Below, one piece after another: positions 1-64,000 of a stretch of DNA of 64,000 nt. Under the pieces are notes generated by a model. The model was not told where the DNA came from, searched no databases, and was given only the letters and a program-made list of their open reading frames with translations. The stretch comes from Psychromicrobium lacuslunae (lineage in GTDB: Bacteria > Actinomycetota > Actinomycetes > Actinomycetales > Micrococcaceae), in NCBI RefSeq assembly GCF_000950575.1, contig NZ_CP011005.1, forward strand, positions 1,364,001 through 1,428,000, given 5' to 3'. The position numbers and the translations under genes were made by a program. Numbering within the stretch: the stretch's first letter is position 1; each line of letters begins with the position of its first letter.

Positions 1-635
1 TTTTCTACGAATACCTACGCCGGATCGCCAATTTACTTGACCTCTTCCGTCCTGCTGGAGAGCCCATTAAGGTGCTACATCTGGGTGCCGGGGCCTTGAC
101 TCTGGCCCGCTACCTAGCGGTCTCCCGGCCCGGTTCAGAGCAGTTCGCGGTCGAGTTAGAACGTGAACTGCTCGATTTTGTTCTCGAGCAGTTGCCAATG
201 CCGGACGGCAGTAAATTACGCACCTTGATCGGTGATGCACGCTGGGCTCTCCCAGAGCTCGCAGCAGACGGCCCCTTCGATGCCATCGTGCTGGATATTT
301 TTTCCGGTCCGGCGGCTCCCGAGCATATTGCTCACCGAGATTTTTACCGGGAGGCTGCCGCTTTGCTGGCGCCTGAAGGTATGTTGCTGATAAATATTGG
401 CGACGAGCCTGGGCTCACTCTGGTGCGCAGCCAATCCCGGGCATTGCGATCGCTGCTGCCGGCGACGATTCTGACCGGTGAGAGCAGCATGTTCAGCTCT
501 CGATATCCTGGCAATCTCATTCTGGCCGCCAGCAAGAGGGAGAGCTGGCCGGTGTCCTGGACTGAGGGGCTGCTCGCCGCTGGTCCGCATCCCTGTCGAG
601 TGGTCGAAGGCGTCGAGCTCGACGAGTTCAGCTGA
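1..635 (+). CDS. Spermidine synthase-like methyltransferase-fold protein (5' end outside window)
   Basis: The reading frame is open from the left edge (codons from base 3), so the N-terminus is missing. The first GTG, at 72, is internal to the fold: the upstream residues FYEYLRRIANLLDLF continue the same domain. Visible features are the Rossmann SAM/dcSAM-binding motif VLHLGAGALTLARYL, an acidic loop (VELE), GDAR, and the DAIVLDIFSG strand. These match the polyamine aminopropyltransferase/spermidine synthase-like family common in actinobacteria. Whether it makes a polyamine or is a methyltransferase paralogue cannot be told. It converges on rsmD and ends inside a perfect inverted repeat. Confidence 0.75.
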   Translation, partial: FYEYLRRIANLLDLFRPAGEPIKVLHLGAGALTLARYLAVSRPGSEQFAVELERELLDFVLEQLPMPDGSKLRTLIGDARWALPELAADGPFDAIVLDIFSGPAAPEHIAHRDFYREAAALLAPEGMLLINIGDEPGLTLVRSQSRALRSLLPATILTGESSMFSSRYPGNLILAASKRESWPVSWTEGLLAAGPHPCRVVEGVELDEFS

Positions 636-670
636 CTCAACTGGTTCAGTTGAGCCAGTTGAGTCAGCTG
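629..670. terminator. Perfect 16-bp inverted repeat between convergent genes
   Basis: CAGCTGACTCAACTGG (629-644) is the exact reverse complement of 655-670, with a 10-nt loop. It spans the stop codon of the upstream gene and lies 36 bp before the rsmD stop. No U-tract follows on either strand, so an intrinsic terminator is plausible but not certain; mRNA 3'-end protection is an alternative. CAGTTGAG-like words also recur within the loop and flanks. Confidence 0.55.
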
Positions 671-705
671 CTTCAGCTGGTGCAACTAATTCTGTTGGCA
701 AGCAT

Positions 706-1347
706 TCATTCGGTGGCTGTCGGCGCTTCCTCACCGCGCTCTGCTGGCTCCGCGAACCACAGCACGGTTTCCCCATAGCTGCGTTCGGAAAACCGTATCA
801 GACCCTCCGGCCAGCTGGGTTCCGGGCTCCGCGAAGAACGTTCCACCACCACCACGGCGGCTTCTGCCAATTGTGGAGCTAACTGTTTCAGTACTGCGGC
901 GAGCTCTGGCTCGGTCAGTGGATAAGGCGGATCGAGGAACACCAGATCCCAGGGGTCCACCACTTTCTGCAGGAAGCTTTCCACCTTCGCCCGGTGCACC
1001 GAGACGGAGGCTTCAGCGCCAGCCTCCCGGTTAGCTTCGCGGTGGAGCTTGCTGGCGGACTTTGAGCTAAGCCGATTGACGAGCTGAGCATTTTGTTTGG
1101 CCACTGCTGCCGCCCGGGCATCGCTTTCCACCAGCGCGACGAAGCTAGCCCCTCGACTGGCGCTTTCAATGCCTAGGGCACCGGAGCCTGCATAGAGATC
1201 AAGCACCCTCGAGCGCTTGATCACATCCATCGCCTCGAGCCGGGAAAAGAGTGCTTCTTTGACCCTATCCGTGGTGGGTCTGGTGGCACTACCGGGGACT
1301 GAGTGTAGAGAGTGTCCGCCCGCGATACCGGCAATGATCCTGCTCAT
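706..1347 (-). CDS. rsmD: 16S rRNA (guanine(966)-N2)-methyltransferase RsmD
   Basis: This 213-residue protein methylates G966 of 16S rRNA using SAM. Supporting motifs are the N-terminal MSRIIAGIAGG segment, the family sequence TRPTTDRVKEALFSRL, the SAM-binding motif VLDLYAGSGALGIE, and the N6/N2-MTase catalytic DPPYPL near residue 140. Length is slightly above the usual ~190, through an insertion rich in Ala/Ser/Glu around residues 100-115. It lies 83 bp downstream of recG on the same strand, a common actinobacterial order. Confidence 0.92.
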   Translation of the reverse strand: MSRIIAGIAGGHSLHSVPGSATRPTTDRVKEALFSRLEAMDVIKRSRVLDLYAGSGALGIESASRGASFVALVESDARAAAVAKQNAQLVNRLSSKSASKLHREANREAGAEASVSVHRAKVESFLQKVVDPWDLVFLDPPYPLTEPELAAVLKQLAPQLAEAAVVVVERSSRSPEPSWPEGLIRFSERSYGETVLWFAEPAERGEEAPTATE

Positions 1348-1430
1348 CCGAGTCTCACGCTCCCTCGACCAGGCTGTTGAAGCGGTGGGATTGTTGTCCG
1401 TTCCGGTGCTGCGCCGCGCCCGTTGCCGGG

Positions 1431-3692
1431 CTAACCTCGTTCAAGGAAGGCCTCCTTCTCCGGATTGAGTGAAGCTTCAATGGCCTCCTCAAGATCGGGG
1501 TGTGCACTCAGAGTCGGGTCAGCCGCGATGAGCGCGCTGGCATCTGCCCGGGCTTGCTCAATGAGCTCTTCATGATCGAGTACCCGGAGCAAGCGTAAGG
1601 CGCTCCGACCGCCCGATTGGCTGGCGCCTAAAATGTCGCCCTCCCGCCGCAGCTTGAGATCTTCCTGGGACAGCGCAAAACCGTCAGTGGTAGCGGCGAC
1701 AGCGTCGATTCGGCGGCGACTGGGGTGCTCTGGCTCCAGCTCGGTGACCAGCAGCGCGGTTCCCGGCAAGCCACCACGCCCGACCCGGCCACGCAGCTGA
1801 TGCAGTTGGGAAATCCCGAAGCGATCGGCATCCATGATCACCATCAAGGTGGCGTTCGGCACATCCACGCCAACCTCGATCACCGTGGTGGAGACCAGAA
1901 CATGCACCAAACCCGCGGCGAAGTCGGCCATCACGCGGCTCTTCTCGGCCGGATCTAACTTGCCGTGCAGAGCCTCGATCCGGCAGCCTACTAGGCTCGG
2001 TTCACGGCGAAGTTGCTCAACCATCTCGATAACCGAGGTCAGTTCTCGCGACTCCCCCGCTGAATCCTCGGGTTCATCGCCGCTGGCGGCCTCGCTGCCT
2101 TCTTGCTCGCCGATCCTGGGGCAAACCACATAGACCTGGTGTCCGGCGTCGATTTCCTCTCGGCTGCGTTGCCAAATCCGTCGGGACCATCCTGGATTCT
2201 CAGCCAGACCAACAACAAAACTGGAGATCGGGGCCCGGCCAGCTGGCAACTCTTTGAGCACCGAGGTCTCCAGATCACCGAAGACAGTCATGGCGACAGT
2301 TCGCGGGATAGGAGTCGCCGTCATCACCAGAAGATGCGGCGGATGGGCTGCTTTGAGGCGCAGCGCGTCACGCTGTTCAACGCCAAAGCGGTGCTGTTCA
2401 TCCACAACGATCAAGCCCAGGTCGAAGAACTGTACCTGGTCGGAAAGCAGCGCATGGGTACCGATCACAATGCCTGCCTGACCTGAGGCGGCAGCCAATA
2501 ATGAGGCCTTCTTCGCAGCGGTATTCATTGTTCCGGTCAATAGGGCCAGCTGGGTTCCCTGCTCATCACCGCCGAGCATACCGGCTTCGGCGAGCGGGCC
2601 GAGGGTCTTCCGGATTGACTGGTAGTGTTGCGCGGCGAGCACTTCGGTGGGAGCGAGCAGCGCCGCTTGACCGCCCGAATCGATGACTTGAAGCATGGCT
2701 CGCAGCGCCACCAGGGTCTTGCCGGAACCAACTTCGCCTTGTAATAAGCGGTGCATTGGGCCTTCGGAGGAAGCAGCAGAATCCCCAGCCCCGGCCGCGA
2801 GTTCCGCAGAAATCTGTTCACCGACCGCGCGTTGTCCGTCAGTGAGCGTGAACGGCAGTGCGGCGTCGAAGGCCGCCAGCAGACCATCGCTCAGCCCGGG
2901 ACGCGCCACCGCGTGTTGCGCTTTGGTCTGAGCCCGACGCCTGGCCAGCGCGGTTTGCAGCAGCAACGCTTCCTGGTAGCGAAACCGATCACGCGCCCGC
3001 TGCCATTGCTCGGTATTGGCGGGCCGATGAATCATCAAATAGGCCTGATCAAGCGCTAAGAACTTTTCTCGACTCAGAATCTCGGCTGGCAAGGGATCGC
3101 TCAGCGCATCGAGTTGAACCGCGTCAAGCAGCGCTGAGATGGCGTTACCGATCTTCCAGCTGGGCAGTTTGGCCACCGCCGGATAGACCGGGATCGGCGC
3201 CAAGGCCACTGATTCAGCGGTCCCCTCGTCGTCCAGCAGAACGTAGTCGGGATTGGTCAAGGTCAGGGCTCGGTTAAAGAACCCGACCTTACCGGAGAAC
3301 ATTGCGCGAGCACCGGGGCGAAGTTCCTTTTCAGCCCGCCAACCGTTGAAAAAGCTGATTTTGAGCGTACCGGTCCCCGCACTGGTGTCGTCGCTAATCA
3401 CCACATCGGTGATGCTGCCCTTACGCTGCCGCATTCTGCGGTTACTCACACTCAGCACCCGCGCAATCAATGTAACGTCTTCGTCGAAAGGTAGACCGCT
3501 AATCGGCGTCAGTTCGCCACGGTTTAGGTACCGCCGCGGAAAATAGTTGAGCAGTTCCGCCACCGTGCGCAGACCTAGATACTTCTCCAGGGCAGTCGCG
3601 GAGGCCTTGCCCAATAGACGCTCCAGCGGCAGCGCACCCTCAGCTGTCCGGGTGGTCATGGGTCGCGGCTCGCAGGTCAGAGACGGTGACAT
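1431..3692 (-). CDS. recG: ATP-dependent DNA helicase RecG
   Basis: This 753-residue branch-migration helicase reverses stalled replication forks. An N-terminal wedge/OB domain (roughly residues 60-170) precedes helicase domains with Walker A GEVGSGKT, DEQHRFG (motif II), TATPIPRT (motif III), and late motifs TTVIEVGVDVPNA and QLRGRVGR. I chose the ATG at 3692 because GGGGAG lies 7 nt upstream; a second ATG at 3659 has no clear ribosome binding site. With the 3692 start the gene overlaps the end of the DAK2 gene by 53 bp, suggesting translational coupling. Confidence 0.95.
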   Translation of the reverse strand: MSPSLTCEPRPMTTRTAEGALPLERLLGKASATALEKYLGLRTVAELLNYFPRRYLNRGELTPISGLPFDEDVTLIARVLSVSNRRMRQRKGSITDVVISDDTSAGTGTLKISFFNGWRAEKELRPGARAMFSGKVGFFNRALTLTNPDYVLLDDEGTAESVALAPIPVYPAVAKLPSWKIGNAISALLDAVQLDALSDPLPAEILSREKFLALDQAYLMIHRPANTEQWQRARDRFRYQEALLLQTALARRRAQTKAQHAVARPGLSDGLLAAFDAALPFTLTDGQRAVGEQISAELAAGAGDSAASSEGPMHRLLQGEVGSGKTLVALRAMLQVIDSGGQAALLAPTEVLAAQHYQSIRKTLGPLAEAGMLGGDEQGTQLALLTGTMNTAAKKASLLAAASGQAGIVIGTHALLSDQVQFFDLGLIVVDEQHRFGVEQRDALRLKAAHPPHLLVMTATPIPRTVAMTVFGDLETSVLKELPAGRAPISSFVVGLAENPGWSRRIWQRSREEIDAGHQVYVVCPRIGEQEGSEAASGDEPEDSAGESRELTSVIEMVEQLRREPSLVGCRIEALHGKLDPAEKSRVMADFAAGLVHVLVSTTVIEVGVDVPNATLMVIMDADRFGISQLHQLRGRVGRGGLPGTALLVTELEPEHPSRRRIDAVAATTDGFALSQEDLKLRREGDILGASQSGGRSALRLLRVLDHEELIEQARADASALIAADPTLSAHPDLEEAIEASLNPEKEAFLERG

Positions 3693-4659
3693 TACTTGGC
3701 TCCCCTAGCGCCCGAATCGCGCTCAGGGTCTGTTCCGGAGCGTCGGCGTGCACATGCACTCGCCAACGATAGAAATCCGGTGCTTCTAATTGCACCATGG
3801 GGCTCATAATTACCGAGTTACCCAGCTCATCCAGTTTCATTCTGAGGCTGGCGGCATCCAAAGGTGAAAGGTTGATTGTGCACATCACCTCTACCCCATC
3901 GACGACCGGCATTTCCTCGTGGATATGAGGTTTATGCACATCGTAACCGGCCAGTCCATCAAGCAAATCTTCCTGTAGATCCTGATGCAGAATGACAGCG
4001 CGCAAGCTATCGAGCACCAGCAGCAGTCCCACCCCGCCTGCGTCGACGACCTGGGCCCGCTCAAGCTCGCTCAGCTGATATTCGGTTTTCACCACTGCCG
4101 CCAGCGCGGCCTCCACTGCACCGTCGAGCGCCATCGCCAAAGCCCGATTACTATCGTCGCCGCTCAGCGCGTCGTCGACGGTGGCGGCACCCTCAGCGGC
4201 AGATTCCAGAACCGAGAGCATGGTGCCTTGAATCGGGTCGCTGAGCGCCGACCACGATCTGATCTGAGCACGTCGCAAAGCGGAAGCCAATAACGGCGCG
4301 CTCAACCGGTTCGCGCCTTGCAGCGGCTCAGCCATCGCCGCGAGCAGCACCGCAAGCAAGGTCCCGGAATTACCGCGGGCCTCCTCCATTGCAGCTTGGG
4401 CGGCGACGCTCAGTAAAACCCCAAGGTCGGAGCTTTGGCACTCCTGGGCTGCACGGTTCGCCGCCCGGACGGTGAGGTAGAGATTTGTCCCAGTGTCTCC
4501 ATCGGCTACTGGGAAGATATTGATCGCGTTCAATCGGTCGCTGTGATTACCAAGGGTCTCTTCACTTCTTGCTAACCAACGCCGAATTGCCGCAGCGTTG
4601 GCAGCGATCTTAATCTGCAAAATGATCCCATCCGACCGTGCTGCTGCGCTGCCCTGCAA
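3640..4659 (-). CDS. DAK2-domain (YloV/FakA-like) kinase-family protein
   Basis: The 339-residue product carries the DAK2 phosphatase/kinase signature INIFPVADGDTGTNLYLT near residue 47 and EARGNSGTLLAVLLAAM near residue 92, the nucleotide-binding core shared by dihydroxyacetone kinase L-subunits and fatty-acid kinase FakA. The C-terminal half resembles the DUF1949-like part of YloV but is shorter than the ~550 residues of full FakA. It sits between thiL and recG, a conserved actinobacterial position. The start is uncertain: TTG at 4659, or TTG at 4620 preceded by GGATGGG, which would overlap the thiL stop by only 11 bp. Confidence 0.8.
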   Translation of the reverse strand: MQGSAAARSDGIILQIKIAANAAAIRRWLARSEETLGNHSDRLNAINIFPVADGDTGTNLYLTVRAANRAAQECQSSDLGVLLSVAAQAAMEEARGNSGTLLAVLLAAMAEPLQGANRLSAPLLASALRRAQIRSWSALSDPIQGTMLSVLESAAEGAATVDDALSGDDSNRALAMALDGAVEAALAAVVKTEYQLSELERAQVVDAGGVGLLLVLDSLRAVILHQDLQEDLLDGLAGYDVHKPHIHEEMPVVDGVEVMCTINLSPLDAASLRMKLDELGNSVIMSPMVQLEAPDFYRWRVHVHADAPEQTLSAIRALGEPSNVTVSDLRAATHDHPDS

Positions 4660-5650
4660 CAGTCACCCAATCAGTAATCCCAGCTATTGTGGTTTCTGCC
4701 TTCGAGCGTACCGAGCCTATCGCGGTGAAGCCAGCGGGCAACACGGTATCGGCAGCAAATGTGCATAACAATCCGTGGTCTTCTCCTCCACCGAGTACCC
4801 AAGCCAAGGGGTCTTGCTTTAAAAAATGCGCTGCCGGTTGAAGTTCCTCCACAAAGGCACCCAGCGCAGCCGGGTCGAGGTCAATCTGCACTCCACTCGC
4901 CTTCGCCAACCGGGTAGCGTCTCGCACCAAACCATCGGAGATGTCGAGCATTGCGGTGGCTCCGCATTGGGCCGCCATCGGACCTGCCGACAACGGCGGC
5001 CTGGGGCAACGGAAGTAGTCGATCAAAGCGAGCATTTCAGCATCGAGTGAGGAAACCGGCTGGGAGCCCTCCAATAAGGCCCAACCCGCTGCTGCCCTGC
5101 CTAAGACGCCAGCCACGGCGAGCTGATCGCCCGGAGCACCACCGCCGCGACGGACTGCCTCCCGGCCCTCCAGGTCGCCCAGCACAGCGGCTGTGATGAC
5201 CAACTCTGCCCCGGCCGAAAGGTCGCCACCAGCCACTACGCAGCGATCGGCGCCTAGCTCGGAGATTGCGGCGCTCAACCCATCGGCCAGATCCAGCACC
5301 CAACTCACCGGAGTCTGCGGCGGCATGGTCAGGCTCAGCACCAGACCGGTAGGCACCGCTCCCATCGCGTTGATATCACTGAGGTTTTGCGCCGCTGATT
5401 TCCAGCCCACGTCAAAGCCGGTCGAGGCGTAGCCATTGTTCCATTCCAGCCGAAAGTCCTGATCTTGCACCTGGGTGTCGATGGAGACTACGGTCCGACC
5501 ATCAGGGGCCGCCAGAATTGCGGCGTCGTCGCCGGGACCGAGCAATGCGGTCGCGTTACCTCGCAAGCGCGGCAGGATGAGTTTGAGCAGCTCGGTCTCA
5601 CTCAGCTGACCGACGGTCTGTTCCGCAGCCTGATTCGCTATCCCACCCAT
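4610..5650 (-). CDS. thiL: Thiamine-monophosphate kinase ThiL
   Basis: ThiL phosphorylates thiamine monophosphate to the diphosphate cofactor. The 346-residue protein shows the AIR-synthase-like fold: LGPGDDAAIL (residues 38-47), VSIDTQVQDQDF, the metal-binding NLSDINAMGA, VAGGDLS, and DISDGLVRDATRLAKASGVQID. Length matches the family. It heads a co-directional block thiL-DAK2-recG-rsmD with overlapping gene ends. It is divergent from the DUF3515 lipoprotein across a 118-bp gap that should hold both promoters. Confidence 0.95.
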   Translation of the reverse strand: MGGIANQAAEQTVGQLSETELLKLILPRLRGNATALLGPGDDAAILAAPDGRTVVSIDTQVQDQDFRLEWNNGYASTGFDVGWKSAAQNLSDINAMGAVPTGLVLSLTMPPQTPVSWVLDLADGLSAAISELGADRCVVAGGDLSAGAELVITAAVLGDLEGREAVRRGGGAPGDQLAVAGVLGRAAAGWALLEGSQPVSSLDAEMLALIDYFRCPRPPLSAGPMAAQCGATAMLDISDGLVRDATRLAKASGVQIDLDPAALGAFVEELQPAAHFLKQDPLAWVLGGGEDHGLLCTFAADTVLPAGFTAIGSVRSKAETTIAGITDWVTVAGQRSSTVGWDHFAD

Positions 5651-5768
5651 CTAACAACCGTAACCCGGATGACCGACAGTCCGGTTCCCGAATCCGAGCC
5701 AGTTCGCTCTTAGCCAGCAAACTGGTAGCGACCGTTCGTGATGGTTGGCCTCGACTAAGCTGGAAAGC

Positions 5769-6272
5769 ATGCAGCGCCGTCCTCGCACTCTTGCCTTATC
5801 ACTTGCTTTACTGCCCATCGCGGCTATTACCCTCTCTTCTTGCACCCCTGCGGTTGAGGTTTCTGCGGCGAAGGATTCGGCAAATCCGGCGTGCGCACCG
5901 ATGATGATTGCGCTGCCTGATAAAGTTGCCGACGCTCCGCTTCGTGAGACAAGCTCCCAGGCCACCGCGGCTTGGGGTAATCCCTCAGTGCTAATCCTGC
6001 GTTGCGGGGTGACGCCGCCGCCGAGGACCTCCACCGATCAGTGTGTTGGGGTCAATGGGGTGGACTGGCTCATGAAGCAAGACGGCGACACCTGGACGCT
6101 GACCACCTACGGCCGAATTCCGGCTACCGAAATCTTGTTCAACCAGAAAAATGTCGCCTCAAGCACCGTATTACCTGAGCTGGCTGCGGCGGTGGGCAAA
6201 ATCCCGCAGAGCTACAAATGCCTCAGCCTAGCCGATGTGCCCAAACCCTCGGCGAGCCCTTCAGCAAAGTAG
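5769..6272 (+). CDS. DUF3515-family lipoprotein
   Basis: The 167-residue product begins with MQRRPRTLALSLALLPIAAI followed by the lipobox LSSC, so it should be an exported, lipid-anchored protein. The body (ACAPMMIALPDKVADAPLR ... VLRCGV ... DWLMKQDGDTWTLTTYGR) matches DUF3515, an actinobacterial family of unknown function usually found beside ddl and thiL, as here. I chose ATG 5769 over an upstream in-frame start at 5745 because GGAAAG precedes it closely and the signal peptide then has normal length. The C-terminus is Ser/Pro/Ala-rich. Confidence 0.85.
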   Translation: MQRRPRTLALSLALLPIAAITLSSCTPAVEVSAAKDSANPACAPMMIALPDKVADAPLRETSSQATAAWGNPSVLILRCGVTPPPRTSTDQCVGVNGVDWLMKQDGDTWTLTTYGRIPATEILFNQKNVASSTVLPELAAAVGKIPQSYKCLSLADVPKPSASPSAK

Positions 6273-6286
6273 TTCGTCAGTCACCA

Positions 6287-6410
6287 CCGAGCTCACGAGG
6301 TAAGGGGCAGCAGGCGAACGGGCCCCGCATCCGAGGGCCCCACTCCGAACCTAAGAGAGCCTGCAGGGGTCCCCTGCCGAGCTTGCGAGGTAAGGGGCAG
6401 CAGGCGAACG
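6287..6410. repeat. Two 34-bp direct repeats spaced exactly 90 bp
   Basis: 6287-6320 and 6377-6410 share CGAGGTAAGGGGCAGCAGGC and flanks, with only three differences over 34 bp. They fill the convergent DUF3515/ddl gap. Between them are GGGCCC palindromes (6321-6339 region) and AGGGGTCCCCT. The second copy ends exactly at the ddl stop codon. It may be a dispersed intergenic repeat family; no further copies were noticed in this window. Confidence 0.7.
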
Positions 6411-7529
6411 CTAGCGCAATCCGGTCTTGCGCTGCAGGGCAAGCTGAATGAGTTCCTCGACCAGCTCTGGATAACTCATCCCGCTAGCCGCCCACATCTG
6501 CGGGAACATAGACTGCGGGGTAAAGCCCGGCATGGTGTTAATTTCGTTGATCACCAGTTCACCTTCCGGGGTGTAGAAGAAATCCACCCGGGAGAGTCCC
6601 TCGGCCTCGATGGCGTCGAAAGCCTTTACCGCGGCATCTCGGAGCTGTTCAATGACCGGTTCCGGCAATTCAGCCGGACAACTCACCTCAGTACCGGAAT
6701 CGGCAAGATACTTCGCTTCAAAGTCATAGAAGCTGTGCTCTGCCGAGGCAATCACTTCGCCCGGGAACGAAGTTCGAGGCCCCGCTCCGTCCTTGCCTTG
6801 CAGCACCCCGATTTCAATTTCACGACCCCTGACAGCGGCTTCCACCATCACTTTCGGATCGTATTCGCGGGCCGCTTCAATGGCGGCTTCAAGCTGCTCC
6901 GGGCCGTCAACTTTGCTGATACCGATGGAAGAACCCGCGCGGGCGGGTTTGACGAACACCGGCCAGCCCAATTCGGCCACTTTACGGAGCACCTCGGTGC
7001 GGGACTGCTGCCAGTCTCGATCACGGATCACCCGGTAGGGGTGGACGTTAAGGCCGGCCGCAGCCAGCACGATCTTCATGAATTCTTTATCCATCCCGAC
7101 GGCTGAGGCGGTCACCCCCGCACCCACATACCGGGTATCGGCAAGCTCCAACAGGCCCTGGATGGTGCCATCTTCACCGAAAGGACCGTGGAGCAGCGGA
7201 AACACCACATCAACTTCACCGAGCAGTTCCGGCACCCGGCCAGGCTCATTACTCACCAATTCGGCGCCGGTAACTGTTCTGGACAGCGTGATGGCTTGCG
7301 CGTCTGGGTTGACCTCCGGCAGACTCCCGGCCTCAATCCGCCATTGCTGTGTTTCTTGCCCGGCCAAGACCCACTGCCCGGCCTTGCTAATGCCGATCGG
7401 CACCACGTCGTATTTCGTGGGGTCAATGACGCTCAGCACGCTCATCGCCGTGACGCAACTCACCGCATGCTCACTGGAGCGACCGCCAAACAATACGGCG
7501 ATTCGCGGTTTTCGAGTGTCGCCGCTCAT
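6411..7529 (-). CDS. ddl: D-alanine--D-alanine ligase
   Basis: The 372-residue cytoplasmic ATP-grasp enzyme makes D-Ala-D-Ala for peptidoglycan. Motifs: N-terminal IAVLFGGRSSEHAVSC, HGPFGEDGTIQGLLE, VGAGVTASAVGMDKEFMK, VFVKPARAGSSIGISKV, and the metal/ATP-binding RVDFFYTPEGELVINEINTMPGFT. The start ATG overlaps the gpsA stop (ATGA), indicating an operon murA-plsC-gpsA-ddl. Its stop codon abuts a direct repeat. Confidence 0.96.
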   Translation of the reverse strand: MSGDTRKPRIAVLFGGRSSEHAVSCVTAMSVLSVIDPTKYDVVPIGISKAGQWVLAGQETQQWRIEAGSLPEVNPDAQAITLSRTVTGAELVSNEPGRVPELLGEVDVVFPLLHGPFGEDGTIQGLLELADTRYVGAGVTASAVGMDKEFMKIVLAAAGLNVHPYRVIRDRDWQQSRTEVLRKVAELGWPVFVKPARAGSSIGISKVDGPEQLEAAIEAAREYDPKVMVEAAVRGREIEIGVLQGKDGAGPRTSFPGEVIASAEHSFYDFEAKYLADSGTEVSCPAELPEPVIEQLRDAAVKAFDAIEAEGLSRVDFFYTPEGELVINEINTMPGFTPQSMFPQMWAASGMSYPELVEELIQLALQRKTGLR

Positions 7530-8548
7530 CCGGACGCTCCTTCTGATTTAAGTTCACGGGCTAAAAGCAATGGGCCGAGGCCGTCTACGTCAAGTTTTCC
7601 TTCTAACACGGCAACCACTGCGGAGGTGATCGGCATATCGACGCCGAGTTTCTTCGCTAGCTCATGTACCGCACGCCCAGATTTAATACCTTCGGCGGTC
7701 TGCGTCATCCGAGCATTGACTTCAGCCAGGCTGAGCCCCTCACCGAGCAACCGCCCGGCGCTGTGATTGCGGCTCAGCGGCGAGGAGCAGGTGGCAACTA
7801 AGTCGCCTAGGCCGGCCAATCCTGCCATAGTATCCGCCTCACCGCCCAGCGCAAGCGCCAGTCTGGTGGTTTCTGCCAAACCCCGAGTAATCACCGAGGC
7901 CTTGGTGTTATCGCCCATTTGCTTGCCTTCGCAAATGCCGACCGCAAGGGCGATCACGTTCTTCACGATGCCACCGATTTCGACACCCACCACATCGGTA
8001 TTGGTGTAGGGGCGGAAGTAACTCGGGGTGCACAGCGCGGCGACTTGGCCAGCCACCGCTTCATCTACACAAGCCACCACGGAGGCGGTTGGTTCGCGCC
8101 GGGCGATCTCCATAGCCAGGTTCGGCCCGGAGACCACCACAATCCGATTGGCGGCGAGGCCAAGTTCTTCAGCAATGACTTCGCTCATTCTGGCATCGGT
8201 GTCTAGCTCAAGTCCCTTCATCAGGGACACCACAATAGCCCCGGGAGCGAGCAGCCCACGCCAGTGCGCGAGCTGAGCTCGAAGCGACTGGGCTGGCACC
8301 GCCAGGGTAACCAGGCTGGCCTCACGCAACACCTCGGCGACGTCTGAGCTAGCGACAATATTAGTTGGCAGTTCAATGTCCGGCAGGTAGTCCTGGTTCC
8401 GGTGCGAAGCGTTGATCTGATCGACAATCTGCTGGCGTCTGCCCCACAGCTTCACGGTGCGACCGGGATTGGCATCAGCGAGAATCTTGGCGAAAGTCGT
8501 CCCCCAGCTGCCCGCACCAAGTACCGCGAGCGGCTGCTGATCACTCAT
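7526..8548 (-). CDS. gpsA: Glycerol-3-phosphate dehydrogenase [NAD(P)+]
   Basis: GpsA makes sn-glycerol-3-phosphate from dihydroxyacetone phosphate for phospholipid synthesis. From ATG 8548 the protein is 340 residues and starts MSDQQPLAVLGAGSWGTTFA, the dinucleotide-binding loop; upstream in-frame codons to 8617 lie inside plsC and are unlikely to be used. Other motifs are VVSLMKGLE, VVSGPNLAMEIAR, GIVKNVIALAVGICEG and GLAGLGDLVATCSSPLSRN. ATGA overlaps join it to plsC and ddl at both ends. Confidence 0.95.
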   Translation of the reverse strand: MSDQQPLAVLGAGSWGTTFAKILADANPGRTVKLWGRRQQIVDQINASHRNQDYLPDIELPTNIVASSDVAEVLREASLVTLAVPAQSLRAQLAHWRGLLAPGAIVVSLMKGLELDTDARMSEVIAEELGLAANRIVVVSGPNLAMEIARREPTASVVACVDEAVAGQVAALCTPSYFRPYTNTDVVGVEIGGIVKNVIALAVGICEGKQMGDNTKASVITRGLAETTRLALALGGEADTMAGLAGLGDLVATCSSPLSRNHSAGRLLGEGLSLAEVNARMTQTAEGIKSGRAVHELAKKLGVDMPITSAVVAVLEGKLDVDGLGPLLLARELKSEGASG

Positions 8549-9309
8549 GAGCCAACCTCGGGATCCTTGTCGATCTGACGTCCTCGGACGGTTTGGTTGT
8601 GTTGGCTCGGGTCCCAACGCTCTTTCGGCGGAACCTCATTGCGCAGACCCGCGAGCAGGATGGTGATCTGATCCAGTATTTTTTCGGTGGCAGCGTCAAG
8701 CAGAAATTTATCGATAGGCCGGCCTCTGAACTCGTCAAGATCTACCGGGTCACCAACGATCATCCGCACCTTCTTGCGTGGAAACAGTTTGACCATCTTG
8801 GCATATCGCGGGAAGACCTCCTGCGCTCCCCAATGCGCCACCGGAATTACCGGGGCACCGGTTTGCAGGGCAAGTCGAGCCGCGCCGGTGTGTCCCTTCA
8901 TCGGCCACAAGTCCGGATCACGGGTCAGGGTCCCCTCGGGGTAGATCACGATGGCACCGTTTTTATCAAGCACTTGCTGGGCGACTTCGAGAGAACGGCG
9001 AGCGGTAGGGCCAGCCCGATCAACCGGGATTTGCAAGGAACCAGCCAACACCTTACCCACCACCGGCACCTTGAAAAGCGATGCCTTAGTGAGGAAGTGC
9101 GGCGGATAGCCATTGCTGTAGAGCATGTGGCCGACCAGCACCGGGTCAATCTCAGTGCAGTGGTTCGGGCAGACAATGAAGCCGGAATCCTTCGGAAGCT
9201 TCTCCAGATCAATCCATTGCTTGCCCATCATGAGGTTCATTGCCGGGCGCAGAGTGTCTGCCAGAATATGGAACATCACCCGCATTCCGAAGGGAAGTTT
9301 TTCCTGCAT
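8545..9309 (-). CDS. 1-acyl-sn-glycerol-3-phosphate acyltransferase (PlsC family)
   Basis: The 254-residue membrane-associated enzyme should acylate lysophosphatidic acid, the step after GpsA-supplied glycerol phosphate is first acylated. It has the catalytic NHCTEID (NHx4D) near residue 50, the acceptor-binding YPEGTLTRD near residue 125, and GAPVIPVAHWG. The neighbours gpsA (ATGA overlap) and murA (2-bp gap) suggest a coordinated envelope-precursor operon. Confidence 0.9.
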   Translation of the reverse strand: MQEKLPFGMRVMFHILADTLRPAMNLMMGKQWIDLEKLPKDSGFIVCPNHCTEIDPVLVGHMLYSNGYPPHFLTKASLFKVPVVGKVLAGSLQIPVDRAGPTARRSLEVAQQVLDKNGAIVIYPEGTLTRDPDLWPMKGHTGAARLALQTGAPVIPVAHWGAQEVFPRYAKMVKLFPRKKVRMIVGDPVDLDEFRGRPIDKFLLDAATEKILDQITILLAGLRNEVPPKERWDPSQHNQTVRGRQIDKDPEVGS

Positions 9310-9311
9310 GC

Positions 9312-10643
9312 TCAGACTCCTGAACTCGTGCTCAGGTCGACGTCGGCACCGAGTGCGGCCAGTTTGTCGGTGAAACGTTCATAGCCACGGTTAATCACAT
9401 CTATGCCGGTCACCCTTGAAGTCCCGGTGGCCGCCAACGCTGCGATCAGGTGACTGAAACCACCGCGCAGATCGGGCACATCAATTTCGGTACCACGCAG
9501 CGGTGCCGGCCCTGAGATCACCGCGGAGTGTCTAAAGTTACGCTGCCCGAAGCGGCAGGGCGTGCTGCCCAAGCATTCCCGATGCACTTGGATGTTCGCG
9601 CCCATCCGGCTGAGCGCCTCGGTGAAGCCGAAACGATTCTCATAGACGGTTTCGTGCACGATGGAGACCCCGTCAGCTTGGCTGAGGGCCACTACTAGTG
9701 GTTGCTGCCAATCTGTCATGAATCCGGGGTGCACGTCAGTTTCCAGTACTAACGGGCTCAGCTTGCCGCCCGGATGATAGAACCGAATACCGTCTTCCTC
9801 AATGTCCATCCCGCCACCGATCTTGCGGAAAGTATTGATAAAAGTCATCATGTCGCGTTGCGCCGCGCCCTGAACGAAAATGTCACCCCGAGTGACCAGC
9901 GCTGCCGAAGCCCAGGAGGCTGCTTCATTACGATCGGGCAGCGCCCGGTGGACGTAACCGCCCAGGCTCTTGACCCCTTCAATCCGAATAGTCCGCTCGG
10001 ATTGCACATTAATAATTGCGCCCATCTTCTGCAGTACCGCGATCAAATCAATGATCTCCGGTTCAACGGCGGCGCCAATGAGTTCGGTGATTCCCTCGGC
10101 TCGAGTAGCTGACAGCAGCACCTGCTCGGTCGCTCCGACGCTAGGGTAGGGCAGCGAGATTTTCGCTCCTTGCAAGCCTCTGGGCGCCGAGATATGAATC
10201 CCGCCCGGACGTTTTTCCACTACGGCGCCGAACTGCCGGAGCACATTCAGATGGAAATCGATCGGCCGGTCGCCAATTTTGCAACCGCCAAGGTCGGGGA
10301 TAAAAGCCTCCCCAATGGCGTGGATCAGTGGGCCGCAGAGCAGGATCGGAATCCTGGAATCACCAGCGTGCGCGTCGATTTCGCTGCTCGAAGCCGTCGT
10401 GGCGTGCTGCGGATCGAGGGTCAGATCACCGGTGTCGGCGTCCTTGACTACCGAAACGCCGTGTAGTTGCAAAAGCGAGGTGACCACCTCGACGTCTTTG
10501 ATTTCCGGAACGTTCCGTAGCACTGAGGGAGAATTACCCAGCAGCGCGGCGACCATAGCCTTAGGCACCAGGTTTTTTGCCCCCCGCACCGAGATCCGCC
10601 CAGCTAAGGGCACCCCACCACGAACCGTTAAAACGCTGCTCAT
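9312..10643 (-). CDS. murA: UDP-N-acetylglucosamine 1-carboxyvinyltransferase
   Basis: MurA performs the first committed step of peptidoglycan synthesis. The 443-residue protein has the substrate-binding GAKN (Lys23/Asn24) and the active-site loop GGCKIGDRPIDFH with Cys121 in the fosfomycin-target position. It also has SVGATEQVLLSATRAEG, and ETDVHPGFMTDWQQPL with the catalytic Asp. A retained Cys (not the Asp of mycobacterial enzymes) predicts intrinsic fosfomycin sensitivity at this site. It is the first gene of the murA-plsC-gpsA-ddl run, 122 bp after leuD. Confidence 0.94.
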   Translation of the reverse strand: MSSVLTVRGGVPLAGRISVRGAKNLVPKAMVAALLGNSPSVLRNVPEIKDVEVVTSLLQLHGVSVVKDADTGDLTLDPQHATTASSSEIDAHAGDSRIPILLCGPLIHAIGEAFIPDLGGCKIGDRPIDFHLNVLRQFGAVVEKRPGGIHISAPRGLQGAKISLPYPSVGATEQVLLSATRAEGITELIGAAVEPEIIDLIAVLQKMGAIINVQSERTIRIEGVKSLGGYVHRALPDRNEAASWASAALVTRGDIFVQGAAQRDMMTFINTFRKIGGGMDIEEDGIRFYHPGGKLSPLVLETDVHPGFMTDWQQPLVVALSQADGVSIVHETVYENRFGFTEALSRMGANIQVHRECLGSTPCRFGQRNFRHSAVISGPAPLRGTEIDVPDLRGGFSHLIAALAATGTSRVTGIDVINRGYERFTDKLAALGADVDLSTSSGV

Positions 10644-10765
10644 TACACCAACTTACTCGCTGACAACACTATGTCTAGATTTCTCATACTCCAGCAACCA
10701 AGCATAGTTTCTTGACGCGACTAAAGCTGGAAATCGCCGTTCGTGCAGCGTGTTCAGCGAGAATA

Positions 10766-11380
10766 CTAGCTCAGAGTGGACTCCACTCGGGCTGGCAAGG
10801 TGGTTGGCTTGAAGCTTGGCCGCTTCGCCTCGTAATCGGTGATCTCCTGCTCGTGAACCATGGTCAGCGCAATATCGTCGAGTCCTTCCAGGAGCCGCCA
10901 ACGAATGTAATCATCAATGCTGAATCGGGCCACCACCGATCCGCAGCTCACTGTTCGACTCTCCAGATCGACGGTGATCTCGGTGCCGGGCGCGTTCTCC
11001 AACACCTTCCAGATCAGTTCGATATCGGCTTGATCCAGCTGGGCGGTGAGCAAACCTTGCTTGCCTGAGTTACCTCGGAAGATATCGCCGAACCGCGAGG
11101 ACAATACCGCCTTGAAACCGTAGTCGCGTAAGGCCCACACCGCATGTTCGCGGGAGGAGCCGGTGCCGAAATCAGGCCCTGCCACCAGTACCGAGCCGTG
11201 CTTGAAGGGCTCCTGGTTGAGGATGAAGTCTTCATTCTTACGCCAGGAGGCGAAAAGCGCGTCGTCAAAACCGGTTTTGGTGATCCGTTTCAGGTAGACC
11301 GCCGGAATGATCTGGTCGGTGTCTACGTCAGATTCGCGTAACGGCACCCCAACGCCGGTGTGTGTGCTGAACTTTTCCAT
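10766..11380 (-). CDS. leuD: 3-isopropylmalate dehydratase small subunit
   Basis: LeuD pairs with LeuC to isomerise 2-isopropylmalate to 3-isopropylmalate in leucine synthesis. The 204-residue protein has the swivelling-domain sequence [21 protein letters not shown] and the [17 protein letters not shown] substrate loop. AAGGA lies upstream of the ATG, and it follows leuC after 14 bp. The C-terminus ([11 protein letters not shown]) is family-typical. Confidence 0.95.
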
Positions 11381-11394
11381 CGTCTTTTCCTTCG

Positions 11395-12852
11395 TTACGC
11401 AGCGTTGACTGCCCCGGTGACCGGGGCTAAATCGACCGGGGCCAAATCAGAGGGTGAGCTGAGTGTGCCGCGCACCGCAGTGGCGGCGGCGACTACCGGT
11501 GAGACCAAGTGAGTTCGGCCCCCTTTGCCCTGCCGTCCCTCGAAGTTTCGGTTCGACGTCGAGGCGCACCGCTCCCCCGGTTGCAGCTGATCAGGATTCA
11601 TGCCCAGACACATTGAACAACCGGCAAAGCGCCACTCGGCACCGAAGTTTTTGAACACCTGGTCCAGGCCCTCGGCCTCCGCTTCCAGCCGTACCCGAGC
11701 CGAACCGGGAACGACCAGCATGCGCACCGCCGGATCCTTCTGCCTGCCCTGGATCACCTGAGCCGCAGCCCGTAAATCTTCAATTCTGGAATTGGTGCAG
11801 GAACCCAGGAACACGGTATCAACCCGGATCTCCTTCATCGCGGTCCCCGCCTGCAAGCCCATGTAGTTCAGGGCACGCTCGCAAGCGGCTTTGGCGTTCT
11901 CGTCGGCGAAGTCCTCAGGGCCGGGCACTCGATCATTGAGCGGAACACCCTGTCCTGGGTTGGTCCCCCAGGTGACGAAAGGCTCAAGCTCATCGGCGTT
12001 CAACTCCACTTCAGCGTCAAAGACCGCATCTTGCTCGGTATGCAGGGAACGCCAGTACTGTACGGCTGCATCCCATTCCTCGCCCTGTGGAGCGTGCGGG
12101 CGACCCTTGAGATAGTCAAAGGTGACATCATCTGGGGCGATCATCCCGGCCCTGGCGCCAGCCTCGATCGACATATTGCAAATTGTCATTCTGGCGTCCA
12201 TTGACAAGTTTCGAATCGCTGAACCGCGATATTCCAGTACATAACCTTGGCCGCCACCGGTACCAATTTTGGCGATTACCGCCAAGATAATGTCCTTCGA
12301 ACTCACCCCGGGTCGAAGCGTGCCCTCGACATTGATCGCCATTGTCTTAAAGGGCTTAAGCGGCAAGGTCTGGGTCGCCATTACGTGTTCGACTTCGGAG
12401 GTGCCAATGCCAAAAGCCAGTGCCCCAAAAGCGCCATGAGTTGAGGTATGAGAGTCGCCGCAGACCACCGTCATACCGGGCTGGGTCAGCCCCAGCTGCG
12501 GACCGACAATGTGCACAATGCCTTGTTCTGCGTCGCCCAGCGAGTGCAGCCTGACACCGAATTCCTGACAGTTTTTCCGCAGTGTCTCAATCTGAGTTCG
12601 GCTAGTTGGATCGGCAATCGGCTTGTCGATATCAAGCGTTGGAGTGTTGTGGTCTTCAGTGGCGATGGTCAAATCGACTCGGCGTAGACCGCGACCCGCC
12701 AGGCGCAAGCCCTCGAAGGCTTGCGGCGAAGTGACTTCGTGGAGCAAATGAAGGTCGATGAATAGCAGATCAGGCTCATTGTCCTGACCTTTTCGCACCA
12801 GATGGTCGGCCCAGACCTTCTCGGCCAAAGTTTTGGGAACGCTGTTACTCAC
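11395..12852 (-). CDS. leuC: 3-isopropylmalate dehydratase large subunit
   Basis: This is the aconitase-family [4Fe-4S] catalytic subunit of isopropylmalate isomerase. Cluster ligands appear in [14 protein letters not shown] and [40 protein letters not shown] is also diagnostic. I chose GTG 12852 (485 residues, the normal size) because AGGAG lies 8 nt before it; the in-frame extension to 12963 would run through the promoter and operator region shared with the divergent IclR gene. Expression is likely controlled by that regulator. Confidence 0.95.
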
Positions 12853-12933
12853 GATCGACTCCTGTACTGAAGGCGGTGATTGCCTACCATCTACTCTGAC
12901 AGCGCGTCTCTGGAGGCGCCAGCGATTCGATGT

Positions 12934-12954
12934 GCATCTCAAATAATGAGACGC
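12934..12954. promoter_or_regulatory. Operator-like inverted repeat between leuC and the IclR gene
   Basis: TCTCA-N5-TGAGA (12937-12951), extended by GC/GC pairs on both outer sides, lies 16 bp before the IclR start and 85 bp before leuC. The spacer reads AATAA on the plus strand, followed by TGAGACG. The same element occurs upstream of leuB (23519-23535) and, degenerate, upstream of ilvB (38882-38898), which strongly suggests a shared regulator. A -10-like TAGTAT follows at 12955-12960 in the IclR direction. Confidence 0.75.
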
Positions 12955-12966
12955 TAGTATCACCTT

Positions 12967-13686
12967 ATGGACACTTCAAGTGGAGTCGGCGTCATTGATA
13001 AGGCTGCTCAGGTACTCGATGCCTTAGAGGCCGGGCCGACCACCCTGGCCCAACTCGTCACCGCCACCGGGCTTGCCCGGCCCACCGTGCATCGGCTGGC
13101 TCAGGCCCTGGTGCATCATCGACTGGTTAGTCGCGACATTCATGGCCGCTTCGTACTCGGCAGCAGGCTGGTCGAACTTGCCTCGGCTGCGGGCGAGGAC
13201 CGACTCATCGCCGCGGCCGGTCCGGTGTTGCTTCAGTTACGGGACAGCACCGGCGAATCCGCGCAAATCTTCCGCAGGCAAGGAGACTGGCGAGTCTGCG
13301 TCGCCTCGGCCGAGCGGCCGATCGGATTACGCGACACCATCCCGGTTGGCACCAAGCTCAGCATGAAAGCAGGCTCGGCGGCACAAGTGCTGCTGGCCTG
13401 GGAGGATCACGAACGGCTGTTGGATGGCTTGCAGAATGCTCGCTTCACGCCGACCGTCCTCGCCGGTGTACGACGCCGGGGCTGGGCGCAGAGCCTCGGC
13501 GAACGTGAGATGGGGGTGGCTTCGGTCTCCGCCCCGGTGCGTGGCCCGTCCGGGCGGGTGATCGCCGCAGTTTCCATCTCCGGACCGATAGAACGGCTCA
13601 CCAGGCAGCCCGGCAGACTGCACGCAGAGGTCGTCGGGGCAGCGGCGAAGAATCTGACCGAAGCACTGAAGAAGAGCAACCAATAG
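12967..13686 (+). CDS. IclR-family regulator of leucine biosynthesis (LtbR/NdgR type)
   Basis: The 239-residue protein has an N-terminal winged HTH ([35 protein letters not shown], residues 23-60) and an IclR effector domain ([45 protein letters not shown]). Position and sequence fit the LtbR/NdgR group, which controls leuCD and leuB in corynebacteria and streptomycetes. The operator-like repeat just upstream implies autoregulation. ilvB and leuB carry related sites, so branched-chain genes are its probable regulon (inference). Confidence 0.87.
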
Positions 13687-13781
13687 CGTTCAGGCTTGCC
13701 CCTCTGCCTACCCTCGCCGGCTGCAGCAAAGTACGCTGCTGATCGGTTCCCACTGTCCTCACCAGGAAGTAGGCTCGTGGC

Positions 13782-14321
13782 ATGGAACACTTCGTGGTGC
13801 TATTGCGCGGCGTCAACGTCGGCGGCATCAATATTAAGATGGCCGAGCTCAAAACTTGCCTAGCCGAGCTACCGGTCCAGCAGGTCAAAACCTTATTGGC
13901 CAGCGGCAATGTGGTGCTGAGCACTGAGCTATCGGCGAGCCAGTTGAAATCGCAAGTCGAGGAAGCTCTGGCCGCACGATTTGGCTATCAAGCCTGGGTC
14001 GTGGTGCTGACGATAACCCGGATTTCCGAGCTAATCGCAAGCTGCCCCTATCCTGCGGACTCCACCGACCAACACAGCTACGTCACGCTGGCCTCCGATC
14101 CCGCAGCGATTAAACGATTGCTCGATGAAGCCGCCAAGTTATCAGAGGAAATGGTGGAACTCGGGCCCGAAGCGGTCGCCTGGCTGGCGCCAGTAGGTGG
14201 CACGCTGGAATCGGCGATAAGCAAGCTCACCGCGAAGGCAAGTTATAAATCCACTACCACAACGCGGAATCTGCGCACCCTGATCAAGATCAGGGATGCT
14301 GGCGCTGCGCTGTCAGCCTGA
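13782..14321 (+). CDS. DUF1697 family protein
   Basis: The 179-residue product starts MEHFVVLLRGVNVGGINIKM, the hallmark of DUF1697, followed by LLASGNVVL and the C-terminal TTRNLRTLIKI. This is a widespread soluble family without a settled function. No signal peptide or membrane segment is visible. Its last 32 bp overlap the convergent DUF998 gene. Confidence 0.85.
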   Translation: MEHFVVLLRGVNVGGINIKMAELKTCLAELPVQQVKTLLASGNVVLSTELSASQLKSQVEEALAARFGYQAWVVVLTITRISELIASCPYPADSTDQHSYVTLASDPAAIKRLLDEAAKLSEEMVELGPEAVAWLAPVGGTLESAISKLTAKASYKSTTTTRNLRTLIKIRDAGAALSA

Positions 14322-14979
14322 GCAACGATCCGGCACTGCTCAGGATCAGAACGCCACTGAGAATGAGCCAAAGTAGCACCGGATAGACCGCCAGCCGCTC
14401 AATGCCGCCAACACCGAGCCCGAAGCCGCCCAATTTAGTGCCGGCTATAGCGGATAGCCCGATCACCGCGAGCACGAGCGAGCTAACTGCATAACCGCGG
14501 AAGCTTCGCCAGAACACTATGGCGGCCGCGAGCAGCATCAGGTTTCCCACGCCAATCGCCAGTAAGGCACCGATCCCGTGCATCATCATCCGGGCCTCCC
14601 CACCAATTGCTTCTGCCGTTGAGCCTGGGAAGCTGCCGACAATAATGATGCCAATACCGAAGAGCGCGGTGGGGACGGCGAGTAGGATTCGACGCCAACC
14701 GGCAAGCAGCCGAATCAGCAACAGTAAGGCCAGCAGGGTGAGCACCCCGACACTGATAAAAGCGGTGTTCATCACGCCATGAGCGGGCGAACAGACGATC
14801 CGGTCCAGGGTGAGGCACTCGGGCACACCTAGGTCGCTAATGTAGTTGTTGTTCCAGTCATAGGGCGCTTTGCTCCACGCCGCGGCGGTGATCAACTCGC
14901 CGATGAAGTAGACGATTGTCAGGCTAAGTGCTGTCCCGGCCAGCTTCAGGGCAAGAGGCGTCTTTTGCTCATTGGTCAT
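14290..14979 (-). CDS. DUF998-like multi-pass membrane protein
   Basis: The 229-residue protein has about six hydrophobic segments (around residues 10-30, 70-90, 95-115, 135-160, 165-185 and 195-215). It contains the family-type motif YNNNYISDLG-like (residues 40-50), with DLGVPEC and SPAHGVMNTAFI in the first loop. This matches DUF998 proteins, of unknown function. It overlaps the end of the convergent DUF1697 gene and lies downstream of the tRNA pair. Confidence 0.75.
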   Translation of the reverse strand: MTNEQKTPLALKLAGTALSLTIVYFIGELITAAAWSKAPYDWNNNYISDLGVPECLTLDRIVCSPAHGVMNTAFISVGVLTLLALLLLIRLLAGWRRILLAVPTALFGIGIIIVGSFPGSTAEAIGGEARMMMHGIGALLAIGVGNLMLLAAAIVFWRSFRGYAVSSLVLAVIGLSAIAGTKLGGFGLGVGGIERLAVYPVLLWLILSGVLILSSAGSLLRLTAQRQHP

Positions 14980-15073
14980 ATTTTTATCGAAGCACTTTTA
15001 CAACGACTCGCCAACTTTTGTGACCCTTAACACAGAAGAAGCAGGCGGCCCCGGAGGTGCTAATAGCGGCATA

Positions 15074-15113
15074 GAAAAAGGCCCCTGATCTGCGTTTCCG
15101 CAGATCAGGGGCC
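15074..15113 (-). terminator. Intrinsic terminator of the tRNA-Gln/tRNA-Glu unit
   Basis: A perfect 15-bp stem (15080-15094 with 15099-15113) has a 4-nt loop and is followed on the minus strand by TTTTTC. It lies just after tRNA-Glu in transcription order. Confidence 0.9.
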
Positions 15114-15121
15114 TTCCACTG

Positions 15122-15194
15122 TGACCCCAACGGGATTTGAACCCGTGTTACCGCCGTGAGAGGGCGACGTACTAGGCCGCTATACGATGGGGCC
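15122..15194 (-). tRNA. tRNA-Glu (CTC)
   Basis: The minus strand folds into a 73-nt cloverleaf. The acceptor is GGCCCCA paired with TGGGGTC plus discriminator A; the anticodon loop CTCTCAC gives CTC; the T-arm is CGGGTTCAAATCCCG. CCA is not encoded. It is followed by the terminator at 15074-15113, and gltX, its charging enzyme, lies 3.4 kb away. Confidence 0.96.
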
Positions 15195-15223
15195 GTGCTT
15201 GCTTTCAGCAACCGCTGACAGCG

Positions 15224-15295
15224 CTGGGATACCAGGACTCGAACCTAGAATGACGGTACCAGAAACCGTTGTGTTGCCAATTACACCATATCCCA
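15224..15295 (-). tRNA. tRNA-Gln (CTG)
   Basis: A 72-nt minus-strand cloverleaf has acceptor TGGGATA/TATCCCA, discriminator G, and anticodon stem ACGGT/ACCGT around loop TTCTGGT, giving anticodon CTG. CCA is not encoded. It is 29 bp upstream of tRNA-Glu and presumably co-transcribed. Confidence 0.95.
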
Positions 15296-15496
15296 ATGGC
15301 TCTTGCCTGACATCTTCGGTTCACCAAAAGACTCCCCGAATGGCTCAAGCGCCGGGATATAACTTTACCCGAGAATCGCTGACGCTCCAAACCAGCATCC
15401 CTTGACTGCATGTTTTCCGGTTTTTAAGGACTCCAGAGCGAACCGCGAACGAGGCCCAAAAACGTCGAAATATCACTCGAAATTATCGCGCCGCTC

Positions 15497-15527
15497 TTGA
15501 CAGCAGGATGTGAATCTGCGGTAGGTT
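15497..15527 (+). promoter_or_regulatory. Probable promoter of the repeat-protein gene
   Basis: TTGACA (15497-15502) and TAGGTT (15522-15527) are separated by 19 bp and lie about 70 bp before the GTG start at 15595. The rest of the 299-bp gap 15296-15594 shows no gene. Confidence 0.5.
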
Positions 15528-15594
15528 ACTCATTAGTAGCAGAGAGTGTTAGCTACATCACAGTCAAAATTCGTTCTTCTGATGGGAAAAACTC

Positions 15595-17802
15595 GTGTCA
15601 ACTAGCAGAGTCGCTAGACCCACACCGAATCCACGTCGGCACAATATCGTGATCGCAATACTGGGGCTTCTGGTCCTGCTATTGCTCGTGCTTTTCGCGG
15701 TCGTCACACTCAAGGTCGCGGATGGCGGCAATCAGTTGGCGGATGGCACGAAGCTGCTCAGAAGTAAGGTGGTGAACGAGCTCGCGCCCGGCGTCCAGCA
15801 AGCCAAAGATGGAACCGATAAGCTCGCGGCTGGCGCGCAGCAGCTCTCCCAGGCTGTGACCCCTAGCAAGACCGGAAAAGAGGAGAACAACCTCGCCGAC
15901 GGCGCTTCGCAGATTTCGGACGGCTCAAATCAGTTACAGGCGGGCGCTTCAAAGCTCAATACCGCTATTGGCACTCAAGTTGTACCCGGTGCACAGCAAA
16001 TTAGCGACGGGGCCAGCAAGTTGGCTAGCGGCATCAACAACGTGGGATTGCCCGGCGCGATTCAGTTGCAAGATGGCGCCCGAATCATTTCCAACCGGGT
16101 CAATAAAATCCTGACCCCAGGCCTCGTTCAGCTAAGCGACGGCGGAAAGGAACTATCAGGCGCTGTCAGTGGCAAGCTGTCCCCCGGGATTGATCAGTTG
16201 AGCACGGGTGTTAACCAGGACTTAGTTCCTGGCTTGAACAAGATCAGCGACGGAATCAACAAAGAATTAGTCCCCGGGATTCAGCAGCTTGACCAGGGAG
16301 TGAACGGCGATCTAGTTCCTGGCTTGAACAAGATCAGCGACGGAATCAACAAAGAATTAGTCCCCGGGATTCAGCAGCTTGACCAGGGAGTGAACGGCAA
16401 GCTTGTGCCCGGCGTTAAGCAGGCAGCAGCTGGGGTCTTACCTATCAAGACCAAGCTAGGAGACACGTGCGAGACTCTCCATGTGACGTCGGTCGATCCA
16501 AACTCAACTCTTGTTGATGGGATCAATTACCTTGCAGGCGTGCATAGTCCGGGAAATGCCGATTACACCCAGGCATGCGGAATGGCGCAACTTCAAGAAG
16601 GCATCAAGAAGTTGTACGACACAGCTAACTCCCCCCTGGGTTTGGTAGCGACGCTCGCTTTGGTGAAGGACCAGATCAAACAACTCTATGACGGCGCCAC
16701 TCTCGCAGATCAAGGAACCCAAGCGCTAGTTCAGGGAACGCAAGGACCAGATTCACCTACCAAACCGAACCTCGTCAACGGCATCAACCAACTCAAAGCC
16801 GGTGTCATTGGTCCGGGCACAGCAAGTGAACCTAGCTTGGTCGAAGGCGTTGCGAAGCTAAAATCGGGTGTGATTGGCCCGCGTCCCGACGGCTCCCCCG
16901 CATTGCAGCCTGGCTTCGCGCAGCTCAAAGCCGGCATTGTCGGCCCCGGAACCAAAGCAAAACCAAGCCTGGTTGAAGGAATTACCAAACTAAAGTCAGG
17001 TGTCATTGGCCCGCGTCCCGACGGCTCTCCCGCACTACAGCCTGGCTTCGCGCAGCTCAAAGCCGGTATCGTCGGCCCCGGAACCAAAGCAAAACCAAGC
17101 CTCGTCGACGGAGTTGCTCAACTCAAGAGCGGCATCAATGGAGCAAATGGCGGCCAAAAGAACCTTCTTAACGGCTCGAAGGAACTGTCATCCGGCATCG
17201 ACCAAGCGTTACAGGGCATGTACAAGGACCCCTTGAATGAATCTCCTTATGGTCTGGCCGAGGGGACTCAGCAACTTGCCGATGGCACCAATCAACTGCT
17301 CAACGGCATGTACCACGACCCGGCCGACCCAAGCCAGGATGGCCTCGCACCAGGTTCCACGAAGCTAGCTAACGGAGCCCTGCAGCTACTTCAAGGACTC
17401 ACGAACCCTGATCCGAACAACGGTCTGCTCGCCGGCTCGAATAAGTTACTCGATGGCACCAATCAGCTCAAAGCTGGCGGACAAAAGTTGGTGACAGGCG
17501 TTGGTACCTTGACTCAGAAGGTCAATAGCGATGATCCGAAAGCCCCTGGCCTGGTTCTCGGAACCCAGTTACTCAAGGATGGCATGGCCAAGATGCAAGA
17601 CGGCATGACCAATCCGGTCCCCGAAGAGGGCATGATCGCCGGTAGCACCAAACTTGATAACGGCGCAAAACAGCTGCAAAGCGAATCAACCATGATCAGC
17701 CCCATGGGCCCGGTAGGCATTATCGGCATCATCGTTTGCGCGATCATTCTGATCGGCTGCATTCTCTCCATCATCTTGCGACGGCGAGGTGTGATCTCCT
17801 AA
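15595..17802 (+). CDS. Two-anchor surface-type protein with LxxG/DG repeats
   Basis: I do not recognise a characterised family. The 735-residue product has an N-terminal membrane segment (residues ~18-42), a long periplasm-type region of degenerate repeats, and a C-terminal membrane segment (PVGIIGIIVCAIILIGCILSII) followed by RRRG. The repeats have the pattern xxLxDGxxQLxxG, alternating with LVPGIxQLxxGV and VGPGTKAKPSLV. Similar short repeats occur in YhgE/Pip-type and MmpL-associated actinobacterial proteins, but the multi-pass C-terminal module of YhgE is absent. Only three Cys or so are visible. It stands alone between tRNA genes and a strong terminator. Start is GTG with a weak upstream GGGAAAA. 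Confidence 0.75.
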   Translation: MSTSRVARPTPNPRRHNIVIAILGLLVLLLLVLFAVVTLKVADGGNQLADGTKLLRSKVVNELAPGVQQAKDGTDKLAAGAQQLSQAVTPSKTGKEENNLADGASQISDGSNQLQAGASKLNTAIGTQVVPGAQQISDGASKLASGINNVGLPGAIQLQDGARIISNRVNKILTPGLVQLSDGGKELSGAVSGKLSPGIDQLSTGVNQDLVPGLNKISDGINKELVPGIQQLDQGVNGDLVPGLNKISDGINKELVPGIQQLDQGVNGKLVPGVKQAAAGVLPIKTKLGDTCETLHVTSVDPNSTLVDGINYLAGVHSPGNADYTQACGMAQLQEGIKKLYDTANSPLGLVATLALVKDQIKQLYDGATLADQGTQALVQGTQGPDSPTKPNLVNGINQLKAGVIGPGTASEPSLVEGVAKLKSGVIGPRPDGSPALQPGFAQLKAGIVGPGTKAKPSLVEGITKLKSGVIGPRPDGSPALQPGFAQLKAGIVGPGTKAKPSLVDGVAQLKSGINGANGGQKNLLNGSKELSSGIDQALQGMYKDPLNESPYGLAEGTQQLADGTNQLLNGMYHDPADPSQDGLAPGSTKLANGALQLLQGLTNPDPNNGLLAGSNKLLDGTNQLKAGGQKLVTGVGTLTQKVNSDDPKAPGLVLGTQLLKDGMAKMQDGMTNPVPEEGMIAGSTKLDNGAKQLQSESTMISPMGPVGIIGIIVCAIILIGCILSIILRRRGVIS
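16219..16398 (+). repeat. 90-bp tandem duplication inside the repeat-protein gene
   Basis: 16219-16308 and 16309-16398 are identical except for two bases near the start. Each encodes 30 residues beginning with Asp and containing GLNKISDGINKELVPG. The near-zero divergence points to a recent in-frame duplication. Confidence 0.93.
16864..17127 (+). repeat. 132-bp tandem repeat inside the repeat-protein gene
   Basis: Two 44-codon units (from 16864 and from 16996) encode SGVIGPRPDGSPALQPGFAQ followed by LKAGIVGPGTKAKPSLV. They are nearly identical except toward the end of the second unit. A more diverged unit precedes them (VIGPGTASEPSLVEGV). Confidence 0.88.
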
Positions 17803-17817
17803 GCACTAAAACCTGCT

Positions 17818-17871
17818 AAACGCACTGAGGGTGCTGGACCGTTGAGACGGTCCAGCACCCTCAGTGCGTTT
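17818..17871. terminator. Long bidirectional terminator hairpin
   Basis: A perfect 25-bp inverted repeat (17818-17842 with 17847-17871) has a TGAG loop, is flanked by A-rich and T-rich ends, and lies between convergent genes. It should stop transcription from both sides. Confidence 0.9.
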
Positions 17872-17890
17872 CCAGCTAGAGAAGCAGAAA

Positions 17891-18619
17891 TTAGAGCAAG
17901 CTGAGCAATCCGCCCAAATCAGCAACTTGCGGCCCCTGCCAGCTACCGCCGTCGGGCAAACTGCCGGACTTCCCGTCCCGATTGAGCCAGAGTGCTGGCA
18001 GGCCCGCCGCGCTGGCTCCAACGGCATCCACCAGCAGATTGTCGCCGACGTACAGCGTCTGCTCGGCCCGGAAACCCAGTTGCCGAACGCCCTCCAGGAA
18101 AATTTCTGGCTCAGGTTTGGGTACACCAACGGTATCCGTGCCGATCAGCACCGAAATCCTGTCCAGGCCAGCCAAATCGAGCTTGCGGCGCTGGTACGCC
18201 TCAACATTATTGCTGACCGCTCCGTAAACCACACCGGCCGCGTCGAGGGCGTCCAGAGCTTCAGCCACATCCGAATAAGCCAGCCAGTTCCGTTGAGCTT
18301 CCCGCTCGTAGTCGGCATTCCATTGCGTCACCCTGTGCTCCGGTAGCGCTCCCCCGGCCAAGCTGAAAGCTTTTTGCGCCCTGGCAATCCGCTGTTCGAC
18401 AAACCCTAGTTCGCCGCGCAGGAAGGCGTCATAGTGGCCACCTGGATCCTCACGGAACTCACGATGCAGTTCGGCCCAGCCTTGCTCTGAGAGCGCTGGC
18501 AAGTATTCGGCGCTGACACTACGTACCGCAATTTCCATTGCGGTACGCAGGTCGACCAGAGTGTCATCGATATCGAACAGTACAGCCCGAATCTGCCCCT
18601 CAAACCCAGCATTCACCAC
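17891..18619 (-). CDS. HAD-family hydrolase
   Basis: The 242-residue cytoplasmic phosphatase-type enzyme has HAD motif I DIDDTLVDLR (residues ~16-25), motif II VSNN (~140), the Lys of motif III in GVPKPEPEIF, and motif IV GDNLLVDAVGA. A helical cap domain lies between motifs I and II, as in the phosphoglycolate phosphatase-like group; the substrate cannot be inferred. It starts 4 bp after the gltX stop, so the two are co-transcribed. Confidence 0.88.
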   Translation of the reverse strand: MVNAGFEGQIRAVLFDIDDTLVDLRTAMEIAVRSVSAEYLPALSEQGWAELHREFREDPGGHYDAFLRGELGFVEQRIARAQKAFSLAGGALPEHRVTQWNADYEREAQRNWLAYSDVAEALDALDAAGVVYGAVSNNVEAYQRRKLDLAGLDRISVLIGTDTVGVPKPEPEIFLEGVRQLGFRAEQTLYVGDNLLVDAVGASAAGLPALWLNRDGKSGSLPDGGSWQGPQVADLGGLLSLL

Positions 18620-18623
18620 GTTT

Positions 18624-20114
18624 TCAGCTCGCTGAAAAGCCGCGCAACCGTGCCAGCGAAGAGTCCTTGCCCAAAATCACCATTGATTCAAAGAGCGGTG
18701 GAGAGATGCGGCGGCCGGAGATGGCGGTGCGCACCGGGCCGAAGGCCAGCCGGGGCTTCACTCCCAGCTCCTCGACTAACGCTGCGCGCAACGCCCCCTG
18801 GATCGACTCCGCGGACCATTCCTCCAGCGGTTCAAGGGCAGCAATCGCCGCCCCGAGTACTTCATCCAGGTTTTCCGGCAACCCTTTGAGAGCGTCCTCG
18901 GTGGGCGCAACATCATCGTCCGCGACGAACAGGAAGCGCAGCATCTCCGGCGCTTCGCCCAGCAGCTGGACGCGCTCCTGAATCAGCGGGGCAGCCTCGT
19001 TGAGAGTCGCTTCCTGACGCTCAGTCAGGCGCTCTGTCAACAAACCCGCGTTCTGCAAATAAGGCACTAAGCGCGAACGGAAATCCTCAGCTGAGAGCAT
19101 CCGAATGTGGGTGCCGTTGATTGCCTCGGCCTTCTTCAGGTCGAAGCGAGCCGGGTTGCCCAGCACATCGTGCACATCGAAGGCGGCAACCAACTGATCA
19201 ACGCTGAAAATATCCTCGTCGGCGCTCAACGACCAGCCCAACAGCGCCAAGTAGTTCAGCAATCCCTCCTTGATGTAGCCCCAGTCCCGCAACAGGAACA
19301 GGCTCGACTCCGGGTCGCGCTTGGAGAGCTTTTTATTGCCCTGCCCCATCACATAGGGCAGATGGCCGAAGAGCGGCTGGTACTTGGCCACGCCGACAGC
19401 GTAAAGCGCTCGGTAAAGCGCGATCTGTCGCGGTGTCGAAGAAAGTAAATCTTCACCACGCAACACATGAGTGATGCCCATTAACGCGTCATCCACCGGG
19501 TTCACCAAGGTGTATAGCGGCGCACCGTTCGGACGCACTACAGCGAAGTCGGGAACCGAACCCGCCTTGAAGGTTATCTCGCCGCGCACCAGGTCATTGA
19601 AGGTCAAGTCTTCGTCCGGCATCCGCAGTCGCAATGCTGGCTGACGGCCCTCGGCCTTGAAAGCCGCGATCTGCTCCTCGCTGAGCTCCCGGTCGAAACC
19701 GTCATACCCCAGTTTGGGATCACGTCCGGCTGCCCTATGACGTGCTTCAATCTCCTCCGGCGTCGAGTAGGACTCGTAGATGAAGCCGCCGTCGCGCAGT
19801 TTCGCGATCACGTCCTGGTAGATTTCACCGCGCTGGGACTGTCGGTAAGGTTCGTGCGGCCCACCGGTCTCCACGCCCTCGTCCCAGTCAATACCTAGCC
19901 AGCGCAGCCCGTCGAGCAGCTGGTGGTAGCTTTCCTCGCTATCGCGGGCCGCGTCGGTGTCCTCGACCCGGAAAATCAGCTTGCCGCCGGTGTGTCGAGC
20001 GTAAGCCCAGTTGAACAGCGCGGTGCGAATCAGGCCAACGTGTGGGGTACCGGTCGGCGAGGGGCAAAACCGCACTCGGACAGGGGTGCTGGAATCAACT
20101 TCAGGAATAGTCAT
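18624..20114 (-). CDS. gltX: Glutamyl-tRNA synthetase
   Basis: This 496-residue class I aminoacyl-tRNA synthetase has [26 protein letters not shown] (HIGH-equivalent HVGL) and KKLSKRD (KMSKS-equivalent) near residue 262. An anticodon-binding C-terminal domain follows. In actinobacteria this enzyme normally also charges tRNA-Gln, which GatCAB then amidates; both cognate tRNA genes are nearby at 15122-15295. It lies downstream of the FAH-family gene with a 179-bp gap containing a hairpin. Confidence 0.96.
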
Positions 20115-20170
20115 GATGCATCCATCTTAAACGAGATCTCACAATTGAACCCGCACTACTTTGCCGTGTG

Positions 20171-20204
20171 CAATGTGATGCAGGGGTGTCTCAGCACCAC
20201 ATTG
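20171..20204. other. Hairpin in the gap between the FAH-family gene and gltX
   Basis: CAATGTGATGC (20171-20181) pairs with GCACCACATTG (20194-20204) at 10 of 11 positions, with a 12-nt loop. It has no U-tract on either strand. Its role (leader structure of gltX or processing site) is unknown; the rest of 20115-20293 shows nothing else clear. Confidence 0.5.
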
Positions 20205-20293
20205 TGGCCTGAAAACGGTGCTGTTGTTGCGGTTAGTTTGGCTCTCGCCGCAAAATTCCGGGTGCTCCTGGCATCCCTAGAACTGCTCTGCCG

Positions 20294-21064
20294 CTAGCGG
20301 CGAGCGATCGGATTGGAAAGAGTGCCAATGCCTTCGATCTCCACCTCAAAGCGATCGCCCTCGCTGAGCAGTCCGACACCGGCCGGCGTGCCGGTCATAA
20401 TGACGTCGCCCGGTAGCAAGGTAAAGGCCTGCGAAACATAAGAAACCAATTGCCGGACGCCGAAAATCATCTGGCTGGTCCGACCGTCCTGCACCACATC
20501 GCCGTTCAGTCGGCCCTGCACCGAAAGGTCCTCCACGTCGAGTTCGGTCTCAATCCACGGACCCAGCGGGGCCGAACCATCGAAGCCCTTAGCCCTGGCC
20601 CATTGATTATCAGTGCGCTGTACGTCCCGCGCGGTCAAGTCATTGCCGCAGGTGTAGCCGAAGATCACTTCGTCCACCCGCTCCTCAGGCACATCCTTGC
20701 AGATCCGTCCGATCACCACGCAGAGCTCGGCCTCATAGGAGACCTCCTCGGAGAATTCGGGCAGGCTGATCGGGTCACCGGGACCTAATACCGAAGTGTT
20801 CGGCTTCAGGAACATCAGCGGGCTGGTCGGTACCTCATTGCCCAGTTCCTTGGCGTGATCAGCGTAATTACGACCGATGCCAATCACCTTGGAGCGTGGA
20901 ATAATCGGCGCGAGCAGCCGCACATCCTCCAAAGCATGGCTTTGCCCAGTGGGCTCGACGCCGTTGAAGAACGGGTCGCCTTTAATTACGTGCACGGTTT
21001 CGGCGGCTTCATCAACCACGCCGTAAAGAGGTTCGGCGTCCAGGACAAATCGGGCTATACGCAT
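20294..21064 (-). CDS. Fumarylacetoacetate hydrolase family protein
   Basis: The 256-residue protein has the FAH fold signature: KVIGIGRNYADHAKELG, the metal-binding YEAELCVVIG (Glu-x-Glu region), GYTCGNDLTARDVQ, KGFDGSAPLGPW, and DVIMTGTPAGVG. Members cleave acylpyruvates or act as oxaloacetate decarboxylases; the substrate here is unknown. It often precedes gltX in this group of organisms, as here. Confidence 0.9.
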   Translation of the reverse strand: MRIARFVLDAEPLYGVVDEAAETVHVIKGDPFFNGVEPTGQSHALEDVRLLAPIIPRSKVIGIGRNYADHAKELGNEVPTSPLMFLKPNTSVLGPGDPISLPEFSEEVSYEAELCVVIGRICKDVPEERVDEVIFGYTCGNDLTARDVQRTDNQWARAKGFDGSAPLGPWIETELDVEDLSVQGRLNGDVVQDGRTSQMIFGVRQLVSYVSQAFTLLPGDVIMTGTPAGVGLLSEGDRFEVEIEGIGTLSNPIARR

Positions 21065-21147
21065 AGTCCAACTATTTCACGGCTTCGGTCAGCGCGGCGA
21101 CTCAAGCCGCCAGCACCCCGCCGCGGCCTCTCCGGTGAGACGAAAAA

Positions 21148-21180
21148 GCCGGTGGCGAACTCTTTGAGTTCGCCACCGGC
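21148..21180 (-). terminator. Intrinsic terminator of ilvE
   Basis: A 15-bp perfect stem (21148-21162 with 21166-21180) with a 3-nt loop is followed on the minus strand by CTTTTTCG. It starts 22 bp after the ilvE stop. Confidence 0.92.
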
Positions 21181-21202
21181 AACTAAGTGGTTCGGCCTTG
21201 TT

Positions 21203-22315
21203 TTAGACTAAGCGGCGCAACCAGCCGTGCTTATCCGGCACGGTGCCGGTCTGGATCCCCAGCAATTCCTCCCGGATACTCATCGTCACCTCGCCAGCTT
21301 GCGCCTCCGCAGATCCGATTTCCTCGTTCTCATCCTTCAGCAGACCGATCGGAGTGATCACCGCAGCGGTACCACAGGCAAAGATCTCGGTGATTTCGCC
21401 GGAGGCGACGCCCGAGCGCCATTCGTCGAGCGTGATCTTCCGCTCCTGCACGTTCAGCCCACGGTCACGTCCTAATTGCAGCACCGACGAGCGGGTGACA
21501 CCTTCCAGGATGCTGCCGGAGAGCGCAGGAGTAACCAGGGAACCGTCCTTGAAAACGAAGAACACGTTCATTCCGCCGAGCTCTTCAATGGCATTGTCAT
21601 TCTCTTGGTCCAGGAACAGCACCTGCTTACACCCATGGGCTTCCGCCTCAAGCTGTGGCAGCAAGGAGGCCGCATAATTGCCGCCGCACTTGGCCGCACC
21701 GGTGCCACCGCGACCAGCCCGAGCATAGCTGCGGGAAATCCAGATTGAGACCGGCTTGAGTTCGCCGCCGAAGTAGTTTCCGGCTGGCGAAGCAATCACC
21801 CTGAAAGACACTTCGCGGGCAGCCCGAACTCCTAAGAACGCTTCGGTGGCGATCATGAAGGGACGCAGGTAGAGGCTCTCGCCATCGCCTGAGGGAACCC
21901 ATTGCTGATCTGCCTGCACCAAAGACGTGATGGCGTCCAAGAAGGTCTGCTCGGGCAATTGTGGCAGCGCTAGGCGCTGCGCCGAACGGTTCAGCCGGGC
22001 AGCATTGGCTTCCGGACGGAAAGTCCAAACCGAACCATCGGCGTGCCGGTAAGCCTTCAAACCTTCAAAAATCTCCTGGCCATAATGCAGGACGCAAGCG
22101 GCCGGATCCAGCGCGATCGGACCATAGGGCTCAATCCGGGCATCAAACCAACCACCCTCACCCTGGGCGTCCACCTTATAGTCGACGACGGCGGTGTGAT
22201 CGGTAAAGTGGTCGCCAAAACCGGGATTAGCCAGAATCGCTTCCCGTTCGGCCGCGCTCTTCGGGGTTTCTGACAATCGCTGCGCGAAAGCCAATTCACT
22301 CGACACTTGAGTCAT
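21203..22315 (-). CDS. ilvE: Branched-chain amino acid aminotransferase
   Basis: IlvE transfers the amino group to or from Val, Leu and Ile using PLP; it is the last step of their synthesis. The 370-residue fold-type IV enzyme has YGQEIFEGLKAYRHADGSVWTFRPEANAARL, ARAGRGGTGAAKCGGNYAASL (with the PLP Lys in AAKCGGNYA), and ELGGMNVFFV. GGAGG lies 6 nt before the ATG. It is downstream of leuB on the same strand and ends in a strong terminator. Confidence 0.95.
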   Translation of the reverse strand: MTQVSSELAFAQRLSETPKSAAEREAILANPGFGDHFTDHTAVVDYKVDAQGEGGWFDARIEPYGPIALDPAACVLHYGQEIFEGLKAYRHADGSVWTFRPEANAARLNRSAQRLALPQLPEQTFLDAITSLVQADQQWVPSGDGESLYLRPFMIATEAFLGVRAAREVSFRVIASPAGNYFGGELKPVSIWISRSYARAGRGGTGAAKCGGNYAASLLPQLEAEAHGCKQVLFLDQENDNAIEELGGMNVFFVFKDGSLVTPALSGSILEGVTRSSVLQLGRDRGLNVQERKITLDEWRSGVASGEITEIFACGTAAVITPIGLLKDENEEIGSAEAQAGEVTMSIREELLGIQTGTVPDKHGWLRRLV

Positions 22316-22372
22316 CGTCGTCCTCCAAAGGTGCGGTATTTCAATAACTGAACTCGGTTATGGTGCGTTAAC

Positions 22373-22396
22373 TGTACCTCGCTTAAGGGAGGTACA
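22373..22396. other. Inverted repeat between leuB and ilvE
   Basis: TGTACCTC (22373-22380) and GAGGTACA (22389-22396) form an 8-bp stem with an 8-nt loop. No T-run follows, so it may be an operator or a weak terminator after leuB. Confidence 0.45.
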
Positions 22397-22423
22397 TCGA
22401 TGGCCACCGGTCTATCTGTGGCC

Positions 22424-23479
22424 CTAGCTCAAAGCGGCAATAATTGCCTCACCGATTTGCGAGGTGGTGCGCGGGCCGAGCTCACTGCGGCCAGCGATAT
22501 CCTGCTCAACGGCTCGCCCGATCCGGGCAGCTAATTCCGGGTGACCTAGATGGTCCAGCAAGAGTGCCGCCGAAAGCACGGCAGCGGTGGGATCTGCTTT
22601 CTGCTGGCCCGCAATATCCGGCGCCGAGCCGTGCACCGGCTCAAACATGCTGGGCGCACTGCGGTCCATATTAATATTCCCAGAAGCAGCCAAGCCGATG
22701 CCGCCCGTGATTGCTGCCGCTAGATCAGTCAGAATATCGCCGAACAGATTATCGGTGACGATGATGTCGAACCGAGCCGGATCGGTGACCAGGAAGATGG
22801 TAGCAGCGTCAACGTGCAGGTAATCGACTGTCACTTCCGGGAAGTCGGCGGCTACCGCCTCAACCGTTCGCTTCCAGAGGTGACCGGCGTGCACCAAGAC
22901 ATTGTGTTTGTGGACATAGCTGAGCTTCTTCCGCTCAGTTTGTGCGGCGCGCCGGAAGGCGTCTTTCACCACCCGCTGAACGCCGAAGGCGGTATTGACC
23001 GAAACCTCGGTGGCGATCTCTTGATCTGTTCCGGTGCGCAGCGCACCACCGTTGCCAACATAGGGACCTTCGGTGCCTTCTCGGACCACGACAAAATCAA
23101 CCACGCCCGGTGCAGCCAAGGGGCTCGGCACACCAGGATAGAGCTTCGATGGCCTCAGGTTCACATAGTGATCAAGGCTGAAACGCAGTTTGAGCAGCAG
23201 TTCTCGCTCAATCAGTCCGGAGGGGATCCTGGTGTCGCCCGGGGCAGCACCGACCGCGCCGAAAAGGATGGCGTCGTGCTGCCGCAGGGCCGCAAGGGTT
23301 TCATCCGGAAGCGTCTCTCCCGTTGTCAACCAGTGCTCGGCGCCCAGCGTGTACTCGGTCAGGCTCACGCCGAGCCCGGCATCATCGGCAACTTTTTGCA
23401 GCACCTTGACCGCCTCGGCCACCACCTCCGGCCCAATGCCGTCGCCGGGAATGACTGCCACATCAATTGAGGAACTCAT
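22424..23479 (-). CDS. leuB: 3-isopropylmalate dehydrogenase
   Basis: LeuB oxidatively decarboxylates 3-isopropylmalate in leucine synthesis. The 351-residue enzyme has [15 protein letters not shown] at the N-terminus, the substrate-binding [12 protein letters not shown], and the metal-binding [25 protein letters not shown], and it has family length. An operator-like inverted repeat lies 40 bp upstream. A four-codon ATG-CTT-CTT-TAG lies in the 5' leader (23489-23500). Confidence 0.95.
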
Positions 23480-23518
23480 GCTTCCAGCCTAAAGAAGCAT
23501 CCAGATACTGGACAAACC

Positions 23519-23535
23519 GTCTCATTTATTGAGAC
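23519..23535. promoter_or_regulatory. Perfect operator-like palindrome upstream of leuB
   Basis: GTCTCATTTATTGAGAC is a perfect 6-bp inverted repeat with a 5-nt spacer, 40-56 bp before the leuB ATG. On the leuB strand the core reads ATAAATGAGACGG, matching the element at leuC/IclR and ilvB in orientation and sequence. Confidence 0.8.
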
Positions 23536-23568
23536 TAATCATCCTCGACCCACTGCACCAGCCCAGCC

Positions 23569-23638
23569 GCCCTCGTCGAGTGTCGAGATCTGGGGCTTAA
23601 AATCGCTGTTTAGGCCCCAGATCTCGACACTCGAGGGC
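23569..23638. repeat. Long inverted repeat between leuB and the histidine kinase
   Basis: 23569-23596 and 23614-23638 form a stem of 25 paired bases with one small bulge and a 17-nt loop; the core GAGTGTCGAGATCTGGGGC is perfectly mirrored. It sits between divergent genes, so it is not an obvious terminator for either. A dispersed palindromic element is possible. Confidence 0.75.
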
Positions 23639-23704
23639 TGAAAGATGGGGATATCAACCCTTGGCAGGATGCTTGACGCCTTGGGATGGCCGTAAAGTCA
23701 GACT

Positions 23705-24895
23705 ATGGTCATGCACCGGATCTACGAGTGGTTCCGCACACATCGCTTTGTGGTGGACCTTACCGTTGCCTGCCTGCTGTGGCTCGGACTGGCCTTTTTT
23801 CCGAGCACCGAAATGGGAGTCACGGTGGTCTTCGCCACCCTGCTCATCGCGCCGCTTGCCTGGCGACGCACCCGACCGGTACTCGCGGGCAGCATTATCG
23901 CCGCCACCGCGATCTTGCAATGGGCATTCGCAGTCACTCCGATGCCAGCCGACCTAGCGGTGATCTTGGTGGTGTACGCCCTAGCCGCTTTCGGGCCACG
24001 TTGGGCGAGCCTAAGTGGCTTAGGGCTTGCGCTCATCGGCGGCATCCTGCTGGTCACTCGCTACTATCTCTATCTTGGCTTAGACGAATCGACCTTCAGC
24101 GTGGCCAGCCTGCCCTATGCCGTGATTCTGGTGATGCTGGTCTGGTTCCTTGTGCTCTTCTCCTGGACCTTCGGCGACCTGACCCGAACCCGCAGGCTTC
24201 GTGAACAGGCGCTGGAGGATCGGGCACAACGCTTGGAGATTGAGCAACAACAGGAACGCGCACTGGCCGCCAATGACGAACGCGCGCATATCGCCCGAGA
24301 AATGCACGATATCGTCGCGCATTCGCTCTCGGTAATCATCACCCAAGCCGACGGCGGCCGCTATGCCGCGGAGCAAGATCCGAAGATTGCTACCAGCACC
24401 TTACAAACCATCGCCGACACCGGACGGAATTCATTACGCGAAATGCGTCGGCTGCTCGGTGTGCTGCGTGGCGACGAAGAGGCTTCAACTCGACCGCTAC
24501 CCGGCCTAGCCGACCTGGATGAACTATTACTGGGTTTCCGCTCTGCGGGCCTCACCACGGAGTTCGTCACCGAAGGACAACCGCGGCGTCAGTTACCAGC
24601 CGGTGCCGAGCTGACCGCTTACCGAGTGATTCAAGAGGCACTCACTAATGTGCTCAAACATGCCGGCCCCAAAGCGCATAGTCGCGTCAGCTTGCTCTGG
24701 CAATCCCGCGGACTGCAGATCGTGGTGCTCGATGATGGCCGCGGTGCCGCTGCTGACCCGCCGAGCGGTGGCGGCGGCAACGGCTTACGTGGGATGAGCG
24801 AGCGGGTCAGGCTTTACGATGGAACCCTGGACGCCAAACCGCAAACCGGTGGTGGCTTCCAGGTAGACGCCTTCATCCCCTACACCGAAGCCTGA
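23705..24895 (+). CDS. Two-component sensor histidine kinase (NarL-system type)
   Basis: The 396-residue membrane kinase has about four to five N-terminal hydrophobic segments (residues ~16-155), a coiled linker rich in Arg/Glu/Gln, the HisKA_3 dimerisation box REMHDIVAHSLSV with phospho-acceptor His201, and an HATPase with LTNVLKHAGP, VLDDGRGA and GNGLRGMSERV. The signal sensed is unknown. The next gene is its response regulator (41-bp gap), and the ABC transporter that follows is a plausible target. Confidence 0.92.
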   Translation: MVMHRIYEWFRTHRFVVDLTVACLLWLGLAFFPSTEMGVTVVFATLLIAPLAWRRTRPVLAGSIIAATAILQWAFAVTPMPADLAVILVVYALAAFGPRWASLSGLGLALIGGILLVTRYYLYLGLDESTFSVASLPYAVILVMLVWFLVLFSWTFGDLTRTRRLREQALEDRAQRLEIEQQQERALAANDERAHIAREMHDIVAHSLSVIITQADGGRYAAEQDPKIATSTLQTIADTGRNSLREMRRLLGVLRGDEEASTRPLPGLADLDELLLGFRSAGLTTEFVTEGQPRRQLPAGAELTAYRVIQEALTNVLKHAGPKAHSRVSLLWQSRGLQIVVLDDGRGAAADPPSGGGGNGLRGMSERVRLYDGTLDAKPQTGGGFQVDAFIPYTEA

Positions 24896-24936
24896 CCAGC
24901 TATCGAAATCGCCGCACATTGAAATCAGAGGATCAG

Positions 24937-25662
24937 ATGACCGAGGTAACCGAGAACTCACCCGAGGCCGTGATCAAGGTGGCCCTGGTCGACGACCAGC
25001 AACTGGTTCGATCAGGATTCACCATGCTCATCAACTCCCAACCGGACCTTGAGGTCGTGGTTCAGGCTGGTGATGGTCGTGAGGCCTTGGGCGCGCTAGC
25101 CGCCACCGTGCCCGATGTGGTGCTGATGGATGTCCGGATGCCAGGCATGGACGGCATCGAAACCACCCGCAAATTAATGGAACGAGTCCGCCAAGCCACC
25201 CCGGGCTCGCGGCTGGCCGGGCTCAAGATCGTGGTACTGACCACCTTCGATCTCGACGAGTACGCCCTGGCGGCAATTCAAGCTGGCGCCAGCGGCTTCC
25301 TGCTCAAAGACGCGCCGCCCGAAGAACTTCTTGAAGCGATCCGCACGGTTTACCGCGGGGACGCAGTGATCGCACCCTCCACCACCAGGCGTTTGCTCGA
25401 CCACGTTGCCCCGATGTTGAGCGCCCCAAGCCCGGCGAACGATGTGCACCAGGAAGCGGTGAACTCGCTGACCACCCGAGAGCACGAAGTATTCTTGCTG
25501 ATTGCCCAAGGCTACTCGAACCCGGAAATCGCTTCCTCGCTTTTCCTTTCGGAAGCGACCGTGAAGACCCATGTGGGACATATTCTGAGCAAGCTCGGCG
25601 CCCGGGACCGCGTCCAGATAGTGGTGATCGCCTACGAAACCGGCTCCGTTTCGGTGAGCTGA
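24937..25662 (+). CDS. NarL/FixJ-type response regulator
   Basis: The 241-residue protein has a receiver domain (VALVDDQQLVRSG; phospho-acceptor Asp in VVLMDVRMPGMDG; VVLTTFDLDEY; Lys in FLLKDAPPEELLEAI) and a C-terminal LuxR HTH (LTTREHEVFLLIAQGYSNPEIASSLFLSEATVKTHVGHILSKL). I chose ATG 24937 over the in-frame TTG at 24919 because GAGGA sits 5 nt upstream. It pairs with the preceding kinase. Confidence 0.94.
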   Translation: MTEVTENSPEAVIKVALVDDQQLVRSGFTMLINSQPDLEVVVQAGDGREALGALAATVPDVVLMDVRMPGMDGIETTRKLMERVRQATPGSRLAGLKIVVLTTFDLDEYALAAIQAGASGFLLKDAPPEELLEAIRTVYRGDAVIAPSTTRRLLDHVAPMLSAPSPANDVHQEAVNSLTTREHEVFLLIAQGYSNPEIASSLFLSEATVKTHVGHILSKLGARDRVQIVVIAYETGSVSVS

Positions 25663-25800
25663 ACCACTCACGAACCATCTCAGGCTCCCCCGGTTTGGTG
25701 AGCGCCCTCATACCTGGGTCGGAGTTCTTCCATCACGAAGATACTGATAATCATTCCCTAGCCCGATTCGATAGCCGTGAGCGCCCCGTAGCTTGGAGAT

Positions 25801-26571
25801 ATGACCACTTTGACTGATCATCTGTCCGGGCCGGGAAACGGCCAGCAAGGCACCGCCGTCTCGGCGCGCGGCTTGCAGAAGAACTACGGCCGCGGCGAGA
25901 CCACGGTGGCCGCGCTGCGCAATGTCGATATTGATTTCGATGCCGGCCGGTTCACCGCCATTATGGGTCCCTCCGGTAGCGGAAAATCTACCCTGATGCA
26001 CTGCCTGGCCGGACTCGACACGGTCGATTCGGGAAACATTATGCTGGGTGGAACCGACATCACCAAGCTCAACGATTCTCAGCTCACCGCGCTACGTCGC
26101 GATCGGATCGGTTTCATTTTCCAAGCCTTCAATCTGGTCCCCACCCTGACCGCTGAGCAAAACATCACCCTGCCGGTGGCACTGGCTAATGGCAAAGTAG
26201 ATCCGGAGTGGTTCGGCTTCGTCACCTCAACTCTCGGCCTCACTGATCGGCTCGGGCACCGACCGCATCAGCTCTCCGGCGGACAGCAGCAACGTGTTGC
26301 GGTGGCCCGAGCGCTGCTGACTCGCCCGGAGGTGATTTTCGCCGACGAGCCCACCGGCAACCTAGATTCCCGGGTCGGGGCTGAAGTCCTTGGCATGCTG
26401 CGTCGCTCCTCTCAAGAGATGGGCCAGAGCATCATTATGGTAACTCACGATCCGATCGCAGCTTCTTATGCAGATCGGGTGGTACTGCTTAGCGACGGCC
26501 AGTTGGCGGGCGAACTCAGCAACCCCACGCCACAGACCGTGCTCGCAGCGCTGGCCCAGTTGGGGGCCTGA
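25801..26571 (+). CDS. ABC transporter ATP-binding protein (MacB/LolD type)
   Basis: This 256-residue ATPase has Walker [11 protein letters not shown]-loop [17 protein letters not shown], signature [16 protein letters not shown], Walker [14 protein letters not shown] and the H-loop THD. It couples to the FtsX-type permease whose ATG follows after 1 bp. Position after a two-component system resembles actinobacterial peptide-stress/antibiotic export modules (inference). Confidence 0.94.
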
Positions 26572-26572
26572 A

Positions 26573-29017
26573 ATGCTGCAAGTCGCTCTCGCCCAAGTCA
26601 AAACCCATGCCAGACGATTCATTGCCATCGGCCTTGCAGTGATGCTCGCGGTTGGTTTCCTGGTCGCCACGCTCCTGGTTGGCAGCTCCACTCAAGCCAC
26701 CCTGAAAGCCAGCATTGGTCAGTCTTTCAACAAAGCTGATGCCGTTATTTCGAGCACTGATTACACTAAACCGCTCAGCTCGGCGAATTTCGAGGCCGTG
26801 AAAAAGGTCTCCGGGGTCAAAGAGAGCTACGCTCAGCTTTCGGCTCAAATCCAGGTCAGCGCAAAGGAGGGCAGCTTCAACGCGCAACTCCAAAACACCG
26901 CGCCGAGCGCCGCACTGCAATCCGGATCGCTGATCAAGGGCAACCTGCCCAGTGCTCCGAACCAAGTGGCAATCGATCAGCAATCGGCCGAGCGTCAACA
27001 ACTCAATGTCGGCTCGACAGTGACATTGAGCAATGCCAAAGGCGAGCAGGCTCAGGCCACCGTGACCGCTTTGATCAAGCCGAGTAATGACCCTAAAGCC
27101 TCAGGCATGGCTCAAATGCTGGCCAGTTCACAGACCGTGACACCGCTGGCCACCTTGCCCTTATCCTTCGATACCATCCAGCTGAAGCTTGACTCCCCGC
27201 TCAGCCAGAGCAGCAAGACCGCGATCGAAAAGGCGCTCCAATCAACCGGCCTGACCGAGTACACAGTGCTAAATTCCGACGAGCAGACCACCGCGGTGAT
27301 GAAGCAAATGACCGGCGGCCAGGATGTGCTCACCATTGTGCTGTTGGCTTTCGCCGCAATCGCACTGATAGTTGCCGCGCTAGTGGTCGCCAATACCTTT
27401 GCGGTCTTGGTGGCTCAGCGGACCAAGGAGCTGGCGCTACTGCGTTGCGTGGGGGCAAACCGCAGCCAAATCCGCAATTCAGTATTACTTGAAGCCCTCG
27501 TGGTCGGAGTGATTTCCTCGCTCGTCGGCATTGCCCTAGCAATTGGCGGGATGGCCGCACTGGTCGCAGTGCTGAGCACCGTCCCCGGCTACGAATTCGC
27601 CACCTTCGAGGCGAATTGGCTCGCACCCACCGTCGGATTGATCATCGGTGTACTACTCACCCTGGTGGCCGCACTAGTCCCGGCCCGGGCAGCCACCGCA
27701 GTCGCTCCGCTCGCCGCGATGCGCCCCGCCGAGGACGCCACGCTGAGCAATCGAAGCGGTCGGCTCCGGCTGGTGATCGGCGGCTTGCTCATCGTGATTG
27801 GTGGCCTTGCCTTGGCCGCCGGAGCGGTTTCCGCGAATCTAATGATCGCGGTACCCGGCGGTGCCGCCAGTTTCATCGGTTTGCTACTGTGCGCCAACCT
27901 CTTTGTACCACGGCTGGTTTCCGGAGTCGGCAAACTCGCTGCCCCGGCCGGAGTGCCAGGCAAACTGGCAGCCCTGAATGCGGTGCGAAACCCCGGACGG
28001 ACCACAGCGACGGCAGCAGCTTTGCTAATCGGTGTCACCTTAGTCTCCATGATGGTCACCGGCGCGGCTACCGCGCGGAGCGCTTTCGACTCCACCCTCG
28101 AAGACCGCTATCCGGTCGACGTTTTAGTCAACGATGGTAAATATACGCCGCAACAGCTCAACGCGGTGAAGAACCTGCCAGGCGTAACTCAAACCGTCGG
28201 CGTTCCCAAAGTTGGCGAATTGGCTGGCAACTCGGCCGGCACTCCGGTCTACGGTATCTCGACAGCAGATGCGAATCTGCTGCTGAGTACCCCGCAGAAC
28301 CGAGTGCAACCGGGCCAACTGCTGATGCCTAAGGGCACCAAAGCCACTTCGCTGCCGATGCTTGCCAAGGGTAGTGCCGCGAAAGAGCTGCCCATTGCCC
28401 AAGCCACCGTCGACTATTTACCGGTGATGGTCAACTTGGAGACTGTCTCGGCGCCGGACGGAGCGGAACAGCAGGTCTGGATCAAGCTGGCCCCGGGACA
28501 GGACAACGGTCAGCTGCTTGAACTACAGGGCAAAATTGCCAAAGCCCTCGGCGTTCAGGACTATCAAGTAGCCGGCGGCGCATTGATCAAGGCCTCCTTT
28601 AATCAGGTGATCGACATCCTACTAATGGTGGTCACCGGGTTGCTCGCCATAGCGATCCTGATTGCGTTGATCGGCGTCGCGAATACCCTTTCGCTCTCGG
28701 TCCTCGAACGAACCCGGGAGAACGCGCTGCTTCGAGCGCTCGGACTGACCAAACGAGCCCTACGCGGCATGCTTGCCCTGGAAGCCGTGCTGGTCGCCGG
28801 AGTCGCTGCCCTGATCGGCGTGGTGCTGGGCAGCTTGTACGGCTGGCTCGGTGCGCAGTCCGGCCTGGGCAGTCTCACTGCCGTGATGCCGAACATCCCT
28901 TGGTTGCAGCTGCTGGTGATTGTGTTGATCGCAGCGGTAGCTGGTCTGGCCGCTTCGGTGATCCCAGCCCGACGGGCCGCTCGACTCTCGCCGGTTGAAG
29001 GCTTAGCCACCGATTAA
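26573..29017 (+). CDS. FtsX/MacB-like ABC transporter permease
   Basis: From ATG 26573 (one base after the ATPase stop) the product is 814 residues. It has an N-terminal membrane segment (residues ~15-38), an extracytoplasmic domain, three membrane segments (~255-400), a fourth/fifth pair (~430-490), a second extracytoplasmic domain and three C-terminal segments. Two FtsX cores each contain the LALLRCVGANRSQIR / NALLRALGLTKRALR loop typical of such permeases. It probably exports hydrophobic peptides or lipids; the substrate is unknown. The longer in-frame extension to 26468 overlaps the ATPase and is not used. Confidence 0.92.
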   Translation: MLQVALAQVKTHARRFIAIGLAVMLAVGFLVATLLVGSSTQATLKASIGQSFNKADAVISSTDYTKPLSSANFEAVKKVSGVKESYAQLSAQIQVSAKEGSFNAQLQNTAPSAALQSGSLIKGNLPSAPNQVAIDQQSAERQQLNVGSTVTLSNAKGEQAQATVTALIKPSNDPKASGMAQMLASSQTVTPLATLPLSFDTIQLKLDSPLSQSSKTAIEKALQSTGLTEYTVLNSDEQTTAVMKQMTGGQDVLTIVLLAFAAIALIVAALVVANTFAVLVAQRTKELALLRCVGANRSQIRNSVLLEALVVGVISSLVGIALAIGGMAALVAVLSTVPGYEFATFEANWLAPTVGLIIGVLLTLVAALVPARAATAVAPLAAMRPAEDATLSNRSGRLRLVIGGLLIVIGGLALAAGAVSANLMIAVPGGAASFIGLLLCANLFVPRLVSGVGKLAAPAGVPGKLAALNAVRNPGRTTATAAALLIGVTLVSMMVTGAATARSAFDSTLEDRYPVDVLVNDGKYTPQQLNAVKNLPGVTQTVGVPKVGELAGNSAGTPVYGISTADANLLLSTPQNRVQPGQLLMPKGTKATSLPMLAKGSAAKELPIAQATVDYLPVMVNLETVSAPDGAEQQVWIKLAPGQDNGQLLELQGKIAKALGVQDYQVAGGALIKASFNQVIDILLMVVTGLLAIAILIALIGVANTLSLSVLERTRENALLRALGLTKRALRGMLALEAVLVAGVAALIGVVLGSLYGWLGAQSGLGSLTAVMPNIPWLQLLVIVLIAAVAGLAASVIPARRAARLSPVEGLATD

Positions 29018-29026
29018 GCACAGCAA

Positions 29027-29077
29027 AACTGAGGGCGGATATCCTGGGCCAGACCGGCCCGAGATATCCGCCCTCAG
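29027..29077. terminator. Bidirectional terminator between the ABC permease and metG
   Basis: A 16-bp perfect stem (29027-29042 with 29062-29077) carries an inner GGGCC/GGCCC hairpin. TTTT follows on the minus strand, fitting metG; the permease gene converges from the other side. Confidence 0.85.
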
Positions 29078-29116
29078 TCATCTCCACTCATCGCGAGTCT
29101 ATGAAGTCCGAAAAAT

Positions 29117-30682
29117 TCAGCTCCCGGTAGGTTCCTCGTAGCGTGGGAAAATCGGCTGCGGGGCGGGCAAGGCGGTGCCGGGCTGCAGCGCTGAGTCAAT
29201 CGCACTGAAGTCCCTCGCCCCGTGCTGCGCTGAAACTCCCAGCACGTCCAAGAGCTTCGCCGCCGACTCCGGCATCACCGGCTGAATCAGTAGCGCAACG
29301 ATCCGGAGCACCTCGAGCGTGACGTAGAGCACGGTGGCCATCCGGGCAGGATCGGTTTTACGCAGCACCCAGGGAGCTTGCTCGGCAAAGTAGGCGTTGG
29401 TCTCCCCCAGCACCGTCCAAATTGCCTCCAGCGCACGGTGGAACTCCTGTACCTGATAGGCCGCCCGGTTAGTTTCAAGCAAGGCGCGCGCCTGAGCCAG
29501 AATAGCTTGATCCGCCTCAGTGAGTTCGCCCGGCTGCGGAACCTGTGCCTCGCAGTTTTTTGCCACCATCGACAGTGAACGCTGTGCCAGGTTTCCGAGA
29601 TTATTGGCCAGATCGGAGTTCATCCGGCCAACGATGGCGTCATGGCTGTAGTTGCCATCCTGACCGTAGGAAAACTCACGGAGCATGAAGAAGCGCACCG
29701 CGTCACGGCCGTAACTGGCTACCCAGTCAGCGGGAGCCACCACATTGCCAATCGACTTGGACATCTTAACGCCGTTATTGAACAGGAAGCCGTGGATCAT
29801 TACCCGTTTCGGCAATTCGATCCCGGCGCTCATCAGGAAGGCTGGCCAGAACACTGCATGGAACCGGGAGATATCTTTGCCAATAATGTGCACATCGGCG
29901 GGCCAGAACCGCCACTGCGCTGAGTCGGTGTCTGGGAAGCCTGCGCCGGTCAGGTAGTTAGTCAGCGCGTCCACCCAGACGTACATTACGTGCTTGTCGT
30001 TGCCGGGCACCGGAATGCCCCAGTCGAAGGAAGTGCGACTGATCGAGAGATCTTGCAGTCCCGATTTCACGAAGCTGATCACTTCATTGAAGCGGTAGCG
30101 CGGCGCGGCGAACTCAGGCTGGCTCTGATAGAGCTCGAGCAGCTTCTCCTGATACTGCGAGAGCCGGAAAAAATAGGATTCTTCCTCGGTCCAGGTGACC
30201 TCGGTATCGGTCTCCTTGGAGTAGCGCAGACCGTCTTCGCGCAGCTCGGTCTCGTCGTCGTTGTAGAAGGCCTCATCCCGTACCGAGTACCAGCCAGCGT
30301 ATTTATCCAGGTAGATATCGCCATTGGCTTCCATCCGACGCCATAGCTCCTGAGCGGCGACCTTATGATCAGCGTCGGTGGTGCGAATGAAGCGGTCAAA
30401 GCTGCTGTTCACCAGGTGATGCACCTCCCGGATCGCAGCAGAGTTTCGGTCGACGAGTTGCTTTGGGCTAATCCCTTCTTTTTCGGCGGTCTGCTGAACT
30501 TTCAGGCCGTGCTCGTCAGTGCCGGTCATATAAAAAACGTCGAAACCATCCAGGCGCTTGAAACGAGCCAAGGCGTCGGCGGAAATGTACTCATAGGCAT
30601 GGCCAATATGCGGCACACCATTGGGGTAGGTAATCGCCGTGGTGAGGTAGAACGGAGGTTTATCAGAAGACGTAGTAGACAC
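29117..30682 (-). CDS. metG: Methionyl-tRNA synthetase
   Basis: This class I synthetase (521 residues) has [22 protein letters not shown] (HIGH), [23 protein letters not shown] and the KMSKS loop [10 protein letters not shown] near residue 310. No zinc-knuckle cysteines are visible, as in the short MetG type. GTG 30682 is favoured because AAGGGG lies 5 nt upstream; GTG 30688 is the alternative and adds two residues. Confidence 0.95.
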
Positions 30683-30755
30683 AGTCACCCCTTGAAAATA
30701 CCGTCAGCCCGGCGGCTTAAGAAATCGTTACGACGTTGACCGATCGCTGACTCAG

Positions 30756-31502
30756 CTAAGCAAGCAGGTCAATGCCGAAGTGCTGCAGCAGCGCTTCACT
30801 CCCCCGTGGCGTTATTTTGAGTGCCCGACTGCTCTGCCGCTGGGCCACCCAGCCCTGCTCCAGGAAGCACTCAAACAAGCCGCGCCCGAGCTTTCCGGCC
30901 AGGTGATGATTTTGCTCGGTCCAGTCGATGCAATAGCGAATCAGTGGCCGGTTGCCCGGCACCAGTTTGACCCCTAAGCTACCGATAAAATCATCCCCGG
31001 CCGGAGTCAGCCGGTAATCATGATCCCGTCCCGCACTAGCCGGTCGATCCGCCTGGCTTTTCAGCCGATGATAGGTACCATCCCCTCCACAGAGCAGCTC
31101 CTGACGCAGCATGCTTTGCATCACCGAAACCCCCAACCTGCCAGCGAGATGGTCATAGCAAGTACGAGCCAAACTCAATTGCGCGGCCTTAGTTCCTTCT
31201 CGCAGCGAACGGATTGGTTCCTCAGAGGCGAGCTCAGAGAGCTTTTCTATTACCTCGGCGACCTGCGCACTGGCCAGCCGGTAGTAGCGGTTCCTGCCGT
31301 ACTCGGTGACCGCAATCATGCCGCCTTCATGCAGCTTGCGCAGGTGGCTGCTCGCTGTGGAACGGCTGATCCCAGCTTCGCTGGCCAGAGTGCTGGCGGG
31401 CAGCTCCTTACCGGAGTGCAGCGCCATCAAGATACGGCTGCGCGCTCGATCGGCGAAAAGCTCGCCGACCCGGGACAGATTGACTTCTCCTCGCACCGTC
31501 AT
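30756..31502 (-). CDS. ArsR-type winged-helix transcriptional regulator
   Basis: The 248-residue protein has an N-terminal ArsR-like HTH (VGELFADRARSRILMALHSGKELPASTLASEAGISRSTASSHLRKLHEGGMIAVTEYGRNRYYRL, residues ~10-75). An uncharacterised C-terminal region follows, ending in an ARQSSRALKITPRGSEALLQHFGI-type segment. It follows the MFS gene after 4 bp and probably regulates that exporter. No metal-binding cysteine motif of classical ArsR is seen. Confidence 0.85.
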   Translation of the reverse strand: MTVRGEVNLSRVGELFADRARSRILMALHSGKELPASTLASEAGISRSTASSHLRKLHEGGMIAVTEYGRNRYYRLASAQVAEVIEKLSELASEEPIRSLREGTKAAQLSLARTCYDHLAGRLGVSVMQSMLRQELLCGGDGTYHRLKSQADRPASAGRDHDYRLTPAGDDFIGSLGVKLVPGNRPLIRYCIDWTEQNHHLAGKLGRGLFECFLEQGWVAQRQSSRALKITPRGSEALLQHFGIDLLA

Positions 31503-31506
31503 GTCC

Positions 31507-32991
31507 TCACTTTAGCTCCGCGACCACACTGGCGGCACCGTGATGATCCGGTCCTTCCGGTCCAGCCAAGCCGGGCCGGAAGGTGCTGGGCCGCGCGGCG
31601 GTGGCGAACCAGGTGCCCACCACTGCGAGCAGATAACAACCCGCAACAATGATCATTAGCGGCACCAGAATCGCCGTACTGTCCGGACGGCTGCCTAGCA
31701 CGGCACCCAGCACCGCAATACCGATGGCGCCGCCCATCTGACGGGAAGTGTTCAACACCCCGCTGGCCAAACCACGGTGCTGGTGGGGAGCCGAGTAGAG
31801 CGCCACCGAAGTCATCGCGGGCATCGCCAAGGAACACAATCCCAGCACACCCATGCCGACCATAAGGAGCGGAATCGATCCGTTCAGTCCGGCCAGCAAC
31901 ACGATGAGAGCGCCGATAATTCCGGAACAGAAACCTAAGAGCATCGGGATCCGCGGGCCGAAGCGAGCGGCCAGGAAGCCGCTAGCCGGAGCCCCGAAAC
32001 AGACCACCACGGCGAGCGGGAAAACAGCCAAACCGCTAGCTATCCCGGTTAGCCCGAGCACGCTCTGTAAGACCAAAGTGGCACAAAGCAGAGTGCCGTA
32101 AATACAGAAGTTGAATAAGAAGCCGACGCCAATAGCCCAACTAAACGTTGCAGACGAAAAGATCTTCAGTGGCAACATCGCTGCTGGGCGTCGCTCGCGT
32201 TGGATGAAGAAATACCCCAGTACGACCGCGACAAGTAGCGGGAGCAAATAGTAAAGCAAGTCGCCGTGGCTGGTTTCGATGATGCCTGCAGTCAGCGCCG
32301 CCAGCATCAGCACGCCCAATAATGCACCTAACAGATCTAAGGGGCGTTGCTGTGCCGGTGACTCTGCCGCGAGCAAGCGAATAACCAGCCCAATCAGCAG
32401 CGCAATCGGGATATTCAGCCAGAAAATCGACTGCCAAGAGAAGCTACTCAGCAGCAGTCCGCCGAGCAGCGGGCCGGCCGCGAATCCCACGCTCGCCACC
32501 CCACCCCAGACGCCCAGGGCCCTGGCTCGTGCGGCTGGCTCCGGAAAGAGCCGACTTACTAGGGCCAGCGACGAAGGTAGCAACACCGCTGCCCCGAGGC
32601 CCTGGAACACTCTGCCGGCGATCAGCCAACCGAGTTGCGGAGCAAGTGCGCAAAGCACCGAGGCTAGGGTGAAGAGCACTATGCCGCTCAGGCAAAGTTT
32701 TCGGTGTCCGATTCGGTCGCCCAAGGAGCCAGCGGTCAGCATAAAGGCGGCAAAGGGCACTGTGTAACCATCAACCACCCACTGCATCGCACTCACATCC
32801 CCACCCAGATCATGCCGGATGGCGCTCAGCGCAATGGTGACAATAGAGGCGTCCAACTGAATCAGCGCAAAGGCCAGCGAGAGCGCAATCAACGCGAACC
32901 AATTTTGCCGCGCCGTAGCTGCGGTATTTGTCAGATTTGACGTGTCTATTGGACTTGATTGTCCTTGCGGCGTGGGCCCGGTGGGGTGCAT
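31507..32991 (-). CDS. MFS multidrug transporter (DHA2, 14-TM)
   Basis: The 494-residue membrane protein has LDASIVTIALSAIRHDLGG (motif D1), the GSLGDRIGHRKLCLSG loop (motif A), and LALVSRLFPEPAARARALGVWGGVASVGFAAGPLLGGLL (motif C, proton antiporter). About 14 hydrophobic segments fit the EmrB/QacA group. It is transcribed with the ArsR-type regulator downstream. The substrate is unknown. Confidence 0.9.
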   Translation of the reverse strand: MHPTGPTPQGQSSPIDTSNLTNTAATARQNWFALIALSLAFALIQLDASIVTIALSAIRHDLGGDVSAMQWVVDGYTVPFAAFMLTAGSLGDRIGHRKLCLSGIVLFTLASVLCALAPQLGWLIAGRVFQGLGAAVLLPSSLALVSRLFPEPAARARALGVWGGVASVGFAAGPLLGGLLLSSFSWQSIFWLNIPIALLIGLVIRLLAAESPAQQRPLDLLGALLGVLMLAALTAGIIETSHGDLLYYLLPLLVAVVLGYFFIQRERRPAAMLPLKIFSSATFSWAIGVGFLFNFCIYGTLLCATLVLQSVLGLTGIASGLAVFPLAVVVCFGAPASGFLAARFGPRIPMLLGFCSGIIGALIVLLAGLNGSIPLLMVGMGVLGLCSLAMPAMTSVALYSAPHQHRGLASGVLNTSRQMGGAIGIAVLGAVLGSRPDSTAILVPLMIIVAGCYLLAVVGTWFATAARPSTFRPGLAGPEGPDHHGAASVVAELK

Positions 32992-33102
32992 TAGCTCTCC
33001 TTGCTGATTGCTTCTCAGTCAAGTCTGCAACCGGAATGATTCGCTCACGGTCGAACTATTATGTCTTAGCCGCGGGATGGCAAAAATCCACCAAAACAAA
33101 CA

Positions 33103-33146
33103 ACTGCCCGGCGGACCGCTATCTTCTGGCGGTACACCGGGCAGTT
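33103..33146 (-). terminator. Intrinsic terminator of serA
   Basis: The stem CTGCCCGG...CCGGGCAG encloses an inner ACCGC/GCGGT stem, and on the minus strand is followed by TTGTTTGTTTTGG. It begins about 20 bp after the serA stop. Confidence 0.85.
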
Positions 33147-33166
33147 AGAGAGCTGGGACTGTCTAC

Positions 33167-34801
33167 CTACCCTTCCAGGTCAACCTCGCGTGCGGTACTG
33201 GCCTCAATCGAGGCCCGCACGGTGTCAAGCACAGCTTGCGGAACCGCGCTATCCACGGTGAGCAGGCAGAGCACCTGACGGCCCGCAGCAGATCCCGTCG
33301 AACTAATCGAACTCGTTGAATTGGCGTCAGCGGCCCGGGACACCTGCATCCCGGCGATGTTGATACCGTTCTCAGCAAGAATGCCACCGACCGTGCCGAC
33401 CACACCGGGGCGGTCCTGGTAGATCAGCACGATCAAATGATCGCTGATCGGGATTTCGACGTCGTAACCATTCACGCCGACCAGTTTCTCGATTTGCTTG
33501 GGCCCGGTCAGCGTGCCGGAAACCGAGATTTGCGAACCGTCCGAAAGAGCGCCGCGCAGGGTCAGCACATTGCGGTAATCGGTGGCTTCTTCGGTGGTGA
33601 TCAGCCTCACGTTGATGCCACGCTGCTCGGCCAGTACCGGAGCGTTCACATAGGAGACTTGTTCGCTCACCACATCGGTGAAAACGCCCTTGAGCGCCGC
33701 CAATTCGAGCGCCTTGACGTCCTTAACAGCGATTTCACCGGCCACCTCGACGTCGATCTGGGTTACCGAAGCATGGGTCAGGGCGGTAAAGACTCGACCG
33801 AGCTTTTCGATCAGTGGGATGCCCGGACGGACGTCTTTATCGATCACGCCACCCGCCACGTTCACGGCGTCCGGCACCAACTCGCCTGCTAAGGCCAGAC
33901 GCACGGATTTCGCCACCGAAACACCCGCCTTCTCCTGAGCTTCATCGGTGGAAGCTCCCAGGTGGGGGGTGACAACGACATTATCCAGGCCGAAGAAGGG
34001 CAGATCAGTGGACGGTTCTTTCACGAAAACGTCGATGCCCGCGCCCGCGATCTCGCCTGTTTGCAGCGCATCATAGAGCGCAGATTCGTCGATCAGACCG
34101 CCACGCGCCACGTTCACCACATAGGCGCTGTTCTTCATCTTCTTGAAGGCCTCGGGTCCAATCATCCCCACGGTCTCTGGCGTCTTTGGCATGTGGATGG
34201 TGATGAAGTCCGACTGTTCGAGCAACTCGTCGAGGGTGACTAGCTGCACGCCGAGCTGAGCTGCCCGGGCACTGGTGACATAGGGATCGTAAGCCAGAAT
34301 CTGGGTCTCAAAGGCTTGCAATCGGGCAGCAATCAGGGCACCGATCCGGCCCAGGCCGATAATGCCGATCTTCTTCTCATACAGCTCGGTGCCGGTGTAT
34401 TTGGAGCGTTTCCACTCCCCCGCTTTGAGCGCCGAGCTGGCCGCCGGGATATGCCGAGCCAAGCTCAGGATGTGCCCCACCGTGAGTTCGGCAGCGGAAA
34501 CGATATTAGAGGTCGGTGCATTGACCACCATCACCCCAGCCTGAGTGGCGGCTTTGATGTCGACATTGTCGAGGCCGACGCCGGCCCGGGCGATCACCCT
34601 GAGCTTCTTAGCGGCAGCGATGGCTTCAGCATCGACCTGGGTGGCGGAGCGCACCAGAATAGCGTCGACGTCGGTAATCGCGGAAAGCAATTGCGCACGG
34701 TCCGCACCGTCGGTCTGACGGATCTCAAAATCCGGGCCGAGGGCTTCGACGGTCGCGGGGGAAAGTTCTTCGGCGAGCAACACTACGGGCTTAGCAGTCA
34801 C
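33167..34801 (-). CDS. serA: D-3-phosphoglycerate dehydrogenase
   Basis: SerA starts serine synthesis from 3-phosphoglycerate. The 544-residue enzyme is the long type I form: catalytic/NAD domain (GIIGLGRIGALIAARL; ARGGLIDESAL; His in TPHLGASTDEAQ), an allosteric substrate-binding domain, and a C-terminal ACT domain (LIVLIYQDRPGVVGTVGGILAENGINIAGMQVSR). An ANSTSSISSTGSAA insertion (about residues 493-506) interrupts the ACT domain and makes the protein ~15 residues longer than usual (see findings). It lies downstream of the ilvBNC operon. Confidence 0.94.
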   Translation of the reverse strand: MTAKPVVLLAEELSPATVEALGPDFEIRQTDGADRAQLLSAITDVDAILVRSATQVDAEAIAAAKKLRVIARAGVGLDNVDIKAATQAGVMVVNAPTSNIVSAAELTVGHILSLARHIPAASSALKAGEWKRSKYTGTELYEKKIGIIGLGRIGALIAARLQAFETQILAYDPYVTSARAAQLGVQLVTLDELLEQSDFITIHMPKTPETVGMIGPEAFKKMKNSAYVVNVARGGLIDESALYDALQTGEIAGAGIDVFVKEPSTDLPFFGLDNVVVTPHLGASTDEAQEKAGVSVAKSVRLALAGELVPDAVNVAGGVIDKDVRPGIPLIEKLGRVFTALTHASVTQIDVEVAGEIAVKDVKALELAALKGVFTDVVSEQVSYVNAPVLAEQRGINVRLITTEEATDYRNVLTLRGALSDGSQISVSGTLTGPKQIEKLVGVNGYDVEIPISDHLIVLIYQDRPGVVGTVGGILAENGINIAGMQVSRAADANSTSSISSTGSAAGRQVLCLLTVDSAVPQAVLDTVRASIEASTAREVDLEG

Positions 34802-34855
34802 GGGGATTCCTCGGGATCAGTCGGTCGGGATATCAGCAGTCTATTGATACAGCGA

Positions 34856-34889
34856 AGGCCGAGCCCACACTATTACGTGAGCTCGGCCT
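34856..34889 (-). terminator. Hairpin in the serA-ilvC gap
   Basis: AGGCCGAGC (34856-34864) and GCTCGGCCT (34881-34889) form a 9-bp stem with a 16-nt loop. No T-run follows. The remainder of 34802-35067 shows no gene. Confidence 0.5.
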
Positions 34890-35006
34890 CATCGCCGTCG
34901 TACATTCACTTCTTCGCGAGTTCGGGGTGCCTCGCGGATTCGCGTGTTTTTACAGGCGAATCCGAGAACCACCCACGAATTCACCGGAAGGGGCGGTTCG
35001 CGAACA

Positions 35007-35066
35007 GAGTGGGACGCGAGGGCCCCACCGTGGCGACGTAGTCGACACTGTGGGAGCGTCCCACTC
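35007..35066 (-). terminator. Inverted repeat directly after ilvC
   Basis: GAGTGGGACGC (35007-35017) and GCGTCCCACTC (35056-35066) are perfect 11-bp arms separated by 38 nt, two bases after the ilvC stop. It is a possible 3'-end structure of the ilvBNC mRNA; there is no U-tract. Confidence 0.5.
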
Positions 35067-35067
35067 G

Positions 35068-36117
<1,050 letters not shown>

Positions 36118-36154
36118 TCAAAAGAATGTCGTTGATATTTCTCAGATTACGGGG

Positions 36155-36667
36155 TTAGGCGCTGCGGAGGGCGCGTTCGCTCATCGAACGAGCGCCTCGA
36201 CCAATCGCCAGCGTGCCGGATTGCACGATTTCCCGGACGCCGAAGGGCTCCAGCACATTGAGCAGTGCTGTGAGCTTTTCGGGGTGGCCGGTGGCCTCGA
36301 TAATAAGTGAATCCTGGGATACATCCACTACCGCGGCGCGGAACAAATCTGCAGCTTGGGTGACCTGCAGCCGGGTTGCCGCATCCGCGCGTACTTTGAC
36401 CAGGATGTGGTCGCGTTGCACGGAGGAATCCGAAACCAGTTCAACGATTTTGATCACATTGACTAGTTTGTTCAGTTGTTTGGTGACCTGTTCGATCAAA
36501 TCTCCTTCGGCTTCCACCACCACGGTGATCCGGGAGACCCCGGTGACCTCGGTGGGGCCGACGGCGAGCGAGTTGATGTTGAAGGCGCGGCGGGCGAACA
36601 GGCTGGAAACCCTGGTCAGCACGCCGGGCTTGTCTTCAACCAAAACGGAAAGGGTATGGCGCGACAT
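36155..36667 (-). CDS. ilvN: Acetolactate synthase small (regulatory) subunit
   Basis: The 170-residue product has an N-terminal ACT domain (HTLSVLVEDKPGVLTRVSSLFARRAFNINSLAVG) that mediates valine feedback inhibition, and a C-terminal domain (ALLNVLEPFGVREIVQSG). I chose ATG 36667, with AGGAGG 7 nt upstream, 2 bp after the ilvB stop, over an in-frame codon at 36688 inside ilvB. Confidence 0.95.
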   Translation of the reverse strand: MSRHTLSVLVEDKPGVLTRVSSLFARRAFNINSLAVGPTEVTGVSRITVVVEAEGDLIEQVTKQLNKLVNVIKIVELVSDSSVQRDHILVKVRADAATRLQVTQAADLFRAAVVDVSQDSLIIEATGHPEKLTALLNVLEPFGVREIVQSGTLAIGRGARSMSERALRSA

Positions 36668-36669
36668 GT

Positions 36670-38601
36670 TTAGTCCTCCTCTTCCCACTGCGGGGTCAGA
36701 TTGCGAGCAACCTGAATCTGATCGTTGCTGACTCCGGAAGGCACCATCGGCCAGACCATCGAGTTCGGGCTGACTACGAAGTCAATCACCACCGGCCGAT
36801 CATTGATCTCCAGAGCTTTCTGAATGGTGGCGTCGATATCTTCTTCGCGTTCGCAACGCAAGCCAACACAGTCATAAGCTTCGGCCAGTTTGACGAAATC
36901 GGGTACTCGAATAGTGGCGTGACCCGTATTCAGATCGGTATTGGAATAGCGGCCCTCATAGAACAGGGTCTGCCATTGCCGCACCATGCCGAGTGAAGAG
37001 TTATTGATCACCGCGACCTTGATCGGGATGTTATTGATCCGGCAGGTAGCGAGTTCCTGATTGGTCATCTGGAAGCAACCATCGCCGTCAATCGCCCAGA
37101 CCACTCGGTCAGGGTTGCCGACCTTGGCACCCATTGCGGCTGGCACCGAATAGCCCATGGTGCCAGCGCCACCGGAGTTCAGCCAGGAATGCGGACGCTC
37201 GTAGTTAATGAACTGGGCAGCCCACATTTGATGCTGACCAACGCCAGCAACGTAGACTCCCTCGGGCCCGGTCAGTGCGCCAATTCGCTGGATCACCTTC
37301 TGCGGAGAGGTCAGGCCATCGTCGGGTTCGGTCCAGCCCAGCGGGTAGGTTTCCCGCAGGTTATTCAGGAAGGCCCACCACTCGGTGAGGTCGGGGCTGC
37401 CGGCCTCGGCAAACTCAGCGCGCACCGCCTCGGAGAGATCAGGAATGATCTCCTTCACAGAGCCGACAATCGGCACATCGGCGGTGCGATTCTTGGAAAT
37501 CTCGGCCGGATCGATGTCTGCGTGAATGACCTTCGCGCCGGGAGCAAAGCTGGCCAGAATCCCGGTCACCCGGTCATCGAAACGAGCACCTAGAGTAATC
37601 AGCAGATCGGCCTGCTGTAGCGCCGTGACTGCCGACACCGCCCCGTGCATGCCCGGCATCCCGACATGCTGTTGATGCGAATCAGGGAAAGCACCGCGAG
37701 CCATCAGCGTGGTGACCACGGGTGCGTTGGTGAGCTCAGCCAGGTCCAGCAGTTCAGCGGAGGCGTGCCCCTTGATCACACCGCCGCCAACATAGAGCAC
37801 GGGCTTCTTCGACGAGGCGATCAGTCGGGCGGCTTCACGCAACTGCTTTGAGTGGCCGCGGAACACCGGGTGATAGCCAGGCAGGTCAATGGTGGGCGGC
37901 CAGGAGAAAGTCATCGGCCCTTGCTGGGCATCCTTAGCGATATCCACCAGCACGGGACCAGGGCGCCCGGTGGATGCTAAGTGAAAAGCTTCCGCCAGCA
38001 CCCGGGGAATGTCATTGGGATCAGTGACTAAGTAGGAGTGCTTAGTGATCGGCATGGTGATACCGACAATGTCAGCTTCCTGGAAGGCGTCGGTGCCGAT
38101 CACTCCAGAAGCCACCTGACCGGTGATCGCAACCAAGGGCACCGAGTCCATATGGGCATCCATAATGGCGGTGACCAAATTGGTGGCACCGGGACCCGAC
38201 GTTGCAATACAGACGCCGACTCGGCCGGTCACCATGGCATAGCCTTCGGCGGCATGCCCGGCACCCTGCTCATGACGCACCAGTACGTGGTTCATTTCCG
38301 AGGCCATTAACGGATCGTAAGTCGGCAGGATAGCGCCGCCAGGCAGGCCGAAGATATCGTCGACGCCGAGTTCCTCAAGGGAGCGCACGATGGCCTGCGA
38401 GCCAATCATCTGAACCGGAGCAATGACCCTATTCGGCCCTTGTACCAAGGAGGACGCGACCGGGCTGAGCTTGGTAACTGCCGCCTTCTCGCTGACAGTG
38501 GCAGCGACAGTGGCACCGCCTGACTTCGCCGGTTGGTGCGTATTGGCCATCAGTGCCGGACTGGCTTTCGCCGCCGGACCGGTGGTCGTGCTTTTACTCA
38601 T
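36670..38601 (-). CDS. ilvB: Acetolactate synthase large (catalytic) subunit
   Basis: This ThDP/FAD enzyme condenses pyruvate with pyruvate or 2-ketobutyrate. The 643-residue protein has a ~65-residue Ala/Thr/Ser-rich N-terminal extension and then [28 protein letters not shown]. It also has [23 protein letters not shown] (catalytic Glu), the FAD region [10 protein letters not shown], and the ThDP motif [29 protein letters not shown]. It is the first structural gene after an attenuated leader. Confidence 0.96.
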
Positions 38602-38693
38602 GAGACTCTTCTTTCGTTTTCACCGCCGCTGGCTTGGCGGTGATCCGGTGTCGCATCAGGTGGAGGGTGCTCCGTCTACAATCTATGAAAATG

Positions 38694-38731
38694 AAAAAAC
38701 CCCTCAAGCCGGTGGGCTCTGCGAGGGGTTT
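38694..38731 (-). terminator. Attenuator (intrinsic terminator) in the ilvB leader
   Basis: AAACCCCTC (38697-38705) pairs with GAGGGGTTT (38723-38731), with an inner AGCC/GGCT stem. On the minus strand it is followed by TTTTTT. It lies 54 bp after the leader-peptide stop and 93 bp before the ilvB start, the classic arrangement for translation-coupled attenuation. A small hairpin (38751-38764, GACTG/CAGTC) between the peptide and the terminator could be a pause or antiterminator element. Confidence 0.9.
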
Positions 38732-38784
38732 GCGCGTGCTATGCAGCTCGGACTGTTACCAGTCGGGACGGTGGGCCTTGTGGG

Positions 38785-38832
38785 CTAAGCCGTCACGCGC
38801 TTGGTAAGGACTACAAGAATTCCGATCTGCAT
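38785..38832 (-). CDS. ilv operon leader peptide
   Basis: ATG at 38832 encodes the 15-residue peptide MQIGILVVLTKRVTA, ending in TAG. The run Ile-Gly-Ile-Leu-Val-Val-Leu holds all three branched-chain residues and lies just upstream of an intrinsic terminator and ilvB, so ribosome stalling when charged Ile/Leu/Val tRNAs are scarce should let transcription enter ilvBNC. There is no good ribosome binding site (only ACAGG 1-2 nt upstream). A TTGACA at 38862-38867 (minus) would place the transcription start near this ATG, so a leaderless message is possible, as reported for ilvBNC of Corynebacterium glutamicum. Confidence 0.88.
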   Translation of the reverse strand: MQIGILVVLTKRVTA

Positions 38833-38881
38833 ACCTGTAGTTTTCCGTCTCCCCAGAAAGGTGTCAACTGGACACCCCTCC

Positions 38882-38898
38882 GTCTCATTATATGGACA
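38882..38898 (-). promoter_or_regulatory. ilvB promoter with operator-like element
   Basis: On the ilvB strand the sequence reads TGTCCATATAATGAGACGG: a perfect TATAAT (38887-38892) lies inside a degenerate form of the leuB and leuC/IclR palindrome (right arm TGAGAC intact). Flanking AACTGGAC (38866-38873) and GTCCAGTT (38903-38910) form a second, wider inverted repeat. A separate TTGACA lies downstream at 38862-38867. Two overlapping promoters are possible. Confidence 0.65.
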
Positions 38899-38936
38899 GA
38901 GGGTCCAGTTAGTGGACGTTCACCGATTTCACCTCA

Positions 38937-38983
38937 GCAAGATCACCCTCGAGTCACCTTGCAAGATCACCCTCGAGCCACCC
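38937..38983. repeat. 24-bp tandem direct repeat upstream of the ilv promoter
   Basis: GCAAGATCACCCTCGAG occurs at 38937 and 38961, each followed by TCACC or CCACC, in a 24-nt period. It lies between the ilv promoter and the 3' end of ilvD. Function unknown; a regulator-binding array is one option. Confidence 0.7.
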
Positions 38984-39030
38984 ATTTATGCCCCAGCACT
39001 CCCCGGGAACTCCGGCGGCCTGGGCCGCTC

Positions 39031-39120
39031 CTTAAACAGCGGCACTACTTTTAGCTGGCAAAGTGGTGCTGGAGTATCTCCGCACCACTTTGCCGCCTCA
39101 ATCTAGTGCTGCTGTTTAAG
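39031..39120. other. Nested palindrome just after ilvD
   Basis: Outer arms CTTAAACAGC (39031-39040) and 39111-39120 pair perfectly, then GCACTA/TAGTGC (39042-39047 with 39104-39109). An inner 13-bp perfect stem follows (39057-39069 with 39082-39094). The structure starts 3 bp beyond the ilvD stop. There is no T-run. It may stabilise or terminate the ilvD mRNA, or be a small mobile or REP-like element. Confidence 0.75.
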
Positions 39121-39123
39121 CGT

Positions 39124-40851
39124 TTAGCCGCAGACCGCGCCTTCGGAAGCCGAATGCACCAGCTTGGCGTACTTGGCCAGCACACCCTTGCTGAACTTCG
39201 CTGGCAGCGGCTGCCAGCCCTCCTTGCGGGCATCCAGTTCGGCCTGGTCAACCAGCAGGTCAAAGCTCTTATTCGGAATATCCACCCGAATCCGGTCACC
39301 GTCCTGGACGAACGCGATAGGTCCGCCGTCGACCGCTTCCGGGGCAACGTGCCCGATGCACAGACCGGTGGTTCCCCCAGAAAAACGTCCATCGGTCAAA
39401 AGCAAAACGTCCTTGCCCAGACCGGCACCCTTGATCGCGCCGGTAATGGCGAGCATTTCGCGCATCCCGGGACCACCCTTTGGCCCCTCATAGCGGATTA
39501 CCACCACGTCGCCCGCTTGGATCTCCCCCGCTTTGAGCGCCTCCAGGGCACCCTGCTCACGTTCGAAGACGCGCGCCGGTCCTTCAAAGACCTCGGCGTC
39601 GAAGCCGGCAGTTTTCACCACCGCACCGTCGGGAGCCAGCGAGCCCTTCAGCACGCTCAAACCGCCGGTCTTATGGATCGGGTTATCCAGCGCCCGCAAA
39701 ATCTTGCCGTCTAGGTCCGGCGGGTTGATCTCGGCCAGGTTCTCGGCCAGCGTCTTACCGGTCACGGTGAGCGCATCCCCGTGCAGTAAGCCAGCGTCGA
39801 GCAGCGCTTTCATGATCACCGGCACGCCGCCCACCCGATCGACATCGTTCATCACGTACCGTCCGAAGGGTTTCAAATCACCCAGGTGCGGGATCTTGTC
39901 GCCGATCCGGTTGAAGTCTTCAAGCTGTAAATCAACCTCAGCCTCGCGAGCAATTGCTAGCAGGTGAAGCACCGCGTTGGTGGAGCCACCAAAAGCCATC
40001 GTGACCGCGATGGCGTTCTCGAAAGCCTTTTTGGTCATAATGTCGCGGGCGGTGATGCCGAGTCGCAGCAGGTTCACTACCGCTTCGCCGGACTTGTGCG
40101 CATAGGAATCGCGACGTCGGTCGGCGCTGGGCGGTGCGGCTGAGCCGGGCAAGGACATGCCAAGCGCTTCGCCAATTGCTGCCATCGTGTTCGCGGTGTA
40201 CATGCCGCCGCAGGCGCCTTCGCCCGGACAGATCGCGCGTTCAATCCGGTCCAAGTCGCCCAGCGACATCTTTCCGGCAGCACAAGCGCCAACCGCTTCA
40301 AAGGCGTCGATCAAGGTGACGTCCTTCTCAGTGCCGTCCTCAAGCTTTACCCAGCCGGGCATAATCGAGCCGGCGTAAAGGAAAACACTGGCCAGGTCGA
40401 GCCGAGCCGCGGCCATCAACATGCCCGGGAGCGACTTATCGCAACCCGCGAGCAGCACGGAGCCGTCGATCCGCTCCGCCATCATCACCGTCTCTACTGA
40501 GTCGGCAATAACTTCCCGCGAGACCAGAGAGAAGTGCATGCCTTCGTGCCCCATCGAGATGCCATCGGAGACCGAAATAGTACCGAACTGCATCGGGAAA
40601 CCGCCGCCGGAGTGCACGCCCTCTTTGGCGCCCTGAGCGAGTCGGTTGAGCGAGAGGTTGCAGGGGGTAATTTCGTTCCAGGAGCTGGCCACGCCAATTT
40701 GAGGTTTCGCAAAGTCTTCATCCCCGAAGCCAACGGCGCGAAGCATCCCTCGTGCCGGGGCAGCAGCGATGCCGTCGGTGACGACGCGGCTGCGGGGCTT
40801 GATATCTGGCTGATCTGTTTTGGATTCTGTCTTGGCTGTTTCCACGCTCAT
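39124..40851 (-). CDS. ilvD: Dihydroxy-acid dehydratase
   Basis: IlvD is the Fe-S dehydratase that makes 2-keto acids for Val, Leu and Ile. The 575-residue enzyme has [30 protein letters not shown] and [13 protein letters not shown] (Fe-S ligand cysteines), and [23 protein letters not shown] near the C-terminus. Length is normal. It is transcribed on its own, upstream of the ilvBNC promoter; the upstream gap 40852-41098 contains short inverted repeats but no leader peptide rich in branched-chain codons. Confidence 0.96.
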
Positions 40852-41025
40852 AAGCAGAGTCTAAGACTGCGCCCGGCGACGAGCGAACCAAGGCGCGTTC
40901 ATGACGAGCATTAGTCATCAAGGGTTCTGAGCATGCCGGAATGAGCATATATCCGGGCAGGTTCCACCTAGCAGTTCCCGGCGCGCCGTGATGCTCACCA
41001 CTCAATTTCACAGTCACCACAAAAC

Positions 41026-41041
41026 CATGTAGCATTACATG
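41026..41041. promoter_or_regulatory. Short palindrome upstream of tRNA-Lys
   Basis: CATGTA-GCAT-TACATG is a perfect 6-bp inverted repeat, 57 bp before tRNA-Lys and 175 bp before ilvD. It could be an operator for ilvD or part of the tRNA promoter region; nothing decides between them. Confidence 0.35.
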
Positions 41042-41098
41042 TCGTCGCGAATCGCAGATTTATCTTCCTGAAGGTGATGAAAGAAGCGCAAAGTAGTT

Positions 41099-41171
41099 GC
41101 ACCTCTAGCTCAACTGGCAGAGCAATTGACTCTTAATCAATGGGTTCCGGGTTCGAGTCCCGGGGGGTGCA
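41099..41171 (+). tRNA. tRNA-Lys (CTT)
   Basis: A 73-nt cloverleaf has acceptor GCACCTC/GGGGTGC plus A, D-arm AGCTCAACTGGCAGAGC, anticodon stem ATTGA/TCAAT around CTCTTAA giving CTT, and T-arm CCGGGTTCGAGTCCCGG. CCA is not encoded. It is followed by a strong terminator and borders the NRPS cluster. Confidence 0.96.
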
Positions 41172-41177
41172 CAGAAG

Positions 41178-41216
41178 AAGGTCCTCACCGCCTGCAGGCG
41201 GTGAGGACCTTTTGTT
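41178..41216 (+). terminator. Terminator of tRNA-Lys
   Basis: Bases 41178-41211 are a perfect 34-nt palindrome (stem of AAGGTCCTCACCGCC type), followed by TTTGTTT. Confidence 0.93.
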
Positions 41217-41339
41217 TAAGACGCGAATTTGTGAGTCGAATAATTATCCGGTCACCTGCAAACGAACCACCCAGTCCTCGGCTCGGCGGGGGCCCCAGAA
41301 CCGGCCTCTCAGCTTCCTACGAGAGAAGTTAAACAGCTA

Positions 41340-41372
41340 GGGTGGGCCAGCCTTGACACAGCTGACCCACCC
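41340..41372 (-). terminator. Probable terminator of the NRPS cluster
   Basis: GGGTGGG (41340-41346) pairs with CCCACCC (41366-41372), with inner CAGC/GCTG pairing. It lies 16 bp past the MFS stop on the minus strand, followed by a weakly T-rich stretch. Confidence 0.6.
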
Positions 41373-41388
41373 CACCCGAAATAACTAG

Positions 41389-42609
41389 CTAGCCGACGTC
41401 AACTGGCACCTCGATCACTGCGGTGTGCTGATTCCGATGCCCCGGCCGGAAGCCCTTCTTACTCGCGAGCACGACGAGCAGGGCGAGAATGGCCAGACCC
41501 GTCAATATCCACGGGAAGCTGAGCACACCGAGCGGTTCAAGCAGTAGACCACCGAGCAAGCCGCCACCGGCAACCGCAAGATTAAAGACGGTAACCAACA
41601 TTGACAACGCCACATCCGCGTCGGCACCGCCAATATCGGCCGTAGCGGTCTGCAAAATAGTGGGGGCACCACCGAAGGTCAGTCCCCACAGAGCGATGCT
41701 AATAAAAGCCACTGGCGCGGAGTGCACCGCGAAGGCCAGCACGAGTGCCGCCACTGTGAAGCCCGCCAGCGAAATAATTGACAGCAGACGCAGCGCGGCG
41801 TCCACTTTCCAACCCACCAGCCAAACCCCGATCACCGATGAGATGCCGAAGACGGCGAGAAGTATTCCGGTATTTTTGGCTCCGATTCCGGTTGCTTCTG
41901 CAAAGGGCGCGATGTAGGTATAGAGCACGTTATGAGCCAAGATCCACAAAAAGATCACGCTGAGCACTGGAACCAGACCAGGAATCCGGAGCACCTGGAG
42001 CACCGAGCGCTGCCCCTCCCCTTGCTGACCGGGCACATTAGGAACCACCGCCAATATCCAGATGAATAGCAATGCGGCAATGCCTGACATCACCCAGAAC
42101 ACGCCTCGCCAGTCGAGGAAACTGCCGAGCCAGGCACCAATCGGCACCCCAAGACATAGCGCGATCGGCTGACCAACGCCGACGACCGCCATCGCCTTGC
42201 CCTGTTGCTCAACCGGCACCATGCGTCGGGCGTAGCCTGCCAGCACACCCCAGATCACCCCTGCGGCCATACCAGCGATAAATCGGGCTCCCATGGTCAG
42301 TAGGTAGCTGCCTGAGAAAGCCGTAATTGAGTTGAAAATGAAGAGCGCGGCAATGGTGCCTAAGAGTAGCGGGCGACGGTCCCAGCGACGTGTTGCTGTC
42401 ACCACCGGAATTGCCGCCAGCACCGAGCCAAGTGCATAAAGTGTCAGTAATTGCCCGGCCAGACCTTCAGAAACACCGAGATCCCTGCTGATCTCCGGCA
42501 ACAAACCGGAGGGCATATTCTCGGTCATAATGGTCAGGAAGCCACTGACCGTGAACGATAGAAGGCCCAGTAGCGGAAAGGTTGCCGCGCGCGTAACCGT
42601 GGTGGTCAT
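41389..42609 (-). CDS. MFS exporter (DHA1, 12-TM) of the NRPS cluster
   Basis: The 406-residue membrane protein has about 12 hydrophobic segments and the AraJ/YdhP-like start LSFTVSGFLTIMTENMPSGLLPEISRDLGVSEGLAGQLLTLYALGSVLAAIPV. It also has the motif-A-like TRRWDRRPLLLG and the antiporter region GVGQPIALCLGVPIGAWLG. ATG 42609 overlaps the NRPS stop (TAATG), so it is translationally coupled and probably exports the NRPS product. The longer in-frame extension to 42714 lies inside the NRPS and is not used. Confidence 0.88.
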   Translation of the reverse strand: MTTTVTRAATFPLLGLLSFTVSGFLTIMTENMPSGLLPEISRDLGVSEGLAGQLLTLYALGSVLAAIPVVTATRRWDRRPLLLGTIAALFIFNSITAFSGSYLLTMGARFIAGMAAGVIWGVLAGYARRMVPVEQQGKAMAVVGVGQPIALCLGVPIGAWLGSFLDWRGVFWVMSGIAALLFIWILAVVPNVPGQQGEGQRSVLQVLRIPGLVPVLSVIFLWILAHNVLYTYIAPFAEATGIGAKNTGILLAVFGISSVIGVWLVGWKVDAALRLLSIISLAGFTVAALVLAFAVHSAPVAFISIALWGLTFGGAPTILQTATADIGGADADVALSMLVTVFNLAVAGGGLLGGLLLEPLGVLSFPWILTGLAILALLVVLASKKGFRPGHRNQHTAVIEVPVDVG

Positions 42610-45600
42610 TATTTTGCCCCCTCCGGCTGATGGGCCAAGGGACCGTATTCCGGCTGTTTCACCAAGTCGCCCTTGGCTGCCTGAATATTTGGTCCATAAA
42701 CCTCTAACATCCACCGGCTTTGCTCCACCGATTCCATGGTGATTGACACCGCGCCGCTCTCTACGGTGAAGGTTTCCTCAATCAGGATGGTGAGCTTGTC
42801 GATGAATTCCTTCCGGCTATCTTGAGAGAACGCGGTGGGAAAATGTTGCACGGTGATATGCGGCATACTCTTTGCTTTCTTGGTGGGAGACTCTGCTGGC
42901 TGGCCGCTCAGTTCTTGGAGTACTGAGTCGGCAGTGGCTTGGACATAGGGTTCTTGCAGGATCTGATAGTGGTTATCGTGAAGTTTCTTACTCTTGAGCT
43001 TCACTTCGGTGACCAGTCCTTCTAAGAACGAATCGTCGTCTTCAACCGCCCTGAACAAGGTCACCGGCACTTCGACCTTGCGTTCGGAGAGTTCTTTGAA
43101 GGTGTACTCGAAGGAGTAGGACTTTTCGACCAGATCGATGATTCGGTAAGCCAGTTCATGATCAAGGGTCAGCGAAGCGCTGATCGCGGCGAGGAAACTG
43201 TGCTTATCGGTGGTATTTGCCACCACCTCTTCCACTTCCTCTCCATCGGCGCGAGAGAAGAACACCGAGTACAGCAAGCGGATAAATCGGGCGTCTTGGT
43301 AGGGTCCTTCGGCCTCCGGATTCAACGCCACCGCGCCAGTATCAGGCTGGCCGGGAGCCAGCAATATCAGGGCAGCCACCCGATCACCGGCTTGCTCAAG
43401 CTGATAAGCCACTTCAAAGGCGACCCGCGCCCCGAAGGAGTAGCCAATCAGGGTGTAGGGGCCTTCATGCTGTCGACGTTTTATCTCGGCAATGTCCTGG
43501 GCCGCCATCTGCTGAATCGAGGTATCGACAAGTTCGCCCTCATTAAGCCCTGTTGCCTGAACGCCGAAGCAGTCAAAGCCTTTTTCGGCCAGTAGCAAGG
43601 CCAGCCGACGAAGGTTCATCGGGTAGCCACCCAGGCCGGGCCAGAGGTGAACACGCTGCCCCGAGCTGGGAGCCAATGAAACAACCCTGGCGCTCTTAGC
43701 CTGGGCGCCATGCTTAGCCCGGGCGGCAGCCTGCTTGGCCACTGTGTCATCCTCAAACACGTTCTGGATCGGCATGCTGAACCCCAGCCGCTTCTTGAAC
43801 GCCTGGACTAGTTGAGCGGCGGTCAGCGAACTGCCTCCCAGCGAGAAGAATGACTCTTCTACCGAGACCTGCTCACGACCGAGTAATTCAGCCCAGATCT
43901 GGGCGATCTCCTCTTCACCGGACGATCTCGGTGCGATGAATTCGCTAGCCTGCCAGCTAGCGCTCTGCTCCTTCTCTTCGGCTTCAATTTTCTTCCGGTC
44001 GATCTTTCCGTTGGGCAGCCTGGGCAGTTCCCGTCTGATCCGAATCGCGTCCGGCACCATGTAGTGCGGCAACATATTGGCAATATCTGCGGCAATGATC
44101 TCGGCCGGCCCTCGCATATGTACGGCATCTTCATCCATGCCCTGATGAGCTATCTGATGATCAGAAATCACCCCACCGACCGCGAAGTAGGAAGAGATCG
44201 CATCGTTCTGCATAAATGCTTTGATCCGCCGCGCGGTGGCTAGATCCCTACCGCTCAGCGAAGAGTAACCAGAGGACATCAGTCCAAGGTTGAGCTTATT
44301 CATTTCCGCTCGTTGCAGGGCACGGCCCAATGAGACATAGTGCTCTGGTTCTTGTCCGGCATGCAGAATCAACCCGAAACTGGCTTGCTGGTAAATGCTC
44401 TGGTTAATCGCGATGACATCTTTTCGCCGAATCAGCTGACTGCCAGTGAGCTGAACCAGACCATTTCCGCTGGGCTGATAGACGCCCTTTTCAGCTTCAG
44501 CATCGCCCAGCACCTCGACCTTCACTTCCACCGCCAGCAGCCGATCAGCGAGCTGTTCGGTGTTGGTTAAGAACCAGCTGCCAATTGCTATGTAGTCCTG
44601 CTGATCGGGGATCAGCAGTTGCTCAAGATCAACCGCAATGTTTTCGCGAGCCGTCAGTCGGTGCCCGGTGGCCGGTGCCACGGTGTCCAATAAACCGAGC
44701 AGATGACCGGCCTCGAAGTTGAGCACCTCGTCGACATTCGTACTATAGACGGAGGTGATCACCGAACGCTGCCCGATTAAGATCACTTCCACTCCAGAGC
44801 GCGGTCCGTAATGGTCTGCGACGCGTTGCAAGCGGTCGCTGGAGGGGTTGAGGTAGTAAGTACCATCAGCGATGTCTTCGAGTCCGGAAATCCCCAGGAA
44901 GACCTGGACGCCGTACAGTGCCCCCGGAGAGGCGTAGGCGTATTTGGGCAACAGCCGAGTATCGCTTTCAAAACGAGTTAGCGAGCGGCAAAGGAACCCC
45001 AGGGTCTGCCGATTCCATCCTGCTGGGAACTCTTCAACCAGTTCTCGCGGCTTCCGGACCAGTTCCGCAAGGGCCTGAAGCTGCTGCCGATCAGCTCGCT
45101 CCGCTTGGTAATGCCGATAGGTTTTTCTGGCAAAAGCCAGTTGACGGAGTTCTTGCTCCGCTTTCACACTGACCGGCAAAGCCAGCCCGGGATCGTTGAA
45201 ATCTTTTCTCACGCCGAGCCCGGAAAGCTGGGCTTTGACCTGCACTCGACTGGATTTGGACTGGTGATGATCGCCGTGCACACCCTGGTCCATCAGGGCA
45301 GCTTCATGCGGATTCAATTCCACATAAGCAACCAAACGGGGATCACCGCTTTCTGGGTTCTTCGCCACCATTACTTCGGCGTGCCGAACCCAGTCATGAT
45401 GCCGTACAGTTTCAGCGATCTCTCCCAGTTCAATGCGATGCCCGCGAACTTTCACCTGGTCGTCATTGCGGCCTTTGAAGAAATATTCTGAGCCGCGCCG
45501 ACCGACCAGGTCACCGGTTCGGTAAAACCGCACCGACTCCCCTTCAAACTCGAGTTCAACGAAGCGCTGCTCAGTCTGTTCTGGTCGATTTCGGTACCCT

Positions 45601-46694
45601 TCGGCGAGCTGCGGCCCGGCGATGGCCAATTCCCCCGTGAGCTGATCGCTGAGACCAGCATTTTCATCAAGCAAGACGAATCGCAAGCCTGGCACCGGCT
45701 GGCCGATCGCTACGGTTGAACTCTTTGTCGCGGTATCGCGCTCAGCGTCAAAACGATGGAAGGCGGCATTGATAGTGGCTTCGGTCGGGCCGTAAAGGTT
45801 GACAATGGCAGCTTGCGGTAGCTGGCTCTGCAAGGTAGCCGCCAGCTTGACCGGTAGCGCCTCTCCCCCGCTGCAAAGGTAACTCAGCCCGCTTTGAGCG
45901 AAATCTTCATCTTCGCTCAAAGCCTGCAGCAAGGTTGGTACGGCCTGCAGGTGGCTTACCCCATGTTCCTTGATGGTGGCCAGCAGTTCGAAGGGATCAC
46001 GATATGCCTCGGCGCCCGCTGCGACCAGCGTCGCGCCGGTGGCGTTCGCTAGCAATTCCCACTGCGCGGCATCGAAACTGATCGGGGTCTTATGAATAAT
46101 TCTGGCCTGAGAGTTCAGCTCCAACTCGGTGTTGATCCAGGCCATTTGGTGAGCCAGCGCCCGATGAGAGACTTCCACCCCTTTGGGATGACCGGTCGAA
46201 CCCGAGGTGTAAAGCACATATGCCAAGGAGTCGATAACAGCCAGGTTCTGCACTGGTCGGTCAACGGCAATTTCGGCAAGCTGATGCGAATCAGGCACCC
46301 TGAGAATGCTCAAGCCTAGGTCGCCCAGGATAGCGGTGGCTTCATCGGCCAATTGTTCGGGGACCAGCACGGCGTCCACCCCCGCGTCCTCCACCATGTA
46401 CCTGAGTCGTTCATCGGGATAAGTAGGAGCCAGCGGAACGTAGGGTACTCCGCTGCTCAGGCACGCCCAAGCGCTGGCAACCAGCTCAGCTGAAGGTGTG
46501 GCGTAAAGTCCCACCGTATGGGCGCCAGCCGCAGCCAGTTCAAGCTGAAGCGCCGAGACCGCGCGTCCGAGCTCGTGATAGCTCCACTGCGATGATGCGG
46601 TGACCACTGCGGTCGCGTTTGGTTGCCCGGAGAGGCGGCTGAGAAAGGAATTAATAAGAGGTGACGAAGAAGGAGTCAATTCAGAGCACAACAT
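42609..46694 (-). CDS. Indigoidine-synthetase-type NRPS (A-Ox-A-T-TE) with C-terminal tautomerase-like domain
   Basis: This single-module NRPS has 1,361 residues. The adenylation domain begins near residue 20: A3 LYTSGSTGHPKG (161-172), A5 NLYGPTEATI (299-308), A7 YRTGDL (391-396), A8 GRNDDQVKVRGHRIELGEIA (408-427). An FMN nitroreductase/SagB-like oxidase domain is inserted after A8 (about 510-840; KYAYASPGALYGVQVFLGI at 584-602, GTYYLNP at 611). The adenylation domain then resumes with A9/A10 (LPHYMVP; LPNGKIDRKK). A carrier domain follows with Ser956 in ESFFSLGGSSL, then a thioesterase with Ser1086 in GYSFG. This layout is that of glutamine-oxidising indigoidine synthetases (BpsA/IndC). From Met1277 a PptA/4-oxalocrotonate-tautomerase-like domain starts MPHITVQHFP and runs to the end. 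Substrate glutamine and product indigoidine are inference; no PPTase gene is seen in the window. Confidence 0.9.
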   Translation of the reverse strand: MLCSELTPSSSPLINSFLSRLSGQPNATAVVTASSQWSYHELGRAVSALQLELAAAGAHTVGLYATPSAELVASAWACLSSGVPYVPLAPTYPDERLRYMVEDAGVDAVLVPEQLADEATAILGDLGLSILRVPDSHQLAEIAVDRPVQNLAVIDSLAYVLYTSGSTGHPKGVEVSHRALAHQMAWINTELELNSQARIIHKTPISFDAAQWELLANATGATLVAAGAEAYRDPFELLATIKEHGVSHLQAVPTLLQALSEDEDFAQSGLSYLCSGGEALPVKLAATLQSQLPQAAIVNLYGPTEATINAAFHRFDAERDTATKSSTVAIGQPVPGLRFVLLDENAGLSDQLTGELAIAGPQLAEGYRNRPEQTEQRFVELEFEGESVRFYRTGDLVGRRGSEYFFKGRNDDQVKVRGHRIELGEIAETVRHHDWVRHAEVMVAKNPESGDPRLVAYVELNPHEAALMDQGVHGDHHQSKSSRVQVKAQLSGLGVRKDFNDPGLALPVSVKAEQELRQLAFARKTYRHYQAERADRQQLQALAELVRKPRELVEEFPAGWNRQTLGFLCRSLTRFESDTRLLPKYAYASPGALYGVQVFLGISGLEDIADGTYYLNPSSDRLQRVADHYGPRSGVEVILIGQRSVITSVYSTNVDEVLNFEAGHLLGLLDTVAPATGHRLTARENIAVDLEQLLIPDQQDYIAIGSWFLTNTEQLADRLLAVEVKVEVLGDAEAEKGVYQPSGNGLVQLTGSQLIRRKDVIAINQSIYQQASFGLILHAGQEPEHYVSLGRALQRAEMNKLNLGLMSSGYSSLSGRDLATARRIKAFMQNDAISSYFAVGGVISDHQIAHQGMDEDAVHMRGPAEIIAADIANMLPHYMVPDAIRIRRELPRLPNGKIDRKKIEAEEKEQSASWQASEFIAPRSSGEEEIAQIWAELLGREQVSVEESFFSLGGSSLTAAQLVQAFKKRLGFSMPIQNVFEDDTVAKQAAARAKHGAQAKSARVVSLAPSSGQRVHLWPGLGGYPMNLRRLALLLAEKGFDCFGVQATGLNEGELVDTSIQQMAAQDIAEIKRRQHEGPYTLIGYSFGARVAFEVAYQLEQAGDRVAALILLAPGQPDTGAVALNPEAEGPYQDARFIRLLYSVFFSRADGEEVEEVVANTTDKHSFLAAISASLTLDHELAYRIIDLVEKSYSFEYTFKELSERKVEVPVTLFRAVEDDDSFLEGLVTEVKLKSKKLHDNHYQILQEPYVQATADSVLQELSGQPAESPTKKAKSMPHITVQHFPTAFSQDSRKEFIDKLTILIEETFTVESGAVSITMESVEQSRWMLEVYGPNIQAAKGDLVKQPEYGPLAHQPEGAK

Positions 46695-46762
46695 TGGAAG
46701 CCGTCCAGTGTGAGAAGGGGATGGTGATTATTGCTCAGTACCTGGTCGCTCAGGATGAGCGA

Positions 46763-47500
46763 TCAGTGCTTTTCGAAAAGTGAACCCCAATATGAAAATT
46801 GGTCCTTTATACCTAGGGACCGCAATGCGTGCCAGTAGAGCACGACGTTATTAGACAGCACGGGCTTGCCGAGGAAGATTTCGGCCGCCGCAGCAAAACG
46901 AGCCATCGGCATGTTTGTACCGACCTGCACAATGGCTTGCACCTCGTCGCTATTGACCGCCAAGGTAGCCTCTCGGAGCTGATCGAAGTTAATGTCTCCA
47001 ATCGAGGCAGGCGTTTGTGCGCCGAGCCCCCTGATGCCAACCACCTGGTACTCCATATCGTCGAAGTAACGCTGAACCGTGGTATCGCCAATCGCAAGGT
47101 ATGGTGTCAGCACGGCAATTCGGCTGATATCCAGAGCTTTAAAGGCAGCGGTGAAGGCATCTGCACTGGTGAGTACCGGAGTGCCTTTCGCGTCCTGCAC
47201 GAATTCAGCGACCACCCGGTCCTGATTTTCCTTACCCGCCCAGAACCCTTCGGGGGACACTCCGACCGCAATGATGTCCGGGCTGGCGGTACTGAGCGAT
47301 TCAATCGCAGGGGTAGCCGAGGCTCGGATATCGGAGAGCACTTGATCGAAGCCGGGTTGCTTGACCATTGACGAGTTTCTGATCGTCATCCGCGAGATGT
47401 GGTTGGTCACCCTGTGTGGACGCAAATCATCGATCTCAGGCTGGGCGGTGGTATTTGTGGAGGGAACCACATAGCCGATAGTGGCGCGAATGTTCTGCAT
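46763..47500 (-). CDS. Maleate isomerase / Asp-Glu racemase superfamily protein
   Basis: The 245-residue protein resembles maleate cis-trans isomerases and arylmalonate decarboxylases: IGYVVPSTNTTAQPEIDDL at the N-terminus, SPDIIAVGVSPEGFW mid-protein, AVLTPYLAIGDTTVQRYFDDMEYQVVGIRGLG, and VQVGTNMPMARFAAAAEIFLGKPVLSNNVVLYWHALRSLGI. The family normally uses two Cys; here the usual catalytic positions read as GVSPEG and QVGTNMP with no Cys, so the chemistry may differ or be lost. It shares its start region with the upstream dehydrogenase stop (coupled) and is 68 bp before the NRPS. Confidence 0.8.
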   Translation of the reverse strand: MQNIRATIGYVVPSTNTTAQPEIDDLRPHRVTNHISRMTIRNSSMVKQPGFDQVLSDIRASATPAIESLSTASPDIIAVGVSPEGFWAGKENQDRVVAEFVQDAKGTPVLTSADAFTAAFKALDISRIAVLTPYLAIGDTTVQRYFDDMEYQVVGIRGLGAQTPASIGDINFDQLREATLAVNSDEVQAIVQVGTNMPMARFAAAAEIFLGKPVLSNNVVLYWHALRSLGIKDQFSYWGSLFEKH

Positions 47501-48396
47501 CAGATACCACTAGCCGGTGACAGCTGCTCGGCCAGGTAGCTAGCAATCATGTCTTGCGATCCCAAGCCGGACTGGCTCGCCGCTCGGTAACGTTCTTGGC
47601 TGGCTTCAGCCACCGGTAGCCAGGCTCCGGACTGCTGAGCAGCTTCCTCGACCAATCCAGCATCCTTGAGCGCATTATCAATGCTGAAGGTGGTGCCGAA
47701 GTCGTCATTCACAATGGCGCCTAGCTTAGAGCTGACAAATGGTGAGTCCAGCGGTCCGCCACTGATCGCCTCTTGAAGTTGCTGAAGCGGTAAGTTGAGG
47801 GCTGCCGCTAATTTCGCTGCCTCGGCAACGCCGTGAGTCAGCGCGCCAATGAAGGAGTTCACCACGACTTTCAACGCGCTGGCCCCACCTGGTTGATCGC
47901 CCACCCAGAGCGTCTTTTTAGCTATCGCCTCGAAAACCGGTGTGACCGCGTCGTGCAGTGATTCCTCCGCCGCCGCGAGCACCACCAATTGGGCATTTTC
48001 AGCCGGAGCCTTGGAGCCCAGAATCGGCGCATCCACCAAGGCAATTTTTCGCTCAGCAGCCCAGTCCTGAATGCGAGCTATTTCCTTCAGTCCGACGGTG
48101 CTGATCTGCACCAGAATCGCCTCGGCCTTGAGCTTCGCCTCGGCTGATTGCAAAGCCTCGAGCACCGCATTCCCGTCTTTCAGAACGGTCAGCACAAAAT
48201 CCGCTCCCTCAACGGCCGCGGCAGGATCCGAATGAACAGTGATTCCGTCAGCTTTAAGCCCTTCGGCCTTTGCTATGGTGCGGTTCCACACCGAAACTTG
48301 GTATCCCGCTTTCTGTAAATTCCGGGCAATCGGAGCGCCGATAATACCAGTGCCGAGAACTGCGATCTTCCTCGGGTTTTCCGTGTCCTGCATCAT
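47500..48396 (-). CDS. NAD(P)-dependent beta-hydroxyacid dehydrogenase (3-hydroxyisobutyrate dehydrogenase-like)
   Basis: The 298-residue enzyme has the Rossmann loop IAVLGTGIIGAPIARNLQKAGYQVSVWNRT, the family segment FVLTVLKDGNAVLEAL, the substrate loop VDAPILGSKAPAENAQLVVLAAAEE (usually DAPVSGG, so modified here), and the catalytic Lys region GGASALKVVVNSFIG. It could reduce a hydroxy acid or an imine; imine reductases belong to the same superfamily. It is first in the operon after the TetR gene, with AAAGG upstream of the ATG. Confidence 0.87.
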   Translation of the reverse strand: MMQDTENPRKIAVLGTGIIGAPIARNLQKAGYQVSVWNRTIAKAEGLKADGITVHSDPAAAVEGADFVLTVLKDGNAVLEALQSAEAKLKAEAILVQISTVGLKEIARIQDWAAERKIALVDAPILGSKAPAENAQLVVLAAAEESLHDAVTPVFEAIAKKTLWVGDQPGGASALKVVVNSFIGALTHGVAEAAKLAAALNLPLQQLQEAISGGPLDSPFVSSKLGAIVNDDFGTTFSIDNALKDAGLVEEAAQQSGAWLPVAEASQERYRAASQSGLGSQDMIASYLAEQLSPASGI

Positions 48397-48408
48397 TAAC
48401 CTTTCTGT

Positions 48409-48423
48409 ACTGTTCAGTCCAGT
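48409..48423. promoter_or_regulatory. Operator-like inverted repeat before the NRPS operon
   Basis: ACTG-N7-CAGT lies 13 bp upstream of the dehydrogenase ATG, with the half-site CAGTCC also inside. It is a candidate site for the TetR protein encoded just upstream. Confidence 0.45.
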
Positions 48424-48467
48424 TAAGAGGATAATCGTTCCAGAACACCTTGGCTAGAGGGCTGTAA

Positions 48468-48491
48468 TGAATGTTAAAAAATGTTCATTCA
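48468..48491. promoter_or_regulatory. A/T-rich inverted repeat overlapping the TetR stop codon
   Basis: TGAATG (48468-48473) and CATTCA (48486-48491) flank an A-rich centre. The element spans the stop of the TetR gene and the start of the 88-bp gap before the operon. It is a second candidate operator, or a terminator-like hairpin of the regulator gene. Confidence 0.45.
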
Positions 48492-49105
48492 TCAATCAGC
48501 GCGAGGGCGGTATCTATCGCCGCCTGCAGCCAGGCCTCCCGCGCCTCCGACCCCATCCCCTTGGCAATCACTCGCATTCCTTGCACTAAAGTCACTACTG
48601 TAATCGCGGCGGTCTCCGAATCTCTGCCGACGGCGAGATTCCTTAACTGGGCGTTACGAAAAAGTACCGCTAGAGAGTGTTTCAACATCTCTAGATTGAA
48701 TGCGGTCAGCTTGGTGATGGACTCATCTCGACCCGCGATCTCCAAGGCGGCATTCGCAACCATACAGCCATATCCCTGGGTATCACTCAGTTCTTCGTCT
48801 TTGATTCCGCTCAGGAACGCCGCCAAGGCAGCTCGCGGATCCGAGGAGGTTTGCAGCTCCAAATAGACATCTGACTGCAATTCGTCGTAACGCTTAAGCG
48901 CGGCTAGGTACAGCTCACGCTTATTGATGAAGGTGTTGTACAGGCTACTTCTGGTCAGTCCCGTAGCCTTGGTCAGATCTTCAATCGAAGTATCCGCGTA
49001 ACCCAGCCGCCAAAACACCTTCATTGCAGAGTCGAGCACCTCGACTTTGTCGAAACCAATGCTTCGCACACTACCCCCAAAATCTTTTCGTACCAATTGT
49101 TCCAA
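48485..49105 (-). CDS. TetR/AcrR-family regulator of the NRPS cluster
   Basis: The 206-residue protein has the N-terminal HTH VLDSAMKVFWRLGYADTSIEDLTKATGLTRSSLYNTFINKRELYLAALKRY (residues ~24-74) and a C-terminal ligand domain of the YjgJ/TetR_C type. It is on the same strand as, and immediately upstream of, the dehydrogenase-isomerase-NRPS-MFS genes, so it is the likely local repressor. The inducer is unknown. Confidence 0.87.
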   Translation of the reverse strand: MEQLVRKDFGGSVRSIGFDKVEVLDSAMKVFWRLGYADTSIEDLTKATGLTRSSLYNTFINKRELYLAALKRYDELQSDVYLELQTSSDPRAALAAFLSGIKDEELSDTQGYGCMVANAALEIAGRDESITKLTAFNLEMLKHSLAVLFRNAQLRNLAVGRDSETAAITVVTLVQGMRVIAKGMGSEAREAWLQAAIDTALALIDE

Positions 49106-49216
49106 TAAAAAGCATACTGCGTTAACTTTGATGACGGAAGGGTTAACGCCTATGACGAGACATCCGATTCCCGTTTCGTGAAATTTCTCGGCATGACGAT
49201 GCCTAAAAGTGATCCG

Positions 49217-49660
49217 CTAGAAGTCCCCGGGTGCTACCTGCAGCACTGGTAAGCCAATCGCCCGCCACATATCGACAACCTGCTGCCTGTCGTCGAAGAC
49301 CGCACGGACATTGTATTTTCCACGAATATGCCTGTTGAAAAGTTCATATTTGACCGTGGCATCGACCCTGCCGTCCGCCTTGGCTCGGTGGAAAACATCG
49401 ACGAACTGAAACCCTTGGTCCTGCAACCAGGCTCGGGTCTCCACCGCACATCCCTCGGTTCGTCCAGTGACGAAGATCAGCTCACGCCCGCTGCGCATCA
49501 AATCAAAGAGGATATCCGCGATTGGCTGATTCAAACGATCGCTACCGACTTTCCGTTCGTCGTAAGGGTTACGACCAGCCAGCAGCGCCACGGTACCGTC
49601 AATGTCGACAAGATAGATCTCGGGCAACCCAGGAGTTGGCTGCCAAACCTCCCATTCCAT
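49217..49660 (-). CDS. Polynucleotide-kinase 3'-phosphatase-like HAD protein
   Basis: The 147-residue product has HAD motif I LVDIDGTVALL (residues ~15-25), followed by GRNPYDERKVGSDRLNQPIADIL, FVTGR (motif II) and a C-terminal AVFDDRQQVVDMWR (motif IV). This pattern is that of the phosphatase domain of T4 Pnkp; the kinase half is absent. I chose ATG 49660, preceded by GGAAGGA, over the in-frame codon at 49720. Possible roles are nucleic-acid end healing or a small-molecule phosphatase. The gap 49661-49922 holds GC-rich repeats but no gene. Confidence 0.8.
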   Translation of the reverse strand: MEWEVWQPTPGLPEIYLVDIDGTVALLAGRNPYDERKVGSDRLNQPIADILFDLMRSGRELIFVTGRTEGCAVETRAWLQDQGFQFVDVFHRAKADGRVDATVKYELFNRHIRGKYNVRAVFDDRQQVVDMWRAIGLPVLQVAPGDF

Positions 49661-49870
49661 CTCTGTCCTTCCAAGCCTTCCTAAGGCATCCAAGTCTTTC
49701 CCTGCGCAGCTCTGTACCACTCCACTTTTGGCCGGGCGGCAGCCCCGGCGTTAATCGTAGTTCAGCCTTGCTCAGGAAGTCTGGTTACTCCGCCATGATC
49801 TGTTGAAACCTTGGCGAAGATCCTCGGCCAGCGTGCTGTCGAACAGCCGAACAAAAATGCCACCAAATAG

Positions 49871-49905
49871 AGATGCCGCCGGGGCGGCAGCCCCCGGCGG
49901 CATCT
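49871..49905 (-). terminator. Terminator hairpin after the acid phosphatase gene
   Basis: GAGATGCCGCCGGGG pairs with the mirrored arm ending at 49905, around a 5-6-nt loop. It begins about 18 bp after the stop at 49923. A related GGGCGGCAGCCCC word recurs at about 49735. Confidence 0.8.
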
Positions 49906-49922
49906 CCTTGAGTTAGCGGCGG

Positions 49923-50582
49923 TTACTGCAGTGTGCCATCGTAATCGGGAAGCTTATAGGTTTTCTCAGCATAGCCTCCGGCCAAGTCAGTTGGCCGGTT
50001 ACCGACATTCGCAATGATCGAATAACCGCGGTCCACGATATCGGCTCGACTTGCGGTTTTGAACTCCTGCACCGGAATCCGATGGTCGCCTGTTTGATGA
50101 TAAATTTCAAAAACCGGATACCCCGCGTTAGTTAGTGCCTGCTTCGTAGACGAATTGCTGGTGCGGTCACCTTGGTAAAGCCGGTTGCTAATGAAGAAGA
50201 CCCTCACCCCGAGGGAGTCAGCCTTTTTCGCCAGTGCCAAGGTGGCATCAATCGCGGGAATATTGCTACGGTCCTGAGCGAAATCTGTCGCCAGGCTAGT
50301 GTCATCAATATCGAAAACAATGGCTAGTTTCTCGCCGTCCTGTTGCTTGTCGACGCGCTCCTGCAGATAGTCGAGGGATCCGTCCAGTACGGTGTCCACA
50401 TCAGCCAGCCAGTCCTTGGGCTGAATCCCTTTGAAGGCCTGCAGCCCCTCAGTGGAGCTCACCACGGAGGAGAGAGCCGTGCCGGGCGCGGCCGACGAAA
50501 TACCTGCGGTCACCCCCAACACCCCCATTGAAAGTGCCGCAATAGCAATCGCTCCGGTAGCTTTCTTTACTAAAACTTTCAT
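49923..50582 (-). CDS. Secreted HAD-type acid phosphatase
   Basis: The 219-residue protein has a Sec signal peptide (MKVLVKKATGAIAIAALSMG ... SSA|APG). The HAD acid phosphatase fold follows: the LAIVFDIDDTSLATDF motif with two Asp, FISNR, and IIANVGNRPTDLAGGYAEKTYKLPDY as the terminal motif. This is the plant acid phosphatase/class B-like family that releases phosphate outside the membrane. It is a single gene with its own terminator. Confidence 0.88.
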   Translation of the reverse strand: MKVLVKKATGAIAIAALSMGVLGVTAGISSAAPGTALSSVVSSTEGLQAFKGIQPKDWLADVDTVLDGSLDYLQERVDKQQDGEKLAIVFDIDDTSLATDFAQDRSNIPAIDATLALAKKADSLGVRVFFISNRLYQGDRTSNSSTKQALTNAGYPVFEIYHQTGDHRIPVQEFKTASRADIVDRGYSIIANVGNRPTDLAGGYAEKTYKLPDYDGTLQ

Positions 50583-50739
50583 TGTCGAAATCCGTTCTCG
50601 ATGGATGGAATGCGGTTATACCTTAGTCAAGGCCGCGCCGAATCTATCGAGAAACAAGAAATCCTCGGTTAAACTCCAGTGAGTTTTGAGCTAAGAGTAA
50701 TAAAACGTCACCCTGTGCCAACCCGTTTTTAGAGCAGGC

Positions 50740-51774
50740 TCAGCGGCGTCGTAATGCTGCATCGGCCAATGCTGGCTGCTGATAATCAGTGTCGATCGGG
50801 TTCAGATCAATGCCTGGAGTGACGATCCGATCGATCTCGTCGAGCACATCTGCCGAGAGTTGTAAATCAGCCGCCGCTAATTGGTCATCGAGCTGTTCAA
50901 TCGTTCTCGGGCCAAGGATGACCGATGAGACGACCGGATGATTGGCGACGAAGGCCAGTGCTAAGTGCGTCAGTGAACTGCCAGCCTGGTCGGCGAGCGC
51001 GATCAGGCTCTCAACGGCGTCGAGCTTGCGCTGGTTGCCTGGCAATGACAGGTCGAATTTGTGACTGATCATCCGCCGGAACCCCTGGTTATCAATGGTC
51101 TGCCCTTGACGAATTCGCCCGGTCAACCAGCCGCTGTTCAACGGACTCCAGGTGAGAACTCCCAAGCCATATCGTTGCGCTGTCGGCAGTAGGTGCCCCT
51201 CAATCCCCCGCACGAAAAGAGAGTACGGGGACTGTTCAGTACTGAAGTAGATGTGATGGCGTTGCTGAGCGACCCACCGTGCTTCCACCAACTGTTCGGC
51301 TGAAAACCCTGAAGAACCAATCGCCATGATCTTCCCGGCCCTGACCAGATCTGAAAGTACCGAAAGTGTCTCATCAATATCCGTGTTCGGGTCCGGCCGA
51401 TGAATTTGATAAAGATCAATATAGTCAGTACCGAGCCTGCGGAGGCTGTCCTCGACAGCCTTGGTGATCCAGAGCCTTGAATTTCCATGTCTATTGGTTC
51501 TCACCTCGGGGTAGCCCACCGGGAAATGCCCCTTGGTGGCCAACACCACATCATCGCGTCGACCACGCAGCGCCTTAGCCAGGATCTCTTCTGACTCTCC
51601 ATTTGAATACATATCGGCGGTGTCAATCAGATTGATACCGGCGTCGATAGCACGATTGATAAGTCTGGCAGCGTCTTCGTGGTCCGGATTACCCCAAGTC
51701 CCCAGGTGCATCGTACCCAGTGCGAACTTGCTCACCGAAATGCCCGTGCGTCCTAATATTCTCTGTTCAATCAT
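50740..51774 (-). CDS. Aldo/keto reductase
   Basis: The 344-residue NADPH-dependent oxidoreductase has GRTGISVSKFALGTMHLGTWG, NLIDTADMYSNGESEE (catalytic Asp and Tyr), Lys in VVLATKGHF, YIDLYQIHRPDPNTDIDETL (catalytic His) and VILGPRTIEQLDDQLAA (cofactor phosphate binding). It belongs to the YajO/Tas-like group; the substrate is unknown. It is divergent from the ene-reductase gene at 51935 across a 160-bp gap. Confidence 0.92.
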   Translation of the reverse strand: MIEQRILGRTGISVSKFALGTMHLGTWGNPDHEDAARLINRAIDAGINLIDTADMYSNGESEEILAKALRGRRDDVVLATKGHFPVGYPEVRTNRHGNSRLWITKAVEDSLRRLGTDYIDLYQIHRPDPNTDIDETLSVLSDLVRAGKIMAIGSSGFSAEQLVEARWVAQQRHHIYFSTEQSPYSLFVRGIEGHLLPTAQRYGLGVLTWSPLNSGWLTGRIRQGQTIDNQGFRRMISHKFDLSLPGNQRKLDAVESLIALADQAGSSLTHLALAFVANHPVVSSVILGPRTIEQLDDQLAAADLQLSADVLDEIDRIVTPGIDLNPIDTDYQQPALADAALRRR

Positions 51775-51934
51775 GCAATCAGCCTAAAACTTGGAGTGCA
51801 CTCCAAGGCAAGTGCTTTGCTCGAAGTTATTTACTCGATGATCGCAGGTCTTTCGGACGCCGGGAATAGTCTCGGGGTCGTCGAGGTTCAACTGCATGCA
51901 AACGCATTTACTTTGACAAAGGAGCGACAATCAA

Positions 51935-53002
51935 ATGAGCAATCTCTGGGATCCCATCAGCTTGGGAAACACCGTCTTGAAGAATAGGTTGGCAATGGCT
52001 CCAATGACTCGCAATAGGACCACGGTTGAAGGCGTGCCAACCGAGCTGACCGTTGAGTACTACCGGCAACGCTCCGGCCTGGGCCTCATTATCACCGAAG
52101 GGACCCAGCCTTCGGCTGAGGGCCAGGGATATCTGTTAACTCCCGGAATTTACAACCAGGCCCAGATTGAGGGCTGGGCGAAGGTAGCGGATGCCGTGCA
52201 TGCTGAGGGCAGCGCCCTCTTCATCCAGGTGATGCACGCCGGCCGGATCAGTCACCCCGACAATACGCTGGGCGGCACACTTCCGGTCGCGCCTTCAGCG
52301 GTCAATCCAGAAACGCATATTTATACCCTTGACGGTGCCAAAGACATCCCCACCCCTCGCGAGCTCGCCACCGAGGAAATTGCGGGCGTCGTAGAAGAGT
52401 TCCGCACTGCCGCCCGTTCGGCAATTGCGGCAGGAGCCGATGGCATCGAAATTCATTCAGCCAATGGCTATTTGCTCCACCAATTCCTCTCCCCCAACAC
52501 CAACCTCCGCGCTGACGGCTATGGCGGAGACATCGCAGCCAGAGCCCGGATCGTGCTCGAGGTTGTCCGGGCCGCGGTGGAGGAGATCGGGGCCGATCGG
52601 GTCGGCATCCGGCTCTCGCCAAACAACGGTGCTGGCGGCACCGTGGAGGGTGAGAACTATCGTGAGACCTACCAGTACCTGGTCCAGCAACTCGCCCCGC
52701 TCGGCTTAGCGTATCTGCACTTGCTGCACATCGGCGACGAAGGACTGCTGGGCTGGATCCGAGAGAATTGGCCCAGCCGTCTGATTCTCAATCGAGCCGG
52801 CCGCCCGGTCAGCCAGATCGGTGCTGATATCCAAGCCGGACTCGCAGACATTGAATCGGTAGGTCAACCTGTCCTGGCCAATCCGGACCTCCAGGAACGG
52901 CTGCAAAGCTCCGCAGCCTTAAACGAAGCCGACGCAAGCACCTTCTACGGCGGTGGACAGCAAGGCTACACCGATTACCCAACGCTGCAAGAGATCTCCT
53001 AA
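51935..53002 (+). CDS. Old Yellow Enzyme family ene-reductase
   Basis: The 355-residue FMN enzyme has NRLAMAPMTRNRTT, IITEGTQPSAEGQGY, FIQVMHAGRISHPD, GADGIEIHSANGYLLHQFLSPNTNLRADGYGG (His/Asn substrate pair is H-S-A-N) and VGIRLSPNN. This is the NemA/OYE alkene-reductase group that reduces alpha,beta-unsaturated carbonyls or nitro compounds. GGAG precedes the ATG. It ends at a strong terminator, and its promoter region is shared with the divergent aldo/keto reductase. Confidence 0.94.
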   Translation: MSNLWDPISLGNTVLKNRLAMAPMTRNRTTVEGVPTELTVEYYRQRSGLGLIITEGTQPSAEGQGYLLTPGIYNQAQIEGWAKVADAVHAEGSALFIQVMHAGRISHPDNTLGGTLPVAPSAVNPETHIYTLDGAKDIPTPRELATEEIAGVVEEFRTAARSAIAAGADGIEIHSANGYLLHQFLSPNTNLRADGYGGDIAARARIVLEVVRAAVEEIGADRVGIRLSPNNGAGGTVEGENYRETYQYLVQQLAPLGLAYLHLLHIGDEGLLGWIRENWPSRLILNRAGRPVSQIGADIQAGLADIESVGQPVLANPDLQERLQSSAALNEADASTFYGGGQQGYTDYPTLQEIS

Positions 53003-53014
53003 CAATCGCTACTA

Positions 53015-53051
53015 GGTGGGGTCGTCTGACCTGAGAGCAGACGACCCCACC
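53015..53051 (+). terminator. Terminator between the ene-reductase and convergent IclR genes
   Basis: A perfect 14-bp stem (53015-53028 with 53038-53051) with a 9-nt loop lies 12 bp after the stop. It could act in both directions. Confidence 0.85.
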
Positions 53052-53109
53052 AGTCAATGAGCCTGCCTCGCGCTAAACCGTGGCACCCACCGGAGATCAA
53101 CACAGCTGC

Positions 53110-53886
53110 TTAAACGAACTTCCCTGGCACCGCTGCTGCGATCGTCCGGCTGATCGACGAAGCGCAGGCAGCTAGCGCGGCCTCACAACGCTCCAAATTG
53201 ATCCTGCCAGCCCTTCCTGAAATCGCCAGGGCGGCAATCACCTGGCCCGCCGAATTCCGCAAGGGAGCGGCAATGCCGTTCACCGTCTCAAAGGACTCCT
53301 GGCGGTCAAAGGCCAACCCGCGGAGGCGGATCTTTGCCAGCTCAGCCAGCAGCCCCTCCATGCTAGTGATGGTTTTCGGCGTCAATTGTCGAAGTCCAGC
53401 CTGTTGCACCGCCTGCAATACCGGCTCAGCAGCGAAAGCCAACATCGCCTTGCCCGAGCAACTGGCATGTGCTGGCCATCGACCGCCAACCCGCTGAGGC
53501 AGCCTCGGTGCATCCCGCCCCGGCAGCGCTTCCAGATAGACCACCTCGGCACCGTCAAGCACAGCAAGACCGACGTTTTGTTGGGTGGCTTGCTGGAGGT
53601 CTTGCATAGAAGGCTTCGCGGCCTCGCGTAAGGTGCGCTCGGCGGGCACCATTTGGCCAAGTTCGAAGAACACCGTCCCTAGCTGGAGCCCGCACTCGCC
53701 ACGGCTCAGCCAGCCGAGTCGCAGCATTTCATCCACCATCCGGTGCACTGTGGTTTTCGGCAGATCTGTGCTTCTCACCAGGTGCTCGACGGTCATATAG
53801 GGAACGGGTCGGAGGAACTCGCGGAGCAGCACGGTGGCTCTGCCGAGGGAACTAATTTCCGACGTGTTCCGATGAACGGGACTCAT
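53110..53886 (-). CDS. IclR-family transcriptional regulator
   Basis: The 258-residue product has an N-terminal winged HTH (ATVLLREFLRPVPYMTVEHLVRSTDLPKTTVHRMVDEMLRLGWLSRG) and an IclR ligand domain (VGLAVLDGAEVVYLEALPGRD; HASCSGKAMLAF; GLAFDRQESFETVNGIAAPLRNSAGQVIAALAISG). I chose ATG 53886. The in-frame TTG at 53970 would leave only 14 bp to the divergent MBL gene, too little for promoters; ATG 53934 is also possible. It probably controls the divergent MBL gene. Confidence 0.85.
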   Translation of the reverse strand: MSPVHRNTSEISSLGRATVLLREFLRPVPYMTVEHLVRSTDLPKTTVHRMVDEMLRLGWLSRGECGLQLGTVFFELGQMVPAERTLREAAKPSMQDLQQATQQNVGLAVLDGAEVVYLEALPGRDAPRLPQRVGGRWPAHASCSGKAMLAFAAEPVLQAVQQAGLRQLTPKTITSMEGLLAELAKIRLRGLAFDRQESFETVNGIAAPLRNSAGQVIAALAISGRAGRINLERCEAALAACASSISRTIAAAVPGKFV

Positions 53887-53984
53887 TCCTTGAGTCTTGG
53901 TTCCGGTCCTGAGAATGTCAAGGCACGTGCTCATTCCCACCGCTATGAGCTCTCGCTGAAGGATCCTCAAAGAAAGATTCTGCT

Positions 53985-54902
53985 ATGCCAGAAAGCCAGT
54001 CCCCCTCGAGCATGACTCCCCCACGAACACCGATCTTCCTGCAGGATTCTCAAATTCGGGTCGGCAATGCATTGATCAGCAGAATCACGGAAATCGCGCA
54101 CTGGCCTTTTCCCGCCAAGCTACTCTTCCCTGACATCAGTGCTGATCAGTTGGCCAGTATCAAGAACCCTGCACTGTTCGACCAGGACAGCGGCGAGCTA
54201 ATTCTGGCGATTCACAGTTACCTGATCGAACTGGCAGACACCCGGCTATTAGTTGATCCTGGCAATGGCAGCGCAAAAGAGCGTCCGGCCTTGCTGGCCC
54301 ATCATCAGCTTGAGACAGATTTTCCGGGCACGCTCAGGGCCGCCGGTTATTCGCCGGAGAAGATCGACCTGGTGATTTCAACTCATCTTCATCCAGATCA
54401 TTGTGGTGGCAATACCCAGCTGGTTACAGGTGATTGGCAGCCGACTTTTCCTCAGGCTCAGTATCTTTTTGGACGGATCGGCCTGACCGAGCTGACCGCG
54501 TTGACGCACAAATCCGAGCTGAGCGCGATCGAAGAAGATTTCCTTCGGTTATTCGACGACAGCATCAAACCCGTGCTTGATAGTGGCCTGGCTAAGATCG
54601 TGGACGAAGACCAGATTCTGCTGCGGGACGGTAGCACCGAGGTACGAGTGATTCCGACGCCGGGACACACAGCCGGCCATCTCGCTGTCGAAGTTTCTGC
54701 CGCCGACGGCAGCGGAGCGTTGATCTCCGGCGATATCATTCATCACCCCGTGCAACTGAGATATCCCGAGTTATCCCAAGCCGGGGATGAATCAGCCAAA
54801 CAGGCCAGAGAGACTCGGGATTGGCTACTTGAGCGCTCAGCGGCCACCGGCTGGCCGATACTGACGACGCATTTTGTGGAAAGCGATCCAAAAGCTAACT
54901 AG
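53985..54902 (+). CDS. MBL-fold metallo-hydrolase
   Basis: The 305-residue protein has the zinc-binding motif STHLHPDHCGG near residue 130, further ligands in VIPTPGHTAGHLAVEV and ISGDIIHHPVQL, and a late His in ILTTHFVESD. Overall it resembles N-acyl homoserine lactonase-like and related hydrolases; HxHxDH is present (HLHPDH). The substrate is unknown. It is divergent from an IclR regulator and followed, 75 bp on, by a TetR gene. Confidence 0.88.
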   Translation: MPESQSPSSMTPPRTPIFLQDSQIRVGNALISRITEIAHWPFPAKLLFPDISADQLASIKNPALFDQDSGELILAIHSYLIELADTRLLVDPGNGSAKERPALLAHHQLETDFPGTLRAAGYSPEKIDLVISTHLHPDHCGGNTQLVTGDWQPTFPQAQYLFGRIGLTELTALTHKSELSAIEEDFLRLFDDSIKPVLDSGLAKIVDEDQILLRDGSTEVRVIPTPGHTAGHLAVEVSAADGSGALISGDIIHHPVQLRYPELSQAGDESAKQARETRDWLLERSAATGWPILTTHFVESDPKAN

Positions 54903-54977
54903 TTTCGGCATAACGGGTGAGCTAATCTCAGCGGTTATCGCGACTTGAGTGCCAAGGAGTGTAGATATAGTCGAATA

Positions 54978-55622
54978 ATGACGACTGTATCGGCCGGAAG
55001 CGCTCCGTCCGAGGAAACAAACTCAAAATCCGAACGCACTCGCGAGCGGATACTTCATGCGGCCGCCCAAGTATTGAGCAAAAAAGGCTACGCCGGAATG
55101 CGCCTGGGCGATGTCGCCGTTGTTGCCGAGGTGCAAGCACCGGCGATTTACTATTACTTTGAATCTCGGGATGATTTGGTTGAAGAAGTAGTCTGGGTCG
55201 GCGCCTACCGCGTGCGGACAAATCTGGAAAGCATGCTGGCAAAACTCCCGGCAGAGACTACCGCGATGCAGCGGATTATGTGCGCAGTCGAATCGCACCT
55301 CTGGTTTGGCTTACACATCTCACATTACGCAACCGCAGCAATCCGGATTGTCGGGCAGGTACCCGAGCAACTAAGGACCCGATCGCTAGCCGAGGAAGCC
55401 CGTTATCAGCAGATCTGGCATGAATTGCTGAAAGCGGCCCAGGGGTCCGGTGAGTTGCGTGCCGACATCGATCTACGGACGACCCAAATGCTAATCCTCG
55501 GCGCGATGAATTGGGCCAGCGAATGGTGGGATCCTCAGCAGCAATCGTTGGAAAACCTGGTGTCCGCTACTCAGGAGTTAGTACGTTACGGCATGGGCCT
55601 ACGAGTCGAGCGGCCGAGATAG
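54978..55622 (+). CDS. TetR-family transcriptional regulator
   Basis: From ATG 54978 the protein has 214 residues. It has the HTH ERTRERILHAAAQVLSKKGYAGMRLGDVAVVAEVQAPAIYYYFESRDDLVEEVVWVG (about residues 18-75) and a helical ligand domain. The start is uncertain: a TTG at 54945 is in frame, and AAGGAG at 54953 is too far from the ATG. Its target is unknown. Confidence 0.83.
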   Translation: MTTVSAGSAPSEETNSKSERTRERILHAAAQVLSKKGYAGMRLGDVAVVAEVQAPAIYYYFESRDDLVEEVVWVGAYRVRTNLESMLAKLPAETTAMQRIMCAVESHLWFGLHISHYATAAIRIVGQVPEQLRTRSLAEEARYQQIWHELLKAAQGSGELRADIDLRTTQMLILGAMNWASEWWDPQQQSLENLVSATQELVRYGMGLRVERPR

Positions 55623-55643
55623 CGATCGCGATATGCTCAAAAC

Positions 55644-56117
55644 ATGCCTGAAAACAGATTAGTAGCTGGTGAGCCCGCACCACTTTTTACCCTGTCCGAT
55701 GCCAACGAACAGCAAGTGTCTTTGAAAGACTTTGCGGGCCGCAAGACGGTGATCTACTTCTACCCGGCCGCTTCAACTCCAGCCTGCGCCAAGCAAGCCT
55801 GCGATTTTCGAGACAATCTCAACACTTTTGCCGCAGCTGGCTACCAGGTTCTCGGCATTTCGCCAGATGAGCCGAAAGCACTCGCCAAGTTCGCCGCTGA
55901 AGACTCGCTTAATTTCCCGCTGCTGGCAGACCCTGATCACCGGGTAGCTGAGGCCTACCGGGCCTGGGGTGAGAAGAAAAACTATGGCCGGACTTATCAA
56001 GGGCTCATTCGATCAACCTTCGTGGTGGACGAAAAAGGCCTCATCGAGGTGGCGCAATACAACGTTCGAGCCACCGGGCACGTCGCCAAGCTGCGCCGGG
56101 ACCTCGGTTTAGACTAG
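55644..56117 (+). CDS. bcp: Thiol peroxidase (PrxQ/BCP-type peroxiredoxin)
   Basis: The 157-residue protein reduces peroxides with thioredoxin-type donors. It has APLFTLSDANEQQVSLKDFAG, the active site YPAASTPACAKQACDFRDN with peroxidatic Cys48 and resolving Cys53, and QVLGISPDEPKALAKFA. TPAC replaces the commoner TPGC. It starts 22 bp after the TetR stop, so co-transcription is likely. tRNA-Leu follows. Confidence 0.93.
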   Translation: MPENRLVAGEPAPLFTLSDANEQQVSLKDFAGRKTVIYFYPAASTPACAKQACDFRDNLNTFAAAGYQVLGISPDEPKALAKFAAEDSLNFPLLADPDHRVAEAYRAWGEKKNYGRTYQGLIRSTFVVDEKGLIEVAQYNVRATGHVAKLRRDLGLD

Positions 56118-56147
56118 GATAGGTATTCGGCCCGCTAAGCGGCCGAT

Positions 56148-56232
56148 GCGCGAGTGGTGAAATTGGTATACACGCCAGATTTAGGTTCTGGTGTCTTCGG
56201 ACGTGCGGGTTCAAGTCCCGCCTCGCGCACCA
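56148..56232 (+). tRNA. tRNA-Leu (TAG)
   Basis: An 85-nt cloverleaf has acceptor GCGCGAG/CTCGCGC plus A, anticodon stem CCAGA/TCTGG around TTTAGGT giving TAG, a long variable arm (TGTCTTCGGACG) and T-arm GCGGGTTCAAGTCCCGC. CCA is encoded. Confidence 0.96.
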
Positions 56233-56255
56233 AACTATTAGCCACAATTAGCTCT

Positions 56256-56267
56256 CCCCCCCCCCCC
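56256..56267 (+). repeat. 12-C homopolymer
   Basis: An uninterrupted run of twelve C lies 23 bp after tRNA-Leu. It is not inside a supported gene. Runs of this length are prone to slippage, or to sequencing error. Confidence 0.9.
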
Positions 56268-56293
56268 GAAACGTCAGAAGAATGTATTCTGCG

Positions 56294-56310
56294 CGATGTC
56301 ACTGACATCG
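56294..56310. promoter_or_regulatory. Palindrome CGATGTCA-C-TGACATCG
   Basis: Perfect 8-bp arms surround a single central base, and a third copy of TGACATCG lies at 56334-56341. The spacing and symmetry look like a regulator binding site 98 bp upstream of a short lipoprotein-like reading frame. Confidence 0.5.
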
Positions 56311-56408
56311 GCCTTCGCATAGCTGACATCGAAATGCCGAAAGGCCTCAACGCGTTCGTGATCTTCGCGAGGCCGATTTGTGATCTGTGATCCCTAACCT
56401 CGTGGTTT

Positions 56409-56555
56409 GTGAAAAAGATCTCGCTATTTCTGGTTATCAGTAGCGCCATGTTCGCCTCAGGCTGCTCAATGCTTCATCTGAAGGTTCAGCACGAGCATCC
56501 GAGCTCCGGACAGCGAGCCGCCCTGGACAGCTCGATCACTGCTAGCCAGTCCTGA
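56409..56555 (+). CDS. Short lipoprotein-like peptide (48 aa)
   Basis: GTG 56409 opens a 48-residue frame beginning MKKISLFLVISSAMFASGC: a positively charged start, hydrophobic core and lipobox ASGC, then SMLHLKVQHEHPSSG and a Ser-rich end. This is a complete type II signal-peptide pattern, so a small lipid-anchored peptide is plausible. No ribosome binding site is obvious (GTGGTTT precedes it), and it could be a remnant of a longer lipoprotein. It ends 8 bp before the convergent D-amino-acid lyase stop. Confidence 0.5.
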   Translation: MKKISLFLVISSAMFASGCSMLHLKVQHEHPSSGQRAALDSSITASQS

Positions 56556-56563
56556 TGGCCAGC

Positions 56564-57643
56564 TTAGCTATTTCGTCCCCGAGCAACCACGGTCCAGTCA
56601 GTGAGTGTGCCGTCCGTTTTGCGCACTAAGACCCGGTCGACCAGATTCATCGTCAGGCAGACGTGATTAGGCACTAAGCGCAGCCGCTCCCCTAAGGCTG
56701 GTAACGGGGTCTGCGGTGGGAAAAGCACGGTGGCATGATGCTCCGAGAGCACGCTCACCCGAGCTGCTGGATGGTCAAGCAGACGCGCAAACCCGGAGGC
56801 CCAGTTCGGCCGGTCGCTACCGAGCACTTTTGACCCGGCGTTGACCACCACCCGACGTAGCGCCGGATCTCCATCGTGCCTGCTCACCACGGTGCCCAAC
56901 ACGGTCAAGGAGATATCGGCGGGCTCGGCTCGGCCAAGCTCCCATTGTTGGGCGTCGCCGAACACATAGACGCCGGAGCGGATTTCCTGCGCAATGGTGG
57001 TCTCCTGAGCTGTTGGCGTGGAGCCTCCGCTGAGGTGTCGCACGGTGAACCCATCTGCCTCCAACAGCGCCGCAGCTTGCCCGAGCGCCGCACTCTCCCC
57101 TGCCGCGGCACTGACGCTGGCTCCCGGCGCATAGCTGTGCCCGGGAAAAGTGAACAGACCATCAATAAGCACGCCGGCGCTGCGGCCAGCACGAGCGATG
57201 CTCAGCACTTCTCCGGTCAAGGCACCACTTCGATGGTGCCCGCTATCAAGCTCTATCGACACCCGGCCACCCACCGCACTGAATGACGCAAGTTTGCTCA
57301 CGGCTTCAACTGAATCCGTACCTATCCGTAGCTGAATCCGCTCGCCGAGGGCAATGATCCTGCGCAGCAAAAGTTCGTCCGGCCACAATGGATAGGCAAT
57401 GAAAATATCAGCCACACCGTGGTCCGCAAACACCTCAGCTTCACCGACCGTCGCCACGGTGATGCCACTCGCGCCCGCGGCTAACTGTTTAGCCGCGATC
57501 TGCGCCACCTTATGTGTCTTAACATGCGGTCGCAGGCTGATCCCGCGACTCGCTGACGAAGCCGCCAGTCCGGCAATATTAGCGTCGAGCACCTTCTCGT
57601 CGATCAGCACGACCGGTGTCTCAATCTGATCAAGCGGGTTCAC
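56564..57643 (-). CDS. D-threonine aldolase/D-serine dehydratase-like PLP enzyme
   Basis: The 359-residue protein has the alanine-racemase-type barrel start ETPVVLIDEKVLDANIAGLA, the PLP Lys in LRPHVKTHKVAQIAAKQL, ITVATVGEAEVFADHG, ELDSGHHRSG, LSGGSTPTA (phosphate binding) and a C-terminal D-serine dehydratase-like domain with EHHATV and PNHVCLTMNL (His and Cys metal ligands). It should cleave or deaminate a D-beta-hydroxy amino acid; which one is not decidable. It stands alone on the minus strand. Confidence 0.88.
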   Translation of the reverse strand: MNPLDQIETPVVLIDEKVLDANIAGLAASSASRGISLRPHVKTHKVAQIAAKQLAAGASGITVATVGEAEVFADHGVADIFIAYPLWPDELLLRRIIALGERIQLRIGTDSVEAVSKLASFSAVGGRVSIELDSGHHRSGALTGEVLSIARAGRSAGVLIDGLFTFPGHSYAPGASVSAAAGESAALGQAAALLEADGFTVRHLSGGSTPTAQETTIAQEIRSGVYVFGDAQQWELGRAEPADISLTVLGTVVSRHDGDPALRRVVVNAGSKVLGSDRPNWASGFARLLDHPAARVSVLSEHHATVLFPPQTPLPALGERLRLVPNHVCLTMNLVDRVLVRKTDGTLTDWTVVARGRNS

Positions 57644-57680
57644 AGCGACCTTCCGTTGCTGGTGGAAAACATGAAATCAC

Positions 57681-58406
57681 TTACAACAATGGCTTGATCA
57701 AAGCCTCGAATTTCTGTTCAAGATAAACATGACCTGCCACCGTGGGATGGTCACCATCCGGGCCGATAAGTTCGGATTTATCGTCCATAATCCAATGATC
57801 CTCAATGGGGTCAGCAAACTTGGCGCCGGCGCTCTGCGCTCCGCTCTTTATTTGGTCGCGAATCATCAGTAAATCTGGATCGACCTCGGGGCTGTAGGAC
57901 GCCGGGCCGACGAAAAGCAAGGTAGCTTGCGGCGCGTGAGCTTTCACTGTTGCTGCGGTGTTAGCCACCTGAGAGCTGATATCTCCGAGCTCAGATCCCA
58001 GGTCGTTTTCCGAGCCGTAGACCACCACTAACTGCGTTTGACTTGGTACCTGGGTTGCCGCCTGTTGCTCGAAAGTCTTTCCGCCATCCCCTTCAACCAG
58101 ATAACCCGCGCCGTTTTCAGCCGCATTGACCAACACGATCGGGGTTCCTTCAGCAGCCAGTTTTTGTTCTAGGCGAGTAGGCCAGGCGTCCGCAGCCGAG
58201 GTCTGAAAGCCGGTGCTGATGGAATCCCCGATCACCACGACGGTTGGTCCATTGCTCGCGTTGGCGGCAAACTCGCTCGGCGCTAGGGTGCCAGCAACAT
58301 CGCCGGTAGCATCGCTCACGCACGCCGCCAACATCAGCACCACCACTGCTGTGCCAAACACGAGCAGTGAGCGGTTCCGCCGAGTTCTTTGGCCAGCTCG
58401 CTTCAT
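57681..58406 (-). CDS. SGNH/GDSL-hydrolase lipoprotein
   Basis: The 241-residue product has an Arg-rich start, a hydrophobic segment and the lipobox MLAAC, so it should be lipid-anchored outside the membrane. The esterase fold shows VVVIGDSISTGFQTS (catalytic Ser), NAAENGAGY (Gly block), VVVYGSENDLGSE (Asn block) and GDHPTVAGHVYL (Asp-His pair). It acts on an unknown ester. It is divergent from the fasciclin gene across 194 bp. Confidence 0.89.
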   Translation of the reverse strand: MKRAGQRTRRNRSLLVFGTAVVVLMLAACVSDATGDVAGTLAPSEFAANASNGPTVVVIGDSISTGFQTSAADAWPTRLEQKLAAEGTPIVLVNAAENGAGYLVEGDGGKTFEQQAATQVPSQTQLVVVYGSENDLGSELGDISSQVANTAATVKAHAPQATLLFVGPASYSPEVDPDLLMIRDQIKSGAQSAGAKFADPIEDHWIMDDKSELIGPDGDHPTVAGHVYLEQKFEALIKPLL

Positions 58407-58600
58407 AGTCCCACGCTAACCCAGCTCCCAGGCCTGCCGATAGCTGGAAAGAAATGCGCGCCAGGAATTAGGCAAATTCACAGTGATCGGGGCCAATAAA
58501 AATTTTCTGCCACTTCGACCCATCCGGTCTAGCCGAGTCAACGAACTTGCTGTGAGACATCGACCAGAGGGCCGATGGACATATTTGAAGGAGCTTTCCG

Positions 58601-59263
58601 ATGAAACTGGCAAAACACACATCTATTGCCGTGTTCGCTGTAGCAGCAGCCGCGACTCTCACGCTTTCCGCTTGCGGTGGTGGATCCTCCACCAGCGGTA
58701 GCTCCAGCGCGGCACCGAGTAGCTCATCGTCCTCGCCGTCGATGGCGACCGAGACTCCCTCGATGGCGGCTAGCGGCATGGTCGGCCCGGGTTGCTCAGC
58801 CTACGCTAGCCAAGTACCGAGCGGGCCCGGTTCGGTGAGCGGTATGGCAGCGGACCCGGTTGCAGTGGCGGCGTCGAACAACCCATTGCTGAAGACCCTG
58901 GTCGCGGCGGTATCCGGAAAACTGAATCCCAAGGTCAATCTGGTCAGCACCCTGAACGGCAGCGAGTTCACTGTCTTTGCTCCGGTCGATGACGCCTTCG
59001 CGAAGATCCCGGCGGCGACCATCAACGGCCTGAAAACTGACGATAAAACGCTTTCGAAGATTCTGACTTATCACGTGATCCCCGGTCAGCTCAGCCCGGA
59101 GCAGATCGTCGGCAGCCACAAGACCGTAGAAGGTGGCAGCGTGACCGTCGCGGGCAGCGGGGATAACCTCACCGTGGATGGCAGCGCGAAGGTAATCTGC
59201 GGCGGCGTCAAGACCGCTAACGCCACCGTCTACCTGATCGATTCGGTGTTGATGCCCAAGTAG
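58601..59263 (+). CDS. Fasciclin-domain lipoprotein
   Basis: The 220-residue protein has a signal peptide ending in LTLSACGGG, a Ser-rich linker, and one fasciclin (FAS1) domain (~residues 90-220): [52 protein letters not shown] and [11 protein letters not shown]. It resembles mycobacterial MPT83/MPB70-like surface lipoproteins, likely involved in adhesion. GAAGGAG precedes the ATG. Confidence 0.94.
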
Positions 59264-59286
59264 AAGCGCATCAGCTAACTAAGGTC

Positions 59287-59322
59287 AAGAGCGGGCGTCC
59301 TGCTTGGGGGATGCCCGCTCTT
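59287..59322 (+). terminator. Terminator of the fasciclin gene
   Basis: AAGAGCGGGC (59287-59296) and GCCCGCTCTT (59313-59322) form a 10-bp stem whose loop includes a partial second stem. It starts 24 bp after the stop codon. Confidence 0.8.
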
Positions 59323-59397
59323 CGCTGCTCGCGGTTCATAGTCTCGCTGATTACAATAAGGTAATTCATCTTCTTGAGCTGCGATATGGGAGTTTGC

Positions 59398-61056
59398 GTG
59401 CAACGACGACTGAGGCCTGCAAGATCGAGGGCTTCCGCTATTTGCGCAGCCCTCTTGGCGTTGCTGCTGTCCGCCTGCACCAATGAACCGGCTCCGCCAC
59501 CAACGACCACGAGTACCATGCAGCTGAAGACCTTTTCTTTCGGTACCGCAGCTGATCCGGCGGGTTTAGATCCGGCGCTGGTCTCCGATGTTGATTCGAA
59601 CCGGGTCAGTCGCCAGATTTTTGAAGGACTGGTAACCGCCGATCCAACCACTGGAGAGCCCGCACCAGCCCTTGCCACCAGTTGGAACTCCATCAACAAT
59701 GGTCTGGGTTATGAATTCACCCTGCGCGAAAAAGTGAAATTCCAGGATGGTCAGCCGTTTAACGCCGCCGCGGTGTGTATGAACTTCAATCGGTGGTTTA
59801 ACTACCCGGTGCAAAAGAATCCGGCCGCGATCCCCTCAGCCTTTAAAGACCTGTTCCGCACCTTCGCTAACGACGCCAAGAATTCGGTTTATAAGAGTTG
59901 CACAGTGGACAGTGAGTACAAACTCACTGTCTCGCTCAACCTGGTGCGCACTGGATTCCTCGATGCGCTCACCCAGGCAGCCTTCGGCATCGCGTCGCCT
60001 GCCGCTCTGAAGTCGGGAACCGCCGATGTGCTTGATCAGCGCCGGGACTCCTATCAACTCTCTAAATTTGCGCTACACCCGGTGGGCACCGGCCCCTACC
60101 AACTCACCAGCTGGCAAGACGGTGTGGTCACTTTGCAGCAAAACCCCGACTACTGGGGTGATAAGGGTCAGATCAACACCATAAAGTTCATCACCTATCA
60201 GCAATCTCAAGCCAGGAGCCAGGCCCTGCTGACCGGAAAAATTGATGGTTACGACTTCGTCACGCCGGATAACTTCGACGCGCTGGTGAAGCGTGGTCTG
60301 CAAGTTCAGCAGCGGGACCCGTTCTCGGTGTTCTATCTCGGCCTCAATCAGCAAATTCCAGCGCTTGCCGATATCAAGGTGCGCCAAGCTATCTCGATAG
60401 CCATTGATAAGGATGCTCTCGTCAAGAAGTTCTTCATCGACGGCAGCACCTCGACCAACCAGTTCATTCCACCCAAACTCAGTGGTTTCAACAATCAAGT
60501 ACCGGGTGCTGGTTACGATCGAGAGAAAGCTCGGAAACTCATTAAAGAGTCGAGCTACCGGGGTGCACCGTTAAAGTTCTACTACCCCTTGAATGTCACC
60601 CGGCCGTATCTCCCGACGCCGGAAAAAATCTATGCCGAAATCGCCGCAGAGCTAACGGCTATTGGGCTGAACATCAAGCCAGTACCGGTGGACTGGTCAG
60701 ATAACTACCTGGAAAAAGTCAGCAGCTCTGGCGATCATGCCCTCCACCTTTTGGGCTTGAACGGCTCGTACTCGGATCCCGACAATTTCGTCGGGCCGTT
60801 GTTCGGTGCGCCCAATGCTGAATTTGGCCCCGCCGACAGCCAGCTGATCTCGAAGATCGAAAGGGCTAAGACGCTTCCCGACGGCGCAGAGCGCAGCCAG
60901 GCCTATCAATCGATCAACGCAGATATTGCCAGCACTATCCCGGCGATCCCGATAGCCTTTCCGATCTCGGCTTTGGCCTTGTCCTCTCGGGTTAGCAGTT
61001 ACCCGGTCAGCCCAGTGCTGAACGAGGTGTTTAATAAGATCACGCTGAACTCCTGA
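59398..61056 (+). CDS. Peptide/solute-binding lipoprotein (SBP_bac_5, ABC family)
   Basis: From GTG 59398 the 552-residue lipoprotein has a signal with lipobox LLLSAC and the extracellular solute-binding family 5 fold: FGTAADPAGLDPALVSD, QIFEGLVTADPTTGEPAPALATSW, YEFTLREKVKFQDGQPFNAAAV, HPVGTGPYQLTSWQDGVVTLQQNPDYWG and DIKVRQAISIAIDKDALV. I chose GTG 59398 because GGGAG lies 6 nt upstream. The usual permease and ATPase genes are not adjacent. The substrate is probably oligopeptides, unproven. Confidence 0.9.
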   Translation: MQRRLRPARSRASAICAALLALLLSACTNEPAPPPTTTSTMQLKTFSFGTAADPAGLDPALVSDVDSNRVSRQIFEGLVTADPTTGEPAPALATSWNSINNGLGYEFTLREKVKFQDGQPFNAAAVCMNFNRWFNYPVQKNPAAIPSAFKDLFRTFANDAKNSVYKSCTVDSEYKLTVSLNLVRTGFLDALTQAAFGIASPAALKSGTADVLDQRRDSYQLSKFALHPVGTGPYQLTSWQDGVVTLQQNPDYWGDKGQINTIKFITYQQSQARSQALLTGKIDGYDFVTPDNFDALVKRGLQVQQRDPFSVFYLGLNQQIPALADIKVRQAISIAIDKDALVKKFFIDGSTSTNQFIPPKLSGFNNQVPGAGYDREKARKLIKESSYRGAPLKFYYPLNVTRPYLPTPEKIYAEIAAELTAIGLNIKPVPVDWSDNYLEKVSSSGDHALHLLGLNGSYSDPDNFVGPLFGAPNAEFGPADSQLISKIERAKTLPDGAERSQAYQSINADIASTIPAIPIAFPISALALSSRVSSYPVSPVLNEVFNKITLNS

Positions 61057-61154
61057 GCGAGCCAAATCACCTGGTCCAAATTTAGGGAACCTGCCTCGCG
61101 CGCGATACGCTTCTAAGGCGCTTTGCATCGTTAGCAGCTACCGGAGAAACACCA

Positions 61155-62642
61155 GTGACCTTCATCTCACAAACCAAAGAAGCCGACGTCGTCTTGATCG
61201 GTGGCGGCATCATGAGCGCCACCCTGGGCGCGATGATCAGCAAGATCGAGCCGAATTGGTCGATTGCCTTGTTTGAACGGCTAGACGAGTTGGGCTTGGA
61301 GTCCTCTGGGCCGTGGAACAACGCCGGCACGGGCCACTCAGCACTGTGCGAATTGAACTACACCCCGGCGGCAAAAGACGGTTCGGTCAATCCGGATAAG
61401 GCGATCGGTATTAATGAGCAATTCCAGCTCTCCCGGCAGTTCTGGTCCCATCTGGTCACCGAAGGACATATCGGCTCGCCCAAAGGGTTCATCAACACCG
61501 TGCCGCACATGTCCTTCGTGATGGGCGAGGAGCATTCGAATTATCTGAAGACTCGGTTCGAAGCGCTCAAGCCACACGCACTTTTCTCCTCAATGGAGTA
61601 CTCCGAGGACCGCGATCAGATCGCACAATGGGCACCTCTAGTCATCAACGGACGTCAAGGCAATGGTCGGCTGGCCGCCACTCAAGCAGCCGAAGGCACC
61701 GATGTGGACTTCGGCGCACTCACCAAAGACCTAGTGAAGTTCCTCAGCGCCCAGGGCGGTGAGATTAACTACAGCACCGACGTCGTCGATGTGAAGCGCG
61801 GCAGCGACCGCAAGTGGGAGCTCAAACTCAAGCACAAGGGCTCGGGCGAGACCAGCAGCATCAAAGCTCGCTTCGTTTTCATCGGAAGCGGCGGCGGAGC
61901 CCTGCACTTGCTGCAACGCTCAGGCATTCCTGAGGGCAAAGGCTACGGCGGCTTTCCGGTCTCCGGGCAGTTCTTCCGCTGCACTAACGACGAAATTGCC
62001 GCTCAGCACAGCGCCAAGGTTTACGGTCAGGCCTCGGTCGGCGCTCCGCCGATGTCGGTACCGCACCTGGATACCCGGTATGTCGGTGGTCGGAAATCGC
62101 TACTCTTCGGCCCTTATGCTGGCTTCTCAACTAACTTTCTCAAAGCAGGCTCGCTATGGGACCTGCCACTGTCAATCCGGCCGTCGAATATCTACCCGAT
62201 GCTCGCCGCCGGTCTGCATAACCTTGGGCTGACCAAATACCTGGTTTCTGAAGTGCTGAAATCCCGCTCTTCGAAGGTCACCACCATGCAGGAGTACTTC
62301 CCCGAAGCCAATGGCAATGATTGGGAACTAATTACTGCCGGGCAGCGTGTGCAAATCATGAAGAAGGATCGCAAGCAAGGCGGCATCCTGCAATTCGGCA
62401 CCGAGGTGATCACCTCCTCTGATGGTTCCATCGGAGCGCTACTTGGCGCTTCTCCCGGAGCTTCCACTGCGGTGCCGATTATGTTGGAACTCTTGCAGCG
62501 CTGCTTCCCGCGTGAATTCAAACTTCAGTGGCAAGACAAAATCAAGGAAATGATCCCCACCTTCGGCGTCAAGCTCAATGACAATCCGGATCTGGCGGCG
62601 GAGACCATGGCCAAGACTGCGGCGACCTTGCAACTGAGCTAG
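61155..62642 (+). CDS. mqo: Malate:quinone oxidoreductase
   Basis: This membrane-associated FAD enzyme oxidises malate to oxaloacetate and passes electrons to quinone in the TCA cycle. The 495-residue protein has the FAD-binding [48 protein letters not shown], and [33 protein letters not shown], with a C-terminal [24 protein letters not shown]. All are family signatures and length is normal. The start GTG at 61155 is preceded by CCGGAGAAACACC. Confidence 0.97.
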
Positions 62643-62695
62643 CGTTCCACCACCTGCTTGACTCCACCAGTTACCGCCTACCTCGGAGATGACCG

Positions 62696-64000
62696 ATGTT
62701 TCGTCTGGCCACCCTGTCCCTGCGTAATCGTGCGCTGATCGCCTTGGTGACGGTCTTCGTCGCCGTCTTTGGTGTTATTTCGATGGGCTCGCTCAAGCAG
62801 GAGCTGATCCCTTCCCTCGAATTGCCGCAGATCACCGTGGTCACCTCGATGCCGGGAGCATCAGCTGAGGTGATAGACGCCCAAGTCAGTCGGCCACTGG
62901 AGACCGCGCTGAACGCAGTGGAGAACCTCAGTTCCTCCACCTCTACCTCGCGCAGCGGGGTATCGACAATTAATCTGAGCTTCCCCTACGGCACAAATCT
63001 CGACCGGGCACGGAACCAGATAGACCGCGCGATTGCTAATGCCCGCGCGCAACTACCCGACGATACTCAGCCCCAGGCCGTGGCCGGCAATATTAGTGAC
63101 TTCCCGATCCTCTACCTCGCGGTGGCCTCGGACAAGTCACTCTCCGAACTCAATTCAGATCTGCAGCGCATTGCGGTGCCCAAGATCTTGAAGGTCGATG
63201 GCGTTCGTGGTGCCGATGTGACCGGTGCCAATGGGCAGCACATCGAGATCCAGCCAGACCCTGCAAAACTTGCCGCTTCCGGTGTTGCCGTGAGCGCAAT
63301 CGCCGATGCGCTCAAGAACAACGGCGCACTGGTGCCGGCCGGTACCATCACCGACTCGGGCAAGTCCCTTTCGGTGCAAATCGGCAGTCCAGTAGATTCG
63401 CTCGATGCGGTCAAGGCTCTGCCTCTAGCCGGGGCCAAGGGGGGGCAGTCCGCGCCGACCATCGGATCGGTAGCGTCCGTTTCCTTGCAGGACGACCAAA
63501 CCACCTCGATCACCCGTACAAATGGCAAACCTACTCTGGCGCTCTCGGTAACCAAGACCCCGGATGCAGATACCGTCACGGTCTCACACGCCATCAACAA
63601 GTTGCTTCCCGAGCTCAAGGAAGAGCTCGGTTCGAATGCCACCTTCACCACGGTCCTTGATCAGGCCCCTTTCATTGAGAAATCAATTGAAGACCTCGGC
63701 ACCGAAGGCCTGCTCGGCCTGGGCTTCGCCGTGATCGTGATCTTGATCTTCTTGCTCTCGGTGCGTTCCACGCTGGTGACCGCGATTTCGATTCCGCTTT
63801 CACTTTTGGTCACCTTGATCGGGTTGTGGGCGACTCACTATTCGCTCAATATTCTGACCCTAGGTGCCTTGACAATCGCGATTGGCCGGGTGGTCGATGA
63901 CTCGATTGTGGTGATCGAAAACATCAAACGACACCTCAGCTATGGCGAGGATAAACTCACCGCGATCACCTCAGCGATCAAGGAAGTTGCTGGCGCGGTC
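62696..64000 (+). CDS. RND-type efflux permease (AcrB-like), truncated by window end
   Basis: The reading frame from ATG 62696 (GGAG 8 nt upstream) stays open to the window edge: 435 residues are visible of an expected ~1,000. It starts MFRLATLSLRNRALIALVTVF (TM1), followed by the periplasmic pore segments (ITVVTSMPGASAEVIDAQVSRPLE; NLDRARNQIDRAIANARAQLPD) and TM2-TM4 with the proton-relay pair in GRVVDDSIVVIENIKRH. It is an acidic-substrate or drug efflux pump of the hydrophobe/amphiphile exporter family. No adaptor-protein gene is seen upstream; mqo ends 53 bp before it. Confidence 0.9.
   Translation, partial: MFRLATLSLRNRALIALVTVFVAVFGVISMGSLKQELIPSLELPQITVVTSMPGASAEVIDAQVSRPLETALNAVENLSSSTSTSRSGVSTINLSFPYGTNLDRARNQIDRAIANARAQLPDDTQPQAVAGNISDFPILYLAVASDKSLSELNSDLQRIAVPKILKVDGVRGADVTGANGQHIEIQPDPAKLAASGVAVSAIADALKNNGALVPAGTITDSGKSLSVQIGSPVDSLDAVKALPLAGAKGGQSAPTIGSVASVSLQDDQTTSITRTNGKPTLALSVTKTPDADTVTVSHAINKLLPELKEELGSNATFTTVLDQAPFIEKSIEDLGTEGLLGLGFAVIVILIFLLSVRSTLVTAISIPLSLLVTLIGLWATHYSLNILTLGALTIAIGRVVDDSIVVIENIKRHLSYGEDKLTAITSAIKEVAGAV

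Follow-up and report, generated by a model that had tools for sequence, protein, structure and literature searches.

How can a tautomerase act when the proline that its family needs at the N-terminus is buried inside a much longer protein? This question is raised by a gene of Psychromicrobium lacuslunae in the 64,000-nucleotide stretch of contig NZ_CP011005.1 analyzed here, hereafter called the window. Positions 42609-46694 on the minus strand, to which all features below belong, form a single open frame of 1361 amino acids from its ATG, with no internal stops. The encoded protein has the domain order A(N)-Ox-A(C)-PCP-TE of an indigoidine-type non-ribosomal peptide synthetase (NRPS), followed in frame by an 85-residue PptA/4-OT-like domain (Tau), an arrangement of the igiD::igiF type. 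Catalysis in the tautomerase superfamily depends on an N-terminal proline. The Tau proline lies directly after a retained ATG and is buried within the long form. How it could act had been asked in the first-pass annotation of this DNA, and we judge the question to be the right one.

The Pfam-matched part of the adenylation domain (PF00501, AMP-binding) spans residues 22-367 (45594-46631) and that of the thioesterase residues 1017-1143 (43266-43646; motif GYSFG), with the peptidyl carrier domain (PP-binding) at residues 929-990 (43725-43910; motif FSLGGSSL). Pfam matches up to an E-value of 0.1, together with motifs, gave one carrier domain, one thioesterase and no condensation domain. The nine-position adenylation code, read at what we take to be the code positions, is DAWQCGLIN, as compared to DAWQFGLIN in most relatives; the seven relatives compared, including a BpsA-like protein of S. 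lavendulae, follow the pattern DAWQ(F/A)G(L/V/F)IN. The window code does not exclude glutamine, so the specificity conflict that the first-pass annotation had listed within one of its refuting conditions was not observed. The embedded oxidase had no Pfam match in a search of the whole protein. The oxidase-insert stretch (residues 480-845, 44160-45257) aligns with BpsA-type proteins, and the tyrosine at the column of BpsA residue 665, for which passages of PMC13405713 describe a role as an oxidase active-site residue, is kept in the window protein and present in all eight proteins compared. The indigoidine-type architecture proposed earlier is thus borne out by the Pfam domains, the glutamine-type code and the aligned oxidase with its tyrosine, and these features suggest that the enzyme probably makes the blue pigment indigoidine from glutamine.

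The neighboring genes are ordered as a TetR-family regulator of igiR type (48485-49105, true start uncertain), a hydroxyisobutyrate-dehydrogenase-like protein of igiB type (47500-48396), an arylmalonate-decarboxylase-like (AMDase-like) protein of igiC type (46763-47500), the NRPS with its fused tautomerase, and an MFS exporter-like gene (41389-42609). The likely ATG of the exporter gene overlaps the TAA of the NRPS-Tau frame (TAATG) and is preceded by a strong Shine-Dalgarno sequence (-11.2). Both the kinds of genes and their order match the Leisingera igi operon (igiR-igiB-igiC-igiD-igiF-igiE), although the tautomerase of Leisingera M527 is a separate gene located 4 nt past the NRPS stop, whereas that of the window is fused. 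Its gene content and order identify the window locus as an indigoidine operon of igi type.

The Tau domain (residues 1277-1361, 42609-42866) can also be read as an 85-amino-acid gene starting with ATG-CCG (Met-Pro). Searched alone, it matched the tautomerase PptA profile NF002324 over positions 1-74 (E = 1.4e-13), and since its 51.2 bits compare with a curated cut-off of 83, we file it as a member of the superfamily and not as PptA itself. The Pfam Tautomerase family was matched at 0.0051 with 17.1 bits, which does not reach the gathering score of 22, and neither profile was among the matches listed for the whole protein. A profile built from 49 homologous Tau domains matched E. coli YdcE/PptA at 8.7e-19, as compared to 0.054 for the window domain by itself. 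An AlphaFold2 model of Tau (mean pLDDT 89.7, pTM 0.73) had PDB entry 1gyj (YdcE) as its sole PDB match at E <= 0.001, with TM scores of 0.81/0.90. According to this model, Tau has the beta-alpha-beta fold of the 4-OT/PptA tautomerase superfamily. The closest solved fold, E. coli YdcE/PptA, begins its 1gyj chain at the proline and is free-standing, whereas Tau is fused; the identity in the structural alignment is 20%. The first-pass claim of a tautomerase-family tail is supported by the NF002324 match, the 49-domain profile and the 1gyj-like model.

The fusion itself was rejected as a novelty, being described in passages of PMC3992020, PMC12766979, PMC5818174 and PMC8724604 and in print for both S. 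chromofuscus IndC and the minimycin synthetase MinA. Both carry a C-terminal tautomerase in the domain order seen in the window (A-Ox-T-TE-Tau; passages of PMC3992020, PMC12766979, PMC8724604). MinA adjoins the C-glycosynthase MinB in the account of PMC8724604, whereas the window gene sits in an igi-type operon. A minimycin-type pathway was rejected for the window based on these neighbors and on the IndA family PF04227, for which no match was found in the window's genome and which was matched in 3 of 14 control genomes. The passages on indigoidine and minimycin synthetases treat the fused Tau as an ordinary domain, despite the N-terminal-proline catalysis of the superfamily, and contain no mention of an internal start in IndC or MinA. 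PMC12766979 nowhere uses the words "start codon", "internal" or "translation", and none of the matches listed in literature searches reported that these synthetases have an internal start. What is new here is the evidence, drawn from sequence comparison, for an internal start that would bear on the buried proline.

We surveyed the codon before the Tau proline in 193 loci including the window, with 172 distinct ORFs. An in-frame NRPS-Tau ORF was present in 70 of the loci (53 clusters at 99.5% identity), and the codon preceding the proline position was ATG in 33 of them, GTG in 30, TTG in 4, and CGA, CGC and GCG in one each. A start codon thus stands at this position in 67 of 70 fused ORFs and, when the ORFs are clustered at 85% identity, in 32 of 34 clusters. 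In the window this is the ATG at 42864-42866, which we confirmed to be in frame and followed by a proline codon, as noted in the first-pass annotation; its counterpart is ATG, GTG or TTG in 66 of the 69 other fused ORFs. The proline is kept in all 67 rows with a start codon, and Tau is 74-85 amino acids long in the 62 of these in which the domain ends inside the locus. The three fused ORFs without a start codon have Tau truncated to 50, 50 and 55 amino acids, and one of them has lost the proline.

This pattern does not follow the codon usage of the same genes. In the stop-to-stop frames, GTG makes up 34% of the valine codons and TTG 3.5% of the leucine codons. Across 24 distinct GTG-type rows, 12 other columns were all valine and none of these was GTG throughout; among 14 columns of mixed Met, Val and Leu, start codons were used exclusively at the Tau start alone. 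Within these alignments, the Tau start codon is conserved against codon usage family-wide. The fused rows share ancestry, so that the counts are not independent events, and the tree needs only three changes among the start codons at Tau. An intended hold-out from more genomes yielded 32 new loci, of which 9 were fused, 8 as copies already in the set; the single new fused ORF (L233) fits the pattern, with TTG and AAGGAG. In a wider sample of the phylum (316 genomes) matches were obtained in four, all of them genomes already in the set.

Of the 32 clusters, 31 (66 of 67 rows) have a normally spaced Shine-Dalgarno match before this codon, the 9-mer ending at -6 reaching -5 kcal/mol. The share of clusters at this energy was at most 0.53 at the other offsets tested; the 16S tail assumed in the pairing was checked for the genome of the window alone. 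The mean energy was -8.9 at fused Tau versus -8.7 at 64 separate Tau genes, whereas the other 2071 start-type codons in frame within these ORFs averaged -3.9. The Shine-Dalgarno sequence at fused Tau is about as strong as that at separate tautomerase genes. Synonymous shuffles were set aside as the main test, because Lys-Glu and Gln-Glu themselves spell the motif and the shuffles keep most of its strength: the energy was below the mean of the ORF's own shuffles in 39 of 45 cases, and individually significant in 1 of 45. Two of three groups showed lowered synonymous change over codons -5 to 0, with 12 of 732 windows as low in one and 9 of 701 in the other, and this depression was absent in the third (130 of 737). 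In one group, 11 of 16 rows carry the rare arginine codon AGA at -5, although AGA makes up 2.2% of their arginine codons.

We consider it likely that, across the family, translation also begins internally and gives a free tautomerase whose Pro1 is exposed, so that one gene would encode two proteins. Judged from its motifs and characterized relatives, the synthetase would activate L-glutamine, dehydrogenate and cyclize it, and release the blue-pigment monomer. The last 85 codons would be a nested gene. Ribosomes starting at the NRPS start would make the long NRPS-Tau protein, and those binding inside the ORF just before Tau would start at ATG 42866 and make the free 85-amino-acid tautomerase. 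Removal of the initiator methionine would then expose the catalytic Pro1, and this free form, not the buried copy, would be the active tautomerase, presumably acting on the released 3-aminoglutarimide/dehydro product. A comparable arrangement is described in passages of PMC11899642 for Cas11b, a C-terminal part of the large cas8b product that is also made via an internal in-frame start, although Cas11b belongs to a CRISPR system and was observed by mass spectrometry, whereas the small Tau product is predicted.

The start codons and Shine-Dalgarno sequences retained family-wide favor internal initiation, one of three options offered in the first-pass annotation, over the other two, cleavage and a purely fused domain. 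That a protease cuts Tau off the long protein would also solve the problem of the buried proline, and the linker is indeed variable in length (26 to 51 residues from the thioesterase histidine, two rows not being measurable). But cleavage needs neither ATG, GTG or TTG codons nor a Shine-Dalgarno sequence, and the recurrent linker residues noticed coincide with codons reading AAGGAG, CAGGAG or AGAAAGG, which makes proteolysis very improbable. Tau might instead work only as a fused domain, either as a structural or docking unit or as a catalyst that needs no free N-terminal amine. The long protein must be made, since no stop lies in frame, and passages of the minimycin review PMC8724604 draw Tau as acting within MinA. 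Within supported fused clades, the fusion also persists through at least six changes of linker length, and L052 is the sole out-of-frame row there. We nevertheless regard this reading as improbable, as it offers no account of why start codons alone precede the proline of full-length Tau, why the Shine-Dalgarno sequence is correctly spaced or why the proline is kept in 67 of 67 full-length rows.

Linker changes in multiples of three are weakened as proof of a selected frame because fused rows are in frame by definition, and the relevant evidence on frame keeping is that L052 is the sole exception in those clades. L052 itself, with a frame break inside the thioesterase, Tau out of frame and the Tau start intact, was dropped as a natural experiment since it may be an assembly error. 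Changes in the fused state number at least 12 on one tree and at least 11 on another, with 8 and 6 of them forced by starred branches. Separate adjacent Tau genes (n = 57) often lie close behind the NRPS stop, at 0-15 nt in 14 cases and overlapping in 6, so that loss of the stop can create fusions. Chance stop loss could accordingly have left the start signals behind as inertia with no present use. However, valine codons elsewhere in these rows have varied freely, unlike the one at the Tau start, and ATG, GTG and TTG interchange yet stay within the start set save where Tau is truncated; we find such inertia highly improbable.

Under internal initiation, the long form may additionally serve as a blocked tautomerase dock, which the free Pro1 form joins to give an active oligomer on the synthetase. 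We put this forward tentatively, as a possibility. If so, the pathway would tether a tautomerase that is chemically unable to work as a plain fusion, and selection would act on the open frame and the internal start alike. Use of the internal start would by itself mean that a gene for a protein of about 9 kDa is absent from the annotations of such loci, that expression constructs of IndC or MinA may also produce free tautomerase, and that published conclusions on the Tau domain need re-reading.

The window is the single exception among the 67 rows and 32 clusters in that ATG-Pro is kept and the Shine-Dalgarno sequence is the weakest. Its candidate motif AAGAAAG (42875-42881, 8 nt before the ATG) gave a duplex energy of -4.8 kcal/mol over the 18-nt region, which is not distinguishable from chance, 25% of random positions being as strong. 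A Shine-Dalgarno sequence no stronger than this precedes 12 of the window's 28 ORF starts. The mRNA at ATG 42866 has weak structure relative to other starts in frame (4 of 87 as weak), but this is not rare over all ORF codons (165 of 1329 as weak). Since the window is the one case with a weak Shine-Dalgarno sequence, our confidence is lower here than for the family, and we lean only modestly towards use of this start in the window gene itself. It is also conceivable, though unlikely, that the internal start has decayed in the window alone and that its tautomerase is vestigial or purely fused, which would fit both the weak Shine-Dalgarno sequence and the Tau scores below the curated cut-offs. 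Such decay is at odds with a retained ATG and proline and with a full-length Tau that has a confident YdcE-like model, and the nearest fused relative, Gordonia soli (L050), carries both AAGGAG and ATG.

The region at 42609–46694 on the minus strand of the window forms a single ORF of 1361 amino acids without internal stop codons, as described in the first-pass annotation. The Pfam search identified one adenylation, one carrier and one thioesterase (TE) domain in this ORF, and no condensation domain. The embedded oxidase was absent from the Pfam matches; the insert could be aligned to BpsA-type proteins, with a tyrosine kept at the column of BpsA residue 665, and the serine motif of the PCP and the GYSFG motif of the TE are likewise present. 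At the nine alignment positions that we take to form the A-domain code, the window's NRPS reads DAWQCGLIN, while four of seven relatives compared read DAWQFGLIN and the other three are one-letter variants of the latter. Residues 1277–1361 (Tau) matched the PptA model with an E-value of 1.4e-13, the score falling below the model's curated cut-off. All 49 domains in the Tau alignment (the window's and 48 full-length domains picked out of 60) matched PptA, the profile built from them retrieved E. coli YdcE at 8.7e-19, and a confident structure model of the window's Tau resembles YdcE (TM 0.81/0.90). Both the indigoidine-synthetase-like architecture and the tautomerase-like tail are confirmed.

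The fusion itself is already published. Excerpts of earlier papers state that S. chromofuscus IndC carries a fused tautomerase (PMC3992020), discuss fused and discrete forms in connection with this protein (PMC12766979), depict the minimycin synthetase with a Tau domain (PMC8724604) and note a tautomerase motif appended to an indigoidine synthetase (PMC5818174). An excerpt of another describes, from Arthrobacter, an indigoidine-like NRPS in which no oxidase domain could be recognised (PMC13405713); such reports may stem from the failure of Pfam to detect the embedded oxidase.

What is probably new, judging from sequence comparisons, is the reading of these fused tautomerases as likely nested genes with start signals of their own. 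Loci were gathered by the oxidase region, blind to the presence of Tau: 80 named loci (the best 80 of 332 relatives), 65 Streptomyces matches from 392 genomes, 25 matches from one family (250 genomes), additional sets of 3 and 13 matches, and 6 plasmid records out of 37. Including the window, this gave 193 rows (172 distinct), with Tau in the same ORF in 70, in another ORF of the locus in 69 and not found in 54, the last being an upper bound because many loci are short. The codon preceding the catalytic proline in the 70 fused ORFs was ATG in 33, GTG in 30, TTG in 4, and CGA, CGC and GCG in one each. The three exceptions have a truncated Tau (50, 50 and 55 amino acids). The proline was kept in all 67 start-codon rows, and Tau spans 74–85 amino acids in the 62 of these whose end falls in the locus. 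Clustering at 85% identity gave 34 clusters (ATG 15, GTG 15, TTG 2, other 2). In these frames, valine is encoded by GTC (61%) and GTG (34%), and TTG makes up 3.5% of leucine codons. GTG stands at the Tau start in 24 of 50 distinct start-codon rows; none of the 12 other columns with valine in all 24 rows is all GTG. Among 14 columns mixing only Met, Val and Leu, the Tau start alone uses start codons exclusively. In the three loci with a truncated Tau (L079, L101 and L094) the internal start codon is lost as well, and in L094 the proline is replaced by alanine.

The Shine-Dalgarno signal peaks at the expected position when measured as the energy of the duplex formed with the 16S tail. The 9-mer ending at -6 reaches -5 in 31 of 32 clusters and 66 of 67 rows, the sole exception being the window. 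Mean energies were -8.9 at fused Tau starts, -8.7 at separate Tau genes and -3.9 at other in-frame start-type codons. Counting against internal starts, synonymous shuffles weakened the signal only little (mean -7.7 versus -8.8 observed); 39 of 45 sequences lay lower than their own shuffle mean, only one significantly so. Synonymous depression was present in two of three groups. The start at ATG 42866, one of the options raised in the first-pass annotation, is partly upheld: ATG-Pro is kept and the family shows start codons and Shine-Dalgarno signals, but the window's own signal is weak (-4.8), equalled by 25% of random positions, although among the window's 28 ORF starts 12 have a signal no stronger than this. 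The mRNA around this start is weakly structured, with only 4 of 87 other in-frame starts as weak, which is less striking against all codons (165 of 1329). The family result therefore extends to the window through kinship rather than through its own ribosome site.

The fused label requires at least 12 changes on a 135-row tree (8 forced by starred branches) and at least 11 on a 54-row tree (6 forced), trees that cannot separate gains from losses. Linker length changed at least six times across three supported fused clades, in which Tau is out of frame in a single row, L052; this weakly suggests that the long form matters too. In L052 (12250–12594), a frame break within the TE, real or an assembly error, puts an intact Tau start outside the NRPS frame. 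The synthetase would make the indigoidine monomer, and a tautomerase with a free Pro1 would act on it after release; for IdgS, part of PMC10989907 supports TE cyclisation ahead of oxidation. Since the long form possibly matters, a bolder reading would be a docked mixed oligomer of long form and free tautomerase; the 4-OT family includes known heterohexamers, according to paper titles.

AMDase-like, hydroxyisobutyrate-dehydrogenase-like and TetR regulator genes lie upstream on the same strand, and the likely ATG of a downstream MFS gene overlaps the NRPS-Tau stop codon. The gene order is that of the Leisingera igi operon, where, however, the tautomerase is a separate gene (NRPS-tautomerase-MFS). 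The IndA family had no match in the window's genome. Two adjoining HAD-type phosphatase genes (PNKP-like and acid-phosphatase-B-like; 49217–50582) lie directly upstream of the operon. The full-length synthetase was found in one of seven genomes of the genus, the window's own, and a related oxidase in 4 of 295 sampled genomes of the family, the window's included. The closest relative found, in Gordonia soli (51–52% identity), is also fused and igi-type, which suggests horizontal transfer. Another genome of the genus encodes a 604-residue ORF (L003; G004:C1:1597928-1599550) with 44% identity to NRPS residues 20–549, the rest of the oxidase missing.

In a Streptomyces group with fused Tau (L053, L055, L058–L061, L063–L065, L067 and L069–L071), IndA, upp and igi queries were unmatched within about 9 kb. 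The Tau-less NRPS closest to the window's lies on a Streptomyces microflavus plasmid (L044; NZ_CP054927.1, 213497–234582). Queries for ind and igi had no match at this locus, where the NRPS neighbours are two aroA-like genes and asnB, and its product is perhaps different.
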